A DNA stretch of 64,000 nucleotides from contig OX485803.1 of the NCBI GenBank assembly GCA_950295325.1, positions 52,159,554 to 52,223,553 of the forward strand. Reading direction: 5' to 3'. Below, piece by piece: positions 1-64,000 of this stretch. The notes beneath the pieces were generated by a model, which was given only the letters and a program-made list of their open reading frames with translations, was not told the origin of the DNA and made no database searches. Position 1 is the stretch's first letter. Every line of letters starts with the position of its first letter. The position numbers and the translations under genes are program-made. This DNA comes from Polytrichum commune (Eukaryota; Streptophyta; Polytrichopsida; Polytrichales; Polytrichaceae).

Positions 1-1905
1 TGTGTCAAAAACCATTGTCAGTGGTGCTTCACCTTCTGGGGCAATTTATTCAGTGATGTTGGAGAAGATTTCAATTCAAACATTGATGGAGAATGGTGGT
101 CATGAGCATCCGTTAATGTTGAAAACATTTGAATTTGTGACTAAGGTCAGTATACTCAACATTGAACTTATTTTTATTTTATGATATATCACTAGTAGAA
201 AACATGGTAAAAAAGAACCGCATTCGTTTTTCCATTGCGGTTCTTTTGACCACCCTGATCTGCAGTCACTAAACGACTGCAGATTTTTCTTTTTTGTTTT
301 ACGACTACAATTTTAAAATTTTGGGGGCATGTAATACACCGTTGGAAAGGTATTTTCAAGACCTTTCCAGATATATATTAAAAGCCCCCAAATTCCTAAA
401 AATTTAGTTGGTAAACCAAAAAAGAAAAATCTGCAGTCGTTTAGTGACTGCAGATCAGGGTGGTCAAAAGAACCGCAATGGACAAACGACTGCGGTTCTT
501 TTTTACCATGTTTTCTACTAGTGTATGGTGTTGATGTTGCAACATGTTTTGGACTTGAGTGTAATATTGTTTTTTGGTTTTTTTTTTTGTAGGTGGGTTC
601 CGGACGCAATAGGAGGGTTTCTTCAAAGGATTGTAGTTTTGGAGGTTTTGACCTTATTATTGCAGATTTGCCAGAAGGTTTGCCTGTACCTAACGTTTCA
701 TGTCCTCCACATATAATCCCAGCTTGGAACGACCACAAGAGAAAGAATATTGAGGCTCTAAATTTGCATGTGCATATCTCACCGATGATGGCCCCTTGCT
801 TTTGTTTGTTCCTGAGAAGAAAGATGTCAGAGAGGATATAAGGACATTCGCAGCCTCCTATGATTTTGTATTGCGAAAAGATTGGTGGGGCTTCAACGAG
901 TTGCCTTTGTGTTATCCACTTGACATATCATTGACGGTATACATTAAAGTCTATTATTTATTACTTTGAATTCTACTTTTTCATTGTATTGCAATGTTCT
1001 CATCAATTTTGTAATTGATTCCCCCGCTGAAGGTTTTCTCGTGGTTTATAGACTCGTCGTTTCCGCATCATGTTGTTTCTTCGTTCTACTCCCAAGTCGG
1101 AGTTTGTTTTTAAAAAAAAGAACGCAAATACTAAGGTGGATGTGGAGGCCTTGGATGTGTTCTTCAATCTCACATCGGCAAGCACTCAACTCATGAACGG
1201 AAAAGTGCCATGGAGAGGTGGTAGGGAGAAAGACTCGGAATCGATGCAAATCTTAATAGAGGCTTTAACAACTCCCGCATCGGTTGTCCTCGATGCTTAT
1301 GCATCTAAAGGTTGGTTTATCTCTTACTCAAAGGACCTATTATATCATCTCCCAATGTGTTTTAATGAAATCATTGTAGTGTTGTCAGTGGCTTGTGCAA
1401 AGTAACTGACATTTCAACATTTCATTGGCAGGTGCATCTATTCATGCTTGCAGAAATAGTGGGCGCCATCTAGTGGCATATGAGGAAGATTCTGCATTGT
1501 TTGATGCCATTCTATCCCCATTAAGTGATCCACCACCAACTGCTACTGTAGGTGGATTTATGCCATATAATGCCTCCATCGATTCCGATGAAGAGCATGT
1601 TAAGAAGGTTGCGAGAAAAAGTTGATTGAGTACGTAAGTTTTCAATTTCTCCATATTGTTTGTTAATTTGGCCCTCCAATGACTGATATGTGTGCACTAG
1701 AAGTCTAACACTTATGATGTCAATTTGCAGAAAAAAGAAAAACATGACTTCATCTCCGAATATGGGTTTGCCAATATATGCAGAAAATGTTGCATAGATC
1801 ATGGCAATATCAGTGACGCCAACTCCTCGCCGTATATCTACACGAATTGCTCGTAACCCGTATGTAGATAATGAGGCGATTCAATGCGATGATCTAAGTG
1901 ATTAA
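1..1905 (+). pseudogene. Beta-class (N4-cytosine/N6-adenine) DNA methyltransferase-like gene, 3' part, frame-damaged
   Basis: Exons read as <1-145, 593-936, 1052-1310, 1432-1633 and 1731-1905, with GT..AG introns that join in phase where it can be tested (phase 0 at 145/593 and 936/1052, phase 1 at 1310/1432). Exon 2 encodes FDLIIADLPEGLPVP, which fits a degenerate catalytic DPPY-type motif IV. It is followed by a DGPLLLFVPE strand. Exon 3 carries GKVPWRGGREKDSES, and the exon 3/4 junction encodes VVLDAYASKGASIHAC, an AdoMet-binding motif I (D-x-F-x-G-x-G type). Next come GRHLVAYEED (acidic residue ending strand 2) and FDAIL. Motif IV before motif I defines the beta class (Pfam N6_N4_Mtase). 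A one-base deletion near 773 breaks exon 2. Frame changes are also needed near 1600 and in the last exon (1731-1905), where a TAG at about 1796 lies between two plausible coding stretches. The start lies left of the window. I read it as a recently decayed copy; sequencing error is the alternative. The substrate (DNA 4mC, 6mA or other) is not shown. Confidence 0.7.
190..523. mobile_element. CACTA-type MITE inside a methyltransferase intron
   Basis: The element starts CACTAGTAGAAAACATGG and ends with the exact inverse. It is flanked by a 3-bp target duplication TAT (187-189 and 524-526), which is the size made by CACTA (CMC) transposases. The arms, about 120 bp each, hold a CTGCAGTC..GACTGCAG pairing and the core is AT-rich. 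No coding capacity. It lies wholly within the intron 146-592. A decayed relative of its core lies at about 14376-14543. Confidence 0.85.
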
Positions 1906-2480
1906 GCTAAACTAGTTTAGGGACATTTAGGTAGTTGTCAATACCATCCACTATGTGTTTGATTGGATTGGATATGATTGGATTGGATATTATTTGGTGG
2001 ATGTGTGACAAAGTTTGGATTCATCATTTGAAATTACCACAATTAGTGGACATTGAATTGTGTGAACAATTTCCTCTTATTCCTAAACCCTATATCCTAA
2101 AACTTAATTACCTCTATCAATCCATTTCTCAAACTTACATGAATTTTAGAAATACAGTTTAGAGCAATACTTGGAAGGTGCTTGCATTGTTATTACAATT
2201 GGATGTTGCATCCAACAACAACATTAAAAATATTTTTCAAACCCTCATGCCAAGCTTGCAGTTGTTGAATTTAAAAGTAGAGTTAGGTATTCATGAGGAT
2301 AATTACATTTTTTGACTATCCATTAATTTTATTATAGAAAAAAATATTATTATTTATGCCAAAATACCACGGATATAGGGTACTAGTGCGTGTATTTCCA
2401 AAAATCTTTCCTCACCTACCGTTCACAAGTTACTGCTCATCGCTCACCGCTCACATGATAGCACTCCCCGTAGGTTGGGG
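1906..2480. other. AT-rich intergenic sequence, no gene seen
   Basis: 3' flank of the methyltransferase pseudogene. It holds short GATTGGAT repeats near 1960-1990 and no supported ORF or RNA gene. Confidence 0.5.
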
Positions 2481-3185
2481 CTTATGTGTCATGTGTTCCA
2501 TTTGATGAGTCGAAAGTTTGAAGATGTTAGATCGGATATTGGAGGGGTGGGTATTGTGTTGTTTAGGTAGGTTGTGTTGTGTTATGTTGTGTTGGTCAAT
2601 GTAATTGTATCATGTGATTTTTTGGGTACATTTTATGAGTTTTTGGTTGTGTGTTTGTATTTGATGGAAAGGCATTCCCTAAGAAGGATCTAGTGATGAA
2701 AAGACGATTAAAAAAATAAGCTTATAAATGAAAGGAAACATTGTATACAATGAGAAGAATGTTCCAACGAGATTTTTTGAATAGAAAAATGCAAAACAAT
2801 ATTACTATGCATTTTTTGAATGCATAGATCTAAATATATCAAAAGGATGAAGGGTAGGTCTTGCTATAATGTTATTATAGTGATGATTTTTTTTTGGCGC
2901 TATTTTGGAAATGATATGTTCATAAGCTTTTTGAGTTGGTGGTGTTGTGTTTGGCTCAGTATTTCTAGTGGTTTGTATAGGGTCATGAGGTTCTAGGTAG
3001 TGTTGGAGTGGGTTGGGTAGGCTATGTAGTCATCCAAGGAATGTTAGGCTTTGGGGGTTTAGATCATTGGCTAGTTTTGTGTTACATATTGTTGGTAGTG
3101 GGCTTATTGTTGTGATGAGCATGGAAAGTTTGATGGGGTGTGGGTATGCGAGTAGACTGATATATGTGGATAGGTGTGGGAGTGG
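2481..3185 (-). mobile_element. Probable LINE remnant, minus strand
   Basis: This stretch is strongly G/T-rich on the plus strand. The minus strand is therefore C/A-rich, like the sense strand of the LINE pieces next to it and at 11.3-13.4 kb. Minus-strand translations are rich in P, T, N and H and broken by stops, as in those pieces. No motif is preserved, so the assignment rests on composition and position. Confidence 0.35.
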
Positions 3186-4097
3186 TGTTAATAAATGGCT
3201 CTCCAATAGGGACCTCCACTCCAAATGCTCCAACCTCTTTTGAGATGCCAAATGGATACCCAATGCCAAATTACACAAGTACTAAAATTCCACTATGGAC
3301 AATACATGGAAAACTTCTAGAACAAGCACATAGTAAAACACAACATTTGGCCCAACGTGTAACCTATGTAACTTGAACAAAATGGACACATGCCTCCCAC
3401 CTACTACAATGTTGCACAAAACCAACACATATATAACCGTCGGACCCAACCAACATAACAAAACAACCCATGCGTTAGCTAACACCCTCAAAACACATCC
3501 CACATTGCTTCACACTAATAATTACAAGATCCATCAATTGACAAACACCAGACAATGTCATCCCATCGTGGTTACTCCGGTGTGCATGCTACCTACCAAG
3601 ATGCTCATGTCCAACTAGACTATGACTTGATATCATGTGTATACTAGGGGCACCACCAAATGCCACACCACCATTCACACCCAACCCTGATCTTAAAGTA
3701 CAAATCTGTGAAGTTACCTACTACAATGATAGATTCCTAGTTGAAGCCACAACCTACAAACTCAACAAACACACAATACTACAAACTATGCTAGCTCAAC
3801 AAGGTTGGAATGTTCTCCCACCCATTATCATCACCACAAGCATAAACGACTCCATACACACACCGACTATCAAACAACTATCAAACCTCAACATCCCGTA
3901 ATACAAAATAAATAAACTAATTGTAAGTTTCTCACAAATAGCTATTGAATACCTAACACACATCATCCTTAATAAAAGGAAACTAGAAAAGAAACAAGCC
4001 TTGATACCCCTTGACTAAAATTACCAACCCGCTAGACATAGACCTAACAACCAGTCCACTTATTACAAACATGTTTTAAACCCCCCCCCCCCCCCCC
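3186..4097 (+). mobile_element. LINE remnant, 3' end downstream of RNase H
   Basis: The plus strand is C/A-rich. The reading from about 3690 (YNDRFLVEATTYKLNKHTIL ... QQGWNVLPPIIITTS ... LTHIILNKRKLEKKQ) aligns by eye with the end of the LINE at about 13080-13340 (YCHDQFLEASIETKHTKYDP ... RRGWNINPRITI). Both thus share a family-specific C-terminal domain after RNase H. The upstream part (WLSNRDLHS at 3196, and a Cys/His-rich section near 3355-3420) matches the same order of blocks in the other copy. Stops and frame changes interrupt it, and it ends at a run of 17 C at 4081-4097. Confidence 0.7.
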
Positions 4098-7000
4098 GAA
4101 TGACCATACATTCATGGAACGGAGATGGTGAATGGACATCACATGTTGGTGTAAAATCTATTGGCGTTTATCTTTTCTTTGACGAGAGTGGTGTTGTGAG
4201 TTTGGGGGGGGGGGGGGGTGTAGTAAATGTTAAGGCTCAAGGTGTTAGTCTTGAAGTATTCTTTTTGTCTCATTGTGAATTCACAAGGTGGGTTTTTCAT
4301 GAATCTTGTTAGGGGTCCCAAGTTGGGTGGATATTACCACCCAAGAGGAATGAGTGTATGGAAGTCCATTGTATAGTATGTGATTTTGATGAGTTTTGGT
4401 TTTTTGGAGGTGTAATTGTTGTATGAGGTAGTATTGTGCGGATGTATGAGTGTAGATTATGTGGTGGCCTATGTTGTCAATGGTGGATGTGTTGCGTGTG
4501 TGTGTTGGCACATGTTTGGCGATTATTGTGCTAGAAGTGGAGAGCTTTGTGGTGGTGTAGCTTGGTGTGGGTGTAATGAGTGTTTTTGAGTGGATGCGGG
4601 TTAGTGAGTTGGTAAGGTATGTTGATGATGGTTTGGGTGGGTTTTTGTAAGGTGTGAGGCATTGTGTAATAGTGGATTGATTATGAGCTTTGTTTTGGCA
4701 TATGTATGAGTATGGTGGTAGTGTTGGTATCTTATTGGCGTCTTGAGTGGGATTTTATTGTATTTTTGTGCTTTTAGGTGTATGTGTTTTGTTGTTGTGT
4801 GGTAGACATTGAAGGAGTATCAAGAAAATCCAAGTGGTGAGCTTGTACTCTTTCTTGAATTTTTAAAACACATGTAATACCAAAAAGAAATAGTTGTAGC
4901 CATTGTTCAGTGACTAAGGGTGAACTATCCATGGAAGGAGTTGTAGCCTTGGTGGGCGTTGTGTGGGTAGTTTGTTGTTGGTCCATTGGGGAAGCCTAGA
5001 GGTGGTGGTAGTGGGAGTGGTGGCACGGTGGTGTGTATGGATGTGCTTGGCGTTTGTTGGATGTGTGTTGGTATGCGTCATAAGGTTTTGGGGTAGGAGG
5101 AGGCTAGGTTTTAGACTATACCTTGCATCATTTGGTTCAACATTTGAATTCCGCCATCATTTGTCCGAATAACATGTGGAGATTAAAAGTTTGAGTCAAG
5201 AGTTTGTTGGATGTTGACTCACTCGCCTACCAGTGTTGAGGTTGATTGTGGAGACCATTGTTGCGAATTTACCATCAAGCTTCTCTTCCCAACCTAGCAC
5301 GGTGTCCCGGAAGTGTTTTTTAGTCATTGGCATGTTGGAGGTTGTGGCATTATGCATGACTTAAATTTTTTGAGCAATGGCCTCACGGGCATGAGCTTGG
5401 ACAAGGCAAATCATTGTCTTGTTCAACTTCAATTTGTCGATACTACCCTTGCGTACTACAAAGTCAATCCTCTAACATAGTATGAGTGCAGATTTATTGA
5501 GCCACTTGGTGTAGATCGCGGTGTTCAAACATTGAATGTGGCACCATCTGGATTTCTTATCATTTTTGTGGTTGAAAGCATGACCAAAACTCACTCTAAC
5601 GATGTCATTCTTCTCGAAAAACTTCTTGATGGACTTGACTATGGTGGACTGGGACTTTTTTTAAGGAGGTTGTTGATGATGAGCGTCATACTAATGTGAT
5701 GTTCGGGCGGATTTTTGGCCTCCCCATCACAAATCACGTGCAGTTTGAGTTTCTCATAATTAAATATGAATCCAATCTCCAATATTGCATCCCTTGCTCT
5801 TTTGGTAATTAAGGGTGAGGAATGCAAAATCTCTCTCCAACTCCAACTTGGTCAATGTCAAGAATTTGTGTTGCTTGCCTTTGTAGTAACTTGCTCTCAA
5901 GATTTCTTCGAAGATGATGTGTGCGGTGTTGTCATAGAGAATGTCTCCCTTGAGGTGGAAATTTCTTGAATTTTTGGTTAGCTTAAATTCCTTCTCTACT
6001 TTACAATGGTTTTCTCTCCATCCTCCATTTCCATCACAAACGCTTGGTTCCCCTTTAAGAACGTGATGCCGTCTGTGTGAGGATACTTGAGGTGGACTTT
6101 GATGAAACCCATCCAATTTTTGAAGCCGATGTCCAAGGGATTTGAGTATTCCACTCCAAGGGAAATATTTATCTTGCAAAGTTGCTCAATGCATGCTCCT
6201 CTCACCACGATTCTATTAATGTTCTTGAATCCATTCTCAAATCGAATGGTGACATGGAATCCATCAGAGAGGCTGGTTGTTGGATTCACCTTCTCTTGGT
6301 GAGGGGTTTTGTGAAGTGGAGACGATATCTCAATATTGCATTTGGTCTTTCATGTGGATAGAGATGTTGTGGACCCACGTGAATGCTCTTCTCAATGTCT
6401 GGAACTCTTTGATTTCACTTAGTGAGAGGCCTACAATGAGGAAGTCTTCATCCATACATTTCTCTTTGATGATTTTTGTACCTCTTTGTGTTGCCATTGC
6501 TTTGTGTATAGGAAAGCCAAGCCACATGTGCATGAGTAATTTGAGGTTTGGAATTGGAATTTTGTGTTGTGTTTTTCTTTGTGTACCTTTTGCAATTTTG
6601 ATGCTTGATCAAGTTGGAGGTTATGGTGAATTCATCAACCCCTGCCTTCCATCTCTTCTTTGTGTGTTGCACATCTTGTCTTCCTTGTGTTTTTGTAGGG
6701 CATTGTGGAAGGTGTCCTCTCTGCTAAGTGGCCGATGTTGTGTGTGGTGCCGGCTTGGAGTTGATTGACGGCTAGGTAATCATGGGATGTGGAGATTTGT
6801 AAGGAGCTCCCTCCATGCTCCATGGACACATCTTCCAATGTTATGTCAAGTGCTTCATTGAGATGGTGGTGTTGATGTGTTCATTATTGGGATCCTTGGG
6901 TTGGCTTCCCCCTCCATTGTGGTTGTTCCTTTCAAGTTGGTTGTTGGCCTCCTTTCGGTGTTGCCTCTCCTCTTGTCCGCTTGCTTTTGTCTGTAGCCAT

Positions 7001-7440
7001 TTGACATCATGTTGGACCTCTTGGTACTTTGCCATGTGGGCATGCTCTCCGTGTGGCCTTCTATCAATATTTTTGCCCTATTTGCCATGGGCGAGTTTCT
7101 CTAAGTTGTGGCTTGACCCTCCCTATGATGTACACCCATAGTATTTGCTCCCTCTAGACCCTTTGTTGTTGGTATCCATGATTAATGTCTCGGTGTTAAT
7201 GGTAACTAAGGATTCTTGGTGAGCATTAGGTACTAATACAATAGGCACGATGTTGGTGCATTGGCGTTCCTTGAGGTGCATGTGGTTGTGAGGCGATTGG
7301 AAGGGTTTTGTTTTTTGACCTTTTATTAGTTGTGCATGTCCAAAAACACTGTTGATTATGATATATGGTGGAGATTTATGGATTTTGTGCAAATCCAAGG
7401 TAGTTGAAGGGCTGGAAGATGTGAGTGCCAACCTATTGTT
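4098..7440 (-). mobile_element. LINE remnant, ORF1 side, minus strand
   Basis: The minus strand is C/A-rich and broken into overlapping ORFs that together read like one long LINE ORF1, beginning near 7431 (MALTSSSPSTTLDLHKIHKS). The tail toward 4100 is T/P/H-rich (about 4511-4281). It abuts the oppositely oriented 3' fragment at the poly-C run 4081-4097, so the two pieces lie tail to tail. Confidence 0.6.
5550..7431 (-). pseudogene. LINE ORF1-like protein, broken
   Basis: Minus-strand segments in different frames follow one another as a single protein: 7431-7123, 7088-6841, 6533-6330 (MRR..FTWV..ISIHMKDQMQ region), 6289-5996 (DGFHVTIRFENGFKNINRIV), 6179-5760 (DILYDNTAHIIFEEILRASY, then KGKQHKFLTLTKLELERDFAF) and 5827-5639 (IGFIFNYEKLKLHVICDGEA). 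Later blocks continue to about 5170. The order of blocks and the switching frames indicate one decayed gene. I know of no function beyond the RNA-binding/gag-like role usual for ORF1 of non-LTR elements, and I see no zinc knuckle. Several frameshifts and stops rule out an intact product. Confidence 0.55.
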
Positions 7441-8594
7441 GGCTATATAATTGTTGATATTGGTGATTAGTGCAATAAGTTGAATTGTTGGTTGTTAATC
7501 CACCCCCCCCCCCACATCCGCGCGGGTAAGTGATGTGCACCCAAATTCCAATGGTCCACAAAGCAATCAAATTACTGATAGATGTTCAACTTCTGGATGG
7601 ATGTCAAAATAAATGAATTCACAATTTTGTTGACTGACATCATATAGCTTCCCCAAGAAATAAATCATCATGCGTTTCTAACCAATGAAGAAATGAATCG
7701 TTGAAATGATGGAAAATATGCTACAATTGAAAGCCAGTTCACCTTTTAGTGGAGGGTAGAAACACGGCTCATTGGTCAAAAGACACACATTGTCAGCAAT
7801 CAACAATGACCGCTTTGGGTGGGGGAGGGGGGCTTTGTGACCAATAAGGGTCCAATGAGATTTGTAAGGATGAGGATTTCTACATATTTAAGATATGTTC
7901 TAGATATGTGATGTCAATGTTGTTGTGCTCATACTGTAATCACTAATCAAAATGAAATATTGGATATTTTGTCCATAGTACATATCATGATTCATTTGTG
8001 TATCAAAGGTTTGCGGGTTGGGAATTTGGGATTTTGACCTTTTTTATTATGGGTCTCCCCCCCCCCCCCGCGCCTATTCACGTATACTCATCACAAGTAT
8101 TGTTCACCATTGAGCACCTACAATCGGCTAAATTCGGGTGGGGTACCGGTTTACCAACATTGTGTTTAGTATAAAAGTTTTTAAACTTAATTAAACATAA
8201 ATGCAATGTTGTCATGCTAGTGAGGCCCCACATGGATGCATGGCTCAGAAAATAACATGCTAGCCATGTTTATCAATTTGTATACTTGTACATGCCTTTG
8301 AGTAATTTTGCTAGTTGCATCAGCCTCTCACTTTCCAGTCTCCTTTTTTGAATAAAAAACATAAGTGAGAGATTGAGTAATGTTATGTAAATGACCGTTA
8401 TGCTCAAAGTATTCGCAATAGGCACTTCTTCCTTTGATTTAGGGTCAATGTACATGTGGGAAACCACAAACAACCAAGCACCCCTTTGGAAAAAAGCAAG
8501 ACAAAGAGAATTTGGGAGAGTGCACAACACAGAGATAGAGAATTTGGCATAGAAAGGGGAGCATCAATGATCGGGGAGAACCGGTGTCGTGATG

Positions 8595-8629
8595 TAAATA
8601 CGTACACTATATAGATGTGTACGTATTTA
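8595..8629. repeat. Perfect inverted repeat, 13-bp arms
   Basis: Arms TAAATACGTACAC (8595-8607) and GTGTACGTATTTA (8617-8629) with a 9-base loop. No T-rich tail follows that would suggest a terminator, and no gene is adjacent. Function unknown. Confidence 0.8.
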
Positions 8630-8669
8630 ATATTGCATTGTGATTCTTGGTCTTGGAGAAAAATAATAA

Positions 8670-8857
8670 AAAATAGAAGTAGATTACTTTTTTTATTTAC
8701 TCATAGTTTATTTTAGTTATCATTACCTAAGGATAGAAGTGGATAGAAGTTGCTTACCTTTATGTTTACTCATAGTTACTCTTAGTTACCTTTACCAAAT
8801 GATAGAAACAGATTACCTTTTTATTTACTCATAGTTTATTTTTGTCTTTTAGTTATC
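8670..8857. repeat. Degenerate tandem repeat, about 60-70 bp x3
   Basis: Units near 8670-8731, 8732-8800 and 8801-8857 share GATAGAAG..GATTACCTT, then TTTACTCATAGTTTA and TTAGTTA blocks. AT-rich and non-coding. Confidence 0.7.
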
Positions 8858-9330
8858 TTGAGTTACTTTGGACCAATGGGTGATTAGAAGCCATGTGATG
8901 AGGATAAGATTGAACTTTGTCATTCTCATGGATAGGGAGAGGTGGTGAAGGAAAGATGTTATGTGATTATTGTGGGAGAGAAGTTGTGGAGAGAGAGAGA
9001 AGTGGATTCGAAGCTCACGGTGTGGGTTTTTTTTGAGAAGAATATGAAATAAAATACGAGGGATTTGTGATTCATGAGAGATCTCACTTGTTGTTTTGGA
9101 AGTTAGCAATCAAGATTTGTGCTTGTTTGAGTGGAGGGAAGTCTGTTGGTTCTTAAAAGAAGAGCTGAGACTTCGACCGACCATAGAAGACGGACAGATT
9201 AAAGAATTGAAGGCTTCAAGACTCGAATGTGTGGTTGCTTGTGGCACGTTGTCTTTTTCTTGTGTGTGTGATTCCAAGCCGGTTTTGGAGGCTAGTTGCA
9301 TTTCATTTCTGCATCGTAATTTGTTTCCTG

Positions 9331-9408
9331 TGTGACAACGAAGTGGGATTAATGACCCACAAGGTTGTTTGTGACAACGAAGTGGGATTAATCACCCACA
9401 AGGTTGTT
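9331..9408. repeat. 39-bp direct tandem duplication
   Basis: Units 9331-9369 and 9370-9408 differ at one base (AATGACCCAC versus AATCACCCAC). The downstream stretch to about 9740 is purine-rich (repeated GAAGA/AGAAG words) and GC-richer than the surroundings, with no gene seen. Confidence 0.85.
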
Positions 9409-9748
9409 TTCTGTCGTTCCCACTGGTGAGGCGCGATTGCTGGTCACCGTGGGTTTGAAAGTTTAGGAGCCAATCTTTCGGACGTCAGCTCGTGTTCTGA
9501 CGTCCCGTTTTACCCGTCCGAAGCCCGTGGTTTCTTATCACACTACCCTTACCCTTTATCCATATAGAGCCGCAACAGGATAGGTCGACGGGAAAGAGGT
9601 TGAAGATTAGAAGAAATTGAAGAAATTGAAGACTAGAAGACCGGAAGATTCGATTGAAGACCAGAAGATTCGACGTGTCCGATAAAATCTAGTTGCAGCC
9701 AGAAGCCCAACGCTTTCCCAAGGCGGAACCCTCTCTACCCGACACCGG

Positions 9749-9960
9749 CAGTTAGTTACAGATGAACCGGTTGAGTTTGAGAAATAACCGGTTGAAGTTC
9801 AAGACTTGCAGGAAGATTACCGATCATTTCAGAGGAATCTATAGAATGTACCTCAATTTAATAAAGGAAAACCGAAGGATGTCAACATGTAACCGGTTGG
9901 ACTTCCAAAACACTAGGATCTCAACCGATTATGCGCAAAAATCTCCCCGATCATTGGGGA
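9749..9960 (+). repeat. CCGGTT dispersed repeat, copy 1
   Basis: About 210 bp. Starts GTTAGTTACAGATGAACCGG, has a second AACCGGTTGAAG block, an ATGTCAACATGTAACCGG block and CACTAGGATCT, and ends CCCCGATCATTGGGGA. The same order of blocks occurs at 10185, 15838 and 50591 (plus strand) and at 46692 and 40621 (minus strand). No terminal inverted repeat or ORF is conserved, so the class is unknown. Confidence 0.8.
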
Positions 9961-10184
9961 CCATAGTGAAAAGTGAGCTCATATGCTCGAAAAAACTCAA
10001 AGAATCTATGCACATTTTTATTTTTATTTTTGTGGAGTAAATGGACAAGTCATCGCATCATCCATGGGCCGGGGCAGACCAATGAACCCCGTAGCATTGA
10101 GCCCAAGCATGCCACCCGGGGAAAGAAATTTGAAGATATTTTGAAAATTGTGAAGAACTACACCAGGGCTTGGGGACAACCGGC

Positions 10185-10373
10185 GCTTAGTTACAGATGA
10201 ACCGGTTGAAGTTGGAGACTTCAGGAGAATTACCGGTCATTTTAGAGGAATCTATGGAAGAATATACCTCAAATGAATGAAAGCAAAACTGGAAGATGTC
10301 AACATGTAACCGGTTGGATTTAGAATCACTAGGATCTTGACCGACTCTATATGCCCAAACACTTCCTGGGCAC
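10185..10373 (+). repeat. CCGGTT dispersed repeat, copy 2
   Basis: Starts CTTAGTTACAGATGAACCGG and contains GATGTCAACATGTAACCGG and CACTAGGATCTTGACCG, with the same block order as copy 1, about 220 bp downstream of its end. Confidence 0.75.
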
Positions 10374-10386
10374 TGAACTACATTGA

Positions 10387-10580
10387 TATGTGCAATTAGG
10401 TTGCCTATGTTAACGTTGTTGGTATTCCACACCATGGAATGTTTATTACCACTGTAACAAAATAGAATAACCATTTTTTACATTTCCTATACAAATGACT
10501 AAACAAATTTATATGTTTTTGTAACATGATTTTGACCCAAGGTAATTTGTATGGGTAGGGAGGCAACCTAATTACACATG
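10387..10580. mobile_element. MITE, family with TATGTGCAATTAGG ends, copy A
   Basis: Left end TATGTGCAATTAGGTTGCC (10387-10405) pairs with right end GGCAACCTAATTACACATG (10562-10580). The interior contains TGTAACATGATTTTGACCCA. Related copies with the same interior order lie at about 17154, 17384 (opposite orientation) and 22144, and a single end lies at 58229. Superfamily not assigned; no clear target duplication. Confidence 0.65.
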
Positions 10581-10584
10581 CCAG

Positions 10585-11290
10585 TGTAGAAGTCACTTCA
10601 AATACCATGTAGTATCTTATTGTTTTTTACATGAAACCTGGGGGTGCACCTTTCACTAAAAACCAAGAACCATGTGTGTTTGCAACATATTCTAAAAAAA
10701 CCCATGTATACAAGCTCGTTTGTAAAATCAAGCAATACACTTACAATTCGATGATAAAATACAAGTGACTATATGTATACATTAAACATTTAATTTTTAA
10801 TTTTTAATTTAAAAAAAAACGCACACACACACACACACACACACAATCATATGTAGACATTAACATAAGTATACAAATTTACTTTTGAATAATAATGAAC
10901 CCCTATGATATGTATAATGTGAAACCCTAGCATTCATTAATAAAGTCGTTGAAGATTTTTTTCCATCCCCCAAATGTAACTCATAACCATCTAAGTCTAT
11001 AATGTATGTCATAGCAACTAATGCAATTATTGTTTTCAAGTCTACCACCAAATAATTCATAAGATCATAAGTCCACTTATTGTTGGTTCCGTTTTGATAC
11101 CAACATAAACCAATCTCCATGCTTGATCCTAAAACTTGCAACCCTTAGAAACTGCAACAATTGCAATCCCTAACTGCTTGATTCAAATTGTTGCACACAT
11201 TGGAGGTTTACTAATGATACGAAAATGATCGAGAGGAAACCCACTTGGGAAATAGCACCTTCACAATTTTGATGTTGCCCATGATCTAAC
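10585..11290. other. Intergenic, no gene; (CA)n microsatellite at 10822-10844
   Basis: AT-rich, with a poly-A/CA microsatellite. The open frames here are short and show no family motif. Confidence 0.5.
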
Positions 11291-13445
11291 GAAGGCATCA
11301 ACCACCCGCATCAACCACAAATATATGCCCCAAAGCCCCACTCACATGCCCCTCCCCACTAAAACACTACCACTCATTAGATAACCAAGACATCCTCTTT
11401 GGATCCATAAGACATCCCTTATCCTCAAAATGAGTAGGCACAAACCTAACCTGCCCACAACACCACAACACCACCCTAGAAGCCCTACAATGGGCCCGCA
11501 TGGCCGCCAAAGAAAACAACAAAAACATAGCAACTTGTAAAATCAATCACAAAGACTGGTCACCCCAACAAATACCACTAAACGAACATTTTGATGTGAA
11601 CACTATAGCAACCATCCCATCCCACTCCCTCCTCTATAAACCCACCCAAGAATGAGTCCAATAATACCACCAAGTAGAACCACTACTTACATCCATAATA
11701 TGTATACACAACCAACAAAACCCACTAGTGCCCAACCAAATCGCCCAAACTTCAAAAGACTATTAATGAAGAAATGCAACATACACATAAATACCTATCC
11801 TATTAAACCAACCCATGTAGAATACAATATAAAACTTCGCAAGTAGTGGGAACTCATACTAACCAACAATAGAGCGCCCTCCGACCCCAATACCCGACAA
11901 GTACAAAACTACATATACCCTCAAATACCATCATCACAATGAATTTACATAGACATCTCCTTCACCCCACCTACTAAAAATGCCAAAGGACACATAGTAG
12001 GCAATATAGTTGGGGCATGGATGTACAACCCCAACAACGTCCGAATAACCCAAAGAGGCTGAAAGTCTACCATAATATCCTCATACTAAACATATGCGCC
12101 ATATTTTTAGCCATCAAAACCATACGATCAACCCAACTAGATACCTTTATCTTCACATAGAGCCTTGACAATATATATACCTAATATATAATGATATACG
12201 GCACCCATGTCACGACACAACTACCCGGACAAGTTATTAATTGGTGCCATAGTACAAAAAATATTTTGGACCAACATAAAAATAACCGTACAAAAAATCG
12301 GAGCACATATTGGAATAACCAACAACAAAAAAAGAATAGTGGACGAACTAGCAAAATGAAGGAGCAACAAAAGACAAAGGAAACCCCCGCCCCACTCCCC
12401 CCCCCGCCCCCCCCCATACACACAACACACTCCATCTTGCAGTAGTTCAAAGGCGTACCCTCTGCCACACATGATGGATTACTCCGGAACCTACACCTTT
12501 TATCAACAAAGAACATCAAAAACTTGAAGCCGTCCCAACCAAACCCAAATTTGCCTACGTAGATAAATGGCTATCCAATGAACACGTCAACCACAACTAT
12601 CCAACTCTTTCTAGAAATTACTCTATGTCATCGATGCCCAAATCAACAAAACCCTCAAATTCATATTTACCCAATACATGGGCAACCACCGAATAAACAT
12701 ATTATCGCCAATCACATACCCAAATCCTTACTGCACTTTATGCACCAATCATGATAGAGACACATGGTCACACCTCCTCTCGACCTACACAAACCATAAT
12801 ACCTACAGATTGTCATGCATAATAAAACATTCCACCTAATAACACAAACCCTACAAGCCACTTAATCGACAAGGTGCTTCACCTTGGCAAATGTCAGGAC
12901 CATCAACAACCAACGCCTGACCCAACTATACATGACTAGCTACTACCATGTACATGCTCGACCACCATATGTCAAAGCATGACAAAACTAAGACCATACA
13001 TACTATGCATACTAGGAACCCCAGACCAAAGCCAAATCCCTACATCCAACCAACACACACACAATAAAAACTCATAGAATTCACATATTGTCATGACCAA
13101 TTCCTTGAAGCATCCATAGAAACCAAACATACAAAATATGACCCACTAATAGACACCCTTGGACGACGGGGATGGAATATCAACCCGCGAATAACCATCA
13201 TGGAGGGGTGTAAGGGGAGCCACACACGAACAATCAATAATGAAATTTCAAAGCCTACACATTCCCAAAACTATTATCAAAAATTTATGAAATCCAGACA
13301 CAAAAGTGCCATAAAATACCTCACACACATACTTTATCCCAAAAGAACAAAACCAAAAAACCAAAAAACCAAAAAAACAAAACATGGTCACCCCCCCCCC
13401 CCCAGGCGCCCCCCAACATCAACCCACCATCACACAAAACTAATA
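11290..13445 (+). mobile_element. LINE remnant with RNase H and C-terminal domain
   Basis: The plus strand is C/A-rich. Translation across frame breaks gives an RNase H domain: YIDISFTPPTKNAKGHIVG at about 11950 (first Asp strand), LDTFIFT..SLDNIYLI at about 12141-12180, and KITVQKIGAHIGITNNK then DELAK near 12270-12355. The last matches the HxGxxGNExAD pattern of LINE RNase H with the NE altered. A YCHDQFLEASIETKHTKYDP domain follows near 13090. A Cys/His cluster (CTLCTNHDRDTWSHLL) lies near 12730. Stops and frame changes are frequent, and the 5' reverse transcriptase part is not recognisable. C-rich runs occur at 12396-12416 and 13391-13403. Confidence 0.75.
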
Positions 13446-13927
13446 CCAAAAGACATAACTACCCCACGGCCACTTGGACCTATCTGCCATGGACACAATT
13501 ACATTGGAGCCCACCTCTGAAAGAAAAGCTATAACCTTACCTTGTAGCTTGGTTAAGCAATACCATGTAGACTGCAGACCATCTATACTATGTGATTTTT
13601 TTGGTACGTTATTTGGCACAAGATTTAGATCCAAATAATTGAATGATTGGCATGCAAGTAGAAATATGGAGAGATAACAATGCATATGAGAGTATTTAGT
13701 TGTACATCTTCAATACATAAACATAAGATTGGGGGGAGGGGGGTTACAAAATTTAAATGCAACACACATGCATGTCCATGACAAGTGATGTTTTGATCCT
13801 CATTAAGTTGGTTTTCTATCGTAACCCCTGCTAATAAAATTGGGTGTACATGATGACGTTTATGACTAACTTAATGCAATTTTCTATATTATTATTTCAT
13901 GTATTAGTGGAATCAATCTAATGAAAC
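13446..13927. other. Intergenic, nothing recognised
   Basis: AT-rich stretch between the LINE remnant and the next MITE. No ORF or repeat supported. Confidence 0.5.
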
Positions 13928-13930
13928 TTA

Positions 13931-15063
13931 GGGGCGGTTTACACTATGGACCATGAAGTTGGACCAGGGCTCTGCAAGGCAGCTGATTGGCTGTTGAAGT
14001 TCTCCCGGGACAACTTCGGTTTACACTAAGGAAAAAATGGCAGAGGGACCATGGAGGTCGAGGTCCCCAAAATATAATTTTTAAGGCCTAATAAATGCAC
14101 TGACATGGTCCAACGGGTTTTGCGTTGAGAGAGGCAAGAGAGGTGGTCTGGTAGGAAAAGGCAAGGGCCCATGTTAGAGAAATACCATTTCAATAAATTT
14201 TTAATGAATCTACCTTTTAAGCACCTTAATTATACCATAGCCCATGAGACATACCAGCACTACCTTGCCCTACCCCTTAAACCGGCTCACACGTGTTTCA
14301 CCAAACAACGCGGGACATCTAGAACTCAAGAATTCAAGTGCATATTTGTTTTTTTGGTCTACCAAATGTAATGTTTGGAATTTTGGGGCTTGTAATATAC
14401 CGTTGGAAAGGTCTTGAAAATACCTTTCCAACGGTATATTACACACCCCAATATTCTTACAAAATGCAGTTGAAAAACAAAAAACAAAAATTTGTAGTGG
14501 TTTAGTGATTGTAGATCAGGGTAGTCAAAAGAAGTGCAATGGGAAATCTTCTAACCTTAATTATCAAAGAATTGAAAATTAGTGTTGAGCAAGGTAGGGT
14601 GGTAACAACATTAAATATAATCAAACACTAAATATCCTATTTAGTGTAGTGACAACACAAGGTACATGTCACATGTAAATTACATTGAGCATGTACAAAT
14701 TAAATTGCTCATTTTATTTTATTTAAAAAAATTGTTGTGAGAAGATTTGCAAGCCACATCTTCGACACATTTAACAAGAAGTGAAGACAAGTGAAGCCCA
14801 AGAGAAGACAAGGAATGATCAAACTTAATTTTTTTTCAAAATTGCCCTTTTTGGGCATGTATTAAAAAAATCAGCACCTTCACTTTTTGGTGTGTGGTCA
14901 TTCCTCTTGGTCCACATTCGGTTTACACCTAGTGAAGGGCCCATGAACCATGAAAACTAATATTTTAGTAACTCGGACCATGGAAGTCGTCCCATGAAGT
15001 CGTCCCACGCAAAATAGGCCTCTTACGTGGGACGACTTCATGGTCCATAGTGTAAACCGCCCC
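13931..15063. mobile_element. PIF/Harbinger-type non-autonomous element, TTA target duplication
   Basis: Left end GGGGCGGTTTACACTATGGA (from 13931) matches the inverse of the right end, which stops at 15063. The shared terminal repeat is about 29 bp and is flanked by TTA on both sides (13928-13930 and 15064-15066), the TWA target of Harbinger transposases. A shorter relative is at 20580-20995. Subterminal blocks (CGGTTTACAC..AAGGAAAAAATGG, and GGTCCACATTCGGTTTACACC near 14910) recur in that relative. No transposase is encoded. A CACTA-MITE remnant is nested inside. Confidence 0.85.
14376..14543. mobile_element. Decayed CACTA MITE nested in the Harbinger element
   Basis: The core GTAATATACCGTTGGAAAGG and the downstream GTAGTGGTTTAGTGATTGTA..GATCAGGG and GTCAAAAGAA..GCAATGG blocks match, in the same order, the MITE at 190-523. 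The CACTA ends are lost. Confidence 0.65.
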
Positions 15064-15066
15064 TTA

Positions 15067-15203
15067 GTGGAGATAATTTAACCACAAAGTTCACTGAAAG
15101 GTGACTATAGCTTGTGAAAGGAAAAAAAAACTCTTCATTCAAGGGTTGCTTCCTTATGGAGTCAACATTTATATCTATCATTTAATGAAACATATGCATA
15201 AGG
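15067..15203. other. Short spacer between two MITEs
   Basis: No gene. Contains a poly-A stretch only. Confidence 0.5.
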
Positions 15204-15206
15204 TAG

Positions 15207-15507
15207 AGGGGCCCTTTCCCGCTCGAATTTCAGATTGGCATGTTCATTGGGGAGTTATTAAGGGGGAATCAATCTTGGAGGATGTGCAAAGTACATTGGA
15301 AATTGGACCAATTGGAATAATTAATTTTGGATTAATATTGAAGTAGTTATGAATTTTGGAAGGAGAACTCATAGGGGTACCCAAAACCACTCACCCCAAA
15401 AATGTACACCATGATTACATAGAAATTTGAGGTTGGAAGCTATAATGTACCTCTTGTTTGGATAGGTCTAGTGAGCGGTTTAAGGACCCAAGCGGGAAAG
15501 GGCCCCT
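15207..15507. mobile_element. 301-bp MITE with AGGGGCCCTTTCCCGCT ends
   Basis: 17-bp terminal inverted repeats at 15207-15223 and 15491-15507, flanked by TAG on both sides (15204-15206 and 15508-15510). The 3-bp duplication fits a CACTA or Harbinger-like transposase. The ends do not match the other families in the window. Confidence 0.65.
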
Positions 15508-15837
15508 TAGGGGAAATGGATAAGATGCATGTTTGTGTATCCAACATCTCCCTTGGCCTACATGACCTCATAAAAGGCTCAATCCTTTCCATCTTCCTGT
15601 ATTTACTCTCGTTATAAAACTTCAAAATCAAAGGACATCAATTGAACTCTTCCAAGCTGTACTTGTGCGATGCCCAAGTTTCTAGTACAAGATGTGAACC
15701 ATTCCTTTGGGGTCATTAGTTGTGAATAGCCCCCCATATATTTGGGAGTTATTTAGCGACAACCAAATAATGAGAGCAAGGTTTAATGCGGGTTATGAAA
15801 CTAAGGATTAGGCTAGGATTATGATTGGGGAGAATTG

Positions 15838-16045
15838 GCAGTTAGTTATAAATGAACCGGTTGAGTTTGAGAAACAACCGGTTGAAGTTCAAAACTTTAG
15901 GAGAATTACCAACCATGCTAGAGGAATCTATAGAATATACCCAAATTATAAAGGAAAACCGGAGGATGTCAACCTGTAACCGGTTGGACTTGCAAACACT
16001 AGGATCTCAGCCGGTTATGCCCAAAAATCTCCCCGATCACTGGGC
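15838..16045 (+). repeat. CCGGTT dispersed repeat, copy 3
   Basis: GTTAGTTATAAATGAACCGG, ACAACCGGTTGAAG, GATGTCAACCTGTAACCGG, CACTAGGATCTCAGCCGG and AAAAATCTCCCCGATCA occur in the order seen in copy 1. Confidence 0.8.
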
Positions 16046-17147
16046 TAGGAGCACTAGGCTAGGGACCTATTGCAACATGTGTGCGTTTTTTGCACGATTT
16101 AGATCGATGTAACTAAATTAAACTTTGCATTTCAAAATCAAAGTTGTCAATGTAGTATTTGTTTTCCTTTCACTTTTTGGGTTAATTAATTGTTTCGTCA
16201 CTTCTAGCATGTCTCTGTTTTTTTCCTTGGAACATGTAGTCATTATTTTGGACTTTCTTGATAATGACAATGTATATGAGGGCAAGGGAAGACCCAAGTG
16301 TGCATATAATAGCATTGAAGGGAGATAGTGGAGGAGATGTTAAATGCGGATGGAGGAGGAGAGGAAAGGAAAGGAAGACAAGGACTTCGGAGGGTCTTGA
16401 AAGAAGGTAGATTTCACTCTCTTTTTAGACTAAGGCGAGCGGTCATGATTTGGTTAACCACCTTAAGTGGCCTATATTTGAGTGGTGTGTGATTAGTTGT
16501 GGGTCTAAGAATAAACACCAAGAAGTTACGAGTCAAAAATAGATTGTTCTACGTGCCCAAAATATGTTAGCCATTCTAGATTCAATATTCAACATAATTG
16601 GGATAGGGGTGGGGTGGTTGGGGGGGCTATATGATCATTCAATGAGAAGAAGAAAAATATCCACTTTGAGATGATCAACACATTCTTATATGCTCCAAAA
16701 AAAAAGGGAGGGAAATAGTTGCACACATGACACGGATTTGCTTATCATCTCTCACTATGTTAGTGTTTCATATACTACAAGAAGTGAATGCAAATCTAAA
16801 AGTGGTTGTTCAAGCCCCGCTTACCTAGAAGAGAAAGAAGATGACTATGATGTTGTCACTGGGCTGAATCATGGTGTTTCTTCAGCTTTGAGTTTGTCCT
16901 AAGTTGGGTAAATCTGTATGTCATCTCAAAATGATCATCACTCAAATATAAGGCCCCCAACGACTATTGCTTCCTTTCAAATATGAACATCTTGAACGGA
17001 CATGACAAGCCAAACCACATTATCTCCCCCAAGGACCAGCCCCCAAATTTCCACATAGTTGGTTGAAAAACATTTAGTTTACCTGGATACCCAACTATGG
17101 TTGGTCAAATTGGAAATCAAGTGCTTGGACCCACTCACTTTATATGT
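16046..17147. other. Intergenic with one copy of a decayed dispersed repeat
   Basis: About 16384-16700 resembles 28690-29010. Shared words are CCTATATTTGAGTGGT, GTGATTAG/GTTAGATT, ..GTCAACAT.. and a G-rich run followed by ATATGA. In the 28.7-kb copy a frame reads TPIFEWYVVRFGSNN, so this may descend from a coding transposon, not identified. No intact gene. Confidence 0.5.
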
Positions 17148-17153
17148 AGATTG

Positions 17154-17369
17154 ATATGTGCAACGAGGTTGACCCCACTAATTTATCGACATTCCACCTT
17201 GTTTTGCATATTTATCATCATGGTAAAAATAACATTACATGAATTTGTATTGTGGTTTCTATACAGATGAATAAACAAAGTTTCAAGTTTTTATGATATG
17301 GTTTTGACTCGAGCTAATTTGCATGGGTAAAAGGACAAAATATTTGCAATGTCATCGTAATTGCACATA
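17154..17369. mobile_element. MITE, TATGTGCAATTAGG family, copy B
   Basis: Left end TATGTGCAACGAGGTTGA, right end near CGTAATTGCACATA. The interior TTTATGATATGGTTTTGACT and GCTAATTTGCATGGGTAAA blocks match copy A. Confidence 0.5.
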
Positions 17370-17383
17370 TTCATGTACACTAG

Positions 17384-17596
17384 TATGTGCTATTAGGTCA
17401 TTCTTCGCAAAGAGGTGGCCTCTTATCTCATGCAAATTATCTTGGATCAAAATCGTATTACAAAAGATATAACCCTCTTTATGCACCCGTTTTAAAGGCA
17501 CATTTAAAAAAATGCTATTGTATTATTTTGTGATAATGAAAAATTAAAAGAATGTGGAATGTTGAAAAATTAAGTCGGGCAACCTAGTAGCACATA
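17384..17596. mobile_element. MITE, TATGTGCAATTAGG family, copy C, inverted
   Basis: Left end TATGTGCTATTAGGTC and right end GGGCAACCTAGTAGCACATA. The interior ATCTTGGATCAAAATCGTAT is the inverse of the ATTTTGACCCAAGGTAAT block of copy A. It is directly next to copy B, giving a head-to-head pair. Confidence 0.5.
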
Positions 17597-18102
17597 TGAG
17601 GGCCACTTCACATACGAGATTGAGAGCCTGTGACCATTACACTTCAAGCACTCTCATTAGTGGAAAAAGGTGGAGCCAGTCCAAGTTCACTTCACACTAC
17701 GCTTGAGGGACCAACAAAGTAAGTAAATGCAAGATGGATGTAAAGTCTACATGGATTTTTACATGGCATCAAATGGATCATGTTTCATGACCACTTGGAT
17801 TATTTTCAAAAACCACTTCTTGGAGGTAGGCTTAACACAAAACCAGGAGACCATGACACTCCGAATGCTCACAACCATTGTTTTCTTTTACTTTATCATA
17901 TGTGAGGACCCTCATGAATAGAATTTTATTGAAATAGCAGTAGGTTGAGGACCCGGTCACACATGGCTTCACACTACACTTGAGGGCCCGTGACCACACT
18001 ACATGATTTTGGAGGTGTCTTGGGACAGCCTTTGGACGCTTTCTTTTGGGCTCTTACAATTTCATGGTCAGGGCTCTTGGCTCGTGTGTGAAGTGGCCCT
18101 CA
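17597..18102. mobile_element. Inverted-repeat element with TGAGGGCCACTTCACA ends
   Basis: Left end TGAGGGCCACTTCACATACG (from 17597) pairs with the inverse of the right end ending at 18102. Subterminal blocks resembling the ends recur inside near 17690 and 17985 (CTTCACACTACACTTGAGGG). No target duplication is clear, so the boundaries are approximate. Confidence 0.5.
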
Positions 18103-18311
18103 GTGTAGTTCATCTGTCCAATAAAGCGTCAACTCCAATAACAAAAGATCATTTTCTATATATTCATAGGATGTTGTTAAGGGTGTCTCATATTGGAAGC
18201 AGAATAGACATTAGTAGACAGTGAAATCTGAAATAAATATAATGTTATAAGGATAGATCACCACATACACTTGTTTCATTTAGAAATCCAATGTCACCAC
18301 ATTTAAGTATG

Positions 18312-18752
18312 GGTACACCGTTTATGGTATTTAGTGTCACATACACCATTTGCAAAGTTCGTCAACATAGGTAACTTTTCTAAAGTGAAAATTTATCACA
18401 TTCGGTGTAGCACATTGGAATACTTGAGATGATAGTTTTGCACTCTAGAATGCAAGGCGAAGGTGTTATTTAACAAACTGATGAGAAGTGTCCTGTATTT
18501 ACATTTTAGTATGCAAGAGGAATATACTCTTGAACATACTATTGTCGAGTGTCATTAATATATACATCATCGAACTTATAAATCATTATGTAACATAGAC
18601 ATACACCTCATAACATTAATGAACATATTCATGCCAAGATATTAGTAAGCCCGCTGGAACGCCATGTGTCATGAGGCGACACCAGCATACGCCTCACAAC
18701 AAGGTAAGTGACACCATTACGCACGTGACACTAAATACCATACAAGGTGTAC
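18312..18752. mobile_element. Foldback element with TATTTAGTGTCAC ends
   Basis: Left arm near 18312 (GTACACCGTTTATGGTATTT then AGTGTCAC) pairs with the inverse of 18720-18752 (GTGACACTAAATACCATACA). The end motif is shared with the long foldback element at 51298-53232. Target duplication not resolved. Confidence 0.5.
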
Positions 18753-19126
18753 TTTAGTGCTTTCAAGAACCAAAACCTCGTGCATCGCCTGAGTGTGCTT
18801 GGCAAAGAAGTTGCTTACAAAGAGGCTCGTGAATAACTTAGCATCAATTTTGCAACATGCGACTTCATAAAAAAACCAACCCGACAAGGGATCCAAAAAC
18901 CACTAGGCATGGCATCCCCATGCACATGTTGGGATTATTGACATTCTATGTGGCTAACGAGAGTACAATTTTCCGCACATACTTGCACTTGTCACCGAAT
19001 GCCGTATTAGGCCCGGGTGGCCTCCATGTCATCGCTCGAGTGTCGATATACTTAGTTATTAGCCATGGCAACTTTGTCTTGATTGTGGAGATGGCCCCCA
19101 CAAATCTAAGGCAACCGTACTAGGTG
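18753..19126. other. Intergenic, nothing recognised
   Basis: An 88-codon open frame at 18857-19123 shows no family motif. It is treated as chance. Confidence 0.45.
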
Positions 19127-19135
19127 GAAACGGGG

Positions 19136-19380
19136 GGCCATGGATTCGTGGCACTCAAGTAAAATCATCCGTGCGGATGAAAAAACACAGGAATCATCTA
19201 AATGGCTATTTTTGGGCAATTTGATTCCGGAAATAGAGTCAAAGGCCCCGAATTAGTCTAGTGACGTCACATTCGAATGAATCGGCCCTCAACCCCATAG
19301 GGGGGCTTTTTTTATTGGAGCCACTTCATCCACGATATCTTGGATGGATGATTTTACTTGAGTGCCACGAATCCCCAGCC
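19136..19380. mobile_element. Mutator-type MITE (MULE-derived), 9-bp target duplication
   Basis: A perfect 29-bp inverted repeat (19142-19170 and 19346-19374, beginning GGATTCGTGGCACTCAAGTA) extends outward imperfectly to 19136 and 19380. It is flanked by GAAACGGGG on both sides (19127-19135 and 19381-19389). A 9-bp duplication is the Mutator hallmark. The interior (CCCCGAATTAGTCTAGTGAC then GAATGAATCGGCC) recurs in degenerate form at about 34110 and 36045. Confidence 0.85.
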
Positions 19381-19389
19381 GAAACGGGG

Positions 19390-20576
19390 TCAACTATAAT
19401 AGGTATATGTATAATAGTAATACGTTCTATGAGTTCGTATTAGTTCATATTGAGCATCAAATATCCCAAATTATTTTTATAAGACGCAATGGAGACGAGT
19501 TAGCCACACACCACATAGTGCACAATAAGTTGACTCGTAGTCATATTGGGTCCGGGTACTAGTGCTCAAGGTTGGATGTCTTGCTTTTTGAGTTGGCGCC
19601 ACCAATATTGCCTAAGGCAAGAATGTAGTCAACTATATTATATTAAGTGCATTACTCTCCTCAGCCTCCCATGATGAACATCAAAGATCCTAAGCGAGAG
19701 CCATGGTGAGATGTCTTACAATTTTAGTTGGAATGCCCATCAATCTTATCAAGGTAAAGGGTGTGTAACAAAAGCAAGACTTGCATACGTTTGTAGTCAA
19801 GTAATCTTATGGAGTTAAAGCAACAAAATTCATTCATTCTATCTATCTATCTATCTACTATCTATCTATCTATCCATCTATAATGATAGATTGTGTTTTA
19901 ACTTTAAGTAAGATTGATGGAGGGGGTACATTGTTTATGGTAATATATTGTGGGCCACACACTATATACGAGAAAACTGGTACTAAAAACATTGAGGATG
20001 ATATTGTAGATACATATTGTATTCCAACCCACATTATATAACATTAGTAGCCTACGTTGTAAGTCACAATACATCAGTTGGATGGAAAGTGATGTGCATT
20101 TGACAAGAATTCTCCACAAAGTGAGATCCAATTCATACCCATCCTATCTCGATGGTTTCAAATCTAGAATTACTCGTTTCTTTTAAGAAATACATTTCAA
20201 CCAAATTAAAAGTAACCGAAATATTCCATGTTAAATGGTAGTTGCTAGACATAAGCATTCCGTAAATTTCGGGCATGTGAAGGGATTGATGAGAGAACGA
20301 TTCCCTCAAGTATAACGTGTCCACATAATTTCAATCCATGATGATGTATACCATGATCGACACTATAATGCATCGCATGGTAAGTCACACTATAAATAAA
20401 CCCACATTATTCCACATAAATAGTGTGGTTGACTCCAAACTACATTATATTCACGATGAATAGTGTGGGCCGAATGTTAACCAAATCTTAACCACAAATA
20501 AACAAATCACAAACCTACAAGAGACATGTTTTTGCTTGGTCTCCTTAACGTTGGTAGATTGGGGGAGACCTGTTAA
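19390..20576. other. Intergenic, no gene; (TCTA)n microsatellite at 19841-19880
   Basis: AT-rich with an imperfect tetranucleotide repeat. No supported ORF. Confidence 0.5.
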
Positions 20577-20579
20577 CTA

Positions 20580-20995
20580 GGGCCGGTGTACACTATGGAC
20601 CAAGAAGTCGTCACATGGTGTTGTAAGAGCGTTGATTGGCTATTGAACTCATCCTAGGACCACTTCGGTTTACACCAAGGAAAAAATGGCAGAGTGATCA
20701 TGAAGGTCAAGATCCCCAAAAGACATATTTTTAGGCCTAATTAATACACTAATTATTATTTTTAAACCCAACACATTCACTTTTTGATGCATGGTCATTG
20801 TTCTTGGTCCACATTCGGTTTACACCTAGTTAGGGGCCCAAGGCTTTCAAATTTTTATTTTTTTAAAGAAATTGGACCATGAAGTCGGACCATTAAAAAA
20901 GGTCCTCTTTCATGGAAGTTGGACCATGAAATCGGACCATTGAAAAAGGTCCTCTTCCATGGTCCGACTTCATGGTCCATAGCGTAAATTGGCCC
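20580..20995. mobile_element. Harbinger-type MITE, short relative of the 13.9-kb element
   Basis: Left end GGGCCGGTGTACACTATGGA; the right end is the inverse of GGGCCAATTTACGCTATGGA. Flanks are CTA (20577-20579) and TTA (20996-20998), a slightly decayed TWA duplication. It shares CGGTTTACACCAAGGAAAAA and CACATTCGGTTTACACC blocks with the element at 13931. About 50 bp (GGACCATGAAGTCGGACCAT, then AAAAAGGTCCTCTTCCATGG) is duplicated near the right end. Confidence 0.8.
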
Positions 20996-21333
20996 TTAGC
21001 TCAAAGAGCAAGACATTAGACCATTCCTAGCCTTCCAACAAAAGGACGGAAAAGCCGGCATTTGGATATGGGACGTTTGTTGAATCAACGGTGTTAAGTT
21101 GTTGGCAAGCGGGGCTTGGAGGGGAGTTAGGTACTTTGCATAAATAAGTACTTGGTTGGGCCCCGGCCCTATAAAAAGGGCCAATGAACACCGGCCTTCT
21201 CATGCCCGAGATCCTTTTTGATGAGGCGGTCACACATTTCCCTTGTTGTCCTTGCCACAAAAGCCAGTGGAAGAACACAGTTCGGCAAGGCAAACCAAGT
21301 TACCTTATGTGGCCCTTCAAGGCAGCCAAGTAA

Positions 21334-21705
21334 GGGTGGGTTTAGACTACGGTGAAGAAGTGCACCATTCAAGACTTTTAGGTGAACAGAGCAATACGAT
21401 TGGCTATGGAATGGGTTCTTCACTAATCAATGTTTATATTATGGTCAAGACTCTTCCAGTGGAGGATTTCAAGCATGGATTTGACATGGTTGCCAACATG
21501 GCAACACCTTTTGTTAGGGGAGTTCTTTGCAGGTTCAATTTTTTGGACAACCACAAACTCTTGGACAAGAAACTTGGCCTCCAAAGAACTCCAACTCAAG
21601 GCATTTTATTTCATTTTTATAAAAAAATCGTTGTCCGCCGTGCCAACTGTTGCCTCGAATAACCTTATCTTGGGCTGAATTCTTCATTGTAGTCTAAATC
21701 AGCCC
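21334..21705. mobile_element. Harbinger-type MITE, GGGTGGGTTTAGACTAC family, copy 1
   Basis: Left end GGGTGGGTTTAGACTACGGT and right end inverse GGGCTGATTTAGACTACAAT give a terminal repeat of about 27 bp. The flanks are TAA on both sides (21331-21333 and 21706-21708). The interior, including GGTTGCCAACATGGCAACAC and GACAAGAAACTTGGCCTCCA, matches a second copy at about 35460-35850. An open frame through it is not conserved between copies and is not a gene. Confidence 0.85.
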
Positions 21706-21708
21706 TAA

Positions 21709-23267
21709 GTTGATCATAACTTAAGTGATGTTGATGTACTCTAAGGTATGATGGGTGTAGAATAGTTCGTTTATCCGAGAAATCCACTTCTCCTGGGATA
21801 TGAAACACGCAGTTCATTTGAGATGATTAGCAAATCCAAATCGAGGCCGTAGACATTTGCCTCATTATTTTCGGAGCTCGTATGAATACCTTATTCATTA
21901 TTAAACGGAAGATTCTTGTGCTCATTAGATGGTCGTATAAATCCCCTAAAAGTTGATTGTTGAGTTTAAAATTATTATTAAATCCTGAGCACATTGTCCA
22001 TGTTTTTTTTGTATTTGTCCTTGGAGCCACACCTAATCACATACCACTAGAATACATGTGTCGGATTAAGAAAAGAAATAGAATAAGGGTTCTCGAACTC
22101 AAACCATGGAAGTGGTTGCATGATCATCATCTATATGTAGTGATATGTACAATACAGTTCACTTGTGCTAATGTAGTGATATTCTAAGTTATTTTGAGTA
22201 ATTACCATCAAAGTAATATTAAAAAGTTGTTTTAAAATGTGGGTGTTGTACAGACGAACGAGAAAAGAAAGCTGTAAGTTTTTTTTTTTTAATCTACTTT
22301 TGACCCAAGACATTTTGCAAGGGTAAAGAAGCAACCTCTTCGCAAAGGCAACTCATTGTAGGCATTTAGGTCTCTCAACTTGGGACTTTGCATCTGGTGA
22401 AGATGATGTGAAGATTGTGTTAACATCATCAAATTGTTTTTGGAGCCACATTATTGAGTCCAAGAATGTTCAAACAAGATTCTTTTTTAATCCAACAAGG
22501 TAGTGAAATATGGTTGTGGAGTACTCAATTTTGTTTTTCAACATGTCCGTGTTGTCCATGCCACCAAAGCAAGTGGAAGAACATGGTTAGGCAAGATAGC
22601 AAAGATGGCCATAAGGCGATGTGGATGTGCATGCCCTAGCCAAAAGAGGTGGTTGTGGGATCGTCATCTAGTTAGGTCTCCCGACTAGGTGTTTTGTATC
22701 CATTGAAGATGATGTGATATTGTATTGACATCATCAAATTGTTCTTTCGGAGCCAGGTCCAACCACAATGAGGTGTACCAAAATTATGTCATACATCACC
22801 CTTTTTTCATAGTCGTCGACGCTCTTTTGAAAAGTTGCCATGCTTTTACTTTAAACTTTACTTAAGTTTATAGTCAAAACTCGACACAATTATGTCATCA
22901 TGTTTCAGTAACGGTTTGGTATTAATCGGTAATATTGTCTTAAACATGGATCCTTGTGAAGTGTAAAGGATCCTATCTATCCAGTCCTTAGTGGTACACC
23001 TTATGTCATTGTTGGACCCATCCACACTACTAAGTCCAAGCATTTCCGAATGAGAGCTGCTTTGAATCCAACATTATATTTATATATGGTTGTGGACCGT
23101 AAATAATGTGGTCAATTTCGTTTTCAAGATGTTTGTGTTGTCCTTGCCACGAAACCAATTGGAAGAATACGATAAGGCAAGTAGTAGTGGAGGTTGTCAA
23201 CTTTGCTCACATAGTAAGGCGAGGTTGATGTGCCGTAATCCATGGAGCTGGTTGTGGAAACATCATT
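21709..23267. repeat. Decayed dispersed repeat cluster, part 1
   Basis: Contains CCTCATTATTTTCGGAGCTC..ATGAATACCTTATTCATT at 21858, matching 23655 (CCTCATGATTTTTGGAGCTT..GAATATCTTATTCATT). A TTGTCC(A/T)TGCCAC.AAA block occurs at about 21248, 22552 and 23133, and a GAAGATGATGTGA..TTG..ACATCATC block at about 22398, 22706 and 23958. The units are too decayed to bound. No intact ORF. A degraded MITE of the TATGTGC family lies at about 22144-22345. Confidence 0.5.
22144..22345. mobile_element. MITE, TATGTGCAATTAGG family, copy D (degraded)
   Basis: Left end TATGTACAATACAGTTCAC. The interior CTACTTTTGACCCAAGACAT and GCAAGGGTAAAGAAGCAACC blocks match copy A. The right end is uncertain. Confidence 0.4.
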
Positions 23268-23269
23268 TA

Positions 23270-23518
23270 CTCGCCTCCGTCCTAAAATGATTGTCCGTGT
23301 TGTTAACTTTGGCGAGATGAAGGCATGCTAACCATTGATCGAGTAGTTGTAAGTATGACTCTTAAAATAGAAAAAAACAACTACTCCAAAACGCCCCCCA
23401 TAATTGTGGTGTCAAAATATTTCTTGATGATGAAAGTTTGGCACGGAAATATTTGACTTTGAACCTCAAATTTCTAGCTAGGTAGATAAACTGGACAATC
23501 ATTTTGGGACAGAGGGAG
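23270..23518. mobile_element. Stowaway (Tc1/mariner) MITE
   Basis: Left end CTCGCCTCCGTCCTAAAATG and right-end inverse CTCCCTCTGTCCCAAAATG, with TGATTGTCC following in both. Flanked by TA (23268-23269 and 23519-23520). The CTCCCTCCGTCCC-type terminus and TA duplication are diagnostic of Stowaway. Confidence 0.9.
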
Positions 23519-23520
23519 TA

Positions 23521-25821
23521 CTTCAAAACGGAGAGCTAAGGTAAGTAGGTGTTAAAAGGTAACTTTAAGCTCTACACCCACTTTTGGTAGGTCGTGATAC
23601 ATACAATTAACGTGAGATGATGGCCAATTCCAATTCATGTTTGTAGTCATTCGCCTCATGATTTTTGGAGCTTATGAATATCTTATTCATTGTCAAAATG
23701 CTCTCTCGTGGTTAAATGGTCACATAGGCCTCCTCCCCCCCCCCCCTCTCTTGGTAATGGAGCCTAGAATAGTTGGTGGTCATATTTGGAGCACGTAGTT
23801 TGATCTCTTTTATACACATATATTTCTTATAAGAGTTCTTACATCCACATTGAACCACAACCACTCAATTATAGATGTCCGATGTAGAAAAATAACCATG
23901 ATAGGCCCGCTTTCCTTCGGTCTCATTGGGCATGGACTTTGTACTCTATCCAATAAAGATGATGTGAAGAAAGTTGACATCATCCAATTGTGTTGGGAAC
24001 CACCTTACCAAGTCCAAGAACGTTTGAAAGATTGATGTGCCCCTCAAACTTAGTGTAAAGTGAAAGTGGACCATGTTGAGGGACCACAACAAATTTCATG
24101 GACATTGCACAATAGTAGGTAGTCCAAGAACCCACCATGATAATAAAATATTTCTAGAAGCCAATGGCAAGTTTAATTGCTTGTCATGGCACTTAGTTTT
24201 GTATAGACACACCTCTTTTTGATGGGCCTAACGCACTAATTGGTAGACTGTGAACATTATCCGCTTGGCACCATGAAGGATGCCATGTAGATTTGTCATC
24301 TTATCAAATTTCTTTGGTCCCTTAGGCCCGCAAGTTTAAGTCTTAAGTTAGTTGGGACCATCTCCACTTCTCGACCAATCACACAATTTGAATATCGGGT
24401 GTCAAAGATTCTCAAGCTCTCTTATGAAGTGGTCTTTAGGATAAGTTCACATTAAGTCTAGTATGGGTTTAAGAAACTTGGGGTTCAAAACAACTCTCTG
24501 TGGACCTTACTCTAAAACTCATCATTAATGCACCCAAGATTGAAGATTTGATTTTTCTAAGTGGATGTAGTATATTCTTGAATCATATTCAATAGTATTT
24601 GGTTGTAAAGTGATACAACATTAACACCACTACAATTTCTCGTATTTGGGATTCGTGCCCTAGTGTGAATTTGTTGGGTCTGTTTATTTTGCTCTTGACA
24701 AATACAATCGCTTTTCTCAAACTATCTTTGGTCTTGGAGCCTCACTTAATCCTTAACCTTTAAAGGCCACCATAGCCCCAACATGGCTTTGGAGATATGG
24801 AATGATATTATATTGTTGTTGTCTTCATTTTTTATAATAACTTATGGAGCAACCCTCCTTGAAATAACTTTATCTTTCAACTGAGATTCTCCAAATGAAA
24901 GAAATGAGTTCAAAATAGCATGCAAAGACAATAAAATACATGAATAATACAATGTACAATTTTATTCAATACCCCTCAATTTTTGCTACATTTATGAGAA
25001 TTGTTTTGGGTGGGGTCACTATGTTTCAAGACACTACTATCCCGGCACTAATCACGAGCACACACTAATTTTCTTGAAATCTAAGGTAAATGAACATAGA
25101 ATTTACCATCTTTGTTGATTTAACGTCACTCGGTAGCAACTTTAGCCTTCAGTTATTTTGAGATTGGTTAGATTGTGTGTGTGACTTGAATTAGTACCAC
25201 CCTCACTAATTGGTAGATTTAGTGTATTAACTTGTGCTTGCCATGGTGACTATAAAGAACATCGCTTCAAAGGATGTTGTATTTGATTCTTTGAGGAGCG
25301 GTTGCAGGTGCGTTTCCCTTTGACTAAGCTAAATGAGTTAGTTTGAGAATCTTATTGTAAAATTTAAGTTGGGGTTTTAATACTTGGGTGTATGTCCTTG
25401 TTGTGGGTAATATGCAAAGTTGGTGCTTTTCAAGTCTTCTTTTATTGAGCTCGAATAGGATGAGGTATTTGCATGCATATCCTACATATACATTAGTACA
25501 TGTTGTTTAGGGTGCATGCACCTAAAAAACATTGCTATAAAACATCATACAAGTCCAAAATCTACTTAGTGGATAAAATAACACTCCAATATATGAAACA
25601 AAACAAAACTTAAGTAAGACCCCATCCCTACTTATATTATGACAAAGATGTGTGACAACCATGTAGCTAGGCATCATTGTGGAGGGTGAAATTGTTAACA
25701 ACACTTATGGCCTATAGATCATTTTTTGAAATTAATTTGACATGTACATTAATACAGAGATCCATATTCTATTCTACATTTTTAACCTATATTCTTTGAT
25801 TCATGCGTCCATGACTTCAAC
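23521..25821. other. Intergenic; dispersed-repeat copy then unassigned AT-rich DNA
   Basis: About 23560-24030 repeats blocks found at 21800-22450. There is a C12 run at 23735-23746. From 24050 to 25820 no gene, repeat or RNA was recognised. Confidence 0.45.
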
Positions 25822-25968
25822 CATAACATTATTCAGATCCAAAACAATATTTTGTGGGATTGACAGTATTCCATGAAATATTTGCCATGTTCAGTTCGAA
25901 TACAAAGAATATTCTGTAGAATATTGTCAGTCCCACATAACATTGTTATGGATCTGAATAATGTTATG
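25822..25968. mobile_element. 147-bp foldback element
   Basis: CATAACATTATTCAGATCC at 25822 pairs with GGATCTGAATAATGTTATG ending at 25968. The pairing continues with interruptions (GGGATTGACAGTATTC with GAATATTGTCAGTCCC), so nearly the whole sequence is one hairpin. No clear target duplication. Confidence 0.75.
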
Positions 25969-28445
25969 ACATTTCAAAACAAAAAGAACCTTGGGTTTAT
26001 CATGTGTCATTCTAATTTCTTTTTATAGAAGCATCTAGGTCAGGATATTTAGATATTGTCATGGTGCATGAAAGCACAAAATTGTGCATGAAAATATGCC
26101 ACACTTTCATTGCAGGCCTAGTGCCCATAACTAACCCACACATAGCTGCTATCATGAGCCTAGTTGCCAAGTCGATGCAATAGCCATGAGGCACAATACG
26201 TACACTTCAAAGAAACCAACCACAAAGTTAACGCATGGGTGGCATGGATGGATGAATATACACACGATTAAGCGTTGAAAATAATTCAACCAATGTCCCC
26301 TTCCAATCCGACTTTGGCTTAGCCTAAAAGTTCGTTCTAAAATCATAGCCTTCGCACCATTAACGTTATCTAGTCCCAACGCTTAGTTGACAAAGGACAT
26401 GTCATGGTTTTTAGAAGCGGAGGTTTTAAGTGTCAGACACCAATCTTCCCATTAGTATCTAAAGACGAGGCATGAATGTAGGATCTTTAAAAGTGTTGCC
26501 TCCGGCCCCTGTGCTTGGTTGCTTTTAGTCTTAGCTATGAGGGCAAAAGGAGCTCCACTAACAAAAACCTAGGGTAAGATAGTAAGATGATAGCAAAAAC
26601 CCATTGCTCGGTAAACATAACAACGAACATGGTGGAAATCTACTTGATTAAAATGTACTCAAAAATCGTTGGAGCAAGTTCATGTATGTGCAACGAGGTA
26701 ATTGGGTGCCTTTGGTATAACTGAGAAATTTTACCCGGTTTTAAGGAAAGACTTTGGTTATTTGGTAAAGCCATGTGGGGATGGGCCTTTAAAGGTATGT
26801 ATAACATGCACCAACCCCACAACCAAATTGGTTGGTGGATTGGACTGTGAATTGTTTCATGCCTCAAGCAATTGCAAATTATGAAGATTGTGAGTTCAAG
26901 TTTTGATGTCAAAGTTGAGGTGCTAAAGTAGTTAGAGGTGAAAGTGAAGATTCTCCTGCTCTTTGAATACTCGCATAGATCTTCTCAATTGTGTTAACTA
27001 TTGAACCCATAACAATGTCTACAATTTGAGCACATAGTTTAATCTCATCACACACATGTTCATTTGTTTGAAATTGTTTGTACTACAAACCTAGCCGTGT
27101 ACCATTGAAATATATATGTCCAATTAATAAGAGTGACCACACAAGGCCCACATACCTTATTTAGCTTTTTGATTGTCCAAAGCACTCATCAACCTCCCTC
27201 AATGTACCTAACGACTTAAATTAATAGGTATTGCACTACGAGCGCTTTGTATGTGCATGGGATGCCTTTCCAATCCTATAGGCAAGTATTGGCTATCGTG
27301 AGGTGAATATTGTGGACCAGATTAAGCTACAAAGTGTTTGTAAAATAATGTGCATTAAAAACACTAGTGTGTATTATAGTTGCAAAATATAAATAGTTGT
27401 ACATAAATAGCTCATTTATAGTGAAACATTTGTATATCTAGAGATAGAGAGAGAGATTTTCAAGGCTTGATGTTTCACTAATGTGGGTTGCATTATAGAG
27501 TGCCCATAAAATTTATCAATGTAGGTGTGGCACGTGTTGGATAGGGGACCACTAATCAAAGTGATCCAATGCATAGGACATTGATTTCTCAGTAATTTTG
27601 AAGGTATAATATTTTTGTGAAGTCGACCTTTTTTAGAAGGTGTGAGAGGTCAATAGTGTAAATCAAAGGATGTCTTGAGAATGAATGGTCTTCAACACAT
27701 GTGAATGTTGTTGCCATGGGATGTGAGAGGTTTAGGAACAACAAGTTGTGAGAAGGTGAAGGGTCCATTGCGTAACTCACTTATTAGTGGTGTTTAATGC
27801 ATGTATATAGTTGCCTTGAATGTGAAAACTTGTGAGCGGTGAGGGGGGGGGGGGGGTGGGATGTTGACATGTATGGCAACTAGACATATATACAAAGCTT
27901 GCGTGATACTTATGTACTCAACTTTATGCGATGAAAAAGGATTCAACTTTATGCAATTGAGCAATAGGGTTTGGGAAAGTAATTGTACAAAGGCTTACAA
28001 ATATATTATAGAAAGACAACTTTGGTAATAGGCATTTAAAAGGAACGGAAGATGAACTCCAACCGTGTCTAGATTTAGAGTTAGGTATGAGCACAAATGC
28101 AAGGCTATGAAGGGAAGGGATGGGGGGAAGTGAAGGTACATGCAACACCGTGTGCATGAGAAACCCTCACTTTGAAACTCTACTTATATTCATTTTCACT
28201 AGGGCTTTGAACCTTGCAACCCTAGAAAACATCACTTTCCATTGGATAACAATGTTCTCGTGCACCCTACTCTCAAAGACTATTACAAACCATTCTTTCT
28301 TTGACTACTACCTTTACAACTCCGAATCATTGAAATATCACCACCTATTGGGTCAAAGCGATTATCCTCGACCTTTACTCTCAAACCTATTACAAATGCC
28401 CTCTTCACATTACTCTTACTTCTATACTTGCTTTACAATATACTA
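25969..28445. other. Intergenic with a dispersed-repeat copy near 26600-27180; no gene
   Basis: GGATTGGACTGTGAATTG at 26834 and GTGAAGATTCTCCTGCTCTT at 26942 match 38057 and 38166, in the same order and spacing. The frame through them is not conserved. A G14 run lies at 27843-27856. The rest is unassigned. Confidence 0.45.
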
Positions 28446-29050
28446 ATACTATATAAGTATATGAATAAAATAAAACTCGAGGCTACAAAACAATTCAATG
28501 TGTTGGCATCTCTTCTCAATAGATGAGTTTACGAGGACACCACAAAGCTCTAGCCCCCACTCCCTACCCCCCACCTCCAACATGAGGAACTTGAGGATCC
28601 GCACAAAAGAAATTGGCGCATTGGAGCAACATGTGTGCCATTTCACTTCCTCAAAATGTTATCTCTGAAAAAAATAAAAAAAAGTTATGGTTACCTCTCA
28701 GGGTAGGTGTTCTTAATTCATTTACCTCTCTTAATCATACACCTATATTTGAGTGGTATGTGGTTAGATTTGGTTCCAACAACGGACCAAAAAGACATGT
28801 CTTTAAAAGGGATTGGACTGCATGCTCAAAACATGCTAACAATTATGGGCGCAATAGTCAACATATATTTGGGAGGAGGGGGGGGGGGGGGGAGTATATG
28901 ACCACTTAACGAGCACACGAATCTTCACTTTGATAATGAACAAGAGATTCACATGAGCTCCCCAAATAATGAGGAAAGTGGCTATGACCTTGATTTGGAT
29001 TTGCTAACCACCTCGTGCTAATTGTATGTTTCATATCCTTGGAGAAGTTG
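28446..29050. repeat. Dispersed repeat, partner of 16384-16700
   Basis: CCTATATTTGAGTGGTATGT at 28741 and the following blocks match the 16.4-kb copy. It ends with a G15 run at 28878-28892 and a variant of the ATATGATCATTCAATGAG block. Short frames (TPIFEWYVVRFGSNN) hint at a transposon-coding ancestor. Confidence 0.45.
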
Positions 29051-29703
29051 GAAAAGGTAACCATTTAAGGACTATTTATCTAAATTGCTTCAATGTATGT
29101 GAAGCCCAAGCCCTAGCCTCCTCTAGACTCTTCCGTTCCGTTCCCTTCCCTTCCACCTAGCATAGGATGCCCTCGGCCATGTGTCGGGAAAACCGACCAC
29201 GTGGCCTCTGGACGAGGATGAATGGAAGGGGAGATGAAAATCATCCCACGGGTCAATCATCGTCAGAAATATCCTCCTCCGCCCATTCATTGCAGAAGAG
29301 GCCAGTCTAGGCCAGGTGCACATTCTCTCTCTAGGCACACTTCTGATGGCAGGCTAGAGAGAGAGTGAGCAAGACTCGCTCTTCCGACACCGCAGCATTC
29401 CTCGCACCAGACTTCGGCATCCACTCTCCACTGATCCAGCTTAAAGCCCTCGCCTTGCTCCCCGATTTTCTCTACCTTGTGCTTTATCTCGCTTCATCGG
29501 ATTGTTCGAACTCACTTTGGGCTTGCATTTGCATTGGTTTCAGTTGCTGGAGTGCCATATAAGTGGTCATCACAGTTGGGTTAACTTAGATTCTCTGATT
29601 GGAGTGTGAGAGGAGGAGGAGAAGAGAAGAAGAAGAAGAGGGGTGATCATCATCATCAGTTTTATTGCTGCAGATCAGTGGTTTCTCTTCCGACTTGGAG
29701 GAG
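29051..29703 (+). promoter_or_regulatory. Promoter and 5' leader region of the HMA gene
   Basis: GC content rises, with pyrimidine-rich tracts near 29125-29155 and 29395-29475. GA-rich tracts at 29608-29645 lie just upstream of the ATG at 29704. CCATATAAG at 29557 is a possible TATA-like element, but a transcription start cannot be set. Small upstream open frames exist (for example 29365-29562) without conservation evidence. Confidence 0.4.
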
Positions 29704-31986
29704 ATGGCTAGCTTCATTAAAGAGGTATGTCTCGTGTTGGAGCACTGTTGTATAGAGGAGGAGGAGGAGGAGGAGGAGGAGGAGGATGATAATGATGATG
29801 ATGATGCTTCGGTGTATTGCAAATTACACGGGTTGGAGTTTTGTAAGGAAGGTGGTTGTATGCATGAGTAAGTAGGTCGGTGACTTATGCTTGCATTGGA
29901 AGGGTGGTGTTAGAATGGAATACCTGTGTTTATTTGCAATTTGCAGCATTTTGAGGGTTGGGGGCTAAGTTAGCTGCAGTCAACTGAAATTCCTGGGCTA
30001 TGGCGGTGGAGGAGGCGAGATGCATGAGTTTGTGTAACGTAGTGGTGGTCAAATGTTCCTGGGGAGTTCCAGAGGATCGGTGGAAGTAGCTGATTGACAT
30101 CGTCGTGTTTGTGAGCTTGTTGTTCTTGTTGGGTTATCTTTGGGAAATGGTTGGGTGAAGCGATAAAGTGTTTGGAATGTGGAGGAGGCTAAAGTTAGTT
30201 GACTGAAGGGAGCTTTATTGCCCATGTGCAATTATCGTGCTTAATCACTTGGGTTATGTATGTATGTGTGGCGGTCAAATGGTCCCGGGGAGTTTCGGAG
30301 GGCTTGGCGGAAGCAGGATCGGTGGAATTAGCTGATTTTGCTTTCGTGATTGGCACACTCGTGTTCGTGAGCTAGTTGTTCTGTTGAGTTCTGTTGGGGG
30401 ATGTTTAGGTGAAAAGTAGAGTGGTCGGGAATGGTGAGGCCAGATTGTGTTAGTCACTAGGGTATGTTCAAGTGGTCCGGGGGAGTTCCGGAGGGCTTTC
30501 GTGGAAGCAGAACCGGTGATAATGATTCTGTCTTCATGATTCTACATTCTTGTGTTTGGGCGCTTGTTGTTGATCTCGTTGAGTTATGTTTGTTTTGGAA
30601 GGATGTTTGGGTTATGGTGAGAATGGTGAGGCGGAGGCCGCCGGAGTAGTTCGATGATTGAAGGGAGGTTAATGCTCGTGTTTGTGATCTCGTTAAGTTA
30701 TGCTGTGGGAGAATGTTTGCGTTATGGTTGGAATGGTGAAGTTGGTTGGTTGACGATGAAAGGGAGGTTTTGTTATTGGTCTTGTTGAGTGTATGATTGG
30801 GGAGGCTGGTAGAGTGGTTGAAATGCTTGCGTTATGCGTCGGAGAATGTTTGGAGTAAACTGGTGGAGTGGGTTATGGTGGGTTATGAGTTGAAGATGTT
30901 TGGGTTATGAGTTGGAATGGGTTCGGAGGAGGCCACCAAGGAGTTCGTGCATGAAACATTGAAGTGAGAGGACTTGTTTTGTTGCTGTTTTGTGTGCAGT
31001 TTTTCAAGGGGAAAGATGAGCCGGACTACCGGTACAGCTACGACCAGCACCGGGCACCCGAGTCGCGCTCGCACTACAACTACCCCACAGGCAGCAGCGA
31101 CCGACGACGCTCGTCCTCCGGAGGGGGAGGCTACGACGCATCACTCCCAGTGCACGAGCTGATGGTTCCTATGTGCTGCGACAAGTGCGTGGAGAAGGTT
31201 GAGGAGGAGCTCAGCGAAGTGGAAGGAGTCCGCCACGTCTCCTGCGACCAGTACAAGCAGCGAGTACGCATCGTCGGCTCCAACATCGACATAGCCCGCG
31301 CACTCAAGAAGGCCGAGAAGGCAGTGAGCAAGAAATGCGAGCTTCTCAACTCCTCCGAGACTTCGAGCATGCTTCGCGACGACGACAAACAAGAGATTCG
31401 GTACACTAACCACCAACTCGTTCACCCGAGCTCCCGCTCCAGCGGTGGGCTAGTCAGGTCAAACTCCTTCGACCGCAACCTCGGGAGGTTACCTTCCTTC
31501 GGCCCGGTCAGCCGCAACAACCGTGAAGGGGCTGGTAATCGTGACCTATACGAGCCGCGAGGTCTTGGTGCTAGTAACGGTAGCCGTGACCTATACGAGG
31601 CCCGCGGCGGAGGGGGATATGGCGGGTTTGGAAGAATGCCATCGTTCAACAAGCACCGTCACCATGACGCAGAGTACATCACCGACTACGTTGATGAGAG
31701 ACGCGGGGGTCCTGAGCCTCGTGACGCTCGTCGTGACTATTACAGCAACCTCAACCGATTGCCGTCGTTCAACAAGCACCGTCACCATGACGCGGAGTAT
31801 ATTGCCTCCGATGACCGTGATTATGGCGGTAACAGGGGGTACTATGAGAGCGACTCACTGCAGCAGAGCAACAACGGTGGTGGGTACCGGTCGCAGTTCT
31901 ACGATGGGCCTAGGTTCCAATCCCAGCCTTCTTTCTCCAAGCTTCCTGTCACCAACCCTCACTATGTGAAGCACATCGCCTACTGA
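29704..31986 (+). CDS. HMA-domain (heavy-metal-associated) protein, 335 aa, two exons
   Basis: Exons 29704-29724 (MASFIKE) and 31000-31986, GT..AG intron in phase 0. The joined protein begins MASFIKEFFKGKDEPDYRYS. Residues about 57-125 form an HMA fold: LPVHELMVPMCCDKCVEKVE with the metal-binding pair Cys67/Cys70 (CDKC), then VEGVRHVSCDQYKQRVRIVG and ALKKAEKAVSKKCELL. Such domains bind Cu, Zn or Cd ions or act as protein-interaction modules in plant HPP/HIPP proteins. The C-terminal 200 residues are low-complexity (G, R, S, Y, D). They carry RLPSF/RMPSF motifs at several places and a 14-residue PSFNKHRHHDAEYI unit present twice. There is no C-terminal CaaX box (ends VKHIAY), so it is an HPP rather than an isoprenylated HIPP. 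The 5' extension of the exon 2 frame to 30964 is intronic. No signal peptide; probably cytosolic or nuclear. The function of the repeat tail is unknown. Confidence 0.88.
29755..29808. repeat. GAG/GAT trinucleotide repeat in the first intron
   Basis: A run of GAG/GGA triplets followed by GAT triplets, 30-80 bp after the donor site of the HMA gene intron. Confidence 0.85.
30048..30660 (+). repeat. Degenerate tandem repeat inside the HMA first intron
   Basis: Blocks beginning CAAATGTTCCTGGGGAGTTC (30048), CAAATGGTCCCGGGGAGTTT (30278) and CAAGTGGTCCGGGGGAGTTC (30468) each continue with GGAGGGCTT..GGAAGCAG..CGGTG and GTGTT..GAGC..GTTGTT. Weaker TTGAGTTATG..GGAATGGTGA units continue to about 30920. 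G/T-rich on the sense strand. Confidence 0.7.
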
Positions 31987-32677
31987 TCATATTATTCCCG
32001 CAAGAACTTTACTTTCAGTGATGACTCATGATGACCTCGCATACTAAACCTAATGCTTCCGAAGAGTGGACATCAGCAACATGAAGAAACAGCATCTTAG
32101 TGATTGGAGCAACCACTTTTTGACGTTCAATTTATGCACAACTCAAGGATTTAGCCTACATTTCCGTGATCCGCTCACACCACCCACCACGGTGATATTT
32201 TGATGGGTTCTGTACAATAACGATACACACACTGATGCAGAAGATAGGTAGGTGAAGTATAGCAGATTGGGCTGATGAATTCCTGCGACGCGACGCTCAC
32301 TCGCTTCGGAGATGGGTCTCGAATTTTGGACTTGGTTTTGGGAATTAGGGTTTCAAGCAGCTCCTGGGCTGCACTTTTTGTTCATGTCCCACTTGTGTAT
32401 ATATGATCAGCAGCATCAGCATCGTCCACATATCATTGTCATGTCAATCTTTGAGGCTTTTAAGCGAATGTAAAATGTTATGGCAACAGCAGCAGCAGGA
32501 GCAGTATCACCATCACCATCAGTTCTGTATGTATGCCCAGGGCTTACAGGGTTGTACTCACATGTTTCATTGAAGAGGAGCGACCCTTCCCTCCCCTTTG
32601 GCTGGCAGGTTTTCTTTTCCTCCGGGGTGGTGCAGTCACCGATCAAAAGTTTTAGGTATGGTTTGTATGGACAAGGA
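31987..32677 (+). other. 3' untranslated and flanking region of the HMA gene
   Basis: No second gene seen. CAGCAG and CACCATCA triplets occur near 32488-32520, and the poly-A signal is not certain (AATAAA at 32691 is one candidate). Confidence 0.45.
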
Positions 32678-33530
32678 CCCATTTTGCAGGAAATAAATTC
32701 AGAATGTCATGTTTTTAGTATGTTGAACACTGTTGCAGTGCTATCAATACTGTTTTGAACTTATAGCTAGATACTGTAGCGCACGGGTTTGTAGTTTTGT
32801 GAATTGTGATGATGGGCATTCTTGCATTCTTCAAGTGTAGGTTTGATTCTCTTGAGCACTGTGTCAAAAGTCTGCTAGGTGTGTCATGCAGCTTGTGTGT
32901 GCATATGGAGTTGCTATGGATAAAAGATGCAGTCAGTTGAAGAGCGAAGGTACTACACAATTAATAGCAGTGAATACTTCGGAGTTTGCACACCCACTGA
33001 ACAGTTTTAGGCGGGAAATTCATTTCCTGCAAAACAGTTTTATGCGGTCCCATTTTGCAGGAAATGAATTCACAATGTCATGTCTTTATGATAACTCACT
33101 TTTTCTTTTTGGAGCACTAATTGCAGTGCTCTCTTCCTGTTTTGATCTCGTAGATTTAATGGTGCATGAATTTGAAGTTTGCAAATTGTGTTCCATGTTC
33201 GTGCCTTTTTTAAATGTAGGTTTGATTCTCTTGAGCAATGTGTTTAGACTCTTGTAGTATGGTCTAGTAGATGTGGCATCAGTTGGAATGTGGATATGGA
33301 GTTGGACTGGTAAAATTTGCAGTCAAATCAGGACTGCAGGAGTTTCTGCAAATTTGACAATAGTAAATACTTTGACGAATGACTGATTGAAAACCCGCCC
33401 TGAAATTCGCTTTCTTGAATTTCGATGCGTGTTTCTGCATTTTCAAAGTGGAAGTTTGATTCTCTTGAGCAATGTGTTCAAAGTGTGGACTACCATGTGT
33501 GTCTTACATCCAGTGTGCATATGGAGTTTG
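32678..33530. repeat. Degenerate tandem repeat, period about 371 bp, downstream of the HMA gene
   Basis: CCCATTTTGCAGGAAATAAA (32678) and CCCATTTTGCAGGAAATGAA (33049) are 371 bp apart. The downstream block GTAGGTTTGATTCTCTTGAG occurs at about 32844 and 33221, and as GAAGTTTGATTCTCTTGAG at about 33452. Each is followed by GCAATGTGT/GCACTGTGT and, later, GCATATGGAGTT-type words. Two full units and part of a third. Open frames across it are not conserved between units. Confidence 0.75.
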
Positions 33531-34225
33531 TGATTGTTCATGAAGAGAGATTTCTTTTGCTTACACAAATTTTCAAGGAGATTAAAGTAGCTCACTGTGT
33601 GTCTGCGCGCTAATTTGTGATTCTATGTTGGCAACGGAATGTCAATACTCTCACCTCACTCTGAATTTGTTCAGTGAAAGTTTGAATTTCTTGAGCAACT
33701 AAACCTACATTAGGCACACGCCACATATGCCAAGAAACTAAAGAGTTTGATATATGGTAGACGACGTTGTTGGCCCCTCCACAACATCTTGAAATTGTCA
33801 AAGGACTTCATTAAACATCTATGTCCTCTCAATTTCCTTCAAGATATTTCTGTGAGGCAATTCCCATGTCCCAAGAAAGACGACCCAAACCATTTTGGAA
33901 GATTTCTTGGATGTTTAAGCTGCACACAGCGAAAAATGACGAAATAAGCATCAAATCGAGCACAAATTTTATTCTAAACTATGCATATTCATACATTTTT
34001 ATTTCTGCACGATGAAGAGAATGCTGACACATCAAAAAAGTTAACAAAAATGCAAGGGCCCCGTATTCAAAAGCTGTAAGCATCTAAAACCAACACATAC
34101 AGCAGCTTTGGAGACCCCAAATTAGTCTACTCAGGGTCATTTGAGATGGATCGGCCACAAACCTAGACGGGGTCCAGCTTTTAACATTCGACGACGAATG
34201 CGAGGTGTGCTCGTATACAATGATT

Positions 34226-34274
<49 letters not shown>

Positions 34275-34843
34275 GTGTGCATATATATATATATATATAA
34301 TTCCCCCACTTTTCGTGCGCTCTAACCTAATCTTGCCGTTTCCTGTTCACCGCGAGGGAGCTGTTTTGGAAATGGGGATCTGTGCAACCGCGTTTTTGGG
34401 GCCTAAAAGAACTCGGTCCCCAATCACTCAAAGTGGTACGACGCACAATAATCCCAGCGCCTCAAACGCTTCAAGTGACTGGTTCCCAACTCACGTAACG
34501 CGTGAAGCAAGGCAAGAGAATCCTCCTTTTAAAAAGATATTGTAAAACCATGTGTTTGAGGGAACAGCCAAAGTGTCGGATGACGCAGAAAAGAAAAGTT
34601 TCTGGACAAGGCCGAGTGTGGAAGGCGCACTAATAGAATAGTATTTATTTTAAAAAATTATTTTATCACGGCAAGCCCTGACTCAATTCGGTTGTGGGTT
34701 GTCATATTGTAGGCCACCCTGCATGGAGAGGGGCTATGTGTTGTTAACTTTACATTCAATTTGCAGAGTAGCTCCACTGGCAGGCATCTTCCTTCTTGGC
34801 TCATGCAGCAAGTTGTCACAAGGTGTGTGGGCCTAAGGGCGGG
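33531..34843. other. Intergenic, no gene; (CT)n at 34232-34266 and (AT)n at 34281-34299
   Basis: A degenerate relative of the Mutator-MITE interior lies at about 34110-34165 (CCCCAAATTAGTCTACTCAG then GGATCGGCC). The 134-codon frame 34141-34545 runs through the CT/AT microsatellites and is rejected as a gene. Confidence 0.5.
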
Positions 34844-35446
34844 TTGAGGGCTCGGTTCACATGCGGTCCCAAGTCCCAAGTCCCAAGTCCCAAGTCCCAC
34901 TCATGTTAGCAAGTCCCAATACGGAGGCAAAGTCCCAACTTTTGAACTCAAGAATTTTTTTATGATCTTCTTTATGGTTATGCCCGTGATTGCGTTATTT
35001 ACCTGTAGAGGTGGTATTATTGGAGTTATTTTCTTGTTGGAATTTTTTTTTCATTGTAGATAATCTTGTTTTTCTAGTGATTGGCCCCCAAGTGGCTTAA
35101 GTACCATAAAACAACTTGCTTTTTCACTATAGCGATAATGAGGAAGTCTAGCAATAGATAATGAAATCAGAATGCGGCTTACGTTCATTAAAGTTAGATC
35201 TTGATTATTTATGTAAAAAAAAATTCATGGGATTTGTGTGGAGAGTTGGGTCTGGCTTTTTGCTCGGCCCAAACTCTCAACATGAGCCCCAAGCCTCACG
35301 TGCAAAAAGTGTTGCTATGTTGGCATCATTATCATACTTGGGACTTGGGACTCCGTGTGAAGTGGTAAGTCCCGACCTCCATGCTCTCAACATTGGAGAT
35401 TGCATGGATTGACCTCAAGTGGCTTGGAACTTAGGACTTGGGACCA
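34844..35446. mobile_element. Harbinger-like MITE, GGTTCACATGGGGTCCCAAG family, copy 1
   Basis: Left part TCGGTTCACATGCGGTCCCA, then a 7-bp tandem (CAAGTCC x4, about 34870-34899). The interior GCCCCAAGCCTCACGTGCAA and TTGCATGGATTGACCTCAAG blocks match 55420-56113. The right end stops at about 35446 next to another MITE, so it is truncated or overwritten there. Confidence 0.65.
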
Positions 35447-35459
35447 TGTGGGAGCATGG

Positions 35460-35850
35460 TCAAGAAGCGCTATGACGAAGAAACACATTGGTCAAGAAAT
35501 TTAGGGGAATGGAGCAATATGATTGGCTACCAAATGGGTTCTTCACCAGCCGGTATTTACACTACAACCAAGATTTCTCTAGTGGAGAACTTCAGTTATG
35601 GATGAAAATGACACGGTTGGCCAACATGGCAATACTTTTTGCTAGGGGAGTTTTTCCAAAGGTCAAGTTTCTTGGGCAACCTCAAACCCTTGGACAAGAA
35701 ACCTGGCCTCCAGAGAATTCCAACTTGAGGAGTTTATTTTGTTGTTTTTCCATCTTGTGCATTGTACCATCGATCGCCTCAAATAACCTTGTTTTAGGCT
35801 TAAATTCTTGACCTACCAATGCACTTCTTCATTGTAGTCCAAACTGGACC
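35460..35850. mobile_element. Harbinger-type MITE, GGGTGGGTTTAGACTAC family, copy 2
   Basis: The interior matches 21334-21705 throughout (ATGATTGGCTACCAAATGGG, GGTTGGCCAACATGGCAATA, GACAAGAAACCTGGCCTCCA). The right end CATTGTAGTCCAAACTGGACC is complete and is followed by TAA. The left terminal repeat is decayed. Confidence 0.65.
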
Positions 35851-35853
35851 TAA

Positions 35854-37899
35854 GTTGTGTCACTACCTAGTAGAAAAGTGCATGTAACTAGCCAACCAAA
35901 AGGTTCCAAAACAAAATGCTTGTGGTAGGAGAGAGGGAGTTATCGTATACAAGCGTACCTCTTGTTCATCCAACATAAAAGTCTTGAAGTAATATGCATC
36001 CCAGAGGTTGGCTTTTTAAGTTGATTGGACTTTGGAATTAGCTTTAAAGACCCCGAATTAGAGTAGAGGAGGTTATTTGAAATGAATTGGCAACATAGCT
36101 ACAAGGGTTTAAGTTTCTATCTTGGATGGATGAGAGGTATGCTCGTACACGATTATTCCACACTTCTAGAAATTCCAAGAGGACACTCCTTGTTGCATGA
36201 GGCCACCTCTTTCCATTTGAGAAGGTATGTAACATTTTTGTGCATGTTGCAATCTATTCTAGTTTGCATAAATTTTGAAGCCCTTTAGTGCATTCTATCT
36301 CAAAAATTTGGAGCAACATTATTGTGATCCTCGCACAAGGTGTGAACTCGCACAATGTAGGGTTTCTCTTGGTTTTATTTTGTTTGCCATACCTTTACTA
36401 ATAGCCCAAGCCATACATAATCTATGAAGCACTTGATTTGGGGTTATTGTATGCAGGTTTAAAATTTAATTTGCATAAACTAACTTTATCAAATCATTTA
36501 TGTCGATACCAAATAAGGTCTCCAAATAACGAGACATTTTTGCTTTGAGTTAGATCAATTAGGAATGTACCTAGGGGTTGGACTCTTCATATCACGTACA
36601 AACTAACGTGAGTGTAGGAAGGGGCATTCTTTGAGGCATTAGTGTATATAATGGAGAGGTACTATTTTTCTCTAGCGTGTACATTCAAAAAGGCTATGAA
36701 GAATTTCAAATTGAAAGTCGTTGTACAAAAGGAGCCACTTAGGTTCAGAAGAAAGTTGATAATAGGTGTGCTAGTTTCATTCAGTTTACCTTTGTTCATC
36801 CAAATGACGTGTGTTTTGGGGTCAAATTATTATGAGTTATATCCTTTGGATGAAAAATATTCAATGACTTTCTCATTGGAAAGTGAAAGTGAATTATATA
36901 TGTAGTAAAGGCCCGTTGATTTCATGATTTATATTTTGTGTATGTAGTGTACGCATTTAGCACATCAAAATGAAAAGTTTGGTATAAATACACGAGTCCA
37001 TTTTCTAGCCTAATGCTAGTATGTGTACATTTGCTTTTCTTTATAAATGTTCCATATATAGGGGGTTTTATTCCATAGTCACCCACACGCGTCATTTAGG
37101 TTTCCAATGAAGAGACCATCCCCTAGGGGAATATGTGCCAGGCTAATATCATCATTTGTACGATGACATGAATTAAGGTAGTTACCCCTATTTAAGAACC
37201 TTTGGCGAATTTGGGTGCTTAGAATTGTTCAATTTATATGATGATTATCTTGTTGGATTAGCAATTCAAAGATGGACTTAGACTTGAAAGCCATGCAACT
37301 CAAACTATTTGAAAAAAAAAAAATCTTATGGGCACCCATTATGATCACATAAGGGTACCCATTTGTGCTACCCATCTTAGTCATGATCACATAAGGTCAC
37401 TTTTGCATGGGATAAAGTGCTTCTTGAACGACCTATTAGAATCTTGCCTATCACATCAAGACTCTAAGAATGTGGGACCCCAATCCCTCACAATTGACAT
37501 GCCATACTTGCTTCCCCTGCTTTATATAAAGTTTATTGAATTGACAAATCGTGGCCTTAGTACCTATTTTGAAGCTTCTAGTCATTTATTTTTGTCACAA
37601 TGTGCTACACGAGGGACTTGCCATGGGTGCAAATAAGTTTTTTTTTGTTTTTGTTTTTTTTGGCTGGCTCAAATTGAGAAAATCAATTGCAAAGGTAACC
37701 CAAAATACAACCAACCAGGGCAAGCCAATGCAACTTGAGTGGGAATCAAGATGGGTGCACATATGTCATGCTATTCCTTCACTTGTTTTTTTTTTGTTAA
37801 TTGTTTTTTTGGGGGACCATGTAACATTTGATGTGTCGACTATGTTCTTAATTTGAGATGTCCATAACGGGTCACAACTTGAAATAGGTGCACCTACAT
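35854..37899. other. Intergenic, no gene recognised
   Basis: Another relative of the Mutator-MITE interior lies at about 36045-36180 (GACCCCGAATTAGAGTAG, then TCTTGGATGGATGAGAGG). Open frames up to about 100 codons show no motif. Confidence 0.45.
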
Positions 37900-38420
37900 T
37901 AAGGTTGTTTGTCCATAATCATTCATATGCATAAGACTATGGACACTTCCGTCCTCTGTCTCTTCCTTGAAGGTGGGAATGGTGCTTTTGTAAAAATTGC
38001 CAAGGCATGCAACCTAGCTCTAATGGGCACTTCCAACCCACAAACAATCTTGGCCATTGGATTGGATCATGAATTGCCTCATCCAGTGAGTAATATACAA
38101 TCACGAACATTGTCATTTCAAATTTCATAATTGAAGTTGAGATGCAAAAGTTATGGGACGTCAGACTGAAGATTCTCTTTCTCTTTGAGAGGTTGCATAC
38201 ATAATACTATAAAGCCCTCATGTAAGCTTATGTGGGTCCGAGAATAACTGGAGAATCTTGCTAGGATGATCCCATAAAAATCCGAGACTTGGGAGACTAA
38301 ATTCAGGTCAAATTTGGTCTTTCCTTTCAACATGGAAACCTCTCTTCTCTATTTGAAAAGGAGACTTCTCTATTATATTGATATGTAGGCCTTCCCAATT
38401 GTCATGTTCACAATTAACCT
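37900..38420. repeat. Dispersed repeat, partner of 26640-27010
   Basis: GGATTGGATCATGAATTG, TTGAAGTTGAGATGCAAAAG and GAAGATTCTCTTTCTCTTTG occur in the same order as at 26834-26965. Non-coding as far as can be judged. Confidence 0.5.
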
Positions 38421-39101
38421 ACATGCTGAATTGAATAACATATTTTTAGAAACACAAGTTGATCTCATTGTAACACATGTCTTTCATGAGTGAGGAAACT
38501 GTTAAACAGTGAAGAGTTTCACTTTTTACCACAGATGAACGAAGCAAAAGTGAATAGGGTTAAGGACAAGGGTTAGGCAAAAGGAGGATTTGGATGAACC
38601 AACCGATATACTCATTTCTTGTTGGATGCCTAAACCCTTGCCTCTAGGGGACCATTATACGAGTTGGTTTGCCCCCAGCCCAAAAGGAGTTAGATAAAAT
38701 AAGGTAGAAGGTTTATCAAAGAGGGGCCACTGTTTATAGAATAATTAAGACTGAAGGAAGGGGATTAGAGATAGGGTGGGCATTAAAATATTTGAGGGAA
38801 TAGGATTAGTGTGGATAGGCAGGAGGCTTTAGTCCGGGGGTTTTGTGTGGAAGTAGAATGACTAAGGGCATCTCCACCCATTGGCACCAACGGGCACGCC
38901 AATGGGGTGGTTGCCGGTGCCAAAACGGGCTGCCGGTCGCGGGTCCCGGCAAGACCCCCACCCACTGCGCCCATTCCACGCCATTAAACCCTAAAACCGG
39001 CCAACTTTGGCCAGCTGTGACCCCGCCTTCGGTAAGAGAACCTTGGGAGTTGCACATCTGCACTGCACTCCTACACTAGGAGCTCTTTTTTGGTTTTGGT
39101 C

Positions 39102-40399
39102 ATGGAAGAATGGAGGGCTAGGTTGGCGGGTGCCCAGGTAGCATTTAGGGAAGATGAAGAAGACGATGAGTTGGAGATGCAGATGGTTCTTGATTAGCTG
39201 CAGTCCTTCATTGATTTGGAACCGGCACCGAAGAGACGGGCCGGTGGTTCGATTTCAGGGAAGTCTCCCAACATTGAGAGGGCCAGGATAGCTATGGATA
39301 ACCAGATGTATCTTGATTATTTCGTTGATCCGCCTATGTGGGGCCTAGTTTTTTTCGACGCCGGTATCGTATGAGGAGAAGCTTGTTTAATACGATTTTG
39401 GAGAAGGTGTGTGCCCACGATAGTTACTTCGTACAAGGGAGGGATGCTTGTGATTTGATAGGTTTGAGTTCCCGACAGAAAATCACGGCCGCCCTTCGCA
39501 TGCTCTCGCTCGGTGTATGCGCAGATGCCATGGATGATTACTGTCGGACTAGCGAGTCCACTGCCATGGAGTGCATGAAGTGGTTCTGTGTTGCGGTTCG
39601 GGCAGAGTTTGGAGACCATCACATGAGACAGCCTACGCGGGCCGACTTTAAGCAACAACTATCGATTAATGCACAACGCGGATTCCTTGGTATGTTTGCA
39701 TTGTTGGATTGTATGTATTATCAGTGGAAAAATTGTCCAGTGGCATGGCAAGGCTATTTTGGAGATAGGAACGGCAAGAGCTCCATCATTCTAGAAGCCA
39801 TTGCAGATCAGAGCTTACACATATGGCATATTTTTTTTGAGATCCCTGGCTCGAATAATGATGTTAATGTTCTTAATCGGTCGCCATTGATTCACAATAT
39901 GCTAACTAATGAGGCATCCGACATGACTTTTGAGATGAATGGCCAATAATACAAACGGTATTATTTATTGGCAGATGGTATTTATCCATAGTGGAGTTGC
40001 TTTGTTCAAAGTATTCACATGCCCGGGGATGAGAAGAGGAAGTATTTTGCATCACGACAAGAAGCTTGCCGCAAGGACGTAGAGCGGTGCTTCAGAGTGT
40101 TACAAGCCCGCTTTGCAATCATCCGCAACCCGTGCCGGCAATGGAGTATGGAAACAATTGCGGATATCATGTTTGCTTGTTGTATTCTCCATAACATAAT
40201 TTTAGATGATGAGCATGACGTCCCGGGGTTAGAGAACATTCTTGTAGGTGAATTTGGTGGCAATGTACCATTGCGTAGAGGCTTGTCTTTTCAGGAGTTA
40301 GCAACACATACAATTGAGATTGAGAACAAAGACACACACTACGGTCTGAGAGGTGATCTCATTGAACACTTATGGGCATTGAAAGGCACTAGGGCCTGA
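39102..40399 (+). pseudogene. PIF/Harbinger DDE transposase, broken
   Basis: Reads MEEWRARLAGAQVAFREDEE from 39102, then a TAG at 39195, then YLDYFVDPP. A one-base deletion near 39335 shifts the frame into GPSFFRRRYRMRRSLFNTIL. The catalytic core is recognisable: MFALLDCMYYQWKNCP (first Asp), EIPGSNNDVNVLNRSPL (second Asp) and CRKDVERCFRVLQARFAIIR (Glu). Two more stops at 39947 (TAA) and 39989 (TAG, in the normally conserved ADGIYPxW motif) lie between the second Asp and Glu. The C-terminus runs to 40399. With one frameshift and three internal stops it cannot make a full transposase. It belongs to the DDE_Tnp_4 (HARBI1-like) family. Confidence 0.9.
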
Positions 40400-41086
40400 T
40401 TTTATTTATAAATGATATTGCCCATGGAGGCTTAATCCTAAATGTACATGTTGTTCACTGTCTACTGCATTTTCTTGGTATCCAAGGGAGATGTTCTAGG
40501 AATCGATCGCTCTTGAGGAATTCTAAAACAGAGGGCGCTCTACTACTATCTCAAGCCTCTCTTCTATTTCGTTGCAGATGTAGCTTGGATTCTGATGAGT
40601 CTGCACCAATGTTCGTAAAGATTTTTGGGCATAACTGGTAGAGATCCTAGTGTTTGCAATTCCAACCAGTTACATGATCAGTAATTTACTTGCAGTCTTG
40701 AACTTCAAACAGTCAGTTCTCAAATTCAAGGTCTGATATATTCCGAGATTGAGCTTGAGCAGATCCTAGGTGTAGAGAGATCCTAGTTTCTGATCCTCTC
40801 TCCCTCGGAAGAATTCTACAAGATTTCCAACCAATAAATATGCCGTGCAATAGATTGAATTCCGCATGATGAGAACAACATAAAAAACTTAAATCATGAG
40901 CCAGCTCTAGTGTGCATACACATGATGAAGAAGGTAAAAGTCTGCCTGTGGCATTTTTCGGATATCAGATTCGAGTCAGGTTGCACCTGTCGACTACTTT
41001 TATTTATCAATGATATTTTCCATGGAGGCTTAATCCAAAGTGTACATTTTGTTCACTGCTTACTACATTTTCTTGGTATCCATCTA
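40400..41086. repeat. 90-bp direct repeat flanking an internal insertion in the Harbinger element
   Basis: TTTATTTATAAATGATATTG..CCATGGAGGCTTAATCC..TTTTCTTGGTATCCA at about 40403-40483 recurs at about 40999-41082. About 510 bp lies between, including a degraded CCGGTT repeat. This suggests an internal duplication or an insertion event after the transposase gene. Confidence 0.65.
40621..40735 (-). repeat. CCGGTT dispersed repeat, copy 4 (degraded)
   Basis: On the minus strand it reads ..CAAACACTAGGATCTCTACC..AGTTATGCCCAAAAAT, the end of the family, preceded by a decayed CATGTAACTGG block. Confidence 0.6.
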
Positions 41087-41233
41087 GTTCAATTGGCTGC
41101 GAGTTGCTATTAGACTGCCTACGCAACTGCTGATCACCCAAGCTCCTAAACTGAGTTGGCTGGTGGGGGTCTACGTGCTCCAAATCCAACCAATTCGCAC
41201 CACGACCACGCCCAGCATGCAATCCCTCCATCT

Positions 41234-43782
41234 TCAATCCCCAAGCTGCTCTCCACTGATCAACAGCCATGGCCCCTCTACGAAATCAACTACACCTCGC
41301 CCGAATTCCCCCTGAGAAAAATGCAGAGCACCCCCTTCCTGTAAATTCACACCCCCACCAGCCCGCCCAAAGTGGTCGATGTCCTCGTTCGCATGCTCAT
41401 CGTGTCCTTCAGGCTGATGGTGCTCATCACCCACCTGGTCTTTGGCATCTCCATCGCGTTGGGAGTGCAACCCATCCCTTTTGGCGCCAGGTGACCAGGC
41501 TCCGGGCGAGCTAGCAGCAACAACAACAACATTGGCAATAGCGGCATCCGCATCGCGGTCCTCTTCCTCAGCCATAAGCTTGCGGAACTTCCTCAACTCC
41601 ATCTGTCTTTGGAGGCGCATGTATTCCTTGGCGTCCGAATCAACATTTGGCATCGACATCAACATGAGGATGTTTTGATCCTTCAGCAGCGCAGCCTTCC
41701 GCATGTGTGCCGCAGCCATACTTTTGGTGACCTCGGCGTGTGCGAACAGGAGACCCTCGCGGATCTTGCCTTAGCATTGATCCTCCTTTGCGAGCTTGGC
41801 GTCTCCCGGACGCCCCTTGAAAATCCGCGCTGCCTCTGCAGCCACACTCCCTTCCTCTGCTGATTCGTCCCCTCCCTCCGAACCCACCTCTACGCCCCGC
41901 TTCATCTCGCTCAAATCAATGTAGTCGGATTCTTCCTCGCTGCAAGGCGCCTTCCTCTTCGGCGTCACAATCTTCATCTGTGTCCAACCCTCTACCCACT
42001 TCGGGTGGTCTCTCAGCAATATTCAACAGTGTTCGAATGCGAAATCCGACCCCTTCTCATTCTTCTGCTTGTACAGATCATGCGCCCTCCTCAAGGTATC
42101 TGTAGCGCTCGTCCCACTTCGATTCAACCGCATCACCTGTGAGGAGACACCAATGAACTTGGAGACGTTGTCAAAGAAAATATGTACTATCCGATAAGCA
42201 CGGGGCTCTTATTTTTTATGGTAGTGTTTAAAAAATATAGTACCTTTCCATTCTTCTACACCTTTGTTGTAAATCCCTCTCAATGTTATCCTACTAAACT
42301 TCAGAATAGTATAACTCTCACCTAACTCACTCTTTTCAAGTGAAACTTCGTACACCTATTAAGTACCTTACTAAAAGTATCCATACCAAATTTCAGCACA
42401 ATCGGAGCTCATACTAAAAAGTTATGCATGTTTTTCTAACTCTAACTTCCTAGCATGAATGCTGTGGTATAACATCCGGTCACTAAAACTCTAATAACTT
42501 CTAACCATTAAGTCCAATCAATCTCAAATTTTGACACATAATAGATAGGTAAGATCAGAAGGTAGTGTCAAATTTTTGTAAGCATAGCTATAATATTAAA
42601 AAAGATCCATATTTTCAAACCTTATTATTCTAGTTGCCTTTGTTCCTAGACACCCTTCACTTCAACCCTTTACAACTTTTTTTCCTCAAAGATTTTTACC
42701 TCAACTTTTATATCTCATAAAGAACATCCTCTCAAATTTTCATAACAATTGAACACTCTAATCATCCAGAATTCACAAATCTTTCATTCCAAAGTTCTGC
42801 TCACTTAATAATGAATCAATCAATACAAATAGTGCACTTAGTGCAACCTAGTCATTCTTAAATTCTCATCCCTTTACCTTCTTGTATAGATGAGCTTCCT
42901 AAATACTTCTTCTTCTCGAAATGCTTAAAGCTCCTTCAATTCTACACAAGTACTAACTCCAAATGCTAACGTTCCCCCTTAACACACTTCTAACACCCCT
43001 TAAATACTCTTCTACCTTGCCCCCTTCGGCCAATAGGAAATCATTGGGTAAAGATTTCTAGAGATCCAAGTGGCTAACTAATAGGAGACCTTTTGGGTAA
43101 AAGGTTTATAGAATCCTTATCTTGCTAGAAATAGGAAAAGTTTAGGTTAAAGATTTCTAGAACCCTTATCCCGCTAGAAATATGATAGTTTTGGGTTAAA
43201 GGCTAATCCGGCAAGCCAATAGGAAGGTTCGGATTTAAGGCTTCTAGAGACCTTATCCCGCTAACAAATAGGAAACTAAAAGGCTAGGCCTTCTAGAATC
43301 CCTGGGTAGTTAGGTAACGGTCCGTCGGTAAATCCTATCTTTCCCAAATCCTTCCTACCACCTCCATCTACCGAGTCACCCGGTCTTGAACTTAAGACCG
43401 GTTCTCAATTTAAACAACTAATTTACATCATCATATAAATATCAATTTGAAAATAACAATAATATATAAAATGCCTAAGTTCTAACTAGTAGTCGGCCAA
43501 CATCACGACAACGTTATGTTTGATGGTGCCCCACTTGGTCTCCAATGAGCACTGCGGCCGGGGTCCCTGTGGCTGATTCTCTTGGTAGTGAGTGGTAATC
43601 CGATCCCAAAAAACACCTGCTCTTTGTTGATTACCAACAATGCGGTCTTGTGTCACATGCAACGCACTTCTACAAAGCTGCTCCTCCTCATCCTTGCAAA
43701 AATTCTTGCCTTTGACACCAGGTCGTACAGACCCTCCTTCCTCCGCCACCCTGGGCGCAGGCTTCTTCCTCCCTACCACCAT
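41234..43782 (-). pseudogene. Harbinger ORF1 (Myb/SANT-like DNA-binding protein), broken
   Basis: Minus strand. Exon 1 is about 43782-43500 (KNFCKDEEEQLCRSALHVTQ, AGVFWDRITTHYQENQP, ETKWGTIKHNV). After an intron of about 1.3 kb, exon 2 runs from about 42175 (KFIGVSSQVMRLNRSGTSAT, then DTLRRAHDLYKQKNEKGSDF, HPKWVEG) to 41234. The trihelix/SANT-like domain and the NRSGTS..D.L..A..LY.. segment are typical of the second PIF/Harbinger protein, which works with the transposase in DNA binding. A TGA at 42023-42025 replaces a codon where Trp is usual, and a TAA lies at 41771-41773. The intron contains a 48-bp-period tandem repeat (43030-43310). The C-terminal part (MRLQRQMELRKFRKLMAEEE) is coiled-coil-like. 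Confidence 0.8.
43030..43310. repeat. Tandem repeat, about 48 bp x6, in the Harbinger ORF1 intron
   Basis: Units begin with AATAGGAAA-type words and contain GGGTAAAGATTTCTAGAGA..CTTATCCCGCTA variants, at about 43030, 43080, 43130, 43180, 43220 and 43265. Confidence 0.7.
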
Positions 43783-43986
43783 TGGTCCAAGCAGATAGGA
43801 TTCCCAGAATCTCAGGAGTTTAGAGTGAAGAAGTACTCACTGGAAGGTCGCGGGCAAGGGGGTAGTTTTGGTGTGAACGGGCAGAGTTTGCCCGTTGCCG
43901 CGTCGCCGGTGGCTATCTATGCGGCCCAAAATTCTCGGTATAGACTGTTGGCGCACCCGTTGGTGCCAACGGTGGAGATGCTCTAA

Positions 43987-46691
43987 TATGAGGATGTATG
44001 TACTTAGTGCCTCAAGGATTATATGAATGCATAAGATAGTATGGCTAATAGAGTTGATATTCCTTACTTAGCATGGTTTCTTGATCTTGCGTAGAGAATA
44101 AAGGAAGGAATGATGAACTCAAAGTAGTAGAAATGACCTATCTATCAGGGGATAGAAAAAAAAAGTCACTAACAAAAATATGCTACTTATTGGTGTCCCA
44201 TTCAAACTACAGGCCTTGCTATATGCCACTGATATATAAGGTATGTGGGTGGTATTTGGTTCATTCTTCATGTTCTCCAACTTCTACCAATTAGATTTAC
44301 ACAACAAAACATAGGTTGCATTAGCAAATCTTTGACAAAACATATGCACAAACCGGATTGAAAATCGGACTTCCCTTAGTTTGATTGTGATTATTTGAAG
44401 TGCATGCTTGTTAATTTCTTAGATGAATACATAGGTCCTCCCAATTATGTTCACTATTGAGTGTAGAGTAGTTATTAATACTCCTTTGGTAAGATGACTT
44501 CATAGAAGTGCAAACTTAATCTCAGTGAAGGTTCCAAGCTGGTTCATGAACCTTCCAACCATTGTTATCAGAGTGTTCTACTAATTTCATGTACCTTCTA
44601 AATTAGTTCATGATTCTCCTAAACCGACTTGACATGTGGCACACCTCAATTTCATAGTAGTGGACCTTTACCTCTACCAACTTCATGAATCTTCCAAACC
44701 GAAGTCATAGATCTTTGAACACTTCGTGGTTTTTGCATTCTCATCTTCTCACTTCTCGCCTCCCCGTTTCGCATTCTTGCCTTCTTGTTGTTCATTGGTT
44801 CCTCTTTGTTATGTGTTTACTTGGAAGCCTCTAGCCTTGATGTTGATTTTCTTCGGTCTTTCATTATAGTATCTCAAAGTCGGAAGCAAGGAATGCCAAT
44901 TCTTCTCTGGTCTTTAATTACTGTACATTAATGATGATGCACAAGCAATCACTGCATACATGGTCCAAGGTTGGATAAGCGAGGTCAATCGAAATTTTGA
45001 TAAAACTAGTTGAGGAGAGCGATTAGGAGAATCTTATACACGATGTATTGTTCTTGGTGAAATGAAGTTAACAAAATCGATTTTGTGAAGTTGCGAATAT
45101 GGGTACCAAATCATAAAATTGTTCACAACATGCAATGAAATCGGTTGAAAGTTCAAGTAAAATTGGTTGTCTATATAATGAACTTGGTCCATGATTCCAA
45201 TGACATTAGTAGAACCTATTGCGACATTGATTTGTGAAACATGAAATTCATCTTATGAAAGGAGTATTTGACAATGTAGTTCAATCTCTTTTGAACTTGT
45301 CTGTTTGCTCTTTGATCCACATGAACCACATACCAATCAATTCTAGAAGTTTGATCAAGAAATCGAGCCACTTAAGACCCATCTACCTTATAGGTGTCTG
45401 AGTAATTAAGAGAAGTGACCACATGACCTTGATCAGTGTTGTGATGTACATTAGATTGCTGTGTCATAATTCTGATTGCCCACTTGGCATGAAATTTATG
45501 AGGGGGAATAGAGAAGCCGTTTTCTTGTCCAGCAGTCTCTTTTTGACTCAGCCAACACACTGGCCTTGCATGCCTTGCAAAATGTCACGGCTTACTTATT
45601 TGCTCAATAAAACCAAAACCACTGGAATTTTCTTGAACTGAAAGTTGGTTGAATAGATATTGTCACAGAGTCCAAAGTAGTTGATCAATTGCTGTCATGA
45701 TTGAAGGATTCAACACTTTCGTCTGACGTTAATTGACAAGGTATCATATTCAACACTGCCTCAACTGTATGGTAGGTTATGCACTCTAACCTCCTTAATG
45801 CCACTCCTTCTCTGAAATCCCAAAACTCAAGAGAATGGATTTTGATTCAAAATTTAAATCTAACTCCTTATTGTCATGTTTCTCTCCCATATATCATGGG
45901 TTTTGACATTAATATAAACCATTAGAGAATTCAAACCACACGCATCACGTTATTGTCGTCATCGTAAACATTGTCATTCTTGCAATGTTGACTTTGTGTT
46001 ATTCATGATGTCACATGCTACAGTAATTCTCTTGTATCACGCATCCTTGTTAACACTACAAAACTCCTTAATATTATTGTGCAATTTGGTTGCCAGAAGT
46101 GTGATATTACGGAGTTCAGAGTGTAATTAGCTGTTACATGTGTATACATGCATTGCTTAATAATTTTTATTTATTGACTTGGTACATAAGACATTAGATT
46201 TGTGCATAAAGTCTTGGCGTCAAATTCTTGATGAGTTGGCTAAAACATGAGTTTGAGAACTTAAGTATAAAGTCATACAAGTTTTTTGAAGGCTTAAATT
46301 ATCATGCTCAAAGCATAGTGTTAGATTATAAAAGCCGGCTTTTCGATTTGTCACACTAGAATGGGTGGGTCCAGCTAGTTTGCATATACTAACATGGGAT
46401 TTAAAGTGACGTGTCTCATGGGTAAACCCTATTTAAGATCTAAATCCTTTTATAAAATATTTTAGGATAGCAAATGGAGATTCATGGAGTTTCACCCAAG
46501 TTTTCAAAGAAGGCCCACATGACGAACTAGTGAGCTCTTAATAGAATACCCTCTCAAAGAAAGATCAAACCCATAATTTTGTCCCTCTTTGACAGAGAGA
46601 CTTTACGCATAACTCTATTATGCTTGGTTTTTTAATATTGAGTGAGAATTATTTAGTGAGAATTGCAGATTGAGGAAGCCAGAGCAATTTG
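43987..46691. other. Intergenic, no gene recognised
   Basis: AT-rich with repeated CATGAACCTTCCAA / CATGAATCTTCCAAACC-type words near 44550-44720. No RNA gene or ORF supported. Confidence 0.45.
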
Positions 46692-46885
46692 TCTGGGGAG
46701 ATTCTTGGGCATAATTAGTCGATATCTTAGTGTTGCAAGTCCAACCGGTGACATGTTGACATCTTTCAGTTTCTCTTTTTAGACTGGAGCATACTCTATA
46801 AATTCCTCTAAAATGATTGGTATTCCTCCTGAAGCCTTTAACTTTAACTCGTTATTTCTTAAACTCAACCGGTTCATGTCAAATC
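46692..46885 (-). repeat. CCGGTT dispersed repeat, copy 5
   Basis: Plus-strand text CTGGGGAGATTCTTGGGCAT, GCAAGTCCAACCGGTGACAT and AAACTCAACCGGTTCATGT is the inverse of copy 1, in inverse order. Confidence 0.75.
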
Positions 46886-47040
46886 ATGATCATTGCAGGT
46901 TTGTAAGGTTGAATTCACATTATCAATAATAATAATAATAATGGTGGTTATAATTGTTGACATGAGATTTGCAGAAAATTATAGGTAGGTTGTGGTAGGT
47001 TCATATGGTGCATATTGAATTAGCTATAAATAACGCTTGA

Positions 47041-47470
47041 GACAAATGAATTAATTACCTGCAAACTCCGAATGGGATCAGATTCACCTGTTTTTTAACA
47101 CAAAATTACCATGCCACGATGTATGAGTGATGGATCTATGCAATCGAGGTTGTCTTTGCAAGTGTAGCCGCTGAGTTCCATCTGTGGATACTATTGCTAA
47201 CAATTGTTGCACTTTGTGACAGATTCTGGAGCAAATCATGATCAAGTGGTGGTGGGAATATGATTTCAATAAATAAAATCATGTACTTAATTACCAGTAA
47301 TACATCACGTTGAACCTGCATTCAACCTGCAGATGCGAGATTTGGCTGCCTGGCTGAGAGAATCCTGCATCCATGTCTTCAGAAATCAAAGAGAATTGAA
47401 ATCCTTGGAAGTGAGTACACCAACTTATTCGGAATGGCCAGATGAGATGAATCTACAATTCGCAGTTACT
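47041..47470. repeat. Degenerate segmental duplication, copy 1
   Basis: Blocks AATTACCTGCAAACTCCGA, CAGATTCACCTGTTTTT, GAGGTTGTCTTTGCAAGTG, GAGCAAATCATGATCAAGTG, TTCAACCTGCAGATGCGAGA and GAATCCTGCATCCATGTCTT recur in the same order at 49590-50030. A related coding origin was not found. Confidence 0.7.
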
Positions 47471-49554
47471 CCAATTACAACTTTATGTTATAGGTCCTCG
47501 CAAATGTGACGAACACCAAATTTGTACCTAATTTGCTACAAGCAAACCATGCTATTTGTTTTGTGTTAGATGTCAAATTGCTTCTTTTTGTTGGTGTGAG
47601 TATTTGTTAAAGTATGCTTGCCAAACCACAGATTTCAAGAATTTGTGGTTTCTGCCTACTTCAAGTAGTTTCTATGGTAGTTGTAAATGGGTCATCATTG
47701 TTTTGTTTTGATTTTAGGATTTTTGTTTTCTTAGAACAGTTTTTGGACATAAATAGGTAGATAGTTCACTGTCATGCCCGGGTCTTTGTGCATATCCTCG
47801 TCCTCGCCTTGTCCCTCCCCCACGACCAATTGGCGTTGGAGGAAGAACCTCATGAAGGTCGTAATTGTTGCTCCTTAGCAAAATTAATGAGTGCAATTCT
47901 GTCTTCCTCTTTCAAAGCAAACATCTCAATAGTTGTCTACTTTCAAAGTAGAAGATATATATATCTATATATATATAAAAGCAATGACACTACGTAGAGT
48001 TTCAAAATGTACTCCATTACACAATCAATGAAGGACGAGTAGTTATATATGATCATGCATGGCTGATCAAATCACAAAACTATTCCTGGTAACAATTCTA
48101 AATGAATACCATGTCCAATACATAGCTCCATACACGTTCCACATGAGATCAAATCTCACAACCACCCAGTTAAGTTTGAAACTCACACATGACAGTGTGT
48201 AATAGTCGCAAACTGGACTTGACCAGGAGAATCTGTCATGTGATGTTGAATCCCTTCTGGTTCCACCCGCACATGTAGCGTCCACTCTGGTTCCAGAATG
48301 CAAAGAGAGTACTGACATAGTGGATACCTGCTAGATACCATTCTCGATATGAATCTAAGGGGAAAATAGAATTCCCCATACATCGAAAGATGGCAGTAGC
48401 TTGCGGGCCAAGCGGCTCGTCATTTATAGGTTTCTTTTCTTGCTTTTTTAAGGGGAAAAAACCCAAGTACACAATCACCTACTATTCATAGGTCCCCTAC
48501 CTCCTTGGTGCTAGATAGTAACCATCTTTGGAATGCAGGTCAATGATTGAGAAAGAAAACATTCACATGTACATGCATGTATTGCTTGGCCATAATATTT
48601 TTGACATGAGACTCTTCTAATATATCTTCAATGAGATTGTCGAACATGGGCACGAGACTCACTTGAAATCACGAAACATTGGCAATCCAATTGCTTTTCG
48701 TCTTTATTGAATCCCAGTTAGCTTACTTTGGCACACGATTGATGTAATTGGCTGTGAAGCAGACCATGGCCTTCTTTTTGTTGTCTGTACGCAGGTAAGA
48801 TTGTTAACCTCCTAATGGGACCACTGCTAGACGAGGAAACTTACTGAAATCCATTCCAACAAGAACAATTTTAGATGGTTTCCGTATGCATTAAGGCTGA
48901 ATCTAGTATATCCACATTTCTGCGTACCCTAAGTCTATTGACAAATTTAAGTAAGGTTTGCATATACACACAGGTCTTGACAATGTTAGGATTCAATCGA
49001 CAACGGCTGCTGCACTAGGTTACTATGACTTAGCAGCTAGCTCCTGTGTGCATTCGATAACTATGTATGTATTGTCGGGTAGCTTCGAATTAATTAGTCT
49101 TGATGATCACATGCCTGCCACAATTATATATTGCTTGGTCAGAACCCTTCGAACATGGCACTCCACGCTATCTCTCTGCTCTTGGGCGAAAAGATTACAC
49201 ATGGACAAATCCATGAGAGTGCGACAACATTGATCAATGACTCATGAATCAATGTTGTCGGGGTTCGCAGTCAACTTCCCTTGCATCGCAGTCCGCCAGA
49301 TGCTCATCAGGCCGGTGAAGAAAGCTGATGCCCTTCACCACATGTCCTAAGTGACTTCTGCACAAATTAATAATCATTCCCATTCACAACCATTAATGAC
49401 AGTGAGCTGGTTTACTAAAAGGTTGAACTTATACTATTTGTCAAAGGGGCTCCGTTCAAATACCTTCACCTTACAACATTGTGCTCATAATAATCTGTCG
49501 ACACGAGATTTGAAGATGAAATAGGGTTCATGATAGGTTGTGGTGCATATTTAA
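47471..49554. other. Unassigned DNA between the duplicated blocks
   Basis: No clear gene. A minus-strand frame at 48478-48236 (80 codons) has protein-like composition (GNSIFPLDSYREWYLAG), but I recognise no family. AT microsatellite at about 47956-47980. Confidence 0.4.
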
Positions 49555-50115
49555 TTAAATAAAAACATATGGCCCTTCAGACGAATAAAATGAATTACCT
49601 GCAAAACTTAGCACACCTCCAGATTCACCTGTTTGAAGCTGTTCCCACGGAACCATTCGACGGTGCATGAGCGATGGGCTCATGCGAGGTTGCCTTTGCA
49701 AGTGCATCCGAGGCCCATCAGCGGATTGCTTTCCTCACAATGTTGCACGTCGTGGCATATTCTGCAGCAAATCATGATCAATTGGTGATGTTTGGGATTA
49801 CTACTTAATCATGACCAGAGATTGAATATTTTTCATGACGATCATAAAATCATGTCATTAATTAAGTGCCACCATTAAGACATCATTATCAAGCTTCGAC
49901 ATGATAATCAGATCAGATGAATCGACTAATTAGTCTAACATTACACACATGTGCAATATTTTCAACCTGCATGCAGATTCTGCGAGATTCGGCTGGCTGG
50001 TGAGCGGCTCCTGCATCCATGTCTCCGAAAAGCAGCCTGAAAGAGCGAGCGAAAAGACCAAACTGTACTAGTTCGAATGCCCGGATCAGATGAAATCTAC
50101 AATGAAGTGCTTGGA
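49555..50115. repeat. Degenerate segmental duplication, copy 2
   Basis: AATTACCTGCAAAACTTAGC, CAGATTCACCTGTTTGAAG, GAGGTTGCCTTTGCAAGTG, CAGCAAATCATGATCAATTG, TTTTCAACCTGCATGCAGAT and GGCTCCTGCATCCATGTCTC parallel copy 1, about 2.5 kb apart in the same orientation. Confidence 0.7.
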
Positions 50116-50590
50116 TGAGTCCAACATCTGCTCTAAATTTTACCCAGCAAACGGCAGCTCCACAGATCACCCCTTCTCTCCACAACGCGTCTTAATTAGA
50201 TTCACTTTTCAAGTGAGGAAGCATTGGTATGGGTTTTTCTGAGTGGTAATGGAGCCATAAGTCTCGCCCAGTGAGGGATTACCAACTCCTGGATCCTTGA
50301 TCTTGACGGTCCACAAATGGTTCACATGCGGACCAATATCGATCCCTGTCAAGGAAGATCGCACTCGTCGAGACGGGCTCCAGACCAAACACAAACACAC
50401 TCATTCACCTCATTGATATATGCCCTCGAGGTAGGCATCATATACATCGAGAATGCTGGTCTCGTGGGGAAGAGTCACGAATTAATCCACTTCCGAGGGC
50501 CAGTCAGTAATCCATGTCTGCTTTGCAGCATGAGCTGGGTAATTTTGTTTTCAATAGAGTCTCGCCCATCTACGGCAATGCACGGGGAGA
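50116..50590. other. Spacer, GC-richer, no gene recognised
   Basis: Opposed open frames (50317-50643 plus, 50400-50209 minus) overlap here. Neither shows a known motif. Confidence 0.4.
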
Positions 50591-50805
50591 ACCGACCGTT
50601 TGTTACAGATCAACTGGTTGAGTTAAGGAAAATACCCGGTTGAAGTTCAAGACTTCGGGAAAGAAAATTACTGGTCATTTAAGAGGAACTTCGAAACTAT
50701 ACCTCAAATTCATACAGAAAAATAAATGAAATATGTCAACATGTAATCGGTTGGACTTGGAACCACTCAGGATCTTGACCGATTATGCCCAAAATCCTCC
50801 CCGGA
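50591..50805 (+). repeat. CCGGTT dispersed repeat, copy 6
   Basis: TTGTTACAGATCAACTGGTT, AATACCCGGTTGAAGTTCAA, ATGTCAACATGTAATCGGTT, GATCTTGACCGATTATGCCC and AAAATCCTCCCCGGA are in family order. Confidence 0.75.
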
Positions 50806-51297
50806 CATGCACTTATCTACGAGAATTAGCCATGAATGCTCCCCTAGCTAGATAAGATGGATGAGGACTAATTCCACAGCAGACAACATTGTGAGAATTA
50901 AGCCACTGACCTTGAATATCTGTATCAACTATGCAGTAGATTTGAGATTTCTAGCTGCAGTGTATAACTAACTAAGTGTTGAAATATTTTAAAACAGCAT
51001 ACATACATTTATAGATCATGATTTCCATTTCTCCTCGTGCAGTTTATATGCCACATGATCAACATTTTGAAAAATTCCAACCACCGTGTGATATATATGT
51101 GCCACTGTCAGTCAAGGATTTGATAATTTTGTGCCGCAATTGGTATTTAAGGTACTAATTAAGCTACTTGCAGACTGCATCTCCGAAGCGTCACACTAGT
51201 TTGTATCGATTATCTCATCTTAGATACTCGATACAGAACTATGAACTGTCTCGAATGGGTGCAATTAATTCATGTTGGGTGTGTGGAATATGAAGTA
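50806..51297. other. Intergenic, nothing recognised
   Basis: No ORF or repeat supported. Confidence 0.5.
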
Positions 51298-51959
51298 CAC
51301 TAAATATGATATTGAGTGTCACCAATTCTAAATTGTCTTGCTCGATACTAATTGTGAACCGCCGTATAGTGTCACCACCACAACATGTTAACCCAACGTT
51401 ATTTGTCATTCTTTGTAAATGTTTTTTTTTTGGGGGGGGGTTATAGATTTACAGTATTGCAATTACTGTCACTTACCATGTGAATTTTCATCCAAATATC
51501 AATCATCCATGACAATAGTTCATCACTATTTGATGACAAGAGAAGGTAGGGTTTTGGCCAATGGATGAACTCGTCCATCATCCATGACAATATTTGTTCA
51601 TGTATTCATAAGAAGCGTCATCAGAAAAGTTACCATAGTAACATTAAATAGCATATGACACTAAACGTCATATTTAGTGTAGTTCTTAGAGTTTATATTG
51701 AAGAAATGCTAGAGCTACACTAAAGAGTCCTATTAGTGTGGGTGGAAAATCTGCGTGAAAATAATTAGCAAGGGTCACACTAATTTTTTAGTCAAGGTGG
51801 GTCGAAGACTCCAGGTCTTGCCCTAAGTCATCATGAAGACTTCCAACCAATAGATTGATTTTTTGTTTTAAAGGACAAAAGAAGCACAAAATAAAAGAAT
51901 CACCCACATTATTTTTCTCAAAAGGCAATCGATGTGGCCCGCACTAAATTTTTACTAGA

Positions 51960-52137
51960 AATTTAACATGGGCTAAGAATTATTTTGAGCAAAAAGCTAG
52001 ACCCAACTCTCAACACAAGTCCCACAAATATTTTTGCATAAAATAATCCAAATTAAACTTTAATGAAACTTAGTCATATGTTAATGGTTTCTTGTGGCTC
52101 AAAAGTTGGGACTTGGGACCCTATGTGAATTGGGCCC
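51960..52137. mobile_element. Right part of a GGTTCACATGGGGTCCCAAG-family MITE, nested
   Basis: CCCAACTCTCAACACAAGTC and TTGGGACTTGGGACCCTATG, then TGAATTGGGCCC ending at 52137 before TTA, match the inverse of the family ends. The left end was not found. Confidence 0.6.
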
Positions 52138-52422
52138 TTACTAGCTTCGCTTCAAGAATAGAACTTAGAATCAAGGCCCTTGATTATATGCATGAATGTC
52201 AAGCATAGTCAAATAGCAAGCTCTCTTCAATGGACACCTATCTTAGTACAAAGCCTTCTCCCTTTGTCCTACATTCAACTTAATTACCTTGCCTATATGA
52301 ATGTCATTGAGTGTATACTCTCCAATATGCTTATCTAAAAATGAAAACCCACTGCACCACTTAAGTGTCCCTTCCAAGATAACATATTCATTTTCAATTA
52401 TTGTAGTTTAGGGTGTTGGGTT

Positions 52423-52581
52423 CAATAGAAGAAAATTTGTTGATTACAACCATCCATTGCGATTTGGCCATTGCGACTGATGGCGAGAAACCAAAATTAA
52501 TTTATTCATGCATTTTCTTGCCACAAGTTGCAATGGCCAAGTTGCAACAGATGGTTGTAATGGGCAAGTTTTCTTTTAGTG
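52423..52581. mobile_element. 159-bp CACTA-type MITE, nested in the foldback element
   Basis: Left end CAATAGAAGAAAATTTG (CACTA with one change) and right end CAAGTTTTCTTTTAGTG. Arms pair (GATTACAACCATCCATTGCG with GCAACAGATGGTTGTAAT). Flanked by GTT on both sides (52420-52422 and 52582-52584). Confidence 0.8.
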
Positions 52582-53239
52582 GTTATTGAACAATGGTTGT
52601 TTGGTCTTTGCCTTACAAGGTGAATAAATACCTCAATATATGTTCATTAATGTGAATGGAGTACTGTAGGTTGGTAGCTGGGTTTGACACAACTATGTTA
52701 GTTAAATACTTAAAGGTGCCAAAAGTCGGTCAAACACTTTATAAAATAACAATTCAAAAAATTCCGAAACTTCTTCTAAGGAAAGTTCACAATTCTAGCA
52801 GTTTACATATAACCAATCACAAGGCATAAGGTGTTCACAATACACATTGCAATACTACACTATATATGATATTTAGTGTCATATGGTATTTGATGTCACT
52901 ATGGTAACTTTTCAGATGACACTTCTTATGAATACGTGAACAAACAAATATTGTCATGGATGATGGATGAGTTCATCTTTTGGCCGAAACCCTACCTTCT
53001 CTTGTCAACAACTTGTGATGAAATATTGTCATGGGTGATTGAAATTTGGATGAATATCACTTGGTAAGTGACAGTAATTGCAATTCTATAAATCTATAAT
53101 TCCCCCCAAAATTTACAAGGAATGACAAATAATGTTGGGTTAACATGTAGTGTTGGTGACACTATACCACAGTCTACAATTAGTCTTGAGGGAAACAATT
53201 AGAATCGGTGACACGAAATATCATATTTAGTGTAGTACG

Positions 53240-55390
53240 TTCTAGTATATAACTCCTCCTCATAAGGTGTTCACAATCCATGTGGGATATGCAAATTTGA
53301 GTGAAGAAGCCCGGTAGTCCTCTTGTATGTATATGTCCATGTCTTTGGTATAAAAACTTCAAATTGCACTTTGTTTTGTTGGAGGTGGTACTATGTTGGA
53401 TTGTATAGGTTCTCTTAATTGAACACAACTTGAGAAAAGTATTTTGCTTAGCACAATCAAGCTCCAAAAATTTGTTCATAATACATTTTCACTTTAAACC
53501 TCCTCACTTCTTGAAAATGCTTGTTGAAATTTGTTCACATCTTGTGCACAAAATTTTCACATCACGAAGTTATTCTTGGAGGTAGTACTTTGTTTCATGT
53601 ACTGACTTTCTCTAGTTGGACACAATCCCAAATAAGTGCATCTTCTATGTGGAATTGAAGTCCAAAATTTCATTCAGGACATAGAGCAAGGCCTTAGTGC
53701 ATAGTCTTGCAATTTTATGTCAACCCATATTCTTTTCAATGACTAAGGCATAACATTATTCAACCTTGAAACCCTCTTCCAAAGGGTTGTAATCTTGGGT
53801 CCACTTGGCTAGAGGCTCTGCACATGGCGTGGATGAATGAAAAACATTCATGACTTGCAGTTGTCGGTTGCACCCCACACCGCTGCAAACTCGGACCCTA
53901 TATTTGGCCACACCATAAGCTCACACTGGGTTGATGGGCCCCTCGGTGTTAGGCCCACCAACCTTGTCCCAACCTATTACTGAGGTTGAGCCTTCCCATG
54001 TGTTGGGTGGGCTCCAATCAAGGCAACCCCTTGTTTGTGGGCCCACACCATAAATTCAGCAACACACATTGTGCCATGGTGGCCCATCCCATGACAACGC
54101 CAACACATCCAAGCCTACAAAAAGTTCACCACTATTCATCCACCAATACGCGCCGGGATTCCCATATCCAAGGGATGGGTCCAGCCCAAAATCTCTATAA
54201 CCACTTACTTTTGACACTAGTGGCTCCCTGGCCACAACTGTTGGTCCCCACACCGAGATCATTACCCATGTTTAGGCTAAGATTGTAGCTAATTGGGAAA
54301 GTATAAGAATATTCCTATCCATATACATGGGTCCATTTCACATGCTAATAAAGTTGAATAATGTTATAAGATGACTTGGAATATAATGCAAACCCCTCCT
54401 CTATATAATATCTTACAATGGATTATTAACACTACATAAGCTTGTGTAGTGTGAGAATTTACCATATTCCGAAAAAAATGTAGGATGAATGAAAATAATT
54501 TAGGCAAATTGTGTCTATCAATTTCAAAGTAATATGACATGTATTTGTAGAATTATTTTGTGTTAGACCGGTTATCAACCTACATGTAGTCACTTTGAGA
54601 CCTTTACTTTATGAATATGTCACTCAATATTTATTTAACTATTAAGATTCTAGCCTAATGCCGAGCTGTATATGGTTGGATCCGATAACAAGAAGTAACG
54701 CTTTTGCTATGCTTATTACATGATCTCAAGATCAAATCAGTAGAACAAACACTACACATATATCACATAAGGAAGACATGAATGAAAATGAATTGAGATT
54801 CTGGATTTAACAATATGTACAAAAAAAGGGACAAAATGTTAAGGATCTGTTGTTCACATTCAACTTATATGATCCGCGTGTATTAGTGTAAATACAAATA
54901 CCCACACCAATTACGAATCGCATGAAGTATTGTGGCGACCAACAGTATTTGTGATTCATGATAATTGATATCAATACTCAGTAATATGAAATTGGGACCA
55001 CATAAGTGTATTGTCAAAAGAGTACCAACCTATCAGTGCAATATCAATATCTACTTGAGAAAAATCTCATGGTCATAGTACAAATTCACTATGATCATCA
55101 ATGAGGTCCTCTCGGCATGGTAAATAACCCTAACTCGTTACTCTCAACCCACACTAATTATGATATTTAGTGTAGCTAGTTCAATTTATTATCTCCTCCT
55201 CTCATGGACAGTTAGCGAGAGAGTTAGAGCACCAAGTTTGGTCAGGCTATGCTTCTATTTACTGCAAACTCTAGCCAATTCCCACATGATCCCGAACTCT
55301 AGTTATTAACACATTTGCCACTCGGCGGTGGTCCAATCTCGGTGTGTGCAATTGGGAATGTCTTGAGAAGCAATACAATCTTCCTAACCT
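53240..55390. other. Intergenic, no gene recognised
   Basis: Overlapping opposite-strand frames near 53986-54288 are unsupported. CACACTAATTATGATATTTA at about 55150 is a solo copy of the foldback-element end. Confidence 0.45.
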
Positions 55391-55968
55391 TATCTAGTTG
55401 ACACCAAGGCTCTAACTTAGGGCCGGTTCACATGGGGTCCCAAGTCCCAAGTCTTAAGTTACTCATGTTAGCAAGTCCCATGCTTTTGAGCCTCAGAATT
55501 CACTAAATTATGATTTATAACCATTAAAGTTGGATCTTCATTACTTTATGACCAAAAAGATTGCATGACTTGTGTGAAGACTTGGGCCTAGTTTTTTTTG
55601 GCTCAAACCAACTCTAAACACAAGTCCCAAGCCTCAACCCTAAAAAGTGTTGCCATGTAGGCATCCATGTCGTACTCGATATCTAGTTGACACCAAGGCT
55701 CTAACTTAGGGCCGGTTCACATGGGGTCCCAAGTCCCAAGTCTTCAGCTACTCATGTCACCAAGTCCCAACACAGAGGCAACGTCCCAGCTTTTGAGCCT
55801 CAAGATTCACTAAATTATGATTTATAATCATTAAAGTCAGATCTTCATTGCTTTATGACCAAAAAAAAACTTGCAGGACTTGTGTCAAGAGTTGGGCCTA
55901 CTTTTTTGGCTCAAACCAGCTCTAAACACAAGTCCCAAGCCTCACCCCTAAAAAGTGTTGCCATGTAG
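55391..55968. repeat. 289-bp tandem duplication including MITE left end and flank
   Basis: TATCTAGTTGACACCAAGGC starts at 55391 and again at 55680, and the copies stay alignable through GGCATCCATGTCGTACTCG. Small differences (for example CTTAAGTTACTC versus CTTCAGCTACTC) show it is not very recent. The unit contains 29 bp of the original flank plus most of the MITE. Confidence 0.85.
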
Positions 55969-56113
55969 GCATCCATGTCGTACTCGGGACTTTCGCCTTG
56001 GGACGCAATGTGAAATTGTAAGTCCCAATTTCTAGGCTCTCACTGGTTGAGATTGCATGGATTGACCTCAAGTGACTTGGGGTTTAGGACTTGGGACCCG
56101 TATGAACTACACC
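55420..56113. mobile_element. Harbinger-like MITE, GGGCCGGTTCACATGGGGTC family, copy 2, internally duplicated
   Basis: Left end GGGCCGGTTCACATGGGGTC after TTA (55417-55419). The right-end inverse is GGGTGTAGTTCATACGGGTC, ending at 56113 before TTC. CCAAGTC words lie next to both ends. The interior matches 34844-35446 and 51960-52137. Enlarged by the 289-bp tandem duplication. Confidence 0.75.
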
Positions 56114-56118
56114 CTTCA

Positions 56119-59100
56119 CTTGATTAATTTATACTCCGCAAAGGCTAAAAGATATTTTCTATGAGAAATGACTCGACACTTTATATAAGAATAAATGTGA
56201 GTGCACACGGTGTCTGACCCTTTCAACCCCTCACAACATGTTCCGTTACCATGCATAGTTTAACCTATTTTCATTCACTTTGGCGACTTTGAAGTTGGAG
56301 CATTTGGAGTTCGCATTTAAAATTTTGCTGCTGATCATCTGAGTTGTTGGATTAGCCTTTCAATAGGGGTGCAAAAGTAGTGCAATCCAAAAAAAAACTT
56401 GAATCACATCTCAATTTTGCACATGATTTGTAACTCGGACTATTTCATATCTCATTGACTTTTATATAGCCCTACATGTGTTTGTGCTACCCATCTAGGT
56501 CATGTCCCACCTTTTCTAGGAGAAATCTGCTTTTTGAATAGCCTATTCATGGTACGATCCAATCCTTACATATGAACGAGAATGTGGAGTCACTACAATG
56601 ATTATCCCAATCAATGCGTGTTACTCTTCCGAGTTACACAATGCTATAACTATTTAAGAAGAACGTAATTACTAAGCAAAGTCATTTATGTTCTATAATG
56701 TTCAAACAACTTATTGAGCTTTCGTTAGTGAAAATTAAACTCCTGAGTAAGATGTTATTTCACTGTGTAACTTTGAATGATAACAAGCACTAATTGGGAA
56801 AATCGTTGTAGTGACATCCAACCGCACATACTTATAATGTCCCACGTATGTTTCTAATCAACTGTGAAATTGGCAAGTCCATGGCCCTACCTACATTGGA
56901 GCATGCAATTTACTCACTTAATCCAACATGGTGTGCCACCAAATGTGTGATGTACTACACCATGTGCAAATGCATATTTATATTATATCACCCATTTGTT
57001 TAACATGTTGCAGATTTTGCAATTGGGTTATTGAAATTTCTCATTTGATCGGTGTACCTCATTTAAGGTTAGAGTGTTAGCCTCCAAACATGGTATGGAA
57101 ACAAGTAACTTCCATCCACAAGAGACTAAGGTAGATGAGGCTAGTTCGGTTAGCTTCCTTAATGGACACCTACTTCTTGGTTCCTGATAGGTGGTGCAGT
57201 CGCTTTTATTTGGTGAGTGAGTAATATATGGTGATTTAGTCGCCACCTTGCTGATATTTGGGTTAGTCACCTTCGCAAAAGTCAAACTACACCCACCATC
57301 CTCCATAATGAGGAGTGCTATCCATTAAGCTCTGACATGCTTGATTCTGTGCCCGAGGTGGGCACATTAGCAAGCGACATGTGGATGTGAGGTGCCGACC
57401 AACTTGTCTTGTGGGGCATTCTATATTGATAAAAAAAATTGGCAACATTTTGTCTTATATGTGACCACTTTAGAGACATAACACAACCAATATTGGCACT
57501 GAACCTAGTTTTCATTGGCAAATGACCCGTGTAGAACTTCTTATTGATGTTGTCCACTTACACAACATTGAACAATAAAAGAGTTTCCCCTTTATAACAA
57601 CACATTGAGAAGCATAAAAATATTGATTCTAGAGCCTAGATTAACACCTTTCGCTATTCCAATTTCAGTGATTTCAAATTCTTGGTCCTGATTCGCAATC
57701 GCTAACTTGCTGAAGATTCTGATGCTCAAAAACATCGGCTAAATGATTCCACATAGTTGGAGGTGTCCACATTCGCCTCATCTACCTTATGCCCTCCACC
57801 CATTCAAAAAATTACAAGACTCACCTCACTCAAAAATGGTCTTCTTCTTCTTCTTCTTCTTCTTCTTATAATATGGTATGCATATAAACTCCTATTGAAA
57901 TTTATGTTAGACAATTACGGCTCACAACTGCTGGTGTTTGGCTTGATCGCCCAATAACCATATTCTAATACCCTAGGCACAAGTCAAATTCGCCACATAT
58001 TGAAAGTTTGACCTTAAAAAAATGTCACGTGTCATTGTGTGAGTGGTTGGAACAACTTGAAACATGACATGGGGTATTACTTTAAGCAGGGACGAGCCCA
58101 ACCAAATTTGGCATTTATGGTTATTACTGGCTTGGGTTTCATGGCATCTATGTAAACTCATCCATTATGGATGAAGGCGTATTAATAAATAACAAGTCTC
58201 ATACAAGGTGGGGGACGATTTGTTCACTAATATGTGCAGTTAGGTTGCCTTTGGGTTAACAATTAGTGTTGGTGACACTATATCGTGGTTAACAATTAGT
58301 ATTGAGCAAGTCAATTAGAATGGCACCTAATCTTAGGTTCTTGGTGCAGAAAGGGTTTGACAAGTGAGTTTCATAGAGCAAGGTACAATAAACCCTCACT
58401 TCTTTGTGGAATTTGTTTCACATCTGCACCTACTAAGTTGGAATAGTCAAAATCCAACCCCTATGGCTTTTCAGCCAATTCATCCCAATAAAACTCACTG
58501 CACTAATTTGGGTTATTTGACATCGATTTTGAGATTTCTTTCACTACCAATAGAAAGTCCCCATATTCCACAACGATAATCAACGCTTTCATCCATCCCT
58601 TTCCCCGGTTCACCTTCCCCCTCGACATGTGTTGTGAACATTCACCTTTGTTTTGTGTTCTTTGGGTTGAGCAGGAATCTGACAAGACATTCCATTCTTA
58701 GCCTACTAATCAATCAAAATCACACTGAACAACTAACATAAACAAACTGCCTAGGAACACAACAAACTCCCGAGCATCGAGTCGTCATCGCATCTAGCGC
58801 TACACTCGAGACAAAATGTCAACACCGGACTTGAAACCCCTATATGTAACCCCTTGTGAATCGAAAAACAACCTTCAGTTTCATTGATCATATCTTAATC
58901 TCATGCTGTCAAAATTCTCTAATTCCTCAAAAGGTTCCGTGAATCTTGCCAAGCACGTGTTTACAATGTCGGTTATGAGTGCTAGCTGCTGCCTTATTTT
59001 ACATGACGAGCCTGCAAATTGCACGAATGTAGCCCAACAATTTTTGGGTTTCGTCACCCCCCCCCCCCCAACCTCTTGAAAAAGCGGCAAAAACACACCA

Positions 59101-59420
59101 TGTCCGCCCACTATTTACCCATTCTCGGTACCAGTGCAACATGTTCATCCACAATGGACATGGTCTCATCCCAATCCCATGACGTTTCTCATCTAGGTAG
59201 ACGGATGATGTGTGGTAACCAGCGTGAAATGGATGAATGGCCCACTTCATTCATTCGTCAGCCAAATTCCCTCCCCAGAGAGTTACCACGAGGGCGGAGT
59301 TTACCTCACAAGTGTCGGTGCGGAAAAGTGACAGCTGGCACCTTCGGCGTTGACCCGTGGAGCATTAAAGTTACTGTAATGGTTCTCAAGAATGGTCTGA
59401 AGAACGTCAGCCCCGAATTA
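56119..59420. other. Intergenic, no gene recognised; (CTT)n at 57841-57867, C13 run at 59057-59069
   Basis: Minus-strand frames at 57306-57028 and 57557-57318 run in sequence and could be a decayed retroelement, but no diagnostic motif is readable. A solo end of the TATGTGC MITE family is at 58229. The 135-codon frame at 59019-59426 lies upstream of the ERD7-like gene and has no recognised domain. Confidence 0.4.
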
Positions 59421-60095
59421 GGTTAGCGCCATAAAAGGAGCTTGCGCACCGCATCTCCTCGTGTCGAGGGTGGGATTGCTAACTTACGTGGAGAGGGGAA
59501 AAGGTGAGGAGCGGTGGACATGCCAAGTGGATGCAAAAAATCCCTCCTTGCAAAGGGAAGGTGGCAGCATAGGAGGGCGTATACGGGGGGTTTTGCCACT
59601 CACGTTTTCACGGCAAGGTGATGCACCGACCGGGTATGATACCGTATGCGCTCAATTTCGTCTTTATTACATTCAGGATGGAGTTTCCACATGCGATTTG
59701 GAAGGTCTCAAGCAATGTTGGAGTAACACGTGGTAGAACCTGAGGGAAAAGTATGATGGGTTAGTCGGAATCGGTAGTGGAGAGCCCGAGTCTACGGCGG
59801 AATGTGTTGTAATAAGGAGTAAGCTACATTCTAGTAATTTTGCAATAAGTTGACGCTGGCCGCACCGGCACGTACCGATTGCAGAGGAATCCTGTTGGTG
59901 TTTAAGTAGCTGCAGGGTTAGACATTCTCATGCAATTCACAGTTGCTTCAATCAGTCACCGCAGCTCACTTTACGGAGGATCTAGTGTTGACCCGTGAAT
60001 CGGACGTGTTTCAGTTTGGAGTTTTGGTATTGACATCAGTTTTGCTGCGCGAGTGTCGGTGAGGTGAGGAGAGGTGCAGGGTTACAGTGCATCTG
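59421..60095 (+). promoter_or_regulatory. Promoter and probable 5' UTR exon of the ERD7-like gene
   Basis: CCATAAAAGGAGC at 59429-59441 is a TATA-like element. A consensus donor (CTG|GTGAGT) at 60095/60096 and the acceptor TGTTGCAG at 60719-60726 suggest a leader intron, with the ATG in the next exon. The transcription start is not determined. Confidence 0.4.
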
Positions 60096-60127
60096 GTGAG
60101 TATTTATTCTTCGTCGTGAAATGCAGT

Positions 60128-60710
60128 TTTGGTTGATAATTTCTGCACGGTTGGGCATGTAGTGGGATATTAGCATTTTCCGTTTCAATCGTGGACCGCA
60201 AATTTTGCAGGGTTGTGCAGTTGGTGAATTAGTATTCATTGGATTGTTTGTGGTCGATTTCTGCACGGGTTGGGTTTTGGTGGGTTAGCACTCTGCGGTT
60301 CAAATTGTGGATGGTAAATTCTGTCGAGGTTGGGCTTCGGTGGGTGAGCATTCTGCAGAGGTTGAGTTTTGCTCGATAAAGTCTTCAGGGTTGGGCTACA
60401 TTTGGTCGGTTAGCATTCTTCGATTCAGTTTTGGTCGATTTCTGGAGGGTTGGGATTCGATGGGTTAGCATTCTTCACTTCAGTTTCGGTCGATAAATTT
60501 TGCAAAGTTGGGCGTCTGATGGGTTAGCATTTTTCGGTTAAGTTTTGGTCGATAAATTCTGTCAGGGTTGGGCTTATGGTCGGTGAGCATTCCGCGTGGG
60601 TCAAGATATGGTCGATAAATTTTGCAGGTTTGGGCTAAATCTGGTGGGTTAGCATTCTTCGGTTTAGTTTTGGCCAACAAAACTCTGCGGGGTTGGACCA
60701 CTTCGGACAC
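60128..60710 (+). repeat. Tandem repeat, about 59 bp x 9-10, in the leader intron of the ERD7-like gene
   Basis: Units of 55-63 bp contain TCGATAAATT(T/C)TGCAGG, GTTGGGCTTCGGTGGGTTAG and CATTCTTCGGTTCAGTTTTG variants, for example from about 60248, 60308, 60373, 60431, 60489, 60550 and 60612. Each unit carries an acceptor-like TTYTGCAGG. Sense strand G/T-rich. Confidence 0.8.
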
Positions 60711-60762
60711 AAACTAAGTGTTGCAGATTCAGTTTGAAACAGAATTCGGATCCGGTAACAAG

Positions 60763-63700
60763 ATGAACTGGTTGCGGAAGAACAACCCGTTCGATAGCGG
60801 CTCGGATGATCATTATCATCAACAGCAACAGCAACAGACAAGCCAATTCTACCCGAGCCAGTACGAGTACCAACCTCCGCAGTACGTGCCTAGCCGATCG
60901 ACATCCATGGCACCGCCCGCGAGATCCACGAGCTCCTCCGCCTTCGAGGCTCCACAGATCTTCCGCACATACTCGCAAAACTCCCGTCGGATGGAGGCAG
61001 CTCCACCCGCGTACGAGGGTGCGTACAGCTATCGATCCCCGAGCTCCTCACCCGAGGACTACCGTCAGCAGCAGCACCCGGACCACATGTTCCGCACCAC
61101 GTCCAACACCTACGACTTCAACCAGGTGACGTCCACGCACTTCGTGGAGCCGAGTGCGGGTGCCAACCAAGAGGTGGAGGCGTCGGAGGAGGTGTTGGTG
61201 AGGATCCCCGAGGCTATGGTGCACTTGATTGGCGACCAGGAGAGTCCGTTGCTGGCCAAGGGGGATTTCTCCGTGGTCAGGGTTGATCAGCAGGGGAATG
61301 GGATCGTGGTGTTTGTGCGAGTGGGTGAGCAGCTCCGTTGGCCCTTGACGAAGGATGAGCCGGCTGTGAAGTTGGATCGTACTCACTACTTCTTCACCAT
61401 CCGTGTACCGCGCCCGGTCGATGAGATGGACAGCGAGACGGCCAGACAGGTCAGTTTAGACAACATTCTCTACGTTATGAGTGTGTGGGTCTTTGTTTCG
61501 CCATAGGCCGTCTGATTATGAGATGAAAATCTCCTATGGTTTGTCAGGGCATTTGTTTCACATGAATTCAAGCGAAGCGCCACTTGGAGGTGAGCCCGTG
61601 CCCGCATGTGAGGTTGTGTGTTCAGCGAGCAGGAAAAATAACTCCCAAGTAGACTAGCCACCGCAGCATTTTAGATGCTTAAAATTGAACGCATCCGCCA
61701 AGTGGGTTAGTCGTCCCGACGCTTTTGAAAGGTGGTCCCAATGTGAGATGGATTTTTATATTTATTTGATTTAGTGGGGTTACTTGTAGCAGCGGAGGAA
61801 ATTGCTTCCTTAAGGTTGTGGAGCATGGGAGAATCAAGCCGGGCGAATCCGAAGTTATATGTTGGTAGTTGCATGTACACTGGGAATGAAAAATGTGTTC
61901 CAAGTAGATGTTGTCGCAACACTTATTTCTAAGATACTTGGGAATGGAGGGCACCAAGTACGCGAGGCATGACAGCATCTAGATGCTTCAGAAATAGAAG
62001 GTGGTCGTATGCACATGAATACGAAGGAGGATTTCTTTATGGAGGACTTCTCATTTGCGCTAGAGTGAAATCACGAGTTTGCGCTTGAGCCATGTGGCCG
62101 GGGAATACTTCACTTAAATTGCTTCTGTTCATCATATGGATCCCAAACGTCCTTTTCTCCATGTGCTAATTCTTTTTGGCATGGGAGAGGAGTGTTAGCG
62201 CTAATGGATCAATTGATGAATGGACCTCATTGATAATGCGGTGGGATGAAATTGGGAAGATTACTACTGACATGTTACGATTTTCGCGCATTGGTGTCAT
62301 GTACAGCCTGGTGGAGAGACAATGAGCTATGGAGTCACATTTCAAGTGTATGGGCACGAGAGGGAGCTGCAGGAGCTGGACAGAACGTTGGACACGTACG
62401 GGAATTTCTCGACGCCGACGGTGGTCCATGGCGACAGACAGAAAGATCAGCAATACAACGGCATGGGAGGTGGTCGCTCCGGCAAGATGGGTGGCATGAT
62501 TGTGCCTCAGGACGTGCTCTCCAGCGATGGGAAGCAGGTACCTCTCATAGCACCTACTTATAAATCTATTGACTAGCAGAGGGTTAGTTAGCCGATGGCT
62601 TTGGTCGTGGGATGTCTTAACATTGATTTTACTCAATCAAGCAATTAGGGATGACAAGATTTGGGCACTGACGCTATGGGCCTAATATTGTTTCTTGCAG
62701 GTGACGGAGGGAAATCAATCGGAGTTTTGGATGACAATGGCGCCGAATGTTGAAGACTACAACAGCTCCATAGCGAAGAGCATGGCAAAGGGCACTGGTC
62801 ACATCATCCGGGGAATATTCTGGGTGCGAGATTCAACCGTAGCTCGCCTTGAGAATGGCAGTCTGTACATGAAGGGCCGAATTAAGTCCAACTCTAAGCC
62901 CAGCCAGATCAGCCCAAGAACACTGCGCAATTTGAAGAGGTGAGTCCGGATGATCACGTTCATAGTGAACGGTATAATTGCATCATGTGACAGCAACCAA
63001 GAATGCGGGTAGATTAAGGGCACTATATGCGGGGATTGTGAATTTTGTGGTAGTTTTGGAATTTTTGAGAAAATTCAAATTATCTAATCAGTTGTTGGCT
63101 TTGCAGAGTGAGGAACATGTCTGTGGCGACAGAGAGTGTGGCGAAGAGTGTGCTTGAGGGTGTCGTGAAAACTGCAGGATTCTTCTCGGGCGCCATGATA
63201 AGATCGAAACCAGGGAAGAAGTTCTTCAAGCTCCTTCCTGGAGAAGTGGCTCTCGTCTCCCTCGATGCTTTTGGTATGTGCAATCCCAACACATTCTAGC
63301 AAACATCAATATAGGATGAAAATGCTGTAACAATGACAAGGATTGATATTCAGTAGTCGTTTGTTTAGCCTTCGGTGTTCATCACGATGTGGAATTTAAT
63401 TCTAGAGTTCTGCAAGAAACAAAGTGTAATGTTCCGACTGATCTTAAGCTTGAAATGCTAACATTGCAATTAATTTTTGCGAATTATTTGACAGCCAAGA
63501 TATTCGATGCGGTGGAGAAAGCGGGAACAGACATTATGCAGTCCACATCCATGTACACACAAGATGTTGTAACTCACAGGTGAAATTTTCTATTCATGTA
63601 ACAATTTGCTCTCTGTTCTATGTATGCTACCCCACAAAAATATTGATTTTTCTGGTCGACCGTACAAATTCGGTTGAATTTTCTCGTCAATTTCCTTGCT

Positions 63701-63988
63701 ATACCTAGCTGGAGTTGTCAAAATCTTGCAATTAGGTTGTATATTCTTTTTTACTATTGTGTCGTGGAATGCTTCACTGTGAGGTTATTTTGACAGTGAC
63801 AATTGTGATTAAATTAACAGCTATCTGAACTTGAAGCTTGCTCTTGGAATTTTGCAGATATGGGCAAGGAGCAGGTCAAGTAACAGAGGAGACGATGTCA
63901 ACTGCTGGCCATGTGTTTGCAACAGCGTGGACAGTGTCCAAGGTTCGTCGAGCTTTGAATCCGAGTAAGTTTAGAGTATCAAAAACAG
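60763..63988 (+). CDS. ERD7/senescence-domain protein, 3' end beyond window
   Basis: Exons 60763-61449, 62307-62537, 62701-62939, 63107-63273, 63495-63579 and 63858-63988 (last end provisional; the window closes here). Introns are GT..AG with phases 0, 0, 2, 1, 2 that join one frame, about 513 residues so far. The N-terminal 140 residues are low-complexity with a poly-Gln stretch (residues 20-25). Residues 142-216 match the ERD7 N-terminal region: EEVLVRIPEAMVHLIGDQES, VVRVDQQGNGIVVFVRVGEQ, WPLTKDEPAVKLD. Exons 2-6 form the senescence domain (Pfam PF06911): SYGVTFQVYGHERELQELDR, SIAKSMAKGTGHIIRGIFWV, SVLEGVVKTAGFFSGAMIRS, SKPGKKFFKLLPGEVAL, VEKAGTDIMQSTSMYTQDVV, HVFATAWTVSKVRRALNP. Such proteins are induced by drought, cold and senescence and associate with lipids or membranes. 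The ATG at 60763 is chosen because the in-frame ATG at 60718 precedes the acceptor at 60726. Confidence 0.9.
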
Positions 63989-64000
63989 GTATGCTGAAAG

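Follow-up and report, generated by a model that had tools for sequence, protein, structure and literature searches.

A Methylase-like Gene in the Moss Polytrichum commune Belongs to a High-Copy DNA Transposon

Why would the nuclear genome of a moss carry a gene for a bacterial-type DNA methyltransferase? This question is raised by a stretch of 64,000 nucleotides from Polytrichum commune (contig OX485803.1, positions 52,159,554 to 52,223,553; hereafter the window), taken from an assembly that totals 408 Mb and consists of 64 contigs, of which seven are large. The first-pass annotation had read positions 1–1905 as a plant gene for a beta-class enzyme with an altered DPPY site, and had guessed that it might belong to a mobile family. 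The guess proved apt: the methylase-like gene belongs to a high-copy DNA transposon, where its existence as an accessory gene is secure. It is not an independent plant gene, and the copy in the window is frame-shifted. We consider it probable that the window contains the 3′ half of one copy, with a broken frame, of an accessory gene that belongs to a family of TIR (Mutator-like) DNA transposons of the moss.

Methylase-like exons in the window

The three stretches quoted in the annotation, ADLPEGL, DGPLLLFVPE and LDAYASK|GASIHAC, lie in this order on the + strand between positions 593 and 1625. They are preceded by an exon at 2–145 (+ strand) that codes for a linker upstream of the methylase domain (...LKTFEFVTK); its frame is open, its GT donor is at 146 and its start lies left of the window. 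Three GT/AG introns are visible (146–592, 937–1051 and 1311–1431), as the annotation had held, and the nuclear location is also borne out. The exon at 593–936 (+ strand) encodes motif IV (ADLPEGLPVPNVS), with ADLPEGL, and the strand DGPLLLFVPE. These two parts are read in different frames because of a small deletion: four bases are absent near 757–765, so that this exon has 344 bases in the window and 348 in the C6 copy. This copy of the methylase gene is therefore broken and has no single-frame translation. The exon at 1052–1310 (+ strand) contributes PWRGGREK and the first half of motif I (VVLDAYASK), and is spliced at GT/AG borders to the exon at 1432–1625 (+ strand), which supplies the second half (GASIHACRNSGRHLVAYEED) and runs to a TGA. 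Nested in the first intron is a CACTA-type MITE of 334 bp (190–523) with CACTAGTAGAAAA ends and TAT on either side. Its ends match each other at 127 of 150 ungapped positions. The end motifs occur in five of seven window-lineage copies, and are missing from the C6 copy and from one of two C7 copies (L001, L004); the MITE was probably carried along by transposition.

Three lines of comparison identify the domain. When the frame break is bridged, the protein encoded in the window matches the Pfam family PF01555 (N6_N4_Mtase) with an E-value of 7.8e-5 (23.2 bits), and its C-terminal part alone with 1.6e-5 (25.5 bits), both slightly lower than the curated cut-off of 26.7 bits. Alignment A1 consists of nine relatives from the moss genome and leaves out the window copy. 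PF01555 recognizes all nine at E ≤ 0.5, the best of them at 4e-9, and the first member exceeds the cut-off with 35.1 bits. The A1 profile retrieves beta-class enzymes from the PDB, namely 5hfj (1.3e-9, DpnA), 5hek (1.5e-9) and CcrM (6pbd, 2e-7). An AlphaFold model of the relative L043 is of middling confidence (mean pLDDT 69.5, pTM 0.77) and poor in the loop directly after the catalytic tetrad (residues 20–31 at pLDDT <50). A Foldseek search with this model returned CcrM (9.1e-10) as well as RsrI, M.BceJIV, M1.HpyAVI, PvuII and the rotifer N4CMT; the first 42 rows are all DNA amino-methyltransferases, with TM of about 0.4–0.6 and rmsd of 5–13 Å. From these profile, PDB and Foldseek matches it follows that the fold and the motif order are those of a beta-class amino-methyltransferase, with motif IV before motif I, and the bacterial-type character claimed by the annotation stands. 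Positions 1–1625 of the window thus encode exons of a beta-class amino-methyltransferase-like domain. The moss protein resembles CcrM, M.RsrI, M1.HpyAVI, M.BceJIV, M.PvuII and N4CMT in motif order, fold and SAM motif. Unlike these bacterial enzymes and N4CMT, it lacks a [DNS]PP[YFW] tetrad, contains extra N-terminal and middle regions and is encoded by a eukaryotic transposon.

Searching the moss genome with PF01555 at E ≤ 0.001 gave five matches, of which two are members of the transposon family and three are on bacterial-looking contigs. No separate canonical host amino-methyltransferase was seen in this search, which is weak evidence of absence because most copies of the transposon family were missed too. 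Canonical methylases on contigs C10 and C12 were set aside; the open frames of both contigs look bacterial, and we take them as contaminants. They include frames of 501 and 722 amino acids at C12:28500–30500 (L095) and C10:13000–15700 (L096) that match ParB_N and N6_N4_Mtase. These are the ParB-methylase fusion of bacteria with normal DPPY sites, and the 722-residue frame shows an intein-like insertion by eye. Another contig, C8 (146.6 kb), carries psaA and psaB; the latter, a plastid gene, is closest to the PDB entries 8htu, 6l35 and 7ksq, which are Physcomitrium structures, and this agrees with a moss as host.

The transposon and its genes

The feature that the annotation placed at 1–1905 begins outside the window, to its left, and continues on the other side as far as position 2469. 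The element that carries the gene occupies C1:52149802–52162022 (12.2 kb). Window positions 1–2469 (+ strand) are its right-hand part, and its left end was aligned at C1:52149802, so that some 9.75 kb of the element precede the window. The right terminus GCACTCCCC is at 2461–2469, and sister copies share sequence up to the terminal region. Comparison of copies at the DNA level gave a common left end beginning with GAGGGAAGC (L014:666, L015:1856). The right terminal inverted repeat, with approximate borders at 2430–2469, consists of short GCTCAC-type repeats that end in GCACTCCCC. Inverted terminal repeats are short and imperfect, with matches of 19–38 bp in the C7 copy. Directly outside the right terminus lies a 9-bp target-site duplication (GTAGGTTGG, 2470–2478), the left copy of which is at C1:52149793–52149801. 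Ten copies were compared at their aligned ends, and eight of them are flanked by target duplications of 9–11 bp. In five (the window copy, C5a, C7, C3 and E7) the duplication is exact and 9 bp long, in two (C2 and C5b) it measures 10 bp and in one (C1b) 11 bp. The duplication of copy E6 agrees at eight of nine positions and sits inside a 139-bp tandem array; none was found at the ends of C6b.

Copies of the family are numerous. The window protein finds at least 208 exon matches in the genome, with 150 of 2354 candidates scored. The corresponding numbers are at least 150 for the N-terminal exon from a different lineage (150 of 1131 candidates scored), at least 40 for the 5′ part of a young lineage (40 of 72 candidates scored), and at least 41, at 40 places, for the 3′ end (40 of 483 candidates scored). 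The N-terminal-exon and young-lineage lists together give at least about 190 related places. Elsewhere in the window, two long open frames look like host genes (30955–31986 and 60718–61506); the product of the former would be heavy-metal-associated-domain-like, that of the latter senescence/dehydration-associated-like. A degenerate tandem array with 62/125-bp units (60259–60696) lies just upstream of the latter frame.

Near its left end, on the − strand and thus opposite the accessory gene, the element carries a transposase-like gene. Its open frames comprise 653 and 457 residues in the C7 copy, and 751 and 514 in the younger C3 relative; elements of the window and young lineages, as well as L054 and L055, all have a gene in this orientation. 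By eye we recognized the motifs GFMADSAQANW, CLFHW and NLAETMHN and a C-terminal CxC..CxH finger (CTCPDF..CKH), a layout that we take to be that of Mutator-like transposases. The likeness to DDE and SWIM domains was likewise read by eye, and the hmmscan match to SWIM is weak (E 0.54). Pfam scans did not recognize the transposase proteins. With 150 of 271 candidates scored, the MULE profile PF10551 gave at least 142 matches in the moss, and these do not include the transposases of five copies (window, C6, C7, young C3 and L055). An hhalign comparison of the transposase, from a shallow alignment, with three MULE copies of the moss genome gave no informative match. The N-terminal part of the transposase has no match in L054. 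The Mutator-like assignment rests on the length of the target duplications, the ends and the layout. An open frame adjoining the L054 element (L054:2–748, C3:38249601–38250347) resembles a pogo/Tigger-type transposase and may thus mark another DNA transposon.

The accessory gene lies on the + strand, pointing toward the right end, and codes in order for an N-terminal domain, a middle part and the methylase domain. Its first exons lie outside the window (L007:5569–6540). The N-terminal domain is common to the lineages examined (alignment A3, 11 members, 58% mean column identity) and follows the pattern IPLCR...VRP...GYR.G...FFVWDGNHR..AW. By eye this domain is ParB-like; Pfam, PDB profile, fold and hhalign tests gave no significant match to ParB, and the predicted model is not confident (pLDDT 42). 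Since the domain has neither a significant Pfam or PDB match nor a confident model, the case for DNA binding rests on this likeness by eye and on the algal parallel described below. A genome search with PF02195 returned four matches, all on small bacterial-looking contigs. A pattern search for relatives of the domain gave 54 matches in viral contigs and 18 in prokaryotes, with each species represented by a single genome, and none was confirmed; the methylase of L043 gave a single, unconfirmed pattern match in viral contigs. Upstream of the N-terminal domain of L055, frames at L055:6645–7561 (C1:9657844–9658760) contain FHCDLSFTNI...IGDWGSA and look kinase-like by eye.

Between the divergent transposase-like and accessory genes sits a tandem array with a lineage-specific unit. 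That of the window element is 360 bp long and present in 5.3 copies; units in the young lineage measure 128 and 171 bp, that of L054 64 bp and that of L055 104 bp. With one unit per array compared, no similarity at E <0.01 was found across element lineages; within the young lineage, the 128- and 171-bp units are related to each other. Two young copies have a further 138-bp array downstream of the accessory gene.

Selection on the accessory gene and its history

Ratios of nonsynonymous to synonymous substitution were computed with a Nei-Gojobori script. In-frame stops, one each in L003, L005, L042 and L081, were skipped, and L006 and E7 were counted as one copy. This leaves, in the window lineage, seven distinct copies of recent age, with a dN/dS of 1.04 over three methylase exons. 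In the L054 lineage the ratio is 0.80 (eleven copies, one exon), and for the transposases of a pair of recent copies it is 1.13. These values indicate neutral drift of the recent copies after insertion. Other comparisons give lower ratios: 0.12 for six copies of the young lineage (pS 0.19), 0.23 for the N-terminal exon among six L054-type copies, and 0.064 and 0.066 for the transposases of two copies compared with L055. Between the window lineage and five sister-lineage loci, dN/dS over two exons is 0.16–0.28, a rough estimate at a pS of 0.65–0.69 near saturation. Synonymous sites were saturated, and no ratio is given, where transposases were compared with those of the young lineage (three cases) and where six young copies were compared with L023. 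The low dN/dS across lineages suggests that both the transposase and the methylase genes are maintained, as expected of functional parts of an element. The methylase gene thus appears to be a working part of the element, under purifying selection between lineages.

The two explanations that would deny the gene such a role fit these data poorly. One regards it as a stand-alone nuclear methyltransferase family of the moss, of the liverwort DN4MT type, that merely happens to lie amid repeats. Introns, nuclear location and beta-class motif order would all agree with such a family; its copies, however, share terminal-repeat starts and ends and are flanked by target duplications, they are present in high number, and the one in the window is frame-broken. 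The element borders contradict this explanation, and we give it hardly any credence. According to the other, a host gene or fragment was passively captured in the manner of a Pack-MULE and is functionless for the element. The neutral ratios of the recent copies (1.04 and 0.80), and the stops or frame breaks in a number of copies, are what one would see in that case. Against it, the gene occurs in lineages that are only 25–42% alike in the methylase, it is under apparent purifying selection wherever the divergence permits a ratio, and it has the same placement opposite the transposase-like gene in four elements. Passive capture is thus very improbable; we dropped the Pack-MULE class itself because a transposase-like gene is present and the cargo is under selection between lineages.

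The working part of the element seems to have had a history of its own. We compared pairwise identities over the same four elements (window lineage, young lineage, L054 and L055). In the C-terminal part of the transposase, L055 and L054 are 89% identical, the window lineage is 79–80% identical to these two, and identity to the young lineage is 46–48%. The closest pair of methylases is that of the window and young lineages (42%); L055 and L054 share 25%, and the four other pairs 26–30%. The N-terminal domain shows 36–41% identity in all six pairs. By these identities, the methylase appears far more divergent than the transposase and does not seem to share its history. This mismatch suggests accessory-gene swapping between elements, and the simplest reading would be an exchange between element backbones. 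Very fast evolution of the methylase in some lineages, or nested insertion in one element, may account for the pattern instead.

Altered active site and possible function

As the annotation had stated, the DPPY site is altered, and this alteration extends to the family. In 20 tblastn-aligned loci, aligned without any motif requirement, the first position of the tetrad is D in 17 and N in three, the second is L or I in all 20, the third is P in 18 and S in two, and the fourth is E in 16, K in two, N in one and G in one. The canonical [DNS]PP[YFW] is replaced throughout: none of the 20 loci has PP, and none has an aromatic residue at position 4. Profile alignment places the family tetrad on the DPPY of 5hfj. 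The L043 lineage has DIPD in seven of eight loci read and DIPY in one; other loci have QFPD (L054), DVPE (L056) and DIPA (L057). A motif scan that needed a hydrophobic second position, together with a further filter, left out six of the 20 loci (L028, L029, L030, L032, L037 and L041). Most A1 members retain the SAM motif [AS]TGAS..AC...GRH..A.E.D, and the PWRGxREK region is conserved in A1. In these alignments the place of the catalytic tetrad is taken mostly by D-[L/I]-P-[E/D], and the SAM-binding motif is retained. In the rotifer N4CMT, changing SPPY to APPA is reported to abolish 4mC (PMC8885841). With this result as a comparison, the altered tetrad leads us to doubt ordinary catalysis by the moss protein; selection nonetheless suggests that the methylase-like protein matters.

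Could the accessory protein actively write 4mC/6mA marks on its own element, with D-[L/I]-P-[E/D] as a working variant? Conservation of the SAM motif and of the PWRGxREK region, and apparent purifying selection on the methylase domain, would suit this proposal, and self-modification has been proposed by the Ectocarpus authors for the equivalent gene (PMC12477816). We nevertheless find it unlikely: a proline at the second position or an aromatic residue at the fourth is seen in none of the 20 loci, the single DIPY of the L043 lineage stands against seven DIPD, and the loss of 4mC in N4CMT on changing SPPY to APPA points the same way. Because the tetrad is mostly D-[L/I]-P-[E/D] and the SAM motif is kept, a SAM- and DNA-binding role, or changed chemistry, seems more likely than that of an ordinary writer. 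A bolder reading is tentative. It describes a methylase fold that transposons have rebuilt into a non-canonical regulator, with a conserved acid in place of the catalytic aromatic residue and a retained SAM pocket; the gene for this regulator would move between transposase backbones and be matched with a tandem array specific to each lineage. If true, this would be a plant anti-silencing or copy-control system that employs a methylase architecture without methyl transfer, or with an altered form of it.

Two known systems bear comparison. In Ectocarpus, a gene opposite the transposase of Sola1-1_Ec32 encodes a ParB-like protein with an N4/N6-methyltransferase (PMC12477816). Like the moss gene, it places a methylase of the same class opposite the transposase of a large DNA transposon. 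The algal element, in contrast, is a 21.5-kb member of the Sola family in a brown alga, whereas that of the moss makes target duplications of 9–11 bp and has a SWIM-like transposase; the moss also has several high-copy lineages and a replaced tetrad, and its ParB likeness is by eye only. The closest model of function would be VANC of the Arabidopsis VANDAL elements, an anti-silencing protein that recognizes, in non-coding parts, tandem motifs particular to each family (PMC5735166). VANC, too, is the product of an accessory gene of Mutator-like elements with non-coding tandem repeats that differ between families. The word methyltransferase occurs 0 times in the text on VANC (PMC5735166), which sets VANC apart from the methylase-like protein of the moss; for the moss protein, binding and demethylation would be extrapolations. 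By analogy, the moss protein may bind its element's own DNA, with the tandem arrays as likeliest target, and may thereby influence silencing or transposition of the element in a VANC/VANDAL-like fashion. DNA targeting, any catalysis and anti-silencing are matters of inference for this protein. Rather than being the product of an ordinary plant gene, the methylase-like protein is probably used by the element to manage its own DNA.

Mobile elements of other eukaryotes also carry DNA methyltransferases. C5 cytosine methyltransferases have been described within retrotransposons of Symbiodinium and Klebsormidium (PMC5890265); the classes of both enzyme and element are unrelated to those of the moss. 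A MULE survey (PMC6446971) contains 0 occurrences of "methyltransferase" or "moss". Titles and the starts of abstracts revealed no moss or land-plant transposon with such a gene, and an earlier mention in a moss is possible. Eukaryotic amino-methylase genes are easily mistaken for host enzymes derived from bacteria, and the many copies in this moss are those of a transposon. This cautions against taking such bryophyte genes for host writers of 4mC or 6mA. The moss also offers a test of the effect that a transposon-encoded methylase-like protein has on its own element.
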